From a virus, in IMG/VR virus record IMGVR_UViG_3300005527_000046, positions 64,001 through 108,198 of that record: a DNA stretch of 44,198 bases. The stretch is one strand, 5' to 3'. Both the position numbers and the translations under genes were made by a program. How positions within the stretch are numbered: the stretch's first letter is position 1; each line of letters opens with the position of its first letter. A model generated the notes under the pieces. It had not been told where the DNA came from, did no database searches, and saw only the letters and a list, made by a program, of their open reading frames with translations. Of this stretch, positions 1 to 44,198 are shown piece after piece.

Positions 1-648
1 ATCAATAACAATAATAGCTTTATCTCTAATAATTACTCTATAAAATGTTAACTCAGTAGTTATTTGAGTATGATATGGAAAGTATGTTTTATTCCCATTT
101 ATATAAGCTACTCCAGGACTAACACAGCCATTTTTAAATACTAATCCCCAACTAATAAAGTTGCCATATATCTCAAATAATTGCTGCTTAATATAGTCTT
201 TGCTTCTATTACTAATTAAAAACTTATAACTTCCATTTATCACTTGTATTAAAGGATAACCTTCTTGTGTGTTAAAAGTATAAGAAGCTATATATTTATT
301 ATCTTGTTCTGTTATATCAATCTTTATATAAACTATATAAGAGGTTAATATACTTTCTATTGTGGTTTGCTCAGTTTCTATAATAATAGGAAAATTATTT
401 AGTAATATTCTTGAGCTACTAAGTGTTATTAAATTAGATTCAATATTAATAACCTTTAATCCACAAAGCACTTCATAATCATTAAAATTACATTTAGTAT
501 AATTATGAATAGGATTAATAATTATGTCTTGTGCATCTTCAAATTCTGTTGCTTGTGGAGGTCTTTCTCTAGAAGCAACAGGAAGAAGCTTTAAGTAGTA
601 GGGATTATATCTACTACTTTTAAAGTTATATAAATTGAGGATTGACAT
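1..648 (-). CDS. Tail or baseplate appendage protein, C-terminus beyond window
   Basis: Reading from the ATG at 648 on the minus strand, 216 codons stay open to the left edge, so the gene is 3' truncated by the window. Its start lies inside the last codons of the DUF4815-like gene (23-nt overlap), as elsewhere in this operon. The protein begins MSILNLYNFKSS and has no signal peptide or membrane helix. Around residues 168-190 it reads SWGLVFKNGC...PGVAYINGNK, a pattern seen in phage baseplate and fibre proteins, where a G-x-x-(V/I)-x-x-G strand is followed by SPG-x-A-Y-I-N-G. Position after a fibre gene supports a tail-appendage role. The function is inferred from context and that short pattern only. 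Confidence 0.6.
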   Translation of the reverse strand, partial: MSILNLYNFKSSRYNPYYLKLLPVASRERPPQATEFEDAQDIIINPIHNYTKCNFNDYEVLCGLKVINIESNLITLSSSRILLNNFPIIIETEQTTIESILTSYIVYIKIDITEQDNKYIASYTFNTQEGYPLIQVINGSYKFLISNRSKDYIKQQLFEIYGNFISWGLVFKNGCVSPGVAYINGNKTYFPYHTQITTELTFYRVIIRDKAIIVID

Positions 649-3600
649 AAATGTATTTTATAGTTACTGGTTTTGTTGAGTCATTAGTTACTAAGTCTAT
701 TCTATACTTAGAGCCTACTGCTGCTACATCATAAGATACTGTATAAATAGCTTCATAAAGACTAATGTTTTCATCTACTAAAGATGATGTTGTTCTAATA
801 CATGGCTTCCAAGTTTCACTAGTAGATTGTTGTGAGTGATAAACTAAGATTGAAGAGTCAACTGTTTTTATATATCCAATCTTTATACTTACAGTAGAAT
901 AGTTATTACCATGTTGTATATACTTAGAGACTAATGTACTTGTATTATTATTTGAATATAAACTAATAGAAGAACCTTTTAATAATAGTAAAGGACTTAT
1001 ATCTAAAGAACTACTATATAAAGTTGCTCTAATTGAAATCTGATTTGAAGCAAAGTCTAACTGAGTATTTCTATTAGTAATAAACTCTTTCCAAATACCA
1101 TCTTCTGTAGCATATTCATATGTTATAGAAGTCAAAGGAGGTATTATATCTCTGGTATTTAATGCAAATGATGTAACTAAATTTACAGTATATGTGCCTA
1201 GATTTACTGTCTTTGTTTGAGATGTAAAGGTGTCTTTATATATGTTATAAGTTAAATCATAGTCTGTAAGTTGTAAGGTATTTATACCATCTTTAGATAT
1301 ATATAAACTACCTTGACTAAACAATTGATTACCATAATAACTTCCAGTATTTAAGTCTGGCTCATTTATCTTAGCAATAGAAAATGAGAAGCCTGCTTGA
1401 GGAGATTTTATAGCAATAATATATTCTTTATCCTTTTCTACTAAAGCGGGATTTAAGAACTTTACATTTACTTTATCACTTACAAATGTTGTTGTTTCAC
1501 CATAGCTAATAATGTTTCTATTATCATCTAATAATAATACTGTTAGTTCAGATGAGACAGATGGTGTAATAGAAGTAAATAAATCAACACTATTTAATAA
1601 ATAATAGTTAGAAGATGTAAAAGTTTGTTCTATATTATATTGAGAAGGTTCTTCTAATAAATAAGGAGGAATAATTGCAGTATTAACATCCTTATTTGTT
1701 GCATCAAATACTACATGATTTAATAAGTTGTTATATATACTAAACTTACTTTTTATATTGTAGTTTAGATTTCTTACTTCTATTGTATGTGTTCCAGTTG
1801 TTATAGTGTTTGGTAATAAAACTCTTACAACTGCTTTACCAGAACTATTAGATTTAAAGCTATTTACTAATGTCCCGGCTAAAGTACCACTAAGTAAAAC
1901 TAAGTTTGTCTGAACAAGAATATTATCTATATATATTTTGTAGTTAGTTGATGTAGGATCTAAGTCAGTTAAGTAAAGATCTATTGATAAACCATTTAAG
2001 ATTGTTACATTATTAGATATATAATTTTCTGATTCTTGATCATAAGAATTAGAGTTAAATGCATTATTTATTTGAAGAGCTTCTTCTAAGTCATTACTAA
2101 GAATTCCAAAGAGGCTTTGGTTGTTTATATCAATTCTATTTAATATTTTACTTGAGGTTCCTATAATTGAGCTTGAAGGATTAATCTTAGCTTTGTTTTC
2201 ATTGAAGAATAAAGAATAAGAGCTTAGTCTTAATATTGGCTTGTATGTTGAAGGTGTTAGAACTTTATATTCTGTAACTCTTTCTTGTTCAATATATTTA
2301 GTAGGAAGATTAGCTGTAGGCAAACTAACATAGTTATCTAATATATATCTATAAGGCTCAGTTGTATTTAAACTGACTTCTCTATAAGAACATCCGTTAG
2401 TTATACTTTGTTTATTAGGACATAATGAGGCTGTGTATGAAGTATTCTCAACATCTTGATTGTTATAAGTCAAGAAGTTATCTGATATTAATTCAGGCTT
2501 ATCTTCAAGGGCAAAGACTGCTTCAGTTAGCCTTCTAGATAAGTTATATAAGTCTTTATTTGTAAATCTATTTAGTCCTAAAGATTGAAATATTGAATTA
2601 CCAATTTGTAATTTAAAAGTGGCTAATGCTAATAAATACTCAGGAATAGAAGGAACTGGTGGATTAATACCTGCACTAGACAATACATAATCTATGTTAC
2701 CATTCTTATCTAAAGTTATTACTCCAGTCTTAGTTTGAAAGTATGAATAATCTACGCTAAAGCTTTGTCCAATTGCAGGAGTTCTATTTATAAACTTAAT
2801 AGAATCATTTTGTAATGTGTAATCTACATTGTTTGTTAATAAAGAAGAATATAAGTATGTAACAAAGTATGTTGTTCCTGGTTCAGGCTCATTTGTAGAT
2901 GGTAAAGACCAATCAATTTGACTTTGATTAGTTAATCTATAATCAACACCTTCAATATAACTTGTCAAGTTTTGACCAACAGATATTATTTTAGATATTG
3001 TTGCTTGTCCTAAATTATCGACTGTTCCTGGAACTGCTCCTCTAATTATTGGTTTACTATTACTTATTAATGTTGCATTTAATCTGTTAACACTTGATAC
3101 AGGTGTAAAGCCTAGTTTATATGTGTTTAAGGATGATGATGAAGTGTTTGTCAAAACTTTAGTTATAGTTAAGCCTTCTCCTGCTCCTATAATTGTATTG
3201 TTAATATCTCTCTTTAATAAAGAAATATTAATGTTTGGCACACTAGAAGAATTTCTAAGGGTTATAAATTTAAAAGTTATTGTGGTGCTATTAGTAAGAA
3301 TTATCTCATAGTTTTGTTTTATAACAGAGAGTAAGTCATTATTGTTTAAAGATAAAGTAGTACAACTTAATGTGCTAGAAGTAATAGTATTGTTAAACTC
3401 ATTAACAATAAACAAGACAATATCAGAGATAGTTGTAATAGTTAAAGGTATACTAATGTCTACTTGTATAACATGTTCAACACCATTGAAAACTACATTG
3501 GCAATTAATAGTCTTACTAAAGGTCTACTACTAATAAAAGCAGGTAATGTTAAGTTACTTAATTGATATGAAACATATGAGGAGGTTCCATCATATGTAA

Positions 3601-4654
3601 AAGTAGCATTATATATTTGTGATACAGGTAGATTTTTTTGAATAGTAAGTAAAGTGTTATCTGTTTTTACTATTCTATTTCCTTCAACATAACCTATTCC
3701 AGAAGATACTGATATTGTTTCAATATTAATTTGAGTATTTCTTTCAACATTAATATCTTGTTGAATAAGTAAATTACTTTGTTCAATTGGTGTTAGTTTA
3801 TTCTTTAACTCTAATATTGAATTAGTATTTTGTTGTATTAAAGCTTCAGTTGAAACAATTAAAGAAGCTAAAGCTTGTGTATATTGAAGTACAATTTGTT
3901 GTTTATAGTCAACTAATAGATTATTTAATCTATTATTAGTTTCAGTTAATGATTGAATTTCTCCATTTATACTATTGATATTATTTGTTAGCGTCTCTTG
4001 TTCTGTTAATAAACTAGTTAGGTTGTTTGTATTTGAAGTACCTGTTGCAGAGTTAATGGAAGTTACATTAAAACCTTTAATAATAAAATTACCTTCAGCA
4101 TCATATATATAGTCTGCTAATAGTTGTTTGTTTGGATCAACTGGCTGAATTTTTATAATTTTATTATTTTCAATTCTTGCAATAGGATACATTGAAGATT
4201 CATTTACTGCTATAGAACCAACCCATCTCAGTCTATAGGCTCCTGCTGCACCCCAAAGTTCACCACCTTTTTCTGGATCATTTAAGGAGGCATCTTCTAA
4301 TTCTGTAATTATTTGTTCATTTATTAAAATTCCCACTGTTGCTGCTTTATCTACAACAGTAAAAGTAGAATTTGGAATCTCTATAAAGTTACCTTCAATA
4401 TAAACAACACCCTTTGTACATGCAAAGGATCTAACACCAGAAGGATATTGAAGGTTTAAAGTTATATCTAAACCAGAAACAACTGTGCCATTTTTATATA
4501 TTGTATCTAATACTTTTTTGCTGTTAGATTGTAATATTCCTTGTAACTCTAATAATTCTCTGGATTGAATAGGCCTATCATTGTTGAATAATAGTTTAAT
4601 CCAGTCCTCTTTATAAGTGTCTGGAAAATCATTTTTATATGTATTTGGTTTCAT
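626..4654 (-). CDS. Large DUF4815-like tail fibre/baseplate protein
   Basis: The gene encodes about 1,342 residues. The N-terminus (Y-K-N-D-F-P-D-T-Y, then RPIQSRELLELQGILQ, then IYKNGTVVSG) matches the DUF4815 pattern of phage virion proteins: a phage particle name, 'pLQsrELnelQ', then 'lfkdGtvvsG'. A GVVYIEGNFIEI strand follows. Residues about 211-314 form a long heptad-like coiled coil rich in Gln, Asn and Leu, and the remaining ~1,000 residues are Ser/Thr/Asn-rich beta structure, typical of trimeric fibres. I chose the ATG at 4654, one base after the preceding TAA; an in-frame TTG at 4666 would add four residues but lacks support. It is probably a structural fibre or wedge-attached protein; host receptor unknown. 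Confidence 0.75.
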   Translation of the reverse strand: MKPNTYKNDFPDTYKEDWIKLLFNNDRPIQSRELLELQGILQSNSKKVLDTIYKNGTVVSGLDITLNLQYPSGVRSFACTKGVVYIEGNFIEIPNSTFTVVDKAATVGILINEQIITELEDASLNDPEKGGELWGAAGAYRLRWVGSIAVNESSMYPIARIENNKIIKIQPVDPNKQLLADYIYDAEGNFIIKGFNVTSINSATGTSNTNNLTSLLTEQETLTNNINSINGEIQSLTETNNRLNNLLVDYKQQIVLQYTQALASLIVSTEALIQQNTNSILELKNKLTPIEQSNLLIQQDINVERNTQINIETISVSSGIGYVEGNRIVKTDNTLLTIQKNLPVSQIYNATFTYDGTSSYVSYQLSNLTLPAFISSRPLVRLLIANVVFNGVEHVIQVDISIPLTITTISDIVLFIVNEFNNTITSSTLSCTTLSLNNNDLLSVIKQNYEIILTNSTTITFKFITLRNSSSVPNINISLLKRDINNTIIGAGEGLTITKVLTNTSSSSLNTYKLGFTPVSSVNRLNATLISNSKPIIRGAVPGTVDNLGQATISKIISVGQNLTSYIEGVDYRLTNQSQIDWSLPSTNEPEPGTTYFVTYLYSSLLTNNVDYTLQNDSIKFINRTPAIGQSFSVDYSYFQTKTGVITLDKNGNIDYVLSSAGINPPVPSIPEYLLALATFKLQIGNSIFQSLGLNRFTNKDLYNLSRRLTEAVFALEDKPELISDNFLTYNNQDVENTSYTASLCPNKQSITNGCSYREVSLNTTEPYRYILDNYVSLPTANLPTKYIEQERVTEYKVLTPSTYKPILRLSSYSLFFNENKAKINPSSSIIGTSSKILNRIDINNQSLFGILSNDLEEALQINNAFNSNSYDQESENYISNNVTILNGLSIDLYLTDLDPTSTNYKIYIDNILVQTNLVLLSGTLAGTLVNSFKSNSSGKAVVRVLLPNTITTGTHTIEVRNLNYNIKSKFSIYNNLLNHVVFDATNKDVNTAIIPPYLLEEPSQYNIEQTFTSSNYYLLNSVDLFTSITPSVSSELTVLLLDDNRNIISYGETTTFVSDKVNVKFLNPALVEKDKEYIIAIKSPQAGFSFSIAKINEPDLNTGSYYGNQLFSQGSLYISKDGINTLQLTDYDLTYNIYKDTFTSQTKTVNLGTYTVNLVTSFALNTRDIIPPLTSITYEYATEDGIWKEFITNRNTQLDFASNQISIRATLYSSSLDISPLLLLKGSSISLYSNNNTSTLVSKYIQHGNNYSTVSIKIGYIKTVDSSILVYHSQQSTSETWKPCIRTTSSLVDENISLYEAIYTVSYDVAAVGSKYRIDLVTNDSTKPVTIKYIYVNPQFI

Positions 4655-4655
4655 T

Positions 4656-5189
4656 TTATAACTCAATAAGTTGTTTTATTAGATGTCTTTGATTATCTTC
4701 TCTGGTAATTCTTGTGTGATTAGTACTTAAATATACTTCTCCTTTGTTTAGCATATCCTCTGGTTTAAATAGTGGTTTATTTAATGTGGGAGCTTCTGCT
4801 CCAATAACAATAGAAGATGTTCTAAAGTAAGCACAAGTGTAGTCTAAATATCTTATATCTCCTTCTATATAAATATAGTTTGCATTTGATGCAACTAAAT
4901 CAGAATTATTTGGATCTATTAAATAATACTTTTCATTGCTTAATATTTGACTTCCACATGATATACCACCACAATTTGTTTTTGTTGCTAACATGATAAG
5001 TCTTGGTCGCTTATATATAATGACTTCATCTGTTGAGGTAAACTCTGTTACATCAGGGGGTTGTGTTTCATTTTCCCATTCAGTATATTTACCTATTGTT
5101 ATAAAACAACTTTGTTTTAAATATTCTACTATTCCTTTTAGAAATAAAGCTCTTCCTTTATTTAGTCTATTAAACTTAAAAACTTGCAT
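4656..5189 (-). CDS. Small tail/baseplate-associated protein
   Basis: The start is set at the ATG at 5189, which overlaps the TAA of the oxidoreductase gene as TAATG, with GAGGTAGG just upstream; this is the standard coupling geometry of this operon. An upstream in-frame ATG at 5231 would add 14 basic residues and overlap the previous gene by 43 nt, which is less likely. The 177-residue product begins MQVFKFNRLNKGRALF and contains IGKYTEWENETQPP, a Trp/Pro pattern found in small wedge-type baseplate proteins, plus a Cys pair (NCGGISCG). It is followed by the DUF4815-like gene after one base. No catalytic motif is visible. A baseplate or fibre-connector role is inferred from position. Confidence 0.6.
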   Translation of the reverse strand: MQVFKFNRLNKGRALFLKGIVEYLKQSCFITIGKYTEWENETQPPDVTEFTSTDEVIIYKRPRLIMLATKTNCGGISCGSQILSNEKYYLIDPNNSDLVASNANYIYIEGDIRYLDYTCAYFRTSSIVIGAEAPTLNKPLFKPEDMLNKGEVYLSTNHTRITREDNQRHLIKQLIEL

Positions 5190-6241
5190 TAACCTACCTC
5201 TTCTATTTCTTTTATTATTTGAACTGCACATTTACTACTAGATATAATAGAATTGCTTCTAGGGCCATCATATAAAGTTGTTAGAGGACCACTAACAAAT
5301 ATGTTAGTATCTAACAACCTAAAGTTTCTATTTATATCTGTTTGCTTTATATTTAAAATATTTATAGGCGTGACTCCTACTCTAGACACAAATCTATTAT
5401 CATATTTATTAATTATTTCTGTAACATTAATGTTCTTATATATTGGTATATCTAATAGTAAATGTTGATTGTTTGGTGTTATAGAAGGCCCCCAAGATTT
5501 TACACTGTCTATGTATCTTTGTTTTGATACTGTAGAAACTAATGTTGAACAGTATGGACCTAAAGCTGTTCTTGCTTTCCATAAACTATAATCAGGTATA
5601 GGATATTGATTTATTTTTGCATCTTTTGTTATATATAAACCAACTCTTACCCCTTTATTATATAAATAACTAGCAATATCATATGCTCCTTGTCCACTAC
5701 CAATGATCAATAAAGATTTATATTCATTTTCTATTAAATCTTTGTTATCTATCCTTTTATATTTTAATAAGTTAGACGGAACCTGTTTTTCTTTACTACC
5801 TAATGCAAGTATTAAATAATCAAATTTAATATCACCGCTTTGAGTATGTGCTGTACTATTATCTATACTAAGTAAATTAGTATATATAAACTGTACATTG
5901 TTATCCTGTAACTTCTTCTTTATCCAACATATATAATTATAGAACTCAGCTCTATTTACTCTTCTACTATCTTTTTCTATGTCTCTTTGAGTGGTGAAAA
6001 ATATATCCTCTTTATATAAAAAGGTGCTTAAAGACCAATCTCTTTTTGTTAAGCTATATGTCACTAAGTCAAAAGATACAGGAGATCTAAGTTCAAAGTT
6101 AGCTACTGTTGACAAAGAGTTCCAAGAGTCAGTTGGAGCAGAATCAATAATATAGATTGAACTAAACTTACCTATAGCTTCTATTGCACAGGCTAAGCCT
6201 CTAGGTCCACCACCAGCTATTAATAATGTTTTATGCAACAT
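5189..6241 (-). CDS. FAD/NAD(P)-binding oxidoreductase inside the tail operon
   Basis: The 350-residue protein is a two-dinucleotide-domain flavoprotein of the FMO / lysine N-hydroxylase / thioredoxin-reductase-like type. Residues 6-15 read LLIAGGGPRG, the GxGxxG turn of an FAD Rossmann fold, with D33 at the end of strand 2 for the ribose. Residues 143-149 (LILALGS) are the usual 'ATG'-type strand. A second nucleotide site is at 177-186, LLIIGSGQGA, expected to hold NAD(P)H. No CxxC redox pair is visible, so a thioredoxin-reductase activity is unlikely. It overlaps the fibre gene upstream by 11 nt and is coupled by TAATG to the next gene, so it is made with tail proteins. Substrate unknown; it could be enzymatic in the cell, act on the virion, or be a structural reuse of the fold. 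Confidence 0.85.
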   Translation of the reverse strand: MLHKTLLIAGGGPRGLACAIEAIGKFSSIYIIDSAPTDSWNSLSTVANFELRSPVSFDLVTYSLTKRDWSLSTFLYKEDIFFTTQRDIEKDSRRVNRAEFYNYICWIKKKLQDNNVQFIYTNLLSIDNSTAHTQSGDIKFDYLILALGSKEKQVPSNLLKYKRIDNKDLIENEYKSLLIIGSGQGAYDIASYLYNKGVRVGLYITKDAKINQYPIPDYSLWKARTALGPYCSTLVSTVSKQRYIDSVKSWGPSITPNNQHLLLDIPIYKNINVTEIINKYDNRFVSRVGVTPINILNIKQTDINRNFRLLDTNIFVSGPLTTLYDGPRSNSIISSSKCAVQIIKEIEEVG

Positions 6242-7853
6242 AAGGTTTAAACCATAATGTAGTTGTGTTTAACGCTACTCCAACAACAATAGAACTAGGA
6301 GTTGTTGATATAACAGAGCCACCAGTTAAATAATATATAGTTCCAGCTACTAAGTCTGTTAATCCATCTACTGTATTTCCACTTAAATAGATCTTACCTG
6401 CACTAAAGAAACCTAAAAAGTTAATAAGAGGACTAGTACTATCAGTAAGATTAGCTAAACTCCAGGTATTAACTCCAGATACTTTAAACACCTCTCCATT
6501 AGAAGGAATATGAGAACCAAAAGATTGTTGAACTAAATACCTAGTAGATAAGTTATTTGGGGTTCCAGTTATATAATCTGTTCCTCTATATACTAATAAA
6601 GACTCTTGTTCAGGTTGAATTGGACTAATTGGAAAAACAATAGGAATGTTGTTTATTTTGTTAGCATTCCATCTATTATTATTATTTAATATATTTATAG
6701 TTAGATTGTCTGAGTTATTAGTAATTGTAGCAACATTACTATCTGCAGCATTTATAACTTTTAATGTAGTAAGACTTCCTACTTGTGAAGATATTAAAGT
6801 ATTTGTTGAATTAGTTGAATTTAATGATGTAGTACTGTTTCCTCTTATAACTATTTCATTTGCGTTTAGATTCTCAACAATTAAACCATTTTGACCAACT
6901 AATGTCTTAAACTCATGTCTGTCTATTGAAGAGTTAAATCCCTTATAGGTAGTAGTTCCAGAACCCACATTTCCTAAGTCATTGCCAGCATTTGTTGATA
7001 AAGTTAAACTGTCTTCAGTGTCTAAAATTAATATTCCATCTCCAGGAATTAATGTTTTTAATTCTCCTGAGTTATTTAATATCTTACTTCCAATCCCATC
7101 TGTATTAGTAACTCCACTAGCTTCTGAGCCTAAAGAAGCTATGATTATTTCAGATGCAGATTCATTAATCAGTACATTTGCTCCAGCTTTTATAGATTTG
7201 AATCTCAGAGTTGAAGCTACATTGTTTACATATATTCTTCCTGCTCCTGTTCCTATGTTTTGGCCTGTAGCTAAAGAACCTCCTCCAGTACTGTTAATGG
7301 TTATTTGATTAGGATTTGATGTATCAAATGATATATTATTACCAGCAACTAATGTTTTAAACTCAAAGTTGCTGCCAGTTTTTTGTTTAAATACTGTCAC
7401 TCCTGAACCTAGATTAGAAGCTGTATTTACTTCTCCAGGATTAATAAGATCTATTAAAACAGTGTCAGTGTTTGAGGTTATATTAACATTTGGACCACCT
7501 TCTAGGCTCTTAAAATTATATGAGGTTGTAAAGTTTTTATATAAGCCAGCTCCTGTTCCAACGTTAGCAACTACAAGTGGATTAGGAATTGTACTGTTTA
7601 ATGTAATATTAAAATAATTAGGATTAGTAGAAGTAGTAAATGTTATATTACTTCCAGCTATAAGATTTAAAGCTGGATAAGTTCCACTCAAAACATTATT
7701 TAGATATAACTTTGTTTTAGGTTCAACATAACTAAGTATTGTAGTTAAAGTTGTATTTTGTGTTTGATTTAATAGAGTATTTTCAAATGGAAATAAACTA
7801 TTTAAAGGTAGTGAGCTTGCTGTAGCTAACTCTGGTATTGTTATTTGTGCCAT
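6231..7853 (-). CDS. Repeat-containing tail fibre protein
   Basis: The 540-residue product holds about five to six degenerate repeats of 35-50 residues between roughly 57 and 340. Each follows the scheme N-x-G-x-G-x-x-x-Y/F-K, then about ten residues, then F-K-(T/S)-L-x-x-G-x-N-(I/V), then a short I-x-I strand; clear copies begin near 97, 147, 199, 252 and 295. Such repeats are common in trimeric phage fibres. A C-terminal domain of about 150 residues ends with GLTDLVAGTIYYLT and GVALNTTTLWF, like a receptor-binding tip. The gene starts five bases after the upstream stop and its stop overlaps the oxidoreductase start. A host-recognition fibre is the likely role. Confidence 0.75.
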   Translation of the reverse strand: MAQITIPELATASSLPLNSLFPFENTLLNQTQNTTLTTILSYVEPKTKLYLNNVLSGTYPALNLIAGSNITFTTSTNPNYFNITLNSTIPNPLVVANVGTGAGLYKNFTTSYNFKSLEGGPNVNITSNTDTVLIDLINPGEVNTASNLGSGVTVFKQKTGSNFEFKTLVAGNNISFDTSNPNQITINSTGGGSLATGQNIGTGAGRIYVNNVASTLRFKSIKAGANVLINESASEIIIASLGSEASGVTNTDGIGSKILNNSGELKTLIPGDGILILDTEDSLTLSTNAGNDLGNVGSGTTTYKGFNSSIDRHEFKTLVGQNGLIVENLNANEIVIRGNSTTSLNSTNSTNTLISSQVGSLTTLKVINAADSNVATITNNSDNLTINILNNNNRWNANKINNIPIVFPISPIQPEQESLLVYRGTDYITGTPNNLSTRYLVQQSFGSHIPSNGEVFKVSGVNTWSLANLTDSTSPLINFLGFFSAGKIYLSGNTVDGLTDLVAGTIYYLTGGSVISTTPSSIVVGVALNTTTLWFKPYVA

Positions 7854-7857
7854 TTAT

Positions 7858-10020
7858 TTATAATATAAAGTAGTCATTGATTGATGTTTCTTGTGTAACT
7901 GGGAAGGTGTTTTCTTGCAGTAAGATTGATTCTTCTGGAGGTGCCAAATCACATTGACCATCACTTAAGAGTATTAATTGTCCATTTATATCTACTTGAC
8001 ATCTATAGTCTTCTAATTTTGATATGTCAAAACAAAGATTAAAGTTAGATACTATTGGCATTTCTAAACTGCTAACTAAATTGGTTTCTATTCCTAAAGA
8101 CTTTACTTGATTATTTATATAACTTAGTATCTCAGTATCATAAAAACCTTTAACCTCTAAATCTATAGAATTACTATATCTTCCAGGCCATAAACTATTA
8201 GTAACTCTTTTGCCAAATGTTATTGTTTTCTCTAATAGTTCTTTTGTATTAGCAATTAAACTGTCTTTGTAAATGTTAGTTAGAGCCTGCTTTTCAATAT
8301 AAGTGTCTTGAATATATTTACTATGAAGATATAAATCTATTATTGGTTTTATAACACTTCTTATAATTAAATCTTGAGTGGGAGTTGTATCACTTAACCA
8401 ACCAAAGTCTATAGGTATATAACTCTTAAACTTAGTAAAAACTTCTTGTTTAAATAAAGATAAACTATTTAAAATATCTGTGTTTAATTGCTTTGTAGTT
8501 TCAAGATTTAACACATCAATAATTAACTTATTGTTTATAGATAAGCTGTGTTTTAAATTGCAGTTTATAAGTTTTAAAACTAAAAGATTGATTGAATTAT
8601 ATGTAATTAAAGTTGGCTGGTTTGTTAGATACAATACTTCAGTTGTATCTGTTATATATGTTATATCTTCTAATACATACTCTTTTATATTTATTGGTTT
8701 GTTATTAATATAACTACTTAATAAATCTCCAAATACTTTTGATGTTGTAGTTATTGTAGGATTATCTAAAGACTCAATATAAACATCATCTTTTATTTTA
8801 TATAACTTATCTATATTTTCTATTAACGTTGTAGCTATTGATAAATGATATACATCTTTTGTTATTTTATAAGTCTCTACTAAAGCTATAAGTTTTAATA
8901 CATCTTCTTTTAACGTGCTAGTTTTTAAGTTAATACATAATTCTATATATTCTAGTAACTTCGGTCTTAAAGAATCTTTATTTATTTTAGCTAGGCATAA
9001 TAACATTAGTATAGTAGTAATGTTATTACTAGACAGCTCCTTATATGTTGTTGTTGAATATACAGCAGGATTTATTATTATTTCTTCTAGTTCATCTAAT
9101 TCATGAGTAACTAAACTGTTGAATTCATATGGGGTTGTTACATTCTTTATATAGGAATAAGGATTAGAATTGCTAGTAGAAATACTATTAATAGTATTTA
9201 CTATTACATTTATTAATAACTCTTGTTCTTGTTTATATAATACTAATTCATTTTTATTCTTAATTTCTAAGCTAGTATATAATAAATAAACTATAGATAA
9301 TAATACTTCTTCAGTATTATTATTTAAGGATTGCCAAGGTAAATTTGTATTCCAATCTGATCTAAAAAACAAGGGATTACTTACAAATTTATAAGTGGTT
9401 ATTACTTGTTCAATGTCAAACTTTGTTATGGTAATACAAGGATTAAATCCTTCAGGAACTCCTTGATTCCAGATTATAATAGAATCAAGTAAACCTTTAT
9501 TTTTAATTATTATAATCTCCTCTCCTGTTTCTTCATGAATTAAACTTACATTATAAATATAAGAGTATCCATATCTATCTGAATTGGCTTTTACAAAATA
9601 ATAAGTATCTTCCTCTATTAATACACTCTTATTTGTTACTATTGCTTTTGTCCATATTCCATATTCCTCTACACAGCTTTCACCAATACAACCTTCTTCT
9701 ATATAATTAGGTTGCTGAATGAGATCTAAGTTGTTTAATGTAATTAATAATTGATGAGGGCTTTTAGAGAATGTTGGATATATTAAATTCTGCTTCTTTT
9801 GTAGTATTTCTATGGATTGTTGTTCGCTTTCTATTATTTCAGAACATATAGGATTGCAGTCCACATCAATACATTCAGCACCTAAACCATTTCCATTTAT
9901 TATTAGCTCAGCAGTAGCTTGAGAGGAAATAACATTATTTGCAGACCACCAAATGTTATTTCCTCCTTGATCTAGATAACTAAGAACATAGTTAAAATAG
10001 TTATTACTTTGATTTAACAT
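7858..10020 (-). CDS. Large unrecognised baseplate-region protein
   Basis: I do not recognise this 720-residue protein. It follows the Baseplate_J gene with a 17-nt overlap, the place where P2-type phages encode tail protein I and fibres, so a baseplate or fibre-adapter role is likely. The N-terminal ~200 residues look beta-rich and hold Cys at 50, 55, 59, 111 and 116, which could form disulfides or a metal site. From about 225 to 600 it is mostly helical, with Leu/Ile-rich helices of even length that could form a helical repeat or alpha/alpha toroid. The C-terminus is again beta-like with two Cys. No signal peptide or transmembrane segment is seen. Confidence 0.6.
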   Translation of the reverse strand: MLNQSNNYFNYVLSYLDQGGNNIWWSANNVISSQATAELIINGNGLGAECIDVDCNPICSEIIESEQQSIEILQKKQNLIYPTFSKSPHQLLITLNNLDLIQQPNYIEEGCIGESCVEEYGIWTKAIVTNKSVLIEEDTYYFVKANSDRYGYSYIYNVSLIHEETGEEIIIIKNKGLLDSIIIWNQGVPEGFNPCITITKFDIEQVITTYKFVSNPLFFRSDWNTNLPWQSLNNNTEEVLLSIVYLLYTSLEIKNKNELVLYKQEQELLINVIVNTINSISTSNSNPYSYIKNVTTPYEFNSLVTHELDELEEIIINPAVYSTTTYKELSSNNITTILMLLCLAKINKDSLRPKLLEYIELCINLKTSTLKEDVLKLIALVETYKITKDVYHLSIATTLIENIDKLYKIKDDVYIESLDNPTITTTSKVFGDLLSSYINNKPINIKEYVLEDITYITDTTEVLYLTNQPTLITYNSINLLVLKLINCNLKHSLSINNKLIIDVLNLETTKQLNTDILNSLSLFKQEVFTKFKSYIPIDFGWLSDTTPTQDLIIRSVIKPIIDLYLHSKYIQDTYIEKQALTNIYKDSLIANTKELLEKTITFGKRVTNSLWPGRYSNSIDLEVKGFYDTEILSYINNQVKSLGIETNLVSSLEMPIVSNFNLCFDISKLEDYRCQVDINGQLILLSDGQCDLAPPEESILLQENTFPVTQETSINDYFIL

Positions 10021-11065
10021 TTATTGTTACCTCATTTGGCTTTAATAAATATTCATTTATAAGAGGTGAAATATTAGTTGTAGGCTTTGTTATCTTGTTT
10101 CTATAACCTGTATAAGAAGATATAAAACTAGATAGTTCATTAATAATTAAAGTTTCACCAATAGATAAATTACTAAAGTAAATGTTTACTGCTTGTTTAA
10201 TATTATTAGAAATAGTAGTTATACTATCAGATATAAATGAATCAATTATTACATCAATTGATAAATCTATAGACTGATACTGAATAGGTTTAATTAATAA
10301 GAGTACTCCTAGTGGTTTGATCTCTTCTAGTTTATTTGACAGCAAATCAATAGTTAACTGATCAGAAGTATTTATATATACTGATGTATATCCAGCAGCA
10401 GGCCTTCCTTCAACAAAGTAAACATCACTTACATAATTTTGAATGATTGCTTTTATAGTAGGTAAAGTAACTACTCCTTTATTATTAATATATGTACTAA
10501 GTCTACTTCTTAGATTTTCATCACTCTCACTAGAAGATCCACCAGAAAGATATCCAACAATTTGATTATCTGTGTTTCTAAACTCTCCAACAACTATTGT
10601 TAGTTGAGGAAAATTAGGACTAGTTAAAGATACTTGTGAGAATAAATTTGCATCAAATGATTTAGTAATTGATACAATAGGAACTGTTATCTCTTTATTA
10701 AGTGGAATATTTACAGCCTTGGTAGTCTGAAAAGTTAAGAAGCCATTATTAGTTTGTAATAAAGTTCCAATGGGAATACTTAGTTGTGTTGATGATTTAA
10801 TAATAACTGAACCAAAAGCACTTGTTCCTGCTCTTCTAACTAATCCATAGTTATTTGCATATAAGTCCAATTGAGTTCCAGACACTGTTGATACTAGTTT
10901 TGTATCTATAATTTGTTGGATGACTTGTTCTTGATTAAAGCAAGTTAAAGCCATGCCTCTCATAAGAACATATAAGTTACCTGTGTTGTTTGCTGCAGTT
11001 TCTAATGGTGTGTCTCTAAACTGAATTTTTATATCTTCTAATATTTGTTCTACTGTTCTAGACAT
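10004..11065 (-). CDS. Baseplate J-like wedge protein
   Basis: The 353-residue protein shows the Baseplate_J (P2 gpJ / T4 gp6-related) plan. The N-terminus is helical and is followed by SGTQLDLYANNYGLVRRAGT (residues 62-81), matching the family's 'G..LD..a...Gl.R..g'. A beta domain with IPIGTLLQTNNG follows, then the diagnostic GGSSSESDENLRSRL stretch near 175-189. This family makes the wedge ring that links hub and fibres and triggers contraction. AAAGGA about 12 nt before the ATG is a recognisable Shine-Dalgarno, one of few here. It overlaps the gp25-like gene upstream by 8 nt, as in many contractile phages. Confidence 0.9.
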   Translation of the reverse strand: MSRTVEQILEDIKIQFRDTPLETAANNTGNLYVLMRGMALTCFNQEQVIQQIIDTKLVSTVSGTQLDLYANNYGLVRRAGTSAFGSVIIKSSTQLSIPIGTLLQTNNGFLTFQTTKAVNIPLNKEITVPIVSITKSFDANLFSQVSLTSPNFPQLTIVVGEFRNTDNQIVGYLSGGSSSESDENLRSRLSTYINNKGVVTLPTIKAIIQNYVSDVYFVEGRPAAGYTSVYINTSDQLTIDLLSNKLEEIKPLGVLLLIKPIQYQSIDLSIDVIIDSFISDSITTISNNIKQAVNIYFSNLSIGETLIINELSSFISSYTGYRNKITKPTTNISPLINEYLLKPNEVTINVKSK

Positions 11066-11417
11066 TTATATTTATCCTTTGTTGAGTATTATCTGTATAG
11101 GTAATTAAATAGTTTATTGTTGATAAAGAGTCTAAAGATGCTTCTAAATTGCTAATTGGTATATTTACAAAGCTTGTTGCATCTTTTACATCAGAGCTAA
11201 TATTAGCTAATAAACTATTGTTTATATTTTCTCTAATCTTATAGTATACTGCATTTCCATATGTCTCATTTATATATGTACTGGGGCTATATTCAACTGC
11301 TATATAACCTTTAGGAGTTATAACACCCTTCTCAAATAAACTGCCAGGCGTTAGTTCTAATATTAAATCTCCATTAATATCTAGCTCTATATCACTAGAA
11401 CCTTTTATGTCATACAT
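11058..11417 (-). CDS. gp25-like baseplate wedge protein
   Basis: This 119-residue protein has the size and layout of the T4 gp25 / P2 gpW wedge family: an N-terminal DIELDINGDLIL strand pair, a middle GNAVYYKIRENINNSLL helix, and a C-terminal domain ending in short strands (LITYTDNTQQRININV). It lies immediately before the Baseplate_J gene with an 8-nt overlap, the conserved gene order of these two wedge proteins. GAGG lies about seven bases before the ATG. Sequence similarity by eye is weak, so the assignment rests largely on order, length and fold-like pattern. It could alternatively be an unrelated small baseplate protein. Confidence 0.6.
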   Translation of the reverse strand: MYDIKGSSDIELDINGDLILELTPGSLFEKGVITPKGYIAVEYSPSTYINETYGNAVYYKIRENINNSLLANISSDVKDATSFVNIPISNLEASLDSLSTINYLITYTDNTQQRININV

Positions 11418-11426
11418 TTGCTGCCT

Positions 11427-11780
11427 CTATATTAATTTATATGCTGACTGAGGAAAGTTGATATGTACTTGTTTCTCTCCTTTTGTTAGACCTATAGTTA
11501 TTGTCTGATTATCAACAACATATAAGCCATTTTTGTAGGATATATCTACTGTGTAGTAACCTTTTACTATCTTATAATTAATAGGTATTATCCTTGGTTC
11601 TGTAGAAGTAATAATTGATTCTTCATCATAAATTAGTAATGGGTTATTACATTTAACCCACTCTAATAAAGGATTTATATCAGAGTAAGTGATCTTTATT
11701 TGCATGTTATCAGCTTGTTTTATTGCTGTTAAATATATGGCAAATCCTTCAGTTATATATTTTGTAGCTGGTATAAACAT
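11427..11780 (-). CDS. Small unrecognised baseplate-region protein
   Basis: The 117-residue product starts MFIPATKYITEG and is predicted beta-rich (many alternating hydrophobic and polar residues, for example LYVVDNQTITIGL), without a signal peptide, membrane segment or catalytic motif. It lies between the 1,055-residue protein and the gp25-like gene, nine bases before the latter, so it is co-transcribed with baseplate genes. A role as a small hub or wedge adapter is inferred from position only. Confidence 0.55.
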   Translation of the reverse strand: MFIPATKYITEGFAIYLTAIKQADNMQIKITYSDINPLLEWVKCNNPLLIYDEESIITSTEPRIIPINYKIVKGYYTVDISYKNGLYVVDNQTITIGLTKGEKQVHINFPQSAYKLI

Positions 11781-11791
11781 TGTTGTTTTTC

Positions 11792-14700
11792 TTATAATAA
11801 AATGTATGAATCTAATACATAAGGAATAAGTCTATTTCCTATATCATTAGTTGTATATTGATAAAGAGAACCGCTTATTGTATCTTCTAAGACTAAGTCA
11901 ATACTTGGATCATTAATTACTGCTGTATAAACATCATTAAGTTTGTTGGATATTCTGTACTCTAATACATTTGATGTAAATTGAGAACTTAATTTATATG
12001 GCGCTAATACCTTATTTGTTATTCTGTCAGTATAATATTCTGAATATATGTTTACATAATTACCTATATTTGGGAGAGGATTATTATTAAACTTAATTAG
12101 ATTTTTATTAGATAGTTTAAATTTAATATATGTAATACCAATTTCTGTAATATCTATTGTCGCTTCTTCAGCAGTTAAAGAAAACACTTGACCACAATTA
12201 GAAGGTGTTATATTTAATACTTCTTTTCTCTTAACTGGATCAACTGTTTGTATTATTCTAGGTAAGTAGTCAATTATATCTTGTAGATCTGAATTAGATA
12301 TGTTTTGTAAAAAGGTATCCTGTTGTTTTAGAGAATCAATACAACCTAATAACTTTGCTAATTCATCTAATAAAGGAATTCCAATACCTGTTAAAGATGT
12401 AAAAATAGATCCAACAACTGAGTAGATATCTTGATCAGTTATGTTTTTCTTACTTATTAAGCCTAATACTTTAGATGCAATTGCTGTCCCTTGTGAACTC
12501 AGTACATTACTTATTCCAGGAATGCTTAATAAAGAAGAATAGTTTCCTTGTTGTACCTCATTATAGATGCTCATTGCTTGTTGTGCATAACTAATATAAC
12601 CACTTACATCTCCTCCAACTAAGGCTGCTAATCTAGTTGCATACTGCTCAGGAGTTGTTATTCTACCTGCTACTATGTCTTGAGTTAAAGATAAAGCAGA
12701 TTGTATACTAGAGTCTGGTATAGCTTGTTTAATAATATCAACATACTGGTTGTTTAATAATTCTGATATACCTGATATTTGTTCATTGTCTATTAATTCA
12801 TCGCCAAAACTAATATCACTATCTGTAATACTTTCTGGTTTAAACCAGTCTTCAGTTGTTTCACTAATTACTTCAGGTGATTGATTAGCTAAGTTTAAAG
12901 CTGTAAGAACATCAAGTATTCCCTGTCCTGGTGTTGGTGGAGTTTTTCCTATGCCAATTGCTGAAGATAAAGAACTTGATATATCATCTTGTATATTAGG
13001 TGGTTGTTGACCGCCAACTCCTTTAGGTCTTAAGGTGTTTAGAAAAGTATTGATCTGTTCAATATAACTTTTATTTTTTAATATATCTAATACTGTTTTT
13101 GAGTAGTTAGCTGAGTTATTAGTTATCTCTTGTTGTAAGTTTTTGCCAAATACATCTACTATAGAAGAAGCTTTTACAAAGTCAGTATAATTATCTTTTA
13201 TAAAACCTCTTTGACTTGTATTAAAGAAGTTAATGACTTCTGATTGTTGTAAAGCAGTTATACTTTTTACTGATTCTGTTAAAGACTGTGCAGGAGTTAT
13301 TTGACTTACATCAGAGGTAGTAACAGTTGTTGTAGTTTTATCAATAGGTCCTTCAGGAGGATCAAATACCTTATGCAATAATCCTAATCTAGCTCCATTA
13401 GTTACAGCCTTTCTATTTGTAAAGACTGTTTCTTTGGTATCTTTATCTGTCTTTGTAGTAGGTGTTGTTGTAACATCCCTATCTTTATGAGTGGACTTTA
13501 CTCCTTTTACAGCTTTGGGTTCTTGGGCTTCTGTACTGGAATCTTCTAATGCAACAGGATTATCAATTGATCCTTTGTCTTGTATAACAAGAGGATCTTC
13601 TAAAGATATTAAGATGTCTTCTTCTGGGCCATCTGATTGTTCCTCAGAAGGTCCATCAGGATTGGTTTCACTGTCTCCACCACCTTCTTCTAATCCTCCT
13701 GTGCCTAGATCTATAACATTTGCAAAGGGTAAACATTTAGCTAAAAAGTCTGCTAAACTTCCAAATGGAAACTCTGGAAGTTCTGGTATATCAATAGTTA
13801 TAGCAGGTAATTGTTCAGCTAAAAATGGAATTAAAGGGGCTATTCCTGTGCCAGCTAATATACCAAAAGGGTTGATGCTTATACCTACATTTCTATTGCC
13901 AGTGTAGGTAGTTCCATCACTAGATAGAGTGCTTTGAGTTTTACTTTGTATTGTAGTTGTTGTTGAATTTAATGCTGTATCTACAGAGGTGACACCAAAT
14001 TTAGCTACAGTTGCACCATATGTGTCAGCTTGATTAGCAATAGTTCCAGGAGTACTAGTTGTTATATTTCCTGTAGATAATATCTTAATACTACCTCCAG
14101 TATTTAAGTCTGATATAGGATTACTTATGTCATCAGTGCTAGCTCCAGAAGCTACATCTTCCTTATTTGTTTGTCCAGCACCAATTATTAAATCACTTTG
14201 AGTTATTAAACTTGTGCTTCCTTTACTGCCAAACAAGCTACTTTCAGATGTAAGTGTTGTGTGAGTATTGCTATATTGATTCTGTTCACTTGCAACTACT
14301 TGATGATCCTCTGTTGCTGTAGCTTTATTAGACTTAGAAGCAATTGAAGTTGTGTTAGTAACTGCACTATGTTTATTACTTAAAGACTTTAATTCTTGAT
14401 CACTAACTAATATTCTTTCCTTAGTCTTAGTAAAATCTGTATCACTAAAATTTATAGAGGTTGCTGCATTTGTTACACTTACATTAGTAGTAGTACTAAT
14501 AGAAGGACTTTTAGTTGATATACCCATATCTGCTGTTGTATTAATAGCGCCTGTAACAGTATTAACAGCAGTAGTACTTATAAAATTAATTGCTCCACTA
14601 TAATTAGTTATCTCTGTCATTGCAGCAGCACTAGCAGCAAAGTCTTTTACACCTTCTGTTACTTTCTTAGAAGAGTCTTTGAAAGCAGCAGAATCAGGCG

Positions 14701-14959
14701 CTGCCTTTTTAGTAGCATCAACAACTTTCTTATCCGCTTTAACTTTAGTAGATGTTTCTTTTACATCTTTTACTATTTCAGATGCATTGTTTTCTATTGT
14801 TGATAGCCACTCCTTAGAAGAATGAAGTAAGAAGTTATCATATGTAACATTACTCTTTTCTTGGGTTGTAGCAGATGTGTTATCAGATGCTTTAGTTACT
14901 TCATTATAAACCGTTCCATCAAAGGTTATTTCACTTAAATCATTAAAGTTTATTGTCAT
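11792..14959 (-). CDS. Large Ser/Thr-rich baseplate-central protein
   Basis: The 1,055-residue product has three zones. Residues about 1-350 are Ser/Thr/Ala/Asn-rich with stretches such as GGSIKILSTGNITTSTPG, resembling the repetitive strands of spike beta-helices. Around 380-500 it turns Pro/Gly/acid-rich with ELPEFP and a long Glu/Asp tract, probably a flexible linker. The remaining half is helical, with hydrophobic stretches such as AALVGGDVSGYISYAQQAM. It overlaps the preceding gene by 17 nt. The zone near 560-1,055 is compatible with a short tape-measure or hub protein, but no long continuous coiled coil is present. I do not assign a function beyond baseplate/tail interior. Confidence 0.6.
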   Translation of the reverse strand: MTINFNDLSEITFDGTVYNEVTKASDNTSATTQEKSNVTYDNFLLHSSKEWLSTIENNASEIVKDVKETSTKVKADKKVVDATKKAAPDSAAFKDSSKKVTEGVKDFAASAAAMTEITNYSGAINFISTTAVNTVTGAINTTADMGISTKSPSISTTTNVSVTNAATSINFSDTDFTKTKERILVSDQELKSLSNKHSAVTNTTSIASKSNKATATEDHQVVASEQNQYSNTHTTLTSESSLFGSKGSTSLITQSDLIIGAGQTNKEDVASGASTDDISNPISDLNTGGSIKILSTGNITTSTPGTIANQADTYGATVAKFGVTSVDTALNSTTTTIQSKTQSTLSSDGTTYTGNRNVGISINPFGILAGTGIAPLIPFLAEQLPAITIDIPELPEFPFGSLADFLAKCLPFANVIDLGTGGLEEGGGDSETNPDGPSEEQSDGPEEDILISLEDPLVIQDKGSIDNPVALEDSSTEAQEPKAVKGVKSTHKDRDVTTTPTTKTDKDTKETVFTNRKAVTNGARLGLLHKVFDPPEGPIDKTTTTVTTSDVSQITPAQSLTESVKSITALQQSEVINFFNTSQRGFIKDNYTDFVKASSIVDVFGKNLQQEITNNSANYSKTVLDILKNKSYIEQINTFLNTLRPKGVGGQQPPNIQDDISSSLSSAIGIGKTPPTPGQGILDVLTALNLANQSPEVISETTEDWFKPESITDSDISFGDELIDNEQISGISELLNNQYVDIIKQAIPDSSIQSALSLTQDIVAGRITTPEQYATRLAALVGGDVSGYISYAQQAMSIYNEVQQGNYSSLLSIPGISNVLSSQGTAIASKVLGLISKKNITDQDIYSVVGSIFTSLTGIGIPLLDELAKLLGCIDSLKQQDTFLQNISNSDLQDIIDYLPRIIQTVDPVKRKEVLNITPSNCGQVFSLTAEEATIDITEIGITYIKFKLSNKNLIKFNNNPLPNIGNYVNIYSEYYTDRITNKVLAPYKLSSQFTSNVLEYRISNKLNDVYTAVINDPSIDLVLEDTISGSLYQYTTNDIGNRLIPYVLDSYILL

Positions 14960-15974
14960 ATTGTTCTATCTCATTTGTTGTAATCATTGCTAACTTTTCT
15001 CCAATACTTGAAGTTAGAGGACTAAATAATAGTAATGATGTAGCTTTATCAATTAAGTCTTCTATTCTTGTTGCATTGTTTACATAATCTATATTACATA
15101 AATAATGCGCTCTTCTTATAAGAGTTGAAGCTAGTAAAACAATAAGAGTATGTATTCCTCCTGGTCCTAATAATGCTTCATTGTAGTCATATAAAAGTTT
15201 AATTGGATCAATATAAGTCTCTTCTAGTGGTATAACTCCTATCAATTCAGGTATCTTATCTTCTTGAACTGCCTTATATATTTCCTGTAAGAAGTACATA
15301 TAATTAGTAGATAAGATTTGGAATATTAGTTCAATATGCTGATCTTTTTTAAATTGACTTAATAAGTAATTAGATCCATATTCTTTTAAATTATACTCAT
15401 TAAGTATTTTTAAATGTCTAATAACCACAGGCATTTCTGGTATCTTTCTTATAAGTTCTAATATGTAATTATATATAAATTCATCATAAAACTTATCCTC
15501 ATTTACAATAGCTTCTAATAAGTCTTTATAGTTAGGATATAGTTTTAATAGACATAAATTAGCATAATAACTTTGCTCAGAAGGACTTAAATAAGAAGCG
15601 TTTTTAGCTGTTATAAATCCCAAATAATAACCTAGTGAGCCATAACTTGTAATCCATCCCTTCTCATTATTAAACATTCTAATTGAGTGTTCTTTTATAG
15701 ATAAGACTTCCTTTGTGCCAATTGATTGTTCTCTAATATCATATATAGAAGGCTCAATTGTATTAATTATATTAAGAGTTAATAATACTTCTTCTAGCTT
15801 ATAAATAAGTTTATATATTCCAATAGTAGTTGTACTAGAATTAAATATATTAGTTAGTTTATAAATATTGTTAGCAGCTTCATTCATTGATATTGCTAAG
15901 TCAACTATAGTTGACTTTTGATCACCATTTAAATTAGTTGTGCTAATTGGTAAAACATTTATTGATTTATACAT
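14943..15974 (-). CDS. Unrecognised helical baseplate-region protein
   Basis: This 343-residue protein is mostly helical, with Leu/Ile/Tyr-rich helices across its length and no signal peptide, metal motif or catalytic motif that I can see. It starts two bases after the upstream stop (TAACAATG) and overlaps the following gene by 17 nt, so its production is tied to the 1,055-residue protein. Being between the wall-degrading enzymes and the wedge genes suggests a baseplate or chaperone-like role. There is no Shine-Dalgarno, so reinitiation from the upstream stop is a plausible way to start it. Confidence 0.55.
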   Translation of the reverse strand: MYKSINVLPISTTNLNGDQKSTIVDLAISMNEAANNIYKLTNIFNSSTTTIGIYKLIYKLEEVLLTLNIINTIEPSIYDIREQSIGTKEVLSIKEHSIRMFNNEKGWITSYGSLGYYLGFITAKNASYLSPSEQSYYANLCLLKLYPNYKDLLEAIVNEDKFYDEFIYNYILELIRKIPEMPVVIRHLKILNEYNLKEYGSNYLLSQFKKDQHIELIFQILSTNYMYFLQEIYKAVQEDKIPELIGVIPLEETYIDPIKLLYDYNEALLGPGGIHTLIVLLASTLIRRAHYLCNIDYVNNATRIEDLIDKATSLLLFSPLTSSIGEKLAMITTNEIEQYDNKL

Positions 15975-15976
15975 TG

Positions 15977-16483
15977 TTATTTAAGTTTATATGTCTTTTG
16001 ATAAAGACCCAATAAAGGATCAGCTATATTAGTGTTTAGATATATATCTATCTGTTTTAAAGCCTCATATTTATTAAAAACTACTAAACTCATATCATAT
16101 TGTTTAGGTTTAATGTCTAACAGTAAAGTTGCATCTATTTCCCATCTATTTAAATTAGCAACTAGAAATATTACATCATATACAGAATAATTGTTTTGAT
16201 ATACTACATCATTAAATAAATAATCATCTTCATCAGCCTTCATTTGTAATATATAACTAAGTACTTCTTTATACTTAGTTAATGGTGTAGTAATAAGTAA
16301 GTTAACTATAGAAGCTTTATAATCAAAGTAAACAATATTATCTACAAAGTATGTTGGAGTTAATAAAAAGTCTATTAATTGTTTCTTTTTAGGATTTAAA
16401 TTAGCTGCCCCAATTATCTTGGAAGAGTAAAAATCCCATTCAGAACAACAATTATTGAATGTGTTTGTGTCTATATAATTCAT
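15977..16483 (-). CDS. Unrecognised small protein after the lysin genes
   Basis: The 168-residue product begins MNYIDTNTFNNCCSEWDFYSSK and is mixed alpha/beta with Asp/Tyr-rich stretches and no recognised motif. The ATG at 16483 is nine bases after the TAG of the muramidase-M23 gene; no Shine-Dalgarno is present. Small proteins of similar size at this place in contractile phages often belong to the hub or LysM-adapter set, but no LysM repeat is visible here, so I leave function open. Confidence 0.55.
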   Translation of the reverse strand: MNYIDTNTFNNCCSEWDFYSSKIIGAANLNPKKKQLIDFLLTPTYFVDNIVYFDYKASIVNLLITTPLTKYKEVLSYILQMKADEDDYLFNDVVYQNNYSVYDVIFLVANLNRWEIDATLLLDIKPKQYDMSLVVFNKYEALKQIDIYLNTNIADPLLGLYQKTYKLK

Positions 16484-16492
16484 ATGTTTAGG

Positions 16493-17638
16493 CTAAAAGG
16501 TCATACATGATTGTGGATCTATAGGATTCCCTCCTATTCTTATTTCAAAGTGAAGGTGAGGTCCTGTAGATCTTCCTGTAGTTCCACAATCTCCAATTTG
16601 CTGTCCTACTGTTACAGTTTGTCCTACACTGCATTTAATTTTATCTAAGTGTGCATATCTAGTTTCTATATTTTCTGGACTTATTATAATTACTAAATTA
16701 CCATAACCTCCATCATTCCAACTAGCATAATCTACTTTACCATTGCTAGCTGCATATACTGGTGTTCCAATAGGTGCAGCTAAATCAGTTCCTGCATGTA
16801 ATCTTCCCCATCTCTGTCCAAACCCAGAGCTAATTGTATATTCTTTCATAGGATTTCTAAGGCTAGAACATTGAGCTGTACCTTGAGCATTAACAGAAAA
16901 ACCAACACTGTTATTAGTTGCATTAGACGCTCTAACAGTTCCACCATTAGTATTAGGTCCTGTTATTGGTTGAACTGGCCCAGTTATTTTACAGCCGGGA
17001 TTACTTATTTGAAAGTTTGCTCTATATAAGTCTTCTTCTTTTATTGGTGGACAATTAATATCAGAGAAGTTGGCAGATGAATATGGTGATAAACCTGTTA
17101 AGGCAAAGGCAGCTCCAGTATTTGCTATTGGTGAATTATCATTAACAATAGGTCCTTTTGGTAGTGTTGTACCTTTTAAACTATTAACTAAATTGCAGAA
17201 GCCTTGTGCATCATATTTACTTCCTTGTCCTCCATATCTAAAGTTAGAAGATGAGTCTGGTAATGATGCCCATTCATAAGAGTTATTATCTAATGTTGCT
17301 ATACAATTACCAGCTATAACATCATTTAATGTGCCTCTATAATCAAGTAAGTATATTGCAGCTATATCTTGATCTCTAGGTTCTCTAATATCTAAAGGTC
17401 CTATTGCTGGTAGTATAGTACCATTCCAAGTATTTGGCATAAATTGATATCTACCAAAAGCAGCAGTAACCCCTCCACTAAATACTGTATCTGGATGAGC
17501 ACTACTTGAAGGTATATGAACAACACCTCCTTGAGCAGTGTAATATGTAGGAGCTTCAACAGAACTAATAGCATTTAAATAGGCTACTACATTTGCATTA
17601 CTTAAAAGCTGTCTATAATATTCCTTGTCTTTTGCCAT
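16493..17638 (-). CDS. Tail lysin: muramidase plus M23 endopeptidase fusion
   Basis: The 381-residue protein joins two wall-cutting domains. Residues about 15-155 resemble the phage muramidase family of COG4678: YLNAISSVE with a candidate catalytic E28, then AAFGRYQFMPNTW, then EPRDQDIAAIYLL and YEWASLP. A Gly/Asn/Ser linker (about 160-260) leads to an M23 domain at 261-375 with zinc ligands H281, D285 (HAGTDLAAP) and H363 and catalytic H330 (YAHLDK); the HLHFE signature is at 361-365. The first domain should cut glycan, the second the peptide stem. It has no signal peptide and follows the amidase with TAATG coupling, directly after the spike, so it is best read as a tail-borne entry enzyme, although lysis use is possible. 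Confidence 0.92.
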   Translation of the reverse strand: MAKDKEYYRQLLSNANVVAYLNAISSVEAPTYYTAQGGVVHIPSSSAHPDTVFSGGVTAAFGRYQFMPNTWNGTILPAIGPLDIREPRDQDIAAIYLLDYRGTLNDVIAGNCIATLDNNSYEWASLPDSSSNFRYGGQGSKYDAQGFCNLVNSLKGTTLPKGPIVNDNSPIANTGAAFALTGLSPYSSANFSDINCPPIKEEDLYRANFQISNPGCKITGPVQPITGPNTNGGTVRASNATNNSVGFSVNAQGTAQCSSLRNPMKEYTISSGFGQRWGRLHAGTDLAAPIGTPVYAASNGKVDYASWNDGGYGNLVIIISPENIETRYAHLDKIKCSVGQTVTVGQQIGDCGTTGRSTGPHLHFEIRIGGNPIDPQSCMTF

Positions 17639-18051
17639 TATTCTAGTCCTGTATATATTGTCTTGTTAGGTATAAACTTATTAAAAGCTTTTATTAGTTT
17701 ATCTCTATCTATTAGTTCTAAGTCTGTTGATGGTGATATATCTGAATGAGTATATGTATCATTTAACTTAACATCTAAGTTAGATAATAAATAACCAATA
17801 GACATATATTGTTGATCTGTTAAACTTCCATCAGTAGATTCTAAACATATCTGATAAGCATATTTATCAACGGAATCAATACCCTCTATTTGACAGTTGG
17901 CACATGCTAATGCTTGTCTACTAGAAGGCACTAAATATGTAATATCTCCTAACTTATTTATAAAAGCATGATAACTATAAGATGCCGTTGAAATTGCTTC
18001 TAAGAAAGAAGCTGCTTCTGTTGTTGTTTGATGTAGTACTACTACTAACAT
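17638..18051 (-). CDS. N-acetylmuramoyl-L-alanine amidase (Amidase_2 type)
   Basis: The 137-residue protein is a bare catalytic domain of the zinc amidase_2 family. It starts LVVVLHQT with ligand H7, continues YSYHAFINKLGDITYLVP (the family's 'YHfvI..dG.iyq.vp'), then RQALACANC, and ends with THSDISPSTDLELID giving H102 and D110 as the remaining zinc ligands. The reaction cuts the bond between N-acetylmuramic acid and L-alanine. It shares TAATG junctions with the spike gene before it and the muramidase-M23 gene after it, so the three are translationally linked. There is no wall-binding domain or signal peptide; it may ride on the baseplate or work with a holin not visible here. Confidence 0.88.
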   Translation of the reverse strand: MLVVVLHQTTTEAASFLEAISTASYSYHAFINKLGDITYLVPSSRQALACANCQIEGIDSVDKYAYQICLESTDGSLTDQQYMSIGYLLSNLDVKLNDTYTHSDISPSTDLELIDRDKLIKAFNKFIPNKTIYTGLE

Positions 18052-19241
18052 TATCCTTGTCCTTTAAATACTTTATATTTAGGGTCTGCTAATATCTTAT
18101 CAATTAAGTTTTGATTAATAGTTCTTTCACCACTTAATCCCTCTTTTAGTTTATAAAACAAATACATAGACTGTATTGCTTCAGGTATTTGAGTGTCTTT
18201 TAATTGATTATTCCATTGACTATAATTAATAAATTTTATAACTTCTTCATTGGATAGGGTTGTTCTTGCTTCTGAGGTATTTGTAGCTAATGTGGTTTCT
18301 TTAGGTTTGTAATCAGTAGGTACTTTTACTCCACTTACAATATTATTAGCAGCAGTTAAAGCTGTTACTGCTTGTTTAGTTGAGGTTGCTTTAGCATTAC
18401 ATTTTTTAGCACTTTCTAAGGACAGTTCATGTATCTTTTGATGTTGTTCTGCTCTATACTTAGCTGTTATAAGACTGTTACTATTTCTAGGACTATCTCC
18501 AATTTCTTTTAGTTTATTAGCGGCATCTAATGCAACCTTAGCTATCTTTGATGCTTTAGCACATTCATCTTCTTTGTCTGCAACTACAACATGATAGTAA
18601 CTACCATTAATATATTTATATTCTAACCCTCTAAAATAAGTTCCTTTATCTCCTAAGCCTGAGTCTAATTCAATTGAATTAGGTAGTGATTGCTCTTGGA
18701 CAAGTTTAGTTCTATCTTGTGATGAATTAATAATATCTGTATTTTTATATGTATCTTTATCCATCTGAGTCGCTCCAATTGCAATTTTATATGCAGATGG
18801 ATTCTGTGCTCTGTCTGGATTTATAATTGGTTGTGGTGCATAAGAATCATCAGACTGTAGCTTTCTAAGTGCTGTTCTCTTTGTATCTTTACCCATTAGT
18901 TCTTCCATGTTTCCTGGAAGAGAGATGGCACCTAATATAATTACATTGTCAAAGCCATTATATAAACAACTTACAACTACGGCATCTCCAACTTTATATG
19001 TTGCATATTCTCCAACACCATTACCAGAAAAACTTGTTGTTATTGGTATACAACCTTTAGCAACAAAGTTATTCATATTATGAATTAATACATCATATCT
19101 TTGTATTAATCCACTTTGATATTCTCCATCTTGGGAGAGATTAACTATCTCTCCCATGGCTATCCAGTTGCTCTGTACAGCCTCATATCCTTTGATATTG
19201 GTAAAGTATCCACCAGGATTAAATAGGGGGTTATCAAGCAT
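18051..19241 (-). CDS. Baseplate spike/puncturing protein with OB-fold
   Basis: Residues about 26-108 look like the gp5/gpV/VgrG-type OB domain: NWIAMGEIVNLSQDG at the first strand, YDVLIHNM, then KVGDAVVVSCLYNGFDNVIILGAI, which matches the 'GdeVlv.f.ggd...pvilG' end of that fold. Beyond it is a Lys/Ala-rich helical region (226-302) and a short C-terminal domain rather than a long beta-helix. The gene follows the hub candidate directly (stop and start adjacent) and precedes the amidase (TAATG), matching the hub-spike-lysin order of contractile tails. It should cap the tube at the hub. The pointed tip normally made by a C-terminal beta-helix is not obvious here. Confidence 0.72.
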   Translation of the reverse strand: MLDNPLFNPGGYFTNIKGYEAVQSNWIAMGEIVNLSQDGEYQSGLIQRYDVLIHNMNNFVAKGCIPITTSFSGNGVGEYATYKVGDAVVVSCLYNGFDNVIILGAISLPGNMEELMGKDTKRTALRKLQSDDSYAPQPIINPDRAQNPSAYKIAIGATQMDKDTYKNTDIINSSQDRTKLVQEQSLPNSIELDSGLGDKGTYFRGLEYKYINGSYYHVVVADKEDECAKASKIAKVALDAANKLKEIGDSPRNSNSLITAKYRAEQHQKIHELSLESAKKCNAKATSTKQAVTALTAANNIVSGVKVPTDYKPKETTLATNTSEARTTLSNEEVIKFINYSQWNNQLKDTQIPEAIQSMYLFYKLKEGLSGERTINQNLIDKILADPKYKVFKGQG

Positions 19242-21734
19242 TTAAAGTATGTCTCCTATTGCTATTATTTTTGTTGTATATCCTGCATCATTTCCACCAG
19301 CTTTAAGAGAGTGGGTTATTGCTCTTATTTTATACATTGGTAAAACATCATTTACTTGGCTAGTTTCTTCTCCAGAAGTTTGTCTTATGTTTGATAAGGC
19401 TTGATCTAAAGTAACTATCTTTTCTTGTTGTCCAACTTGTTTTATTTGTTGAGACTTAATCTTTTGAACTTCATCATATAATGTCTTTAAGAATAAAGAT
19501 TGAGCACCATCATTCTTAAAGGTTAAAATACCATTACTATGAAGTACTGTATTATAAACTCTAATAGCTTCACCAGGATAAAATGATGAGTCTCCAATTA
19601 CCTTCATTATCACTGTTACATTGTCTCTAGCCATAGTAGAAGCTGTTGTTAAAGCTAGGGCTTGAGCGGCTGCTGCAGTACTTGTACCAACTAACTCTTT
19701 GCTAGCATTTTTGATTTTAGGATCAACTATTATATGTTGTTTGATTGGTATCTTTTTATTCTTTGTATTAGCAGAAGCAACATCTACAACACTTACAATA
19801 TCCTTTAATGAAGAGTTAGTAGGATTATTAAAGTCAGCACTAGACACAGTGAATCTGTTATATACTCCAATAGTACTTGTTGTAACTCTTATATCTTTTA
19901 TAAGACTTCTTGACTCTGGTACTTTGTCAAAACAATCAAAGAAGAAGTACAGTCTATTACCTCTTTCTTCATCTGTTAATCCGGCTGTATCTAATATTCT
20001 TGGCGCAAACATAAAGTGTCCATTAACATGAGAACAAAAGAAATCAATTGGCATTACTTCTGTATTAGCTAAATAACTTAATATCTCAAAGGGGGACTTA
20101 TTAATTATCTGCATTGTTGTAGGGCCACTTCCAGCTACTAAGGGTGGTTGTAAAGTCCATATATGAAATAAAGGATCATAGGGATTAGCTTCATTCTGTA
20201 GAAAAGAATTGGCTATAACCCATCTTGCTGGATCTTCTATTGCAGCCGCAAACTTTATTCTTTCTTCTGCTAATGCATTTGTATTTTCTTGTATTGATTT
20301 AACTTGATCTGATACTCTGCCTTTCTTAGGATCTTTTGAATCCTTATAAGCATTATCCCATAAGGTAATAATAGAACCAGGATTAAAGTTTTCCCTCCAC
20401 TGAGATGATGTTGCACTGGTATAACTATTATCTAAATAAATACCTCCATTAGATGCTCTATATACTCCTTCAATTGTTTTATGTCTAAGTCCTTCAAAAA
20501 CTCCTTTTTCATCACTTCCAGTATTTAAAAAAGGAATAGTTATAATTTTTGTATCAGCAAGTATTCTACTTCTGTCTCTTAGATTGTATATAATTTGTAC
20601 TCCTGCAGAGATGTTGCCAATAAAGTCTACAGAGTCAATAAACCCCCAGAATATAGGTGCTAAAGGTTTTTTAGAATCATATTCTCCAATAGCAACTTTA
20701 TTAAATAGTTGATACTTACTTATTAACAATTCAAGTTGACCTTTAGCATTATTAATAAATGCTTTAAAGGAGTTGTCATCTGTTATTACTAGGTTTGTCT
20801 TTCTTTCTAATAGCTTAAATTCAACTGCAAATGGGACTAACTTAGCTCTTCCAACTTCAGGAGCAACAACAAACTCTCCATTTATATTAGTTAATACTTG
20901 TTTTATCTTATCTAAGTCTTTACTGTTTTGTGCTCTAAAAGGAGTATCTACACTTATATCTGCAATCTTATCTAGATCTTTTAATATAGTTTCATAATTA
21001 GTTACTGTTTTAACTTGATCTTCTGTTAATTCTTGTTTATTATCTGTTTTAAAATAGTTAAATTTAAAGGGATATTGTCCTAAATCATCCATGCTTACAC
21101 AAGTATTAGATTTATAACCAGCATATATTCTAACTTCATCATCTACTCCTAAAAATCTACCTCTAGGTAATAAACTATATTCCACTTGTTTACCTGTACT
21201 GTCTCCTTTCTTTGGACTTAGTTGATAGTTAAAACCTTGTTCAATCTCTTTTAAAGAAGGTATACTTCCATCATTATTTAACTTACAAGTAATAATTAGT
21301 TTAGCTTTACATATAGGCCAATCTCTAGTTACTTCTACTTCTGCATCTCTTAAGAACCAGCTAGATTGTATTGATAAATCACTAGAAGATGTTGGCTGAA
21401 TTTCTACATTAGAGTATACTAAATACTCTGTATCTAAAACTTTTGATTTATTATTATTACTTGTTAAATTTAAACCAGTTAATTTAAGCTCAAGATCTGA
21501 TTTCTCTTTTCTAGCTTTTTCCTTTCCTGCGAAGGCAGAATCACTAAAAGCAATATCACTAATATACTCATCTAACTTTTTTATTTCTTCTTTTAATTTT
21601 GCAATTTCTACTGTATTATCAATTCCTGTTGGTTTTGTAGAGTCTTTAGGTTCTGGCACAATTCCTTTTCTATTACTTACAAATGTAACTGCAAATACTG
21701 GAGTTGGTTCTTCTGGTGTGTAATGTTTAGCCAT
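19242..21734 (-). CDS. Baseplate hub candidate (gp27/gpD-like)
   Basis: The 830-residue product starts MAKHYTPEEPTPVFAV and has a coiled coil at about 41-88. The rest is beta-rich. Features reminiscent of tail hub proteins (T4 gp27, Mu/P2 gpD) are PIFWGFIDSVDF near the middle and GDSSFYPGEAIRVYNT toward the end, the strand pattern that ends in 'PGq.v.v'. It is about twice the usual hub length, with extra helical inserts. It is placed between tube/sheath and spike, as hubs are. AAAGGGAT lies before the ATG. A terminator-like hairpin sits in its leader (21,770-21,806), so expression may be attenuated separately from the sheath-tube unit. Confidence 0.62.
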   Translation of the reverse strand: MAKHYTPEEPTPVFAVTFVSNRKGIVPEPKDSTKPTGIDNTVEIAKLKEEIKKLDEYISDIAFSDSAFAGKEKARKEKSDLELKLTGLNLTSNNNKSKVLDTEYLVYSNVEIQPTSSSDLSIQSSWFLRDAEVEVTRDWPICKAKLIITCKLNNDGSIPSLKEIEQGFNYQLSPKKGDSTGKQVEYSLLPRGRFLGVDDEVRIYAGYKSNTCVSMDDLGQYPFKFNYFKTDNKQELTEDQVKTVTNYETILKDLDKIADISVDTPFRAQNSKDLDKIKQVLTNINGEFVVAPEVGRAKLVPFAVEFKLLERKTNLVITDDNSFKAFINNAKGQLELLISKYQLFNKVAIGEYDSKKPLAPIFWGFIDSVDFIGNISAGVQIIYNLRDRSRILADTKIITIPFLNTGSDEKGVFEGLRHKTIEGVYRASNGGIYLDNSYTSATSSQWRENFNPGSIITLWDNAYKDSKDPKKGRVSDQVKSIQENTNALAEERIKFAAAIEDPARWVIANSFLQNEANPYDPLFHIWTLQPPLVAGSGPTTMQIINKSPFEILSYLANTEVMPIDFFCSHVNGHFMFAPRILDTAGLTDEERGNRLYFFFDCFDKVPESRSLIKDIRVTTSTIGVYNRFTVSSADFNNPTNSSLKDIVSVVDVASANTKNKKIPIKQHIIVDPKIKNASKELVGTSTAAAAQALALTTASTMARDNVTVIMKVIGDSSFYPGEAIRVYNTVLHSNGILTFKNDGAQSLFLKTLYDEVQKIKSQQIKQVGQQEKIVTLDQALSNIRQTSGEETSQVNDVLPMYKIRAITHSLKAGGNDAGYTTKIIAIGDIL

Positions 21735-21769
21735 GTATTATCCCTTTATATAATGTTTATGTACATATT

Positions 21770-21806
21770 AAAAAAGCTGTGTATATTACTATAGTACAGC
21801 TTTTTT
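21770..21806 (-). terminator. Hairpin in the leader of the hub gene
   Basis: Perfect 11-bp arms AAAAAAGCTGT / ACAGCTTTTTT enclose a 15-nt loop. On the minus strand it ends in T6 just 35 nt before the hub gene start, so it would act as an attenuator or end a short RNA rather than a gene. It shares the AAAAAGCTGT arm with the hairpin at 21,923-21,956. Confidence 0.6.
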
Positions 21807-21922
21807 AGTTATATATTTGTATGCTTAATTATAAATTATAGTGTTTATATTATAAATATATCCCAAAACCATCTTTAGGATCTAAGGTACGTTTGAATTT
21901 TGTTATATTATATACTTAATAA
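21807..21922 (-). other. Gene-free segment between twin terminators
   Basis: This 116-nt segment holds no open frame that I can support. On the minus strand TATAAT-like boxes occur at both ends (for example TATATAATATAAC near 21,913), and the middle (near 21,860-21,890) is richer in G/C than its surroundings, with CCTTAG, CCTAAA and TTTTGGG stretches that can pair. It could hold the promoter for the hub-baseplate operon and a short structured leader or RNA ending at 21,770. Confidence 0.4.
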
Positions 21923-21956
21923 AAAAAGCTGTGTCTTTATATTAACACAGCTTTTT
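21923..21956 (-). terminator. Terminator after the tube gene
   Basis: Arms AAAAAGCTGTGT / ACACAGCTTTTT (12 bp, perfect) enclose a 10-nt loop and on the minus strand run into T7. It lies 26 nt after the tube stop codon, so it should end the head-sheath-tube transcript. Confidence 0.82.
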
Positions 21957-21981
21957 ATTATACTATTTATATTCTTTTAAA

Positions 21982-22776
21982 TTAGAATATTTGAGCTTTA
22001 AGAGGACCGCTTGGAATGGCCGATGGATTAGCAGTACTAAGAGTATTACTACCATTAAATGAAGGCCCAACAGCAGCATTATCTCTAAAGTTTTGAAGTG
22101 TCTCAGGAATGAATCTAATTCCCTCAGCAACACCCTCCCAACGTTGTGCTATAACTCTTCTACCAGGCATGATACCAACTGATAGAGAGTCTATTTTGCA
22201 TCTTTGTAGTTCATATCTACCTTGTGCAACTGGCACTGGTTTGTCATAAGAAGCTTGTGAACCGTTAACTCCTTTTAACTTATTAGATACATAAGACTGG
22301 TTGTTACCACCAACAATTTGATTGAAGGAAGTACCACCTAATCTATAGATATCATAGTTGGAGTTACCAGGAGTTTTACCAGCTTGGCTTGTTCCACTGT
22401 TGGCAATACCAGCATAGTTTTTATTTAATTCATATGCTGATACGTCCCAAGTAAGTTGAAATCTAGGACCTCTAGTTACAAGTTGTTCTCTACTCATGTT
22501 TTGAACGCCAAAGGTTCTTTGTAAGAAGTTCATGTCAACCAGACCTTGTTCAATAACAAATGCTATTTGAACTTCACCATTTAGATATACTGGAAACCTA
22601 GTACCCAAAGGTAAATAGGTTTCTGTACTATCTCTGATTGTTAAGGTAATAGACTGAAAGTCGCCAAACAATGCAATTTGACCTGAAGCTGCATCTTGCA
22701 TCCAAGCTGCAACGTCAAAACCTTGCATAGGATCTAATCCTACATTATTAATCGGAGCTTGATAAATATCTAACAT
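21982..22776 (-). CDS. Tail tube protein
   Basis: The 264-residue protein begins MLDIYQAPINNVGLDPMQGFDV and is rich in beta strands, for example SITLTIRDSTETYLPLG and RFQLTWDVSAYEL, compatible with the tube/Hcp-type barrel. It follows the sheath gene by 28 nt and is followed by a strong terminator, the usual sheath-tube pair and a sign of high expression. An A-rich leader without Shine-Dalgarno precedes the ATG. Residue-level homology to a named tube family is not certain from reading alone; placement gives most of the confidence. Confidence 0.72.
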   Translation of the reverse strand: MLDIYQAPINNVGLDPMQGFDVAAWMQDAASGQIALFGDFQSITLTIRDSTETYLPLGTRFPVYLNGEVQIAFVIEQGLVDMNFLQRTFGVQNMSREQLVTRGPRFQLTWDVSAYELNKNYAGIANSGTSQAGKTPGNSNYDIYRLGGTSFNQIVGGNNQSYVSNKLKGVNGSQASYDKPVPVAQGRYELQRCKIDSLSVGIMPGRRVIAQRWEGVAEGIRFIPETLQNFRDNAAVGPSFNGSNTLSTANPSAIPSGPLKAQIF

Positions 22777-22804
22777 TTTTTATACTATATTTTACTATTT
22801 GTTG

Positions 22805-25567
22805 TTAACTTAGTGAGACATTACCAGATACATCTCTTGTTAAAGTGACTACAATTCTTTCAATAGGAGCTGTTGGTCTATAACTTAAAGAGATGTTTAA
22901 TATACCACTGTAATAGGCTTCTGCTGGATTATTGCTTTCATCAATTTGAGGTTGATCATAAGAAACAATAAAGTTACTTCTGGTTTGTAAATTCATATAA
23001 GCAGAAATAGCAGCAGCTATCTTAGTTCTAATAGTTCTAGTATTAGGTTCTCCTTTATAGCTTTGAAGATTGAAGAAGATATCTTTTCTAATCTTGTCAT
23101 TAACTCTTACAATTGAGATTTGGTTCTTACCAATTGTGTCTGTCATTGTCCTACCTTGTACTACAAAGTAACCAGATAAAGCAGGGTCAATTGCAATCAA
23201 GTCAACCTTAGCATCAATGAATAGTTGTTTAGCACTAATAGATCTATAACCATCAGTATCTGCTTCTATGATTCCTTGAATAGATCCTGCACTTGTTCTA
23301 GCAGCAGGGCTAATATTCTCAGGAATAGCGGCTAACTTACCAGCATAAAAAGCTGCAAGTGGTACTGTAAATCTACCAATGTTAGAACCACCACCATAGG
23401 TTGCCCAACCACCAATATAAACCCCTCTTTCAGTGTTAATACCTGCTGTTTCTGTTCTTGCAAGACCGGGAGTTAAGTTTCTAGTAGATGTAAGAATAGC
23501 TAACTTTCTACCTTCTAATTCACCACTGTTGTTAGCAACAGATAGTTGAGCTTGTCTTACTGCTGGCATAGCACCTAGTTCACTAGCAACAACAATAAAG
23601 TTTACTCTTTCTTCTGCTAAAGACTTAATAGCTGCAATATAATCTTCTTCTGTTGGTAGGGGACCATCATAACCTTTCTTTAAGAATAGACCAGATAGTT
23701 TAGCATTACCTACATATAAAGGATTTCTAATGTCAGTTACACTTGTAATGAATGGATTAGCAGGAGCTAGCCTTTGGGGTGTTCTAGTTACAATTTGAGC
23801 AGGGAATAAATTGCTACCAGTTGTAACTGGAATGTAATCAGCTCTAACATATGAGGAGCCAATTGAGTTAATAGTTCCATCACTTGCAACGTCTCTTAAT
23901 AGATCTACATTGAATGACTCAACTTGTTTATCATTAGTGTTAGTATTTGCATCTTCAATAGTTACAGAGAACTTACTTGAACCAGTACTATTTACACTAA
24001 TAGATAAGTTATTTCCCCATTGTCCAGGACTAAGAGCAGTAAATCTAACTAAAGGATAGCCATCAGCACTGTATAGAGTTAAGAAGGCGTTTCTTGCACT
24101 ATTAGATGTTGAAGAGAAGCCAGTCTTATTTAATGGGCCGTAATTACTAAAGTTTATACCATTCAAGTTATTGAATGTTACAGTTCCACTTACAATGTTT
24201 GCAGAGACTGGATCACTTAATGTAAGAACATTACCTACTTTGTTAATAACTGTAGTTCCTTGAATGATACTTGTACCAACAACAATTGAATCAATTGCAA
24301 TGTTTGTAGCATCTGCAACAGTTAAAGTTACACCGCCAGAGGTTGCTGAACCAGTTGTAACTACTTGTCCATCAGGCTCATTTAAGTCAATCCATAAGCT
24401 ATAACCACTAGAAATAGTTACTCTATCTGGATCTTCTAGGTCAAAGAATTCTAGAGGTTGACCAACAATATCTTCTGATAAATAGATTCTTGCACCAGCT
24501 TCTGAAGGTAATCTATCAACAATACCAATAGGTGAAACTCCACCAGTTATGTCTTGAATGTTGTTGATAACATCTGAAGCGGTTGCACCTTCAGCAATAG
24601 GAATATAATACTCAGCAGAGTTAGCTCTTACTGTGAATGAATCTCCAGGATATAATTCAATTGGAATGCCAGTTGTACTAAATTTTAATGAGATACCTTC
24701 TGCAATTAATTTTACAATTCCAGCATCTGTAGTTAAATCTAAAGCGGTTCCTATAACTCCACCAGTTATTGTGGCTGAAAGTGTGTCTACATATGTAGGT
24801 ACATCAGCACTGTCATTACCCCAGTTTACCGTAGGAATGTTGTATAAGAATGGATACTGATCAATAGGTAAAGCTACCCACTTTAGTGTTGCTTTGTTGG
24901 TAAGAGTAAATCCTCCATATCCAGCTACCGCAGTAACTAAAGGAGCAGATAATGTTACAACTCCAGTTAGAGGATTAACACCTGTTACAGTAGTTGTTGT
25001 TGGTAAAGTCAAAACACCAGAATCTGTACTAGCAATTTTAGACCCGATTACAATCTTTTCAGCGTTGGCAATTGATGTTGTAATTGTAGATGCAGATGTT
25101 GCTTGATTATAAGTAGCATTTAAGGTGATAGGACCTTGTGTTACTTTAAACAAGTATCTTTTATCTACATTGCCAGTGTAACTACCTTCAGCAGCAATAA
25201 ATGTTTCAATAAAGCTTGTTGTTGTACTTACTGGTTGACCTACAAACTTTAAGTTGACAGTTAGAGTGTTAGCTTTTGTAGCAACTCCACCAACATATAA
25301 ATCAACTTTAGGAGACTGTGATCTTCCAATTACTCTTTTTATACCAAATTCTCTAGCTCCTTGATCATAAGCTGCTTGGAAAGATAGGTTAGCAATACCT
25401 GTATCATATCCATATATTCTGGCAAAATCTCTAAATTCAGATAACAGAACAGTGTTTATTGGTCCTCTTGTGAATTCACCTACAATAGCGACTCTGTTAG
25501 AAGCATCAGTATTAATTGGTGCGCCTAAGCTAGGAGTCTCGTTAAAAATAACTTCAGGAACTCTCAT
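22805..25567 (-). CDS. Tail sheath protein, enlarged
   Basis: The 920-residue protein is a contractile sheath. The N-terminus MRVPEVIFNETPSLGAP, RVAIVGEFTRGPINTV and the C-terminal third (GVYIGGWATYGG, VPLAAFYAG, GYFVVQGRTM, then NDKIRKDIFFNL) match the sheath family. Typical sheaths have about 450-660 residues, so this one is enlarged. Two similar beta inserts, about 160-224 and 408-468, each carry GT-x-V, a G-x-(L/V)-TLS-x-P and a closing G-x-x-T-(F/L), and look like duplicated Ig-like surface modules. The start ATG overlaps the preceding gene by 14 nt. Confidence 0.92.
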   Translation of the reverse strand: MRVPEVIFNETPSLGAPINTDASNRVAIVGEFTRGPINTVLLSEFRDFARIYGYDTGIANLSFQAAYDQGAREFGIKRVIGRSQSPKVDLYVGGVATKANTLTVNLKFVGQPVSTTTSFIETFIAAEGSYTGNVDKRYLFKVTQGPITLNATYNQATSASTITTSIANAEKIVIGSKIASTDSGVLTLPTTTTVTGVNPLTGVVTLSAPLVTAVAGYGGFTLTNKATLKWVALPIDQYPFLYNIPTVNWGNDSADVPTYVDTLSATITGGVIGTALDLTTDAGIVKLIAEGISLKFSTTGIPIELYPGDSFTVRANSAEYYIPIAEGATASDVINNIQDITGGVSPIGIVDRLPSEAGARIYLSEDIVGQPLEFFDLEDPDRVTISSGYSLWIDLNEPDGQVVTTGSATSGGVTLTVADATNIAIDSIVVGTSIIQGTTVINKVGNVLTLSDPVSANIVSGTVTFNNLNGINFSNYGPLNKTGFSSTSNSARNAFLTLYSADGYPLVRFTALSPGQWGNNLSISVNSTGSSKFSVTIEDANTNTNDKQVESFNVDLLRDVASDGTINSIGSSYVRADYIPVTTGSNLFPAQIVTRTPQRLAPANPFITSVTDIRNPLYVGNAKLSGLFLKKGYDGPLPTEEDYIAAIKSLAEERVNFIVVASELGAMPAVRQAQLSVANNSGELEGRKLAILTSTRNLTPGLARTETAGINTERGVYIGGWATYGGGSNIGRFTVPLAAFYAGKLAAIPENISPAARTSAGSIQGIIEADTDGYRSISAKQLFIDAKVDLIAIDPALSGYFVVQGRTMTDTIGKNQISIVRVNDKIRKDIFFNLQSYKGEPNTRTIRTKIAAAISAYMNLQTRSNFIVSYDQPQIDESNNPAEAYYSGILNISLSYRPTAPIERIVVTLTRDVSGNVSLS

Positions 25568-26225
25568 TGATTTTATAGTTTATATTATTTATAGTTGTAC
25601 TAAGTTTTGATGCTTTTGGTGGGTAGGTTGTAATTAAACAAGCTGTCATAGCTTCCTTGAAATAAGGATTCTTTTCCCACTCACCACCGATAAAAGAAGA
25701 CCTTAATAATTCAATTTTAGAATTAGTCCAAGGTAATTTAATGTCATATATAATTAGTCTTAATAATTCAGTACATTGACTTAATATATGCATTGCTACA
25801 TCAGTGTATAATTCTATGTTTATACTATTTTCTATAACTATTTCATCATTAGTTATGGGTAATTGTGTGGGCATATTTTGTAGTATTATAGGCGTTGACT
25901 GAGCACCAGCAGTTACACTGTTATAATAAAAACTAATATGAATCATTGACATTACTTCATCTGTTTCTTGTCCTAATGTATAAGGCTTATATACCATAGT
26001 AGCTGTTTGAGATGTTGCACTCTTAGCAGTTAAAGAGTTAACAGGGGCAGGATAAACTGCACAGGCTAATGTATCATTACTTGTCTCAATACCGCCATAT
26101 AGTCTAAAACTAGATATAGGTATCTTTAATCCAGTTATAGGATTTTCTATTAGGTTTGCAAGTATTAAAGGATGACTAGCTATTTGTTGAGCTATATTAA
26201 TACATATTTGATCTATTCCAAACAT
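25554..26225 (-). CDS. Neck or tail terminator candidate
   Basis: The 223-residue product precedes the sheath gene and overlaps it by 14 nt; its stop is TGA. It has an N-terminal helix (IDQICINIAQQIASHPL), central strands (TPIILQNMPTQLPIT, ENSINIELYTD) and a helical C-terminal third. Genes directly before the sheath in this head-to-tail direction often encode the tail terminator or a neck protein. No motif fixes this, so the role is an inference from order and size. Confidence 0.5.
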   Translation of the reverse strand: MFGIDQICINIAQQIASHPLILANLIENPITGLKIPISSFRLYGGIETSNDTLACAVYPAPVNSLTAKSATSQTATMVYKPYTLGQETDEVMSMIHISFYYNSVTAGAQSTPIILQNMPTQLPITNDEIVIENSINIELYTDVAMHILSQCTELLRLIIYDIKLPWTNSKIELLRSSFIGGEWEKNPYFKEAMTACLITTYPPKASKLSTTINNINYKINESS

Positions 26226-28146
26226 ATTGTGATCCTATTACATCATTTAACATTCCTATCTTATCTTGTACTTTAGACATTTTACTAGCCTTATTAACTC
26301 CTAAGTTAACTGTAGATGCTCCTACACTAGGAGGAAGTAGCTCTGATAATAAGGAGGTAGATCCTAATATTCTTAATATTGTTGTAATTGCAACAGATCT
26401 AGGAGCTGCACTGAAAGAGGTTAAAGCAGGTGCGACCAAGTGATAATAGGAAGCTACTGTTATACCTTCAACTCCTTCAAACTTAACATCTACTACTATC
26501 TTTACTTCTGGATTAGTTATTTTATATGCATTAATATATACTGCATCTTTGTATATCTGTGCTCCAACAACTTTAGTATCTTCTGCTATTCTATAGTCTA
26601 AGATTCCTTGAACTAGTTTAAATGCTACATCTTCTGGCTGATCACCTAAGGCTATTGCTACTGTCTTCCAAGGCGCACCTTCTGGCATTGTAGATATCCT
26701 AAATGATAAATTACCAGCTACTGTACAGAAGGGATTTAAAGGATCAGAATAGCTAAAGTAGAATGTATCTATTTCAACTTTGTGATCAATTGTAGTCTTT
26801 CCAGTTGTTACTGCAGATGCAGATGATGTAGTTCCTTTATTTACATCTACAATTGCTGATAAAGGTCCTTCTTGTTGTAATGATTGATAGTTAAAAAAGC
26901 TAGAGCTTTGTTTACCAACTAATAGACCTTCTATATAATTCTTTATGTATGTTGACTTTCTAATTATAAGTTCATTAGATGTATAGTTAACTGCTGATAA
27001 ATCTAATAACTCCCAGTGAGTTGGATTAGTTATACTTGCTAGAGGAGGTACTGTAAGTGCTTTATATCCTTGATCATTATATACAACTATATCTCCAATT
27101 GCATATACAACATTAACCTTATAAGCACCTCTATATGATGTATATGGAGATACTAAAGCTGCCTTGTGTATAGTTAAAGGTCTAATTGTTATTGCTTCTC
27201 TAGATACTATTGTTGATAATCTTCTGGCAGCAAACTCTAAGTAAACACTAAATGTTCTTAGACTGAATGTAGCTATTTTATTTAAGAATGTAGTGGTGTC
27301 TTTATAAAAGTTTGACTTCTTAAGTGATACAGAAGAGTCAACGTTTCTTGTTCTTGTAGGTTCAGCTATTAAATTTGAAAAAGGGTATACAGCAGTGCCA
27401 CTTGTATAAACATTAGTACATAGAGTATTAATATCAGAGGATAGTTGATATATAAAACTTTCTATATCTTGATTGTTATTAACTACAGTAACTCCTTCAT
27501 TTAATAGTGGTGGTGTTCCTGGTTCAGACTTCAATACATTAAAGTATATAAAAGCTATCTCATTAGGCTTAACTGTAAGTATTTCAACAGTTTTTACACC
27601 ACTAAGTTTAATAGGTTCTACTTCTAAACCAACATCAAATTGTGTTTCTAATATAGTGTCTCTATTTATATCTGGAGCAAAGAAGAAGAAATCACTATTA
27701 GTATTAATAGAGATATCAGAAGATAAAGAAGATACTGCTGTTGTATATAGAAATACAATCCTATCAAGGTTAGAATACGCTCTAGTTTCTAATGCATTAC
27801 CTCTCTCTATAAGCTTTAATGAGCCATCAATAGGTAAAGATCTAATTATGTTAGCAGCAGTTAATTCAGCAGCCACATTTAATAAACCAGAGCTATATTC
27901 TGAGTCTAGTATTAAATTTAATACTGCTTCATATGTTGTTGGTAGTTTAAATAGCTGTGTGTTATCTCTATCTTTTGCTGCAGATAACACAAGTCCAATA
28001 TTATTAAACTGTTGAAGTCCTTGAAAGATAATATCATCATCACTAAGAAAACTAGAGGCCCCTTGTGTTAGTACACATAGAGGCCTTACTAGTCTTATAA
28101 AGTTGAAATTATCAAGACTTGATTGAATGTCTTGTGCAAAATTCAT
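26197..28146 (-). CDS. Neck-region structural protein with CBM5/12-like module
   Basis: The 649-residue product overlaps the next gene by 29 nt and starts at TAACAATG, two bases after the upstream stop. Near 338-381 it carries YRGAYKVNVVYAIGDIVVY, then G-Y-K-A-L, then NPTHWELLD. This fits the short carbohydrate-binding module 5/12 or chitin-binding-3 pattern, with aromatic start, Y-x-x-GD-x-V-x-Y, G-x-x-Y-x-A and a closing W. Such modules are usually in enzymes or fibres, so it suggests a surface-exposed part here, perhaps a whisker or collar. The rest is unrecognised, with Ser/Ala-rich helices and beta stretches. The location between capsid and sheath genes points to the neck. Confidence 0.52.
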   Translation of the reverse strand: MNFAQDIQSSLDNFNFIRLVRPLCVLTQGASSFLSDDDIIFQGLQQFNNIGLVLSAAKDRDNTQLFKLPTTYEAVLNLILDSEYSSGLLNVAAELTAANIIRSLPIDGSLKLIERGNALETRAYSNLDRIVFLYTTAVSSLSSDISINTNSDFFFFAPDINRDTILETQFDVGLEVEPIKLSGVKTVEILTVKPNEIAFIYFNVLKSEPGTPPLLNEGVTVVNNNQDIESFIYQLSSDINTLCTNVYTSGTAVYPFSNLIAEPTRTRNVDSSVSLKKSNFYKDTTTFLNKIATFSLRTFSVYLEFAARRLSTIVSREAITIRPLTIHKAALVSPYTSYRGAYKVNVVYAIGDIVVYNDQGYKALTVPPLASITNPTHWELLDLSAVNYTSNELIIRKSTYIKNYIEGLLVGKQSSSFFNYQSLQQEGPLSAIVDVNKGTTSSASAVTTGKTTIDHKVEIDTFYFSYSDPLNPFCTVAGNLSFRISTMPEGAPWKTVAIALGDQPEDVAFKLVQGILDYRIAEDTKVVGAQIYKDAVYINAYKITNPEVKIVVDVKFEGVEGITVASYYHLVAPALTSFSAAPRSVAITTILRILGSTSLLSELLPPSVGASTVNLGVNKASKMSKVQDKIGMLNDVIGSQYVWNRSNMY

Positions 28147-28148
28147 TG

Positions 28149-28805
28149 TTATTTAAAGTTAATTATGTACTTTATTGCTTCAACTTTGTTGGTGTAATCA
28201 TATTCTTTATCTAGTTCTAGTACTGCTTTTTTAATTTCAGCAGCACTTTTATCTTCTAATTGATCTTCAGATAAAGCAAGAATAGACTTAGTTGCAGCAC
28301 TATACTCAGGAGTAATTTTTTCTTCTACATTAATAACTACTTCTTTCTCAGCAACTACTTCTTCTTCAGCAATTGAAGGCTTGATTTCTTGTAAGTCAGG
28401 ATTAGGAAACTTAGGTTCAACTATTACTGGTTCATATGTATTATCAGCTAAAGGTTTAGGATCATATGTAGTATCCTCATGAGGAGACGTACCAAAAGGA
28501 GAGAAGGTATCTCCTAATGTTTCATAGAAAGGTTTACTTTCTATTGGTGTATAATCTTGGTCTTTTGGCTTGTTTAAAGAATATGTAGAAGTTAGTTGTT
28601 CCTTAACATGAAAGGGTAAAGAGTCTACTGAAGGTAGTTCAATAAACTCTTTATGAGAATAGTTTGGGTTATAAAGACTTACTAGTTCAGAGATCTTTGT
28701 GCTGTCATAGATATCAAAACTTAGATAACTATTAGCAACTACAAAGTTCTCATCTCTATATTTAAAGTCTGCAATAACTCTTACTCTAATGTTAGGATCA
28801 AACAT
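28149..28805 (-). CDS. Unrecognised acidic structural-region protein
   Basis: The 218-residue product starts MFDPNIRVRVIADFKYRDENF, likely a small beta domain (to about 75) with the pattern of a head-tail joining or Rho-like N-domain, but not convincingly. Residues about 85-175 are Pro/Glu/Asp-rich and probably disordered, and the C-terminal 45 residues are helical with charged repeats (LSEDQLEDKSAAEIKKAVLELDKEY), similar to short recognition helices. AGGT lies upstream of the ATG. It is encoded between an abundant structural protein and the neck-region gene. Function unknown. Confidence 0.5.
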   Translation of the reverse strand: MFDPNIRVRVIADFKYRDENFVVANSYLSFDIYDSTKISELVSLYNPNYSHKEFIELPSVDSLPFHVKEQLTSTYSLNKPKDQDYTPIESKPFYETLGDTFSPFGTSPHEDTTYDPKPLADNTYEPVIVEPKFPNPDLQEIKPSIAEEEVVAEKEVVINVEEKITPEYSAATKSILALSEDQLEDKSAAEIKKAVLELDKEYDYTNKVEAIKYIINFK

Positions 28806-28844
28806 TTTTTTATTTACCTATCTATTTTGTTTAATTGTTATGTA

Positions 28845-29999
28845 TTAAACAAGTGTATCATAAAAAGGAGTTAATGCACTAAGAACAACAGGACCTAAAC
28901 TGGTAACAGTTACTTTAACTAGTGAACAAGGATTGTTATAAAGAGTTAAGGCAGGATTTGCACCAGCATTCATCAATGCAGATCTTTGAATATTGAAAGG
29001 ATTGTCAAGATAAATAGGATTAATTCTACCTAAACCACTTGCATCTCTTACAGATAGAATGTTTAGTTCTTTGTCTTTGAAACCTTCATTACCTGGCTCC
29101 ATATAACTAGGGTAGTAGTATTCAAATACATTATAATGAGTTAAGCCAGCAATAGCTGTTCCAGATGTAACTCCTACAGGACTAGTAAATGGTGTAAGTA
29201 ACAAAGCTCCATTAGCAGGATCATAGATAGCAACTTCTACTCCACCAATGTTTGCATTTGCATTAGCTAGAGAGGTGTAACCAAAGATTCTCTTAAGCAA
29301 GAATGTCTTGGAAGGTGTTTCATATGCTGTGATAGCAGCAGCAGAAGTAAGGGTCTTAGGCTCAGCAGGAATGTCTCCTTGAGTTGCTCTAAAAGCTGCA
29401 AAGTCATTATATGTATATGTAGATAAAGCATTAGTTTTTGAAGAGTTATCTTGAGCTGTAACTTCTGTCAGTACATATTTAATACCAGAAATAGGAAGTC
29501 TTTGTCCTGTATATCTAGGATCTGAAAGCTTCTCTCTTTCACTTGAATAGATTGAAAATGCTTTGAAGTCTGCATCACTAGCAGTACCCAATTGAACTCT
29601 CTTAGTTACTGCATCAAATCCACCTTGAGCTGCAATAGCTGCAATGGCTGTAGGATTCAGGAAGTAGTTTAATACTGATTCACCCAAAGATGTTTGAGAA
29701 ACTACATAGTTTACTCCAGCAACTCCAGCAGCAGTTTGATCAGCAGGTTCAACAAAGGTTGGAACAGCAGATAAAACATAGGTTGTTGCTGGTTTTAATA
29801 GAGCACTATAAGTAGAGAAATCAAATGTAGAGAAACCATATTCTTTGCCTTCTACTTCAATTGATCCACCACTGAAAGTAATTGTAGTACCAGCAATAGC
29901 TGCAGTTGGTTTAGTTACTACAGAAGCTTGATTATAAGTCTTTAAGCCGCCACTATTTCTAGCGCCTTTAAGAATTTGATTAATATTATACAATGCCAT
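28845..29999 (-). CDS. Probable abundant virion protein of unknown role
   Basis: The 384-residue protein begins MALYNINQILKGARNSGGLKTY, is Ala/Thr-rich, lacks a signal peptide and contains beta-rich stretches (AAIAGTTITFSGGSIEVEGKEYGF) resembling a capsid decoration or tail-like domain. Its codon use, with GCA/GCT Ala and CCA Pro, resembles the capsid and sheath genes, which suggests strong expression. It is the first gene of the minus-strand sheath unit and faces a divergent cassette across 160 bp holding a palindrome. Possible roles are capsid decoration, head-tail connector or tail completion protein. No family recognised. Confidence 0.5.
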   Translation of the reverse strand: MALYNINQILKGARNSGGLKTYNQASVVTKPTAAIAGTTITFSGGSIEVEGKEYGFSTFDFSTYSALLKPATTYVLSAVPTFVEPADQTAAGVAGVNYVVSQTSLGESVLNYFLNPTAIAAIAAQGGFDAVTKRVQLGTASDADFKAFSIYSSEREKLSDPRYTGQRLPISGIKYVLTEVTAQDNSSKTNALSTYTYNDFAAFRATQGDIPAEPKTLTSAAAITAYETPSKTFLLKRIFGYTSLANANANIGGVEVAIYDPANGALLLTPFTSPVGVTSGTAIAGLTHYNVFEYYYPSYMEPGNEGFKDKELNILSVRDASGLGRINPIYLDNPFNIQRSALMNAGANPALTLYNNPCSLVKVTVTSLGPVVLSALTPFYDTLV

Positions 30000-30047
30000 T
30001 TTTATATGCCTGTTTTTTGTTGTTTGTGTTTTAAACTTGTATACATT

Positions 30048-30064
30048 TGTAAGTATTACTTACA
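30048..30064. promoter_or_regulatory. Palindromic operator candidate
   Basis: TGTAAGTA-T-TACTTACA is a perfect 8-bp inverted repeat with a one-base centre, in the divergent gap between the sheath-unit gene (start 29,999) and the small-gene cassette (start 30,160). On the plus strand TACATTTG (30,042-30,049) overlaps its left edge. The symmetry fits a dimeric repressor site controlling one or both units. Confidence 0.45.
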
Positions 30065-30112
30065 TTCTGTTTGTAATATATAATAGAATAAAGTTTATAT
30101 TGTAGGCTAAAA

Positions 30113-30129
30113 GTGTATAAAGTAGGCAC
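30113..30129 (+). promoter_or_regulatory. TATAAA-type promoter motif
   Basis: GTGTATAAAGTAGGCAC lies 31 nt before the start of the first small cassette gene. The core TATAAAGTAGGCAC differs in one base from the element at 40,039-40,052 before the PLD-like gene. It is read as a phage promoter, and the TATAAA part resembles T4-type late promoters, but that is an inference. Confidence 0.5.
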
Positions 30130-30159
30130 GTTAATTAAAATTATAAAAAGAATAAATAA

Positions 30160-30441
30160 ATGGATAATCTAAAGAAAACTGTTAAAAAAGAAGAAGAGAT
30201 ATTACCTTTACTAAGTGCTGAACAAGCTAGAAAGATAGCTACATCAGGCACAAAGGAACAAGAGATGCAAGAAGTTGCAGACTTAATTAGAGCTAGAGTT
30301 GAAGCTCATAAATTTACATTAGAAGTTATAGAACTTAACTATGCTACATATATTTATGAAACATTACTTAATGCAAAGTATGAAGTAAGATTTATTAGTA
30401 CAACTGCCTTACACATTAAATGGCTAACAAAGATTGAGTAA
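30160..30441 (+). CDS. Small 'AEQAR' family phage protein A
   Basis: This 93-residue protein starts MDNLKKTVKKEEE, then LLSAEQARKIA, a helix, and ends LHIKWL. The order (a short AxxAR helix, a long amphipathic helix, a strand with a Y-x-V/I core, and a C-terminal I-K-W strand) is typical of a very common family of small phage proteins with no known function. The next gene (79 residues) has the same plan, so the two look like a tandem duplication. It is the first gene of a plus-strand cassette; no Shine-Dalgarno is seen but A-rich sequence precedes the ATG. Function unknown. Confidence 0.6.
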   Translation: MDNLKKTVKKEEEILPLLSAEQARKIATSGTKEQEMQEVADLIRARVEAHKFTLEVIELNYATYIYETLLNAKYEVRFISTTALHIKWLTKIE

Positions 30442-30447
30442 AAACAT

Positions 30448-30687
30448 ATGTTAAGAGCAAATGAAGCTAGACAACTAGCAGAAGTTAATACTTATAAAAT
30501 TAAATTAGAGAATGAATTATTATTAGATTCTATTATTTCTAGAATAAGATCTGCTGCTAAACTAGGATTAGTTAGTTTAGTTTTTGATACTTCAGCAAAT
30601 AAAAACTACTTTTCTTGTTACAGACCTTTATTAGATTTAGGATATAAAGTTATAGTTAAAAAAGATAAGTTTTATATTAAATGGTAA
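30448..30687 (+). CDS. Small 'NEAR' family phage protein B
   Basis: The 79-residue product starts MLRANEARQLAEVN and ends with KVIVKKDKFYIKW. It is a paralogue of the upstream gene by plan: (S/A)x(E/N)EAR-type N-terminal helix, I-x-x-R-I/L-x-x-A core, L-x-x-(L/G)-Y-x-V near the end, and closing I-K-W. It begins six bases after the upstream stop. Members of this family are widespread in phages and may be accessory or moron proteins. Function unknown. Confidence 0.6.
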   Translation: MLRANEARQLAEVNTYKIKLENELLLDSIISRIRSAAKLGLVSLVFDTSANKNYFSCYRPLLDLGYKVIVKKDKFYIKW

Positions 30688-30693
30688 ATTTTT

Positions 30694-31128
30694 ATGCTTG
30701 ATTATGATATAAAGAAACTTGTTTTTAAAGAAAGTAACAGTATTAAGTATAATGATTTTATTTCGCCTAATCGCTATTTTGGTAATTTATTTACTGTATA
30801 TAATCAATCTATATCAAATATTAAAGGTGTTAGTTGGCTATCTGCTGAGGCCTCTATTGTTTCTACTCTTATTAAACTTTTATATTATTTTAAACAAATA
30901 AACAATTTAAAGGGTACATACTTAGTTATTAATCCTATACTTAAAAAGTATATTTATAAAAATAATAAGCAATTAAAAGATGAACTATTAATATTTAGTA
31001 GAAGAATAAGTTTAAAAACTGTTAATAGTATAGATATTAATAAGGTTGTTATTCTTGGGGAGGATAATACAACTTGTATGTTAATTGAAGTATTTGACAT
31101 TAAAGATATACATAAATTAAGAGAATAA
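30694..31128 (+). CDS. Unrecognised cassette protein
   Basis: This 144-residue product begins MLDYDIKKLVFKESN and ends DIHKLRE. It is mixed alpha/beta, with Ile/Leu/Lys-rich helices and a central GTYLVINPILKKYI stretch; no motif is recognised. It is the last gene of the plus-strand cassette, six bases after the second small gene, and its stop lies inside the terminator stem. The codon use and AT content look like its neighbours. It is unlike any head or tail protein visible here. Confidence 0.5.
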   Translation: MLDYDIKKLVFKESNSIKYNDFISPNRYFGNLFTVYNQSISNIKGVSWLSAEASIVSTLIKLLYYFKQINNLKGTYLVINPILKKYIYKNNKQLKDELLIFSRRISLKTVNSIDINKVVILGEDNTTCMLIEVFDIKDIHKLRE

Positions 31129-31179
31129 ATAATAAAAAAGAGACTTATATAACAGTCTCTTTTTTATTATTTATTCTCT
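31120..31179. terminator. Bidirectional terminator, 26-bp perfect stem
   Basis: Arms 31,120-31,145 and 31,154-31,179 are perfect inverted repeats of 26 bp with an 8-nt loop; the G/C-containing core AGAGACT is flanked by A6 and T6 tracts so that it can terminate on both strands. It ends the plus-strand cassette and overlaps the 3' end of the minus-strand homing endonuclease remnant. Confidence 0.9.
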
Positions 31180-32048
31180 ACTTGATATTTTTATATCCGC
31201 TCCATCCTTTATAAAAAGTACCTTTATTTATAAGAGAATGCATACAAGATATAGCTAATTTATTTTCTCTGCAAAAATTATTTAGATTTACACAGATATG
31301 CTCTTTTCCTTTTGGATCAGTTAAAAAGTAAGTATAAAATGTTTTAGTATTAAGATTTTTATTTATTATGAATTGGAGTCTTTTTCACCTTTTTCATTTA
31401 GAGGAATTATTGTTCCTGATATTCCTTTATAGTGATATCCAAATATTAAATTTCTTATTATAGATGGTTTTGATAAACTTAGTTGATTACAAAAATCTTG
31501 TAAGTCTAAATCATCAAATACATAAACATCACCATTTAGAGTGTTTATTTTATATTCAAATAAACTTACATATTGTTTATCCTTTCTTTTTTTTGTTCAA
31601 TTACTTCTGAGTTTTGTATATATTTAGATAAAAAAGGAATTCTAGTTTTTCTGTTTTCTGCTCTTTTACTTATTTTTAATTTAGATTCTTCTGAGTGATG
31701 TTTCCCCTGCATTGGATTTGTTTCTGCTAAAGGATTTATGTTATAACCCTTTTCTGGATTAGAAGAATCATAATAATCCATCCAATATTGTTCTCTTTTT
31801 GTTAAGAGTTCTTTATTAACAGTTCCATCACTTAATCTAGGAATTTCTTCTAGTAATTCAAATTTAAAATTAATTTCACCATATTTATTCCAAGAATGTT
31901 GTAGTCTTTGATTGTCATGTTGGTTTCTTCTGAGATTTAATTTATGATCTCCTTTTCTACCATTAAAATAAGATGTTTGGCCAATATATCTTTTGCTATT
32001 AATAATTTTGGTTATTGAATAAATTCCTGAGACTTTAGTTCTAGACAT
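31178..32048 (-). pseudogene. GIY-YIG homing endonuclease, frame broken twice
   Basis: The intact frame from ATG 32,048 to TAA 31,566 (160 codons) carries the GIY-YIG nuclease: SGIYSITKIINSKRYIGQT at residues 7-25, HDNQRLQHSWNKYGE, and a NUMOD3-like MQGKHHSEESKLKISK. Past its stop, two more recognisable pieces lie in other frames. One contains DLQDFCNQLSLSKPSI...YKGI, and one contains DPKGKEHICVNLNNFCREN...FYKGWSG, both the DNA-binding repeats that close phage homing endonucleases. Adding one A at the A8 run (31,587-31,594) and one A at the A5 run (31,381-31,385) joins all three into a 290-codon frame ending with TAG at 31,178. It lies right after the capsid gene terminator, a normal insertion place for such selfish elements. 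Confidence 0.85.
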
Positions 32049-32052
32049 AAAA

Positions 32053-32085
32053 AATAGTTGGTGTAGTTTATTTACACCAACTATT
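32053..32085 (-). terminator. Terminator after the capsid gene
   Basis: Perfect 13-bp arms AATAGTTGGTGTA / TACACCAACTATT with a 7-nt loop; on the minus strand the stem ends in T6. It lies 76 nt after the capsid stop codon and immediately before the homing endonuclease start, whose leader is this T tract. Confidence 0.85.
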
Positions 32086-32160
32086 ATAACTTATATTTGT
32101 CTTGTTGAACTACAATTCTCTAAATTGTTTTTATTTAACTGTATCTTTTAGAACTGCAGT

Positions 32161-33480
32161 TTATAAACTGCCATACTGCAAGTCGCCAAGGACCCCAATT
32201 CTGGTGTTAATATCTTGAATTGTACCAATGGTCATGTGAGCTACTCTATGAGGATATAGCAAGTAAGGAAGACCAGCATTACCCATTTGAATGTACATAC
32301 CAGGAGCAGCAGGGATTGGGGTATCTCTTTGTTCTCTCATCCACAATCCAGGATTACCACCTGATTCTTCTGATACACAATATTGAGTTCTACCTGGAGC
32401 TTCATAGTTACCATCAGGACCAGCTTCAGATACAAATACAACTTTGTTTCTAGGCCATAGAAACTTTCTTACACCGTCTACTGGATCACGATACCAAGTC
32501 TCAACTGTTCTAATTGGAATGCCAGCTAAGGAAATAATACCATCTGGGCCAACACCAATAGAACCAACTTGATTAGCACTTAGTACATCAGATTCAATTT
32601 GATAGCCACCACCAGTATTACTAATTAATACATTTTTGTCACCTGTTTTAGCGCCTAGTCTAGGAATAAGTCCACCAGTTTGAAGCTTAATCTCATTGTT
32701 TTCTGAGATGATCATCTTCAAGTCAGGGTGAATATACATTGCTGTAATCTTAGTCTTATTGGTTGTTTTGAACCAATAGGCAAACTTTTGAATACAGGAG
32801 ACAATGGCTGCGTCTGGTTCAGTCCAAGGCATACCAGAAGTTGTGGCTTGAGGTGTATTATAATCAACTAAACCTCTGAATAGATTGGCTTCATTTCTAC
32901 CTCTATAACCTTGAGTGTTGTTATAACTCCAGAAGTTATGAGCAGGAATTTGTGCTGATACATTAATTGGTTGGCCGCTTCTAGGATCTGTATAGTTAAT
33001 ACCACCAAGAAGAGTTAAACCTCTGTACACATCCCAAGTCAAGTTGTGAGCTTCAACAAGCTTTTCAATTTGCTTGGCTACAAATGCTTCTGGATTTTCA
33101 AAGTCATTAACAGTGCCATCTTTAATTCTAATATTAGCGTCACCCCAAGAAATGTAGTGAGAGCCTCTTAGATACAAAGGTTGTACATAACGTCTTTGAG
33201 TTGTGTATTGACTGATTCCTAATAGTTGATCTGGCTCACCAAATTTAACAGGTGTAAATAAGGTACCAGTTGTTTCAAACTTTTGTTCTATAGCAACAAT
33301 TGGTTGCTTGATAGTTTGATCTGGAAACAATTCCTTTAAAGGAGTTGAACCGACTAGAGGAAGGAAAGACTTTGCTAGTTCTAGATAACTAGGTACGCCT
33401 GGCTTCTCACTAGTACTTACTGTTTCCCAAGGAGATGCATATGCATTCATATTAAAAGCTGGAACTTGTTGTAATGCCAT
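32161..33480 (-). CDS. Major capsid protein (gpE-like)
   Basis: The 439-residue protein is the best capsid candidate. It begins MALQQVPAFNMNAYASPWE and its middle (residues about 130-165, with AHNLTWDVYRGLTLLGG...INYTDPRSGQPINV) matches the phage capsid E family, in which an E/W-rich helix 'l.wdv..ALl.G...' precedes a strand with GxPI. AT-rich neighbours contrast with its more balanced codon use (GGT, CCA, ACC), which fits high expression. It follows the protease/scaffold gene by 39 nt, and a terminator ends it. It should form the HK97-fold shell hexamers and pentamers. Confidence 0.88.
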   Translation of the reverse strand: MALQQVPAFNMNAYASPWETVSTSEKPGVPSYLELAKSFLPLVGSTPLKELFPDQTIKQPIVAIEQKFETTGTLFTPVKFGEPDQLLGISQYTTQRRYVQPLYLRGSHYISWGDANIRIKDGTVNDFENPEAFVAKQIEKLVEAHNLTWDVYRGLTLLGGINYTDPRSGQPINVSAQIPAHNFWSYNNTQGYRGRNEANLFRGLVDYNTPQATTSGMPWTEPDAAIVSCIQKFAYWFKTTNKTKITAMYIHPDLKMIISENNEIKLQTGGLIPRLGAKTGDKNVLISNTGGGYQIESDVLSANQVGSIGVGPDGIISLAGIPIRTVETWYRDPVDGVRKFLWPRNKVVFVSEAGPDGNYEAPGRTQYCVSEESGGNPGLWMREQRDTPIPAAPGMYIQMGNAGLPYLLYPHRVAHMTIGTIQDINTRIGVLGDLQYGSL

Positions 33481-33519
33481 TTAAATTAATCTCTGTTTAT
33501 ACTACTTTTTATTGGTTAT

Positions 33520-34764
33520 TTACTTAATTTTACTAGCCTTAGCTTTGTTTTCAGCAATCAAAGTATCTATGTAAGAAGGGGCTTTTTGACCAGATACTGC
33601 ACCTGTTTGATCATCTTCAGGCATTGCATTAGAACTTAGTTTAAGTAAGCTAATGATTGCATCTTCAAATGATACTTCAGTTTCATTGCCTTTAACAGAT
33701 AGCTTAACTACATGATTAGCAGAATCAAAATTATTGATGATAGACTTTGCTGTTTCTAAAGCAGCAGGACTTACACCAGCTTTGAATGCTGTGGTTAGCT
33801 TCTCATTTAGTCTTCTAGCTTTATCACTTGAAGAAAGAGCTACAATGTATTCATTGTGGTTGTCTGCTTTACTAGTAACTGCAGATACTTGACTTGAAAT
33901 CTCATCTACCTTAGAAGTAATGGCTGCTACAGCTTCACTAGTTTTGTTAGATACAGCTTCTAAACCTTGACTAAATTTACTTGTAATTTCAGATAGTTGG
34001 TCTGCTAATGCTTGTTGAGCTTCTTGACTTTTTAAAATTAGAGCTTCTAAATCTACTGTAGACTTAGAGGTTTCTACAGCAACAGGTGCTGTAGGAATTT
34101 GTACTTCATTTTGAGTTGACATTTGTATAGACTGTTCTTGTGTATTGTTTAATTCTGATGTGTTATCAACTGGTTCTTCTTTTGATTCAACAATCTCTTC
34201 ACTTGTTTCTTCAATAGTTTCACTTAATATATTAGTAGATAATTTAATACAAATACTATTACTATGTTGATTACTACCTTGAGATAAAGTAACTATCTTG
34301 TGATCATTGAAAGGCATGAACGGCGCATTTGTTAGTGCCGTTCTTAATAAGGTTGGACCAATTACTTCTCCAGTTCTTTTATCTCTGAAGTTGTCTTGAA
34401 TCTCAGGAGAACTATATTGATAATCTCCATTTTTGATTAAGTTATATGTTTCACTATTTATATCATATAATCCATAAACTACATCACCTTCTTTGATTAT
34501 TTCTTGAAGATCTCCTCTTTTTCTTTCTCCATCTACACTTTCTGGATCAGGAGAATCAGTTAAGTGTCCTAATGTTGCATAAGGTTTAAACCCTAAAACA
34601 TTAGAATTAAAGTTTTCAATTACCTTGTCAATATAACTATCAGTTACAAGTAAAGGACCATATCCAGGAACATGCCAATTACCTTTAAGTAAAATAGGGA
34701 TTTTTGCTTTGTTACTAGATATATCAGTAGGTATTGAATCTTTATTTAATACAGGATACTGCAT
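33520..34764 (-). CDS. Mu I-like prohead protease fused to scaffold
   Basis: The 414-residue product has an N-terminal domain (to about 160) resembling the Mu-like prophage protease: ILLKGNWHVPGYGPLLV, GHLTDSPDPESVDGE, GDYQYSSPEI and LTNAPFMPF. The rest is a low-complexity Glu/Ser stretch, a coiled coil at about 230-315 with many 'TSKV' and 'SE' heptads, and a C-terminal helix ending KASKIK, as in scaffolding domains. In Mu the scaffold is also made alone from an internal start; a Met at 215 (ATG at 34,122) begins the coiled-coil part and could do the same. It is the gene directly before the capsid protein. Active-site residues are not certain. Confidence 0.82.
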   Translation of the reverse strand: MQYPVLNKDSIPTDISSNKAKIPILLKGNWHVPGYGPLLVTDSYIDKVIENFNSNVLGFKPYATLGHLTDSPDPESVDGERKRGDLQEIIKEGDVVYGLYDINSETYNLIKNGDYQYSSPEIQDNFRDKRTGEVIGPTLLRTALTNAPFMPFNDHKIVTLSQGSNQHSNSICIKLSTNILSETIEETSEEIVESKEEPVDNTSELNNTQEQSIQMSTQNEVQIPTAPVAVETSKSTVDLEALILKSQEAQQALADQLSEITSKFSQGLEAVSNKTSEAVAAITSKVDEISSQVSAVTSKADNHNEYIVALSSSDKARRLNEKLTTAFKAGVSPAALETAKSIINNFDSANHVVKLSVKGNETEVSFEDAIISLLKLSSNAMPEDDQTGAVSGQKAPSYIDTLIAENKAKASKIK

Positions 34765-34813
34765 TACTTATTTTGTATAGTTGTATTTATTGATTTCATA
34801 TTATATTTATTTG

Positions 34814-34854
34814 ATATATAAATGTAGGCATTTATAATACCTACATTTATATAT
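34814..34854. promoter_or_regulatory. Perfect 15-bp inverted repeat with opposed promoter-like arms
   Basis: Arms ATATATAAATGTAGG (34,814-34,828) and CCTACATTTATATAT (34,840-34,854) frame an 11-nt loop that contains TATAAT. Each arm carries TATAAATGTAGG, similar to the shared promoter motif, pointing inward on opposite strands. It lies between the protease gene (minus) and the Dps-like gene (plus), so it may be a shared, mutually exclusive promoter/operator or an mRNA 5' hairpin. Confidence 0.5.
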
Positions 34855-34891
34855 GACCACTTGTTTAATATATTTTTCATTATATACTATT

Positions 34892-34900
34892 GTGTATAAA
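34892..34900 (+). promoter_or_regulatory. TATAAA-type promoter motif before dps-like gene
   Basis: GTGTATAAA at 34,892-34,900 lies 24 nt before the Dps-like ATG and is identical to the left end of the motif at 30,113-30,121. The GGCAC part is missing, so only the TATAAA core is shared. Confidence 0.4.
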
Positions 34901-34923
34901 TTAAAAAAATATATTAAACAAAT

Positions 34924-35427
34924 ATGGAAATGGATAATCTCCTTGATATTAAATTTACTAGAAGTCATGCTTTATCTGAAGAAGTAAGAGCAGAAGTTAC
35001 ATCTAGATTATATGGCTTGATTGCTAGTTATATTGATGCTAGTGGTATTGTACTAGAAGCGCATTGGAATAGTGAGGGTAATAATTTTATTACTGTTCAT
35101 ACTTTATTTGGGGATATTGTTGGATTATTAAATGGATTTGTTGATCCATTAGGAGAAAGAATTAGATCTTTTGGAGGCACTGCTAAAGCTAACTTAAGGT
35201 ATGCTTTGGAAAATACTTTATTAGTTGAAACTCAAGCAATTTCTAATAATATTGATAGTAATATTCAAGCAGTAGTAACTATACTTAAAAGATTAAGTGA
35301 GTTGTTATATATGTTTATTAATTCTTTAGATAGTTTAGATAAGACTACATCTAACATATTACAAGATCAATGTAATAGTGTAGATAAATACATCTATCTT
35401 TTACAAAGTCATTTGTTTAATAGCTAA
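34924..35427 (+). CDS. dps: Dps/ferritin-like DNA protection protein
   Basis: The 167-residue protein aligns by eye along its whole length with Dps. AHWNSEGNNFITVH (46-59), D74-P-L-G-E78-R and GG near 84 match the family core, and DKTTSNILQDQ with LLQSHL matches the C-terminal 'DdTadil..l' and 'wfl.s.l'. Using E. coli numbering, ferroxidase residues H51, H63, D78 and E82 are present as H47, H59, D74 and E78, but D67 is replaced by G63, with an Asp one residue later. Dps forms 12-mers that oxidise Fe(II) with peroxide and may bind DNA. Here the gene is monocistronic with its own promoter motif and terminator, on the strand opposite the flanking capsid genes. A second ATG (34,930) is possible. 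Confidence 0.88.
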   Translation: MEMDNLLDIKFTRSHALSEEVRAEVTSRLYGLIASYIDASGIVLEAHWNSEGNNFITVHTLFGDIVGLLNGFVDPLGERIRSFGGTAKANLRYALENTLLVETQAISNNIDSNIQAVVTILKRLSELLYMFINSLDSLDKTTSNILQDQCNSVDKYIYLLQSHLFNS

Positions 35428-35445
35428 TAACAAATATAAAATAAT

Positions 35446-35493
35446 ATAAAATAAAAGGAAGAGAAATAATGTTTTCTCTTCCTTTTATTTTAT
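35446..35493 (+). terminator. Terminator after dps-like gene
   Basis: Perfect 21-bp arms at 35,446-35,466 and 35,473-35,493 with a 6-nt loop; GGAAGAGA forms the G/C-containing core and TTTTATTTTA follows. It is symmetric enough to work both ways and separates the Dps-like gene from the following cassette. Confidence 0.88.
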
Positions 35494-35527
35494 TCTAATT
35501 AATAATTATACTAGGTTAAAATAATCA

Positions 35528-36124
35528 ATGCTTCTCTTAATAACAGAGCAACAAAAAGAGTTTTTATTTAAAAATACATTAGATCAAGTTGTAGATAAAG
35601 ATAGTGCAACTCTTATCTTTCTTAAGGAATTATTTGATGTAAAAGCAGAAAATAATCCACTATCTGAGCCTATCTTTTTTGTTTGTTTGTTTGAATTTAT
35701 TACTTATTTTTTGTATGTATATAGTCCTTCTTCTCTTGTACAAGATCCATGTAAGCAAGAGAAAAGAATAAAGATAATTAATGCTTGTGTAGATACATCT
35801 GCGATCTATCTACCTCTTACTGCAAAAGAAACTCTTGACAACCTTCTTCAAAATGAAGATCTTCCTGTACTAGATCTTAAATGGCTTGAAGGCTCAAAGA
35901 TTGGTCTTAGTTATAAAATCAATCCTCTTATTAGACAACTAAGAATAAATATAACTATAAAAGAAAACACTTTTTATAATGTGTTAAATATTACCAGCAA
36001 GCCAAAAATATTTAGTTTTAGTTTTGAAACTGTAGTAAAAGATCCTCTAGAGTTTTTGTATAAGATTATATCTATGTATAATGAGTTAGTAGACCTTATG
36101 CCTTATAATGAAGAAATTTCATAG
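35528..36124 (+). CDS. Unrecognised cassette protein, paralogue 1
   Basis: The 198-residue product has a hydrophobic helical segment at about 45-68 (PIFFVCLFEFITYFLYVY) followed by SPSSLVQDP, and an end segment DPLEFLYKIISMYNELVDLM. The next gene repeats this plan, so the two are ancient tandem paralogues. The hydrophobic helix might be a membrane segment or a buried core helix. The gene starts 34 nt after the Dps-region terminator; TTATACTAGGTTAAAA may supply a -10 element. No family recognised. The cassette also codes a SWIM protein, which suggests an accessory rather than a virion role. Confidence 0.5.
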   Translation: MLLLITEQQKEFLFKNTLDQVVDKDSATLIFLKELFDVKAENNPLSEPIFFVCLFEFITYFLYVYSPSSLVQDPCKQEKRIKIINACVDTSAIYLPLTAKETLDNLLQNEDLPVLDLKWLEGSKIGLSYKINPLIRQLRINITIKENTFYNVLNITSKPKIFSFSFETVVKDPLEFLYKIISMYNELVDLMPYNEEIS

Positions 36125-36135
36125 TGGAATTCATA

Positions 36136-36678
36136 ATGGAAAAAACAATACATGATTTAGCCGCTACTAATGCAGAAAAGCAATATTTATTAAGTGTTTC
36201 TGCTCAGGAGTTTATTAATGAATTATCTACTAAAGATATATTAATCTCTACTTTAAAAGACTTTGTTGTTATTAATAACATAAGCTTATTGTGTTTATAT
36301 AATATATTATTTGTAGTTGTAGCTTTGTATTTCCCTAACTCTTTAATAGATAATCATAATAGTAAACTTGAGACTTTAGCTTATTTAAGAAGAGGATTTG
36401 ATGCTGAGGACTTTTATCAAGTTAAAATTCAAATGACTGTTTTGACTGGATATCAGTGGGAAGAAAATCCCATTAAAACTTATAAATACTCAATACAATT
36501 TTCAAAGTGGGGCTATAATAGAGTCTTTATTTTTATGGATGAAGTTGTTAGCTTTAATATGTGTGTAGAACATATTAATACTATTGACTTCAATAAAGAG
36601 GAGAACTTTAATGAATGGCTTATAAATATGTTACTTTTGTATAATGACCTTGTTGATACTTTATTTAAACATGTATGA
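36136..36678 (+). CDS. Unrecognised cassette protein, paralogue 2
   Basis: The 180-residue product (ATG at 36,136) repeats the plan of the gene before it: KQYLLSVSAQEFINELS, then a hydrophobic helix (YNILFVVVALYFPNSLID) and a C-terminal EWLINMLLLYNDLVDTLF matching DPLEFLYKIISMYNELVDLM. A GTG at 36,124 overlapping the upstream TAG would add four residues; I prefer the ATG because GTG starts are otherwise rare here. Its TGA overlaps the SWIM gene start (ATGA). Function unknown; the pair may form a heteromer. Confidence 0.5.
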   Translation: MEKTIHDLAATNAEKQYLLSVSAQEFINELSTKDILISTLKDFVVINNISLLCLYNILFVVVALYFPNSLIDNHNSKLETLAYLRRGFDAEDFYQVKIQMTVLTGYQWEENPIKTYKYSIQFSKWGYNRVFIFMDEVVSFNMCVEHINTIDFNKEENFNEWLINMLLLYNDLVDTLFKHV

Positions 36679-37076
36679 AAAATTCTTTAATGTTTGTTAC
36701 TTATAATGACTACATTATTAAGTTAATTAATAATAGATTTATTAAAGATATCTCTGTTGAAACTGAAGGAGATGAAAAAGGATTTATGTACTACCATGTA
36801 AATGGTAAAAGACATAAAATTCCTCCAGTTGAAAATGCTAGTAAGATTATTGAAAATACTATAGCAGCTTTATTAATTATGGAAGGTTATGTTGTTGTTA
36901 ATAATGTAGAAGGTGTATCTATTGTTAGTAATGGAGAAGGAGATACATACTTTGTTAATGGTAATCAATGTAGCTGTCCAGATAGATTTGGTCCTTGTAA
37001 GCATGTATTCTTTTCTAATTGGTTGCTTGAATTTAGAAAGGAACAAGTAAAGTTACTTCATCAAACTACTAATTAA
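36675..37076 (+). CDS. SWIM zinc-finger protein
   Basis: The 133-residue product ends with a SWIM-type finger: GDTYFVNGNQCSCPDRFGPC then KH, giving C99-x-C101-x6-C108-x-H110, the CxCxnCxH signature, with aromatic residues and a hydrophobic helix following. SWIM domains bind DNA or protein partners and are typical of transposases, Rad51-interacting proteins and SWI-linked ATPases; here it stands alone on an N-terminal domain of about 85 residues (MYYHVNGKRHKIPPVENASK). It is coupled by ATGA to paralogue 2. Possible roles are a transcription regulator or a nucleic-acid binding partner of the two paralogues. Confidence 0.7.
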   Translation: MKNSLMFVTYNDYIIKLINNRFIKDISVETEGDEKGFMYYHVNGKRHKIPPVENASKIIENTIAALLIMEGYVVVNNVEGVSIVSNGEGDTYFVNGNQCSCPDRFGPCKHVFFSNWLLEFRKEQVKLLHQTTN

Positions 37077-37118
37077 TAATAAAAAAGAGGCATTTAACCA
37101 GCCTCTTTTTTATTATTA
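37074..37118. terminator. Bidirectional terminator, 18-bp perfect stem
   Basis: Arms 37,074-37,091 and 37,101-37,118 are exact inverted repeats (core AAAAAAGAGGC / GCCTCTTTTTT) with a 9-nt loop and A/T flanks on both sides. It ends the plus-strand SWIM cassette and lies just after the 3' end of the minus-strand gene at 37,132. Confidence 0.9.
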
Positions 37119-37131
37119 AAACTATATTTAA

Positions 37132-37656
37132 TTAGTACTTATACCATTTATCTAATCCTTTTATAAAGATTAACTTTGCAATCCTATTAGTAGGTGATAG
37201 TGTAAAATCTTCAGCAACTTGAGAGCCTGTCAAAGCAAGTTCAGATTGAAATGTAATATCAAAGTTACCAATATTAACTAGTGTTAGTTCTTGTGCATTG
37301 TTAGTAGCTGCTCTTATATTTGGAGTCGATATAAGAGTTATATCAGCCACACATGTAAGAGTTAAACAAGAGTAGTTTGGATCAATTGAAAGTCCCTCAA
37401 CTACATTTACTACTGGACTAGGATTTAGTCTGGCTACAGTAGTAGTTGGGATAGAGTTTGCTGCTCCAAATTCTTTCCATCTAATAGGTGATAATGATAT
37501 AAGGGTATACTCTTTTTCATTGTCTAATTGTAAAGCTTTTTTATATAAGTCGGCTGTAACTGGAATATAAGATAATCTTTCAGTTGCATTGGCAAATATC
37601 CATCTATAAGGAGTGTGATTATCTGCTGGTAATATATCTGTATGAGCTGATGCCAT
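37132..37656 (-). CDS. Probable virion surface protein
   Basis: The 174-residue product starts MASAHTDILPADN, then YRWIFANATERLSYIPVTADLYKKALQLD and EYTLISLSPIRWKEFG. This opening pattern (adaptor residues, 'RL.y.pt..D..r.A.Qld...y.vl' and a closing W) is common to the N-terminal anchor of phage head or tail surface proteins. A beta sandwich (LTLTCVADITLI, ELTLVNIGNFDITFQS) follows. Its ATG is adjacent to the portal stop (TAAATG). A head fibre, decoration or neck role is likely; it is not the capsid protein. No catalytic motif. Confidence 0.5.
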   Translation of the reverse strand: MASAHTDILPADNHTPYRWIFANATERLSYIPVTADLYKKALQLDNEKEYTLISLSPIRWKEFGAANSIPTTTVARLNPSPVVNVVEGLSIDPNYSCLTLTCVADITLISTPNIRAATNNAQELTLVNIGNFDITFQSELALTGSQVAEDFTLSPTNRIAKLIFIKGLDKWYKY

Positions 37657-39084
37657 TTATTCTTCCTCGTCTGGTATTGCTAATAGGTTTCTAAAATGTC
37701 TTCTATCTTTTTCATTGATAATAGGATTTATAATACCAGCCTCTGTTAATGTTTTAGCACTGTCTGCTATTACTTTGTAATCTACATATCTCATAGGCTT
37801 GATTGTAAAATAACCTCCATCTTGTGCACTAGGCACTAACATTGTACTAAAGTTGTACTGAATAAGAGGTTTTACTAATTGTTCAATTATTGCTTGAGAT
37901 ACCTTAATAGCTATTTGAGTTATAGCCATATCAAATATTTCTAACTGCCTTTCTGCAGATCCACCAGAGCCTAAACCTCTTCCTTCATCTCTAATAATTA
38001 AGTTAGGAATACCTAAAGCATTTAACATGTTTTGGTCACATAAATTAATAGCATTTACAAAAGAATCACCAAAGTTATTTCCAGTTGTAAGTGCCGCTAC
38101 TTTAGGTTCTGGTGCGTCTTTATTTCCTTGTCTTTCAAGTATAAGAACAGAACCACTACTTAATCCTTGAACTTCTTCTTGTAGAGCTTCTCTAAACATT
38201 TTCTTTCTAATTGTTCCATCTTGTTCTTCAACATCTTCTGTTGTTTGAGTTGCTGGAACAATAAAATACATTAGAGGTGTTCCATATCTATCAAGAGCAA
38301 TGGAATACATATCTCTAAAGGCTTCTTTGTATAATGAAAAGTCTACTGCTGCATAAATAGCTGGTGTACCATGTGGATTGTTACCTTCACTTTTATATGT
38401 AACCATAATTAGCTTGTCTTGAGCTAATCTTATGTGTGATCCAGTACAATCTCTACTTACTTTATATGCTTTACTATCTTCTGTTAATATAGGTCTAGGA
38501 ACCCAAACACCTGTATTAAACTGACTATTTAGTACCTTTTCACCATGAGTTAAAGAGCCAAAATTATTGAGTCTAAGTATTATCTGAGACGTATGATAAT
38601 TAATAAGATCTTGTATCCATAGCTGTCTTACCTCTCCTTGATATCTCTTTTCCCATACAATTTCAGATACTGATTTACCAGACCATAACATTGAATATGT
38701 AATGTTCTCAATCCAAGTTCTGACTCTATTGTTTAGGTTTGCCCTAACAAATGCTTTTATGTCTGGGTTTGGATGATTGTAAGAACCTATCTTTGCCAAC
38801 ACAGAAAGAACCATCTTATCTAAACCATCAGATATAATAGGCTCTCTTTTTCTTACATAATCCCATACTGCTAGTTGATAAGGATGTGGTCCTGTGTTGA
38901 CATATAAAGAATCACCATTACTAACAAAAGATGTGGCTCTTCCTAATTGTTTATAAGTATTAGGTCTTAGTTTGTTATCTCCTAATACTAGTAATGGAGG
39001 ATTAGTATTAAACTTGTTTATATTAATCTCTCCATTACTAACTTGTTGTTCCTTTTTAGGTGTCTCTGTTTTTGCTTTTATCAT
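37657..39084 (-). CDS. Portal protein (Mu gp29 / DUF935-like)
   Basis: The 475-residue product resembles the Mu gp29-type portal family. It has a helical core (DGLDKMVLSVLAKIG), the SMLWSGKSVSEIVWE strand, DRYGTPLMYFIVPA, and an end helix region with GSAERQLEIFDMAITQIA and IIEQLVKPLI. It should form the dodecameric ring at the capsid vertex that accepts the packaging motor and neck. The neighbours fit: a Mu I-like protease and gpE-like capsid gene lie downstream. The terminase that would normally stand upstream is not in the window. The start ATG follows the preceding stop by one base. Confidence 0.88.
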   Translation of the reverse strand: MIKAKTETPKKEQQVSNGEININKFNTNPPLLVLGDNKLRPNTYKQLGRATSFVSNGDSLYVNTGPHPYQLAVWDYVRKREPIISDGLDKMVLSVLAKIGSYNHPNPDIKAFVRANLNNRVRTWIENITYSMLWSGKSVSEIVWEKRYQGEVRQLWIQDLINYHTSQIILRLNNFGSLTHGEKVLNSQFNTGVWVPRPILTEDSKAYKVSRDCTGSHIRLAQDKLIMVTYKSEGNNPHGTPAIYAAVDFSLYKEAFRDMYSIALDRYGTPLMYFIVPATQTTEDVEEQDGTIRKKMFREALQEEVQGLSSGSVLILERQGNKDAPEPKVAALTTGNNFGDSFVNAINLCDQNMLNALGIPNLIIRDEGRGLGSGGSAERQLEIFDMAITQIAIKVSQAIIEQLVKPLIQYNFSTMLVPSAQDGGYFTIKPMRYVDYKVIADSAKTLTEAGIINPIINEKDRRHFRNLLAIPDEEE

Positions 39085-39085
39085 T

Positions 39086-39445
39086 TTATGTCATTTTTAA
39101 ACTAGGCATGGATATATCACTGAAGCTAGATCTATGAGGTTTAGAAGCTTCAAATTGTTTCTTTAAATCTTCCTTCTCCTGTTGATTTGCTTTATGTCTT
39201 TCAATATTTATTTCATTAACTGATATTTCAAAAGCTCTTCTCTCTACCTCATCAAGATCTAGCCAATCGTGTCCATATGCTATATTAACAGTTTGACATA
39301 TTTGTATGTAATTATCTAAGTTAAAAGCCTTTCTAAAGTTTTCAGCTAGCTTTTCAAAGAAGTTTTCTCTGAGATATACAAACTCTTCTGATAATTGTAT
39401 GTCTCTATAATACTTCTCAGGATAGTTTAAATCCTGAGAAGTCAT
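39086..39445 (-). CDS. Unrecognised small helical protein before the portal
   Basis: The 119-residue product begins MTSQDLNYPEKYYRDIQ and is strongly helical and charged (EEFVYLRENFFEKLAENFRKAF, QQEKEDLKKQFEASKP). It is encoded one base before the portal start. A helical chaperone, portal partner or terminase-small-like role is possible. No helix-turn-helix that I would trust and no Cys/His motif is present, so the function stays open. Confidence 0.5.
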   Translation of the reverse strand: MTSQDLNYPEKYYRDIQLSEEFVYLRENFFEKLAENFRKAFNLDNYIQICQTVNIAYGHDWLDLDEVERRAFEISVNEINIERHKANQQEKEDLKKQFEASKPHRSSFSDISMPSLKMT

Positions 39446-39504
39446 GTTCTGTTTTAATACAGTTTTTGTTTTAAAGACATAAGCTAGTTGTTGGTTAAAG
39501 CTTA

Positions 39505-39915
39505 TTAGGCGGTGATCGTTGTAGCAGGGGTGATAGTAGTAGGTTGTTCCACTGAGGTTTGTGACTTTCCCTCCATCAAAGCTTTAGCATTGGCTTGTGC
39601 TCTTTGCTTTGTTACATCATCTGTAAAGGCAATAGCTACAAATACTTCTAGATAGAAAGAAAGATCTCTCATGGCCCAATCTGAAATTTGATCAATTACA
39701 TCATATTCATAATCTGCCATCATTGGTTTGCCATTTACACTTACTAACATCATAGCTGCTAATAGTTCTTCTAGCATAAAGCCAGCTTCATTTTGTTGCT
39801 GTCTGAATCTTTTCATTGCTACTTGTCTATCTCTAAATGTAGGAATGGCAAAAACAATCTTTTTACCAGATGGTAGAGTAATAGGAAATGAGGTAGCCGT
39901 ATCTTTTTGTGACAT
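39505..39915 (-). CDS. Small head/tail assembly protein candidate
   Basis: The 136-residue product starts MSQKDTATSFPITLPSGKKIVFAIPTFRDRQ, then a helix pair (LEELLAAMMLVSVNGKPM; ISDWAMRDLSFYLEVFVAIAF) and a Thr/Pro-rich tail. The N-terminal strand 'LPSGK..vf.iPt..Dr' and the helical core resemble small tail-assembly or baseplate chaperones, but this is a weak likeness. It is the first gene of the minus-strand cluster next to the divergent PLD-like gene, and its ATG faces a 142-bp intergenic region. A chaperone role is inferred with low confidence. Confidence 0.45.
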   Translation of the reverse strand: MSQKDTATSFPITLPSGKKIVFAIPTFRDRQVAMKRFRQQQNEAGFMLEELLAAMMLVSVNGKPMMADYEYDVIDQISDWAMRDLSFYLEVFVAIAFTDDVTKQRAQANAKALMEGKSQTSVEQPTTITPATTITA

Positions 39916-40038
39916 ATGTGTTTGTTGTTTTATTGTTTGGTCTGGGAATTTTTAGTCTAATATAATTAACTGCTTACTTAGTTATTTTATTAACTGTAAT
40001 TATATTACTATATACATTACTATTAATCAAATATATAT

Positions 40039-40052
40039 TATAAAGTGGGCAC
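40039..40052 (+). promoter_or_regulatory. TATAAA-type promoter motif before PLD-like gene
   Basis: TATAAAGTGGGCAC differs in a single base from the element at 30,116-30,129 and ends five bases before the ATG at 40,058. If it is a promoter, the transcript would be nearly leaderless. No Shine-Dalgarno is visible. Confidence 0.5.
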
Positions 40053-40057
40053 AATTA

Positions 40058-43000
40058 ATGTCTAGTTATTTTTCAAACACAGAATATCACTTAGAATCAA
40101 GAAGAGAAGTTGTTAGTGGATTACATAATAATTTACAACAAGGTAGTAGAAGTGCTTTAGGTACCTCTGTTAGCTTTAGTTTGTATAATTCAGAAGGCTT
40201 CACTCAAGAACTTAATTATTCTGGTTCTAGTTGGGATGCTGCATTAAATATGTCTAATAACATATCTAATGGTATTTTTGCTGTAGATACTAGTTCAGGT
40301 AAAAGTAGTGCTTTTGATAATAGATTAGTTTTAGGCCTCTCTCAAACTGTAAGCAGTAGAACTTTTAGTGAGTTTGATAGTAATATTGCAAATAGTCTTA
40401 AAGATAGTAGAAATAGCCTTAAGTTTCTAATGGGTGAGGCTTATAGAATAGATCCTAGTGAAACAAAGGCTTATGCTAGTCAATTAGTATTTGAAAACTT
40501 ATTTGGTAGTATTCTGTCTCAAAGAGGTATGTATGTTGGTAGTAATAATGCTAGTAAGGTTGATAATTACTATTTGAATCAATCTATTGACTATGCTAGA
40601 GCATTTGATAAATTAAGAATGACAGATAAACAATCTATTGAGTCTAGAGGACAAGAGACATTAGATAGATTGGTTTATAGTGATTTGTTTGGTACGGGTT
40701 TAGTGCCTATTGCTTCTGGAACTGATCCTACAGAACAAGATAGAAGCTTCTATGATAATGTTTTTAATAATATTAATAGAAGAACTGGATCTACTATTAG
40801 TGATTTAGCTTTTATTAGAAGTAAGTCAATGACTAATGAGTTAGTTGGAGGTAATGTTAGCAGAACTACTAGATCTGTTAGAGGTGTTGATGTTGCTATT
40901 AATAATAGTTATCAGCAAAAGGCAGAAGGAATTATTCATGATATTAAGTATCAAACTAGACCAGGTATTTTACCTTTTGTAGCTATGTTTGAAGCAGCTA
41001 ATAGTAGTATTACTATTGATACCTTCCAATATCAAAATAAAGCTATTAGTGATGTTGTTGTTAGTAAAATATATAGAGAAATTATTACTAATAAGAATTA
41101 TGGCTTTAAAGTTAATATGACTGTTGGTACTCCTCTTCCTAGTGATGATGGTACTGGGGCAGCTATCTTTGGTCCTAATATCTTAGAAGTAGTTAAGATG
41201 CAAAAACTACAAGAAGTTATTACTAAACAACTAAAAGCAGAAGGTATTGAACAGAATATTATTGACCAAGTTAACAGTAATTTTACAATTCAATTAGCTG
41301 GTCCTGCCCATCACAGAAAGGTTTATATCACAGATCAAGCTGCTGTGTTAGGTAGTATTAACTTAACTAGTCCTGTAGGAGATTCTGTCTTTAAAGCTGG
41401 TTCTAACTTTGAAATGCTAGGCATGTTTCACTCTGATAAGACTTTGGTTAATGTTAGAAATAATAAGGCTGTTCCTTATAGCCCTGAATATATTGAGCAG
41501 ACTAAGATAGAACAACAAGATGTTTATTCAACTGTTAGTAAGAAAACTAGATCTGCTTTACTATATGAACAAGTTGTGGCTGCTCAAAAAGAACAAGCTG
41601 TAACTAGAAGTAGTCAGTCTAATATTAAATATGCAACAGATGTTATGTATGCTTTAAAAGCTACAGTTGACTATTTGCATAAAGAAACTGGAAGAGAATC
41701 AAAGGCTAAAGATAATAATTTGGAAAACTTGCAAGGCAAACTTACAAGTGATTTAAGCATGACTATGGTCTTAGACCAAGCTTATTTATTACATGTTAAT
41801 CATCTAGATATGAATGGTCAAGGTAGAGGATATAGAGATGACACTAATGCAATAAATAAGAATAATCAAGAAATGGGGGAAATGGGCAGATTTAATGAGT
41901 CTGATTATAATTCTCCTTCTTTTAAATCAAGACAAGATATTAGATATGACATGTATAAGAGTATACAAAGAAAGAACTTTACTCTTGTTGCTATGGGTAT
42001 TACTAATATTGTTGTTGATCCTAAAAACTACAGAAGTCAAGTAATTGAGCCTACTTGGGACTTTATTAATTTAAGGCTTAAGAATGCTTTTGTTAGTGAT
42101 TATGGTGGATCTATTAGAGGTTTTGTAGAGGGTGTTACTAGAGGTGATTCTAGTTTTGGTGCAAAGGTTGCTGCTATTAATACTGCTTTAAATATAAATG
42201 ATACAAGTAGTAATACTGCTTATCAAATATTAGCTATTGCTAGTGGTAATATGTCTGGTGCTAATGTTCCTAGACAACATGCTAAAGCTTTTGAAGCTAA
42301 GAGAAATTTAGGCGGAGGTAGATATCAAGGTATATCTAGTTACATGGGTTCTGCTAACTTATCTATGTCTAATATGGGTGTTGGCATTAATAGTAGATAT
42401 CTAGAAGTAGGAGGTAATGATCCATTTGTAACGGATGAAATGGGTGTTGTACTTATCAATAGAAATGTCTTTGAAAAGGAAAGAGACTTTACATTAGATG
42501 ATGATTATACTAGAAACATACAGCAGCTAAGTATTGGTTTTAATAATGAGTTTGCTCTAAATTATGAGGAAGAACTAGCAGAAATGAAGGATGCTAGTAA
42601 GGCTGTTGTTATGGCTTACAACCAATTGAACTATGGTAATAGAATTGAAAGTGGAATACTACAATCTATTGAAGGTTTGCCATATTGGGCTAAACAAGCT
42701 AACACTGGAGACTTATTAAAATTAGAAGCTAGCCTTAAAAATATGAGTAAAGGCTTAGGAGAGGCTATGTCTGTTAATAGAAAATATGACAGATTTGGTA
42801 CTCCTAATATGCTTGAAATAAGTATTAATCCTAGTGGTTTAGTTGGTCTTAATACAGCTTCTAGTAGGCTTACATATACTGTTACTATGTTACAAGGAGA
42901 TGGTAATCAACCTGGTCCTGTATTCTTCCAAAAAGAAGGTAAGTTGATCTATAACAGTAACTTTACTAATACTAGTGGTAAGGATATTGTTTGGAATTAT

Positions 43001-44198
43001 AGTAATAATAAAGGTGGTAGATTAGCTGATGGACAGTCTGCAGAGATGTCTAGTATTGATAATACTACTAGTATCTTTGCAACCATGATTGCTGAGATGG
43101 CCTATAAACAAACTATTAGTAATCCTAGAGCTAAGTTGGTTGGTATAGATGAAGCAGGTAGTACTAGTTTAATGCTGGATTATACTGCTTCTGTTTTAGG
43201 TATTAATAGATATTTATTAGAGGATAGTACTACTGGCAGATATGCAGATGGTAATACTTTCTCTGACTATTTGTTTGCTAGCGGAAAACATATTAACTTA
43301 TCTTTTGAGTTAAGTAGTAGACTAGCAACTAAAGGAGTTGGCTATTTAGATAGTACTAGATCATTTGCAAGAATAGATGTTAATAGTAGTGATAGATCAG
43401 GTTTAAGAGAACATATACAAGGCTTGAGAGATGCTACTAGTGGCAGTGAAGTATATTCTAGAATAGATGCTATTAGTAAGCTAATGGGTCAACAAGGCTT
43501 TGAAGACTTAGCATTAGATGTACTTAGAGTTAATAGTAGATATAATGCTGAAGGTGATATTAATGCTCAAATGAGAGAGTTATCAAGTACTATATTTGAT
43601 CCTTATTTACAAGCCCATCAAGCGGTCACTTATGGTGCTGGTGTTGCTGCTAGTAAACTTATTAGTTATGGTATAGATGCTACTGATGCTCAAGCTTTAT
43701 TTATGTTAGATATGGGAGAGTCTGTTAAAGGCGGTCTATTAGATACACTAAATTATGCTAGAACATTTGCAAGAGATGTAAGTGTTTATAGTACCTTTGG
43801 ATTTGATGGGGCAGATGAAAGATTCTATATTGGTGGTGTTGCTGAAGGTGTTTCTACTCAGAATAAGAAGGGATATCAACTAAATGCCTTTGGTGTTAGA
43901 AATAAGTTTCCAATTGATAGAAATAGCTTAGATATATTAGAAGGAACTGGTATTGGTAATCTTGTTAGCAAAGAAAGACTATTAAAAAGATTTACTTCTG
44001 ATGAGGCAGATCAGATACTTAGTAACTTAAATATTAAAGGGAAAGGAATACTCTTTAACTTAGATCCTAATAAGCCAACACAAATTAACCAAAGAATTAA
44101 AAATGCTTTGGGTAGTAGATTAATGTATGAAATTAACTCTGAAGCGGCTGCTATATTAAAAGGTGGTGGAACTTTAAAGGCCTTTAAGTCTACTAAAA
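40058..44198 (+). CDS. Giant phospholipase-D-like protein, 3' end beyond window
   Basis: From the ATG at 40,058 the frame stays open for 1,380 codons to the right edge. It carries two HKD-type elements of the phospholipase D superfamily. First: H419-R-K421, D426, then G-S-I-N (432-435). Second: H741-A-K743, then G-S-A-N-L-S at 764-769, with Lys in the place of the usual Asp. Two HKD halves form one active site in this family of nucleases and lipases. The spacing between the first D and GSxN is five residues instead of six. The rest is Ser/Asn/Gly/Ile-rich with no signal peptide. Activity may be a nuclease or lipase; virion, ejected or host-directed roles are all possible. Confidence 0.85.
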   Translation, partial: MSSYFSNTEYHLESRREVVSGLHNNLQQGSRSALGTSVSFSLYNSEGFTQELNYSGSSWDAALNMSNNISNGIFAVDTSSGKSSAFDNRLVLGLSQTVSSRTFSEFDSNIANSLKDSRNSLKFLMGEAYRIDPSETKAYASQLVFENLFGSILSQRGMYVGSNNASKVDNYYLNQSIDYARAFDKLRMTDKQSIESRGQETLDRLVYSDLFGTGLVPIASGTDPTEQDRSFYDNVFNNINRRTGSTISDLAFIRSKSMTNELVGGNVSRTTRSVRGVDVAINNSYQQKAEGIIHDIKYQTRPGILPFVAMFEAANSSITIDTFQYQNKAISDVVVSKIYREIITNKNYGFKVNMTVGTPLPSDDGTGAAIFGPNILEVVKMQKLQEVITKQLKAEGIEQNIIDQVNSNFTIQLAGPAHHRKVYITDQAAVLGSINLTSPVGDSVFKAGSNFEMLGMFHSDKTLVNVRNNKAVPYSPEYIEQTKIEQQDVYSTVSKKTRSALLYEQVVAAQKEQAVTRSSQSNIKYATDVMYALKATVDYLHKETGRESKAKDNNLENLQGKLTSDLSMTMVLDQAYLLHVNHLDMNGQGRGYRDDTNAINKNNQEMGEMGRFNESDYNSPSFKSRQDIRYDMYKSIQRKNFTLVAMGITNIVVDPKNYRSQVIEPTWDFINLRLKNAFVSDYGGSIRGFVEGVTRGDSSFGAKVAAINTALNINDTSSNTAYQILAIASGNMSGANVPRQHAKAFEAKRNLGGGRYQGISSYMGSANLSMSNMGVGINSRYLEVGGNDPFVTDEMGVVLINRNVFEKERDFTLDDDYTRNIQQLSIGFNNEFALNYEEELAEMKDASKAVVMAYNQLNYGNRIESGILQSIEGLPYWAKQANTGDLLKLEASLKNMSKGLGEAMSVNRKYDRFGTPNMLEISINPSGLVGLNTASSRLTYTVTMLQGDGNQPGPVFFQKEGKLIYNSNFTNTSGKDIVWNYSNNKGGRLADGQSAEMSSIDNTTSIFATMIAEMAYKQTISNPRAKLVGIDEAGSTSLMLDYTASVLGINRYLLEDSTTGRYADGNTFSDYLFASGKHINLSFELSSRLATKGVGYLDSTRSFARIDVNSSDRSGLREHIQGLRDATSGSEVYSRIDAISKLMGQQGFEDLALDVLRVNSRYNAEGDINAQMRELSSTIFDPYLQAHQAVTYGAGVAASKLISYGIDATDAQALFMLDMGESVKGGLLDTLNYARTFARDVSVYSTFGFDGADERFYIGGVAEGVSTQNKKGYQLNAFGVRNKFPIDRNSLDILEGTGIGNLVSKERLLKRFTSDEADQILSNLNIKGKGILFNLDPNKPTQINQRIKNALGSRLMYEINSEAAAILKGGGTLKAFKSTK

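Follow-up and report, generated by a model that had tools for sequence, protein, structure and literature searches.

Why should a phage keep a gene for a Dps-type miniferritin in antisense orientation within its capsid block, and what would such a protein do when one residue of its ferroxidase centre is glycine? Phage Dps proteins as such are already known; published examples come from Lactobacillus phages (PMC6669764) and from phages of the gut (PMC8008677), and those of other phages have been read as oxidative-stress proteins (PMC8008677). The gene considered here lies in a stretch of 44,198 bases, hereafter the window, taken from a virus record of 108,198 bases (positions 64001-108198). The features discussed are collected in Table 1.

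Table 1. Features of the dps locus, with positions in the window and the evidence for each
Feature	Position	Strand	Evidence
Major capsid protein	32161..33480	-	phrog_30785 2.1e-121; 44% to Ma-LMM01
Protease/scaffold-position protein, divergent neighbour	33520..34764	-	phrog_32941 1.3e-39 (no function named there)
TGTAGGCATTTAT, conserved block between dps and protease gene	34823..34835	.	invariant in four lineages
dps, 167-aa Dps-family miniferritin	34924..35427	+	Pfam, phrog, AlphaFold, Foldseek
L44 codon (E. coli Lys48 equivalent, Asp67 salt-bridge partner)	35053..35055	+	clade and bacterial alignment
H47 codon (E. coli His51 equivalent)	35062..35064	+	invariant, 107 homologues
G63-D64 codons (Asp67-Gly68 equivalents)	35110..35115	+	clade alignment
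Intrinsic-terminator-like hairpin, 20-bp, after dps	35447..35492	+	hairpin search
198-aa protein, function unknown, second island gene	35528..36124	+	order kept in relatives; no convincing family match
184-aa protein, function unknown, third island gene	36124..36678	+	order in relatives
SWIM-type zinc-finger protein, 133 aa, fourth island gene	36675..37076	+	SWIM 7.9e-4; phrog_32834 6.1e-13
Portal protein	37657..39084	-	Portal_Mu 3.9e-24

Identity and fold of the dps product

The first-pass annotation had proposed a Dps-like protein, and the profile, sequence and structure comparisons all agree with it. The product scores above the cut-off of the Pfam Ferritin family PF00210 (E 4.7e-9; 36.7 bits against 24.5), matches phrog_3636, labelled 'DNA binding protein' (E 3.7e-23), and has Dps-family chains as its top sequence matches among solved structures, the best being 1o9r (E 2.7e-12). 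Against the NCBIfam Dps equivalog NF006975 it scores 72.2 bits (5e-20), below the 114-bit cut-off, and by sequence it is homologous to the members of that family yet outside the curated equivalog. An AlphaFold model computed with the four clade sequences alone reached a pLDDT of 48 and was replaced by a monomer model built from 51 aligned sequences of the window and the loci, for which pLDDT is 94.7 and pTM 0.90. In this model (mf659b895c8f5) helices span residues 19-49, 55-82, 91-97, 110-135 and 140-165, forming a Dps-like four-helix bundle with the short helix 91-97 between helices B and C. A different four-helix protein had been named as the outcome that would contradict the annotation; the predicted model is a Dps, and all 50 Foldseek matches listed belong to the Dps family, mostly at TM 0.78-0.87, with Agrobacterium tumefaciens (1o9r) and Escherichia coli Dps leading at TM 0.84-0.87 and Mycobacterium smegmatis Dps also near. 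Judged by sequence profile and predicted fold together, the open reading frame is a genuine Dps, and chance resemblance is ruled out.

The A. tumefaciens protein is the best match both in sequence and in structure (TM 0.86-0.87). It resembles the phage protein in its H, H, D, E ligands and in having no basic N-terminal tail, and differs from it in sequence (26% identity) and in keeping Lys and Asp at the Lys48 and Asp67 places. Similar dps genes occur in Salmonella, Cronobacter, Aeromonas, Streptomyces and Synechococcus phages. The members of phrog_3636, among them those of Salmonella phage 7-11, Cronobacter phage GAP52, the Aeromonas LAh phages and Lactobacillus phage Lb338-1, are likewise phage-borne; at 21-29% identity they lie, unlike the window gene, mostly with nucleotide-metabolism or replication genes. 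The Dps of the 'Gratiaviridae' and 'Flandersviridae' gut phages, likened to the present one by description and not by sequence and carried by phages of anaerobic Bacteroidetes, has been proposed to raise tolerance of oxidative damage (PMC8008677).

An antisense island in the capsid block

It had been noted that dps stands alone on the opposite strand between the protease and portal genes. The position was borne out and the isolation was not, since dps heads an island of four plus-strand genes, followed by those for the 198-aa, the 184-aa and the SWIM proteins; a 174-aa gene on the minus strand adjoins the portal gene. The capsid proteins resemble those of Microcystis phages, and in one of them, Ma-LMM01, the homologue of the protease-position gene sits directly before the major capsid gene. 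The order of the four island genes is identical in the related contigs L002, L008 and L011, while no homologue of the 184-aa protein was detected in L007. The unknown genes beside dps form a variable set; in L011 the 184-aa family is present as a run of several diverged copies (L011:6062-7859).

Every related contig that spans the site has dps there in antisense (L002, L006/L007, L008, L009, L011 and L012). Outside the near-twin L002, identity to the window Dps is 51-65%, that is, 35-49% divergence, with capsid proteins at 87-90%, and the comparison of L008 with L011 gives a dN/dS of about 0.1-0.26. The same place is also occupied by an antisense gene in Ma-LMM01, My-WqHQDG, L016 and L017: in the first two it is a homologue of the window SWIM zinc-finger gene (gp084 in Ma-LMM01), and in the other two a similar-looking open reading frame with a cysteine/histidine-rich C-terminus. 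SWIM homologues are recorded for L003 and L004, and the SWIM gene is the old resident of the antisense site. No Ferritin-family gene was found anywhere in the sequence available for Ma-LMM01, My-WqHQDG, L016 and L017. As dps occurs in all spanning related contigs and is absent from these four records, Ma-LMM01 and My-WqHQDG being more distant relatives, it was either gained in the clade or kept by it; and since it holds the same site in four lineages diverged by 35-49%, it is a resident phage gene and not a recent host capture. A recent host gene lost from related phages, the second outcome that would have told against the annotation, is rejected on the same grounds: dps is retained, and the best bacterial match among 80 loci has 31% identity, in a scan whose pattern favoured E. 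coli-type Dps and did not sample cyanobacteria or Bacteroidota as groups, where a closer relative is possible.

Other genes of the record are set down here as observations. On the strand opposite to the capsid gene lies a 144-aa open reading frame (window:30694-31128, +) in which a stretch of 57 aa resembles residues 207-263 of the major capsid protein of this phage (39%, E 8e-11); it has a homologue in L014 (44%) and none in the phage records searched, and it may be a capsid fragment encoded on its own, with a part in regulation or interference. A GIY-YIG homing endonuclease gene (window:31566-32048, -; 9e-7) lies beside the major capsid gene, its orientation varying among relatives, and a flavin-dependent oxidoreductase gene (window:5189-6241, -; Lys/Orn monooxygenase-like, 2.3e-10) lies within the tail/baseplate block. 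Outside the window, the record encodes a three-domain Pnkp RNA-repair enzyme with kinase, phosphatase and ligase (G000:26286-28628; L152) and, 571 bases past it, a Hen1 methyltransferase (G000:29200-30408; L152), a phage-borne Pnkp/Hen1 RNA-repair pair; Hen1-like genes were found in five other phage records. A PARP-type ADP-ribosyltransferase is encoded at G000:40980-42164 (outside the window; L153), its best kin being in Cellulophaga phages (36%).

Transcription signals around dps

The gene had been credited with a terminator and a promoter motif of its own. The terminator stands: the 20-bp hairpin after dps has counterparts in L007, L008 and L011, where hairpins of unrelated sequence are followed by a T-rich stretch, and because such hairpins lie 3' of dps in every lineage, a separate transcript end is conserved. 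The promoter does not: matches to TTGATA-16-TATAAT like that at 34811-34838 number 22, against 28.8 expected by chance, the hexamers of this one are not kept in relatives, and it was rejected. T4-type late promoters (TATAAATA) were likewise set aside, as 25 matches against 16.3 expected is too weak a signal to use. The block TGTAGGCATTTAT upstream of dps is the sole exact copy in the 108-kb record, and may just as well act on the divergent capsid operon; two copies with one mismatch each make up a long hairpin at G000:44868-44911. The dps start codon is preceded, at a distance of 2 bases, by a perfect 17-bp inverted repeat with a 27-base spacer (window:34861-34921) that is not kept in relatives.

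The ferroxidase centre and position 67

Ligand roles were taken from published work on Dps (PMC9140674, PMC6150300, PMC6675082). Alignment confirmed the earlier statement that four ligands are kept and that the Asp67 equivalent is Gly with an adjacent Asp: H47, H59, D74 and E78 correspond to His51, His63, Asp78 and Glu82 and are invariant in 107 aligned homologues, and in place of the canonical Asp or Glu at position 67 stands G63 (codon GGG, 35110-35112), followed by D64. The feature of His-type cyanobacterial Dps, a His at position 78, is absent, the window protein having D74.

The altered centre is therefore real, as Gly63 attests, and less special than had been proposed, since Gly recurs in viral Dps and there is a precedent in Nostoc punctiforme Dps4. 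That protein shares with the phage protein a non-acidic position 67 (Asn) followed by Asp68, and differs from it in its His-type centre, with His at position 78 where the phage protein keeps Asp; in its crystal neither Asn67 nor Asp68 coordinates iron, and Fe(II) is still oxidised with O2 (PMC6675082). Compensation by the neighbouring Asp64 was considered and is unsupported, as an acidic residue at +1 is found in 18 of 32 Gly rows and 17 of 41 Asp/Glu rows of viral Dps, with too few independent pairs, and Asp68 of NpDps4 is likewise non-coordinating.

Within the phage clade, Gly is confined to the window and its near-twin L002, with Asp in L006/L007 and Glu in L008, L009, L011 and L012, which makes Gly63 a late change in one branch. 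That Gly is unique to the window phage can be rejected. Outside the clade it is present in S-SRM01, the single Gly bearer in phrog_3636 (Asp/Glu in 9/10), and in 8 of 11 other viral loci. Pattern scans of viral contigs returned at least 120 rows for the Gly form and at least 120 for the Asp/Glu form, both lower bounds from which no Gly : Asp/Glu ratio is derivable, and for each form 80 of 80 loci examined are Dps by profile search. Among bacterial Dps, none of 80 homologous loci has Gly at this place; in a scan of 299 Pseudomonadota genomes, 12 matches to the Gly pattern turned up, none reading as Dps on inspection, and the Asp/Glu pattern was matched in 106 genomes. At least 21 residue-class changes between Gly and Asp/Glu were counted (fewest steps, three states) on a quick 89-sequence tree in which many branches are weakly supported. 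Gly at position 67 is frequent among viral Dps, where it recurs, and was not found in the bacteria sampled.

In E. coli Dps a low-affinity iron site is formed by Lys48, Asp67 and Asp78, with a salt bridge between Lys48 and Asp67 (PMC9140674, PMC6150300). The Lys48 place holds Leu or Trp throughout the clade and Lys in 12 of 12 deduplicated bacterial Dps. Over 88 deduplicated sequences, Lys48 is present in 27 of 56 Asp/Glu rows and in 0 of 32 Gly rows (Fisher p 3.5e-7; p 7e-4 in viral rows alone); both p-values ignore shared ancestry and just four independent pairs fall on well-supported branches, so the association is a lead only. It may be speculated that viral Dps have repeatedly dismantled the Lys48-Asp67 second site, giving a phage-typical miniferritin with a changed iron and oxidant mechanism, and that in the window clade the Lys was lost first and Gly63 came after; this reading of the alignments is tentative, and we hold it to be possible though doubtful. 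What may be new in these observations is that viral Dps have lost the second iron site repeatedly, and that this loss is linked to Lys48.

Possible roles of the phage Dps

Taken together, these data suggest that dps encodes a Dps-type miniferritin, a long-term resident of the clade with its own transcription unit, which probably acts in the removal of iron and oxidants during infection. From the fold, the ligands and the family we infer that iron and peroxide removal is most likely its role, this being the best supported. The product, modelled here as a monomer, is predicted to assemble into a dodecamer during infection; ferrous iron would be taken up at an inter-subunit centre to which one chain contributes H47 and H59 and its neighbour D74 and E78, and would be oxidised with peroxide or oxygen. 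Phage DNA would then be exposed to less Fenton chemistry while it replicates and matures, and the host would stay productive. The low-affinity second iron site is probably weakened, since Leu stands in for Lys48 and Gly for Asp67, which may leave one tight iron per centre and slower mineralisation; Gly63 may also reduce activity beyond what is assumed here.

Other roles have to be weighed against this one. A Dps that supplies or chaperones iron, storing that of the host for phage enzymes or iron-bearing virion parts and not for protection, would fit other phages, in which dps is a neighbour of genes for ribonucleotide reductase and thymidylate synthase; the window gene is set in the capsid block, none of the genes examined was recognised as one for a ribonucleotide reductase, and this role is unlikely here. 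Compaction of host DNA, which had also been suggested, belongs to a view in which a DNA-binding Dps coats host or phage DNA as a physical shield, as the family name and the phrog_3636 label would imply. E. coli Dps has a Lys-rich N-terminal tail. In the window protein the 19 residues before helix A carry a net charge of -2, as do the N-terminal 19-21 residues of all four clade members, and the nearest solved structure, A. tumefaciens Dps, protects DNA without binding it; on account of this non-basic N-terminus and this non-binding relative, DNA compaction is decidedly unlikely.

The position between the protease and portal genes would suit a virion component, packaged in or on the head and protecting the encapsidated DNA. 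Against such a part in the particle speak the opposite strand and own terminator of dps, its island partners, which look non-structural, and the related phages that have the same neighbouring capsid genes and no dps, all of which render it very unlikely. A degenerating Dps whose centre decays because it no longer functions could account for the restriction of Gly within the clade to the window phage and its near-twin; it is, however, highly improbable in view of the invariance of the other four ligands, the intact frame, the purifying selection in sister lineages and the frequency of Gly among intact viral Dps.

Removal of iron and oxidants by a resident miniferritin is the reading preferred here. 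The locus shows that a capsid module can keep an oxidative-stress/iron gene as a stable member across long phage divergence. Position 67 of the Dps ferroxidase centre appears free to vary in viruses and fixed in the bacteria sampled, and as sister phages offer natural Gly, Asp and Glu versions at one site, the role of Asp67 in iron binding and in the choice of oxidant is testable without a designed mutant.

Follow-up and report, generated by a model that had tools for sequence, protein, structure and literature searches.

The window analysed here, a stretch of 44,198 nucleotides of viral DNA, ends within a giant gene next to the head genes, and the question was what a protein of this size with paired HKD elements does for the phage. 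We read it as a giant, probably ejected protein that combines a PLD phosphodiesterase with a candidate virion RNA polymerase, and give this whole statement a probability of about 0.5. The features on which the analysis drew are listed in Table 1.

Table 1 Features of the window considered in the analysis of the giant gene
Feature	Position in window	Strand	Basis
Giant gene, 5' part, residues 1-1380	40058..44197	+	Open frame to window end; continues past contig
N-terminal region, residues 1-299, helical in model	40058..40954	+	pLDDT mostly <50 (AF2)
Complete two-lobed PLD module, residues ~300-868	40955..42661	+	AF2 model; Foldseek and VIA matches; PLDc_2
HKD motif 1, H419-x-K421-x4-D426 ... G432-S-I-N435	41312..41362	+	Motif search; conservation in 14 relatives
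HKD motif 2, H741-x-K743 ... G764-S-A-N767	42278..42358	+	Motif search; conservation in 14 relatives
Post-PLD region, residues 869-1380, family-conserved	42662..44197	+	Blocks such as QxxQR(L/I)KN in distant relatives
Portal protein gene, syntenic neighbour	37657-39084	-	PHROG 113 and Pfam Portal_Mu
Small gene, syntenic neighbour	39505-39915	-	PHROG 32670
Major head gene	32161-33480	-	
Tail gene run around sheath	22805-25567	opposite to giant gene	

No stop codon interrupts the open frame before the window ends, and the source IMG/VR contig ends at the same point (G000:C1:64001-108198 of 108,198 bp), in agreement with the earlier note's count of at least 1,380 residues. In L002, a contig from an almost identical virus whose translation differs from the window protein at two residues across the 1,380 in common, the frame is at least 1,908 aa long; this contig ends before the gene does as well, so that the rest of the gene was recovered only in part. 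Among complete relatives, L016 is the nearest, with 3,923 aa and ~60% identity to the window protein over the common part. Given that complete relatives range from 3,562 to 5,372 aa, the window holds about the first third of the protein. The Ser/Asn/Gly-rich composition described previously was confirmed (S 10.2%, N 8.1%, G 8.2% of the window protein), and this part of the protein contains no Cys.

Judged by sequence comparison, the giant protein is a member of the uncharacterised family of gp080 of phage Ma-LMM01 (phrog_31006), which was found in Microcystis phages, a Microcoleus phage, and IMG/VR contigs. The Ma-LMM01 protein (YP_851094, 3,562 aa) is annotated as hypothetical and has orthologues in MaMV. 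These distant homologues occupy the same genomic position and have both HKD sets and the DFDGD motif discussed below, but share only ~22-25% identity with the window protein. Further relatives were obtained from searches (L022-L025, L045, L050, L056, L059-L062/L065, L066, L081), while no relative of the giant protein was confirmed in the bacterial genomes searched. We found no paper in the open-licence literature searched that gives gp080 a function. L016 and most other relatives also have no Cys, and the Ma-LMM01-type protein has one near its annotated start. It should be noted that this start (L003:14479) may be 24 codons too early, as the next ATG (MDINSSLFSS) looks like other family starts; the sole Cys precedes that ATG. 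The giant gene of another relative (L066) contains one in-frame TGA (L066:13769-13771), flanked in the same frame by the PLD and DFDGD parts, which could be a gene break, an assembly error, or recoding.

Paired HKD elements 322 residues apart, the second lacking the standard Asp, had been claimed in the earlier note, and both points held. HxK followed by GSxN occurs exactly twice in the window protein, and none of 5,000 shuffles of this protein contained two such elements. Residues H419, K421, G432, N435, E452, H741, K743, S765, and N767 were invariant across 14 aligned relatives. A further, more distant relative (L081) kept His, Lys, and Asn in both motifs, and the Gly of its motif 1 is gone. 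Motif 1 of the window protein is a full H-x-K-x4-D, and its Asp position varies among relatives (D, N in L016, or E in L025); the absence of Asp from motif 2 is therefore no sign of a dead half. Pfam PLDc_2 scored 20-22 bits on the window protein alone, below the gathering score of 27, and matched 12 of the 14 aligned family members (best E-value 1.7e-7).

In the AlphaFold2 model, residues ~300-868 mostly had pLDDT values of 70-90. The best Foldseek match of this module was Streptomyces PLD (E-value 1.7e-4, probability 1.0). VIA comparisons of the whole module gave Z scores of 14.5 with F13 (274 residues, 3.0 Å), 12.9 with PLD4 (279 residues, 3.2 Å), 12.8 with phosphatidylserine synthase, 12.6 with PLD3, and 12.2 with PPK1. 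Since one superposition spans both HKD halves, they lie in the usual PLD arrangement: structure prediction places them in one bilobed fold in which the two HxK/GSxN segments share a common site, as expected of a genuine two-HKD PLD module. The kind of fold that the earlier note had named as refuting its reading was therefore not seen. We consider a PLD fold with intact catalytic residues to be nearly certain. The module resembles the PLD3/PLD4 5' exonucleases, F13, bacterial phosphatidylserine synthase, Streptomyces PLD, and PPK1 in being bilobed with two HKD sets. However, these enzymes are stand-alone proteins with 9-15% identity to it, and their substrates are not transferable to the window module. 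Nucleases, lipid enzymes, and a kinase are all among its structural neighbours, so its substrate is not evident from the fold; by analogy with the PLD superfamily, the module is more likely a nuclease-type phosphodiesterase than a lipase. The module thus adds a member to a known superfamily, housed in an unusual carrier protein.

The remaining part of the protein was accessible in relatives only, as it lies beyond the contig ends of both the window virus and L002, which is why its invariant motif had escaped the first reading of the sequence. D[FY]DGD was invariant in all 13 relatives long enough to contain it (DFDGD in 11 and DYDGD in two). The motif lies at residue 2537 of Ma-LMM01 gp080 (SNLGDFDGDTF) and residue 2812 of L016 (SNLGDFDGDNY). 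In the same 13 relatives, R2748, P2751, G2753, and R2793 (L016 numbers) were also invariant, the first three forming an R..P.G motif ~60 residues upstream of D[FY]DGD. No D[FY]DGD occurred in 105,557 residues of other ORFs from the same loci, and it appeared in less than 1% of shuffles of the L016 protein. In two-barrel RNA polymerases, DxDGD (DxDxD) forms the metal triad. An EF-hand calcium site was rejected, since DFDGD is followed by N, P, Q, T, S, or M and not by the EF-hand Gly. A candidate for the second barrel is a conserved S-x-S-K...K (K2039 and K2045 in L016); a second barrel with two basic catalytic residues was not located in the family. The alignment thus adds a new feature to the family, namely an invariant D[FY]DGD in every long-enough relative with R..P.G upstream. 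On this basis, a large share of the protein may be RNA polymerase, to which the PLD would form the N-terminal module.

The closest precedent is gp96 of the Thermus phage P23-45, a 5,002-aa virion protein with proven RNA polymerase activity whose polymerase was recognised by DFDGD without other detectable similarity (PMC10770324). Like the family members, gp96 is a giant protein with DFDGD, and it lacks Cys, as do most of the family; FRNPVMG precedes its DFDGD, and FRSPPxG precedes that of the family. The Phe or Tyr at position 2 and this shared register fit an RNA polymerase. In contrast, gp96 is fused to a tape measure, has its polymerase at the N-terminus, and has no reported PLD module. It shows no significant overall similarity to the family, and its activity is proven whereas that of the family is predicted. 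The crAss-like virion RNA polymerase of phi14:2 (gp66 of the literature) is likewise a large virion protein, with YRIPNQG before its motif, but the motif reads DFDID rather than DFDGD.

We compared an RpoC profile (81 sequences) with 15 windows along the family. It picked only the two windows containing DFDGD (scores of 30.7 and 29.9 vs ≤17.9 elsewhere), and a gp96 profile picked the same two (26.9 and 27.5 vs ≤20.6). When DFDGD was masked, both signals dropped to background, and column shuffles that kept DFDGD equalled the real score in 9 of 40 trials for RpoC and 2 of 40 for gp96. The profile signal, encouraging at first, proved to be mostly the motif itself; the gp96 match falls in the correct register, though weakly. 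The sequence evidence therefore consists of one invariant motif and a short upstream motif in the gp96 register, and not of a demonstrated fold. A crAss-like virion RNA polymerase profile gave no alignment to the family and did not discriminate among the 15 windows. Two real polymerases, the crAss-like and gp96 enzymes, reached only P 0.0025 when compared with each other, and the lack of a signal beyond the motif is thus not strong counter-evidence. The AlphaFold2 model of the DFDGD region (L016 residues 2000-3199), where a two-barrel polymerase would have a double-psi beta-barrel around the triad, had a pLDDT of 45.7. Fold searches with it matched helices and coiled coils; no RNA polymerase was among the VIA matches listed for this model, a result that excludes nothing. 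Neither gp080 nor the two profiles gave anything useful in PDB sequence searches, and Pfam and PHROGs searches of the C-terminal region returned no RNA polymerase family. Weighing these motif-level observations and the gene context, we lean slightly towards the giant protein being an RNA polymerase.

A rather unlikely alternative is a giant pilot or 'polyvalent' protein that is ejected with the PLD as its sole enzyme, which would cut membrane lipid, or nucleic acid of the host or of plasmids, during entry, with DFDGD serving as a structural metal site. The PLD fold and residues are firm, support for a polymerase does not clearly extend beyond DFDGD, and the poorly modelled DFDGD region also agrees with this alternative. 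However, D[FY]DGD, R..P.G, and the additional Arg are invariant in 13 distant relatives, and the pattern, with Phe or Tyr at position 2 in the gp96 register, is RNA polymerase-like and not that of an EF-hand. The polyvalent proteins of phages and conjugative elements (PMC5512222) are similarly giant, multidomain, and thought to enter with DNA; the terms HKD, double-psi, Microcystis, and cyanophage are absent from the text of that paper.

Relative to the portal and major head genes, the giant gene is oriented divergently, as the earlier note had observed. A homologue of the small neighbouring gene adjoins it in all 13 loci checked, and a portal gene homologue lies near it in 12 of the 13, mostly with the major head gene nearby. 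The divergent orientation was found in most loci, and in three (L050, L060, L064) the giant gene lies just upstream of these neighbours on the same strand. Two other genes of this region can be recorded: a ferritin-like gene (window 34924-35427, + strand; PF00210, E-value 4.7e-9) within the head gene region on the opposite strand, and a homing endonuclease gene (window 31566-32048, - strand; PHROG 7168, E-value 1.3e-22) adjoining the major head protein gene.

The earlier suggestion of a virion or ejected protein carrying a PLD module stood as regards the module, the giant size, and the place beside the head genes, and the role itself is plausible. We consider it probable that the protein is in the virion or ejected. 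Our literature search found no virion proteomics. Low Cys content says less about ejection than it might, since few Cys also occur in other long proteins of the phage (none in the 920-aa sheath and one in a 3,443-aa protein). The latter is encoded by another giant ORF of this phage, outside the window (G000:C1:46040-56368, - strand; L180:6040-16368), with a DNA/RNA non-specific endonuclease domain near its N-terminus (PF01223, E-value 2.1e-33); this raises the possibility that two giant proteins with nuclease modules are delivered by the phage. Membership in a defence system was also considered and dropped, as PADLOC gave no hit, and this search lent no support to the defence-breaking role suggested in the earlier note.

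Two further explanations were weighed. It is improbable that the protein is a non-virion RNA polymerase made after infection to transcribe middle or late genes, with the PLD serving inside the cell. Some phages do have non-virion two-barrel enzymes, such as P23-45 gp64 (PMC10770324), and we found no proteomics placing gp080 in the particle; against this are the adjoining portal and head genes in nearly all loci and a giant size like that of gp96. It is very improbable that the protein belongs to the tail, as its tape measure or another structural component, and carries the PLD module incidentally: its size would fit, and a tape measure can carry enzymes, a virion RNA polymerase included (PMC10770324), but the gene lies beside the portal gene, on the strand opposite to the tail gene run, and lengths within the family span the full range given above.

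Under the preferred reading of an ejected PLD-polymerase protein, the protein would be packaged in the virion and enter the cyanobacterial cell with the genome, as its size, neighbours, few Cys, and precedents suggest. The C-terminal half, known from relatives, would transcribe early phage genes on the incoming DNA, as P23-45 gp96 does. Where the DNA enters, the PLD module would meanwhile act on nucleic acid or on the membrane, with His attacking a phosphodiester bond to form a phospho-histidine intermediate, as in the PLD superfamily. More specifically, we tentatively propose that the giant proteins of these relatives of the Microcystis phages are virion RNA polymerases of the single-chain, two-barrel kind, forming a family not recognised before, with an N-terminal PLD phosphodiesterase, and are ejected for host-independent early transcription. 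The fusion of a PLD enzyme with a polymerase would, to our knowledge, represent a new architecture. If true, it would be a new variant of virion RNA polymerase, would give the uncharacterised giant family phrog_31006 a candidate function, and would raise the question of which phosphodiester is cut on DNA entry.

Ma-LMM01-type phages infect bloom-forming Microcystis, and a packaged polymerase, if true, would change the host-dependent model of their transcription. Ma-LMM01 has been described as relying on host sigma-70-type transcription for every gene class, its promoters of all classes being read as host sigma-70-like (PMC5780444); the word 'rifampicin' does not occur in the text of that paper. 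MaMV-DH01 was described as having no RNA polymerase (PMC9927357), a statement that rests on annotation. We found no upstream motif common to the Ma-LMM01 early genes. The early cluster gp054-gp063 of Ma-LMM01 (PMC5780444) starts with gp063, and directly upstream of this gene lie nearly seven 42-bp repeats (NC_008562 43271-43551; L177:6772-7052), each with a small inverted repeat, CTCCCCAGCGGAG. No tandem array like it was found in the rest of the contig of the window phage. The Ma-LMM01 array could be a promoter or a binding array.
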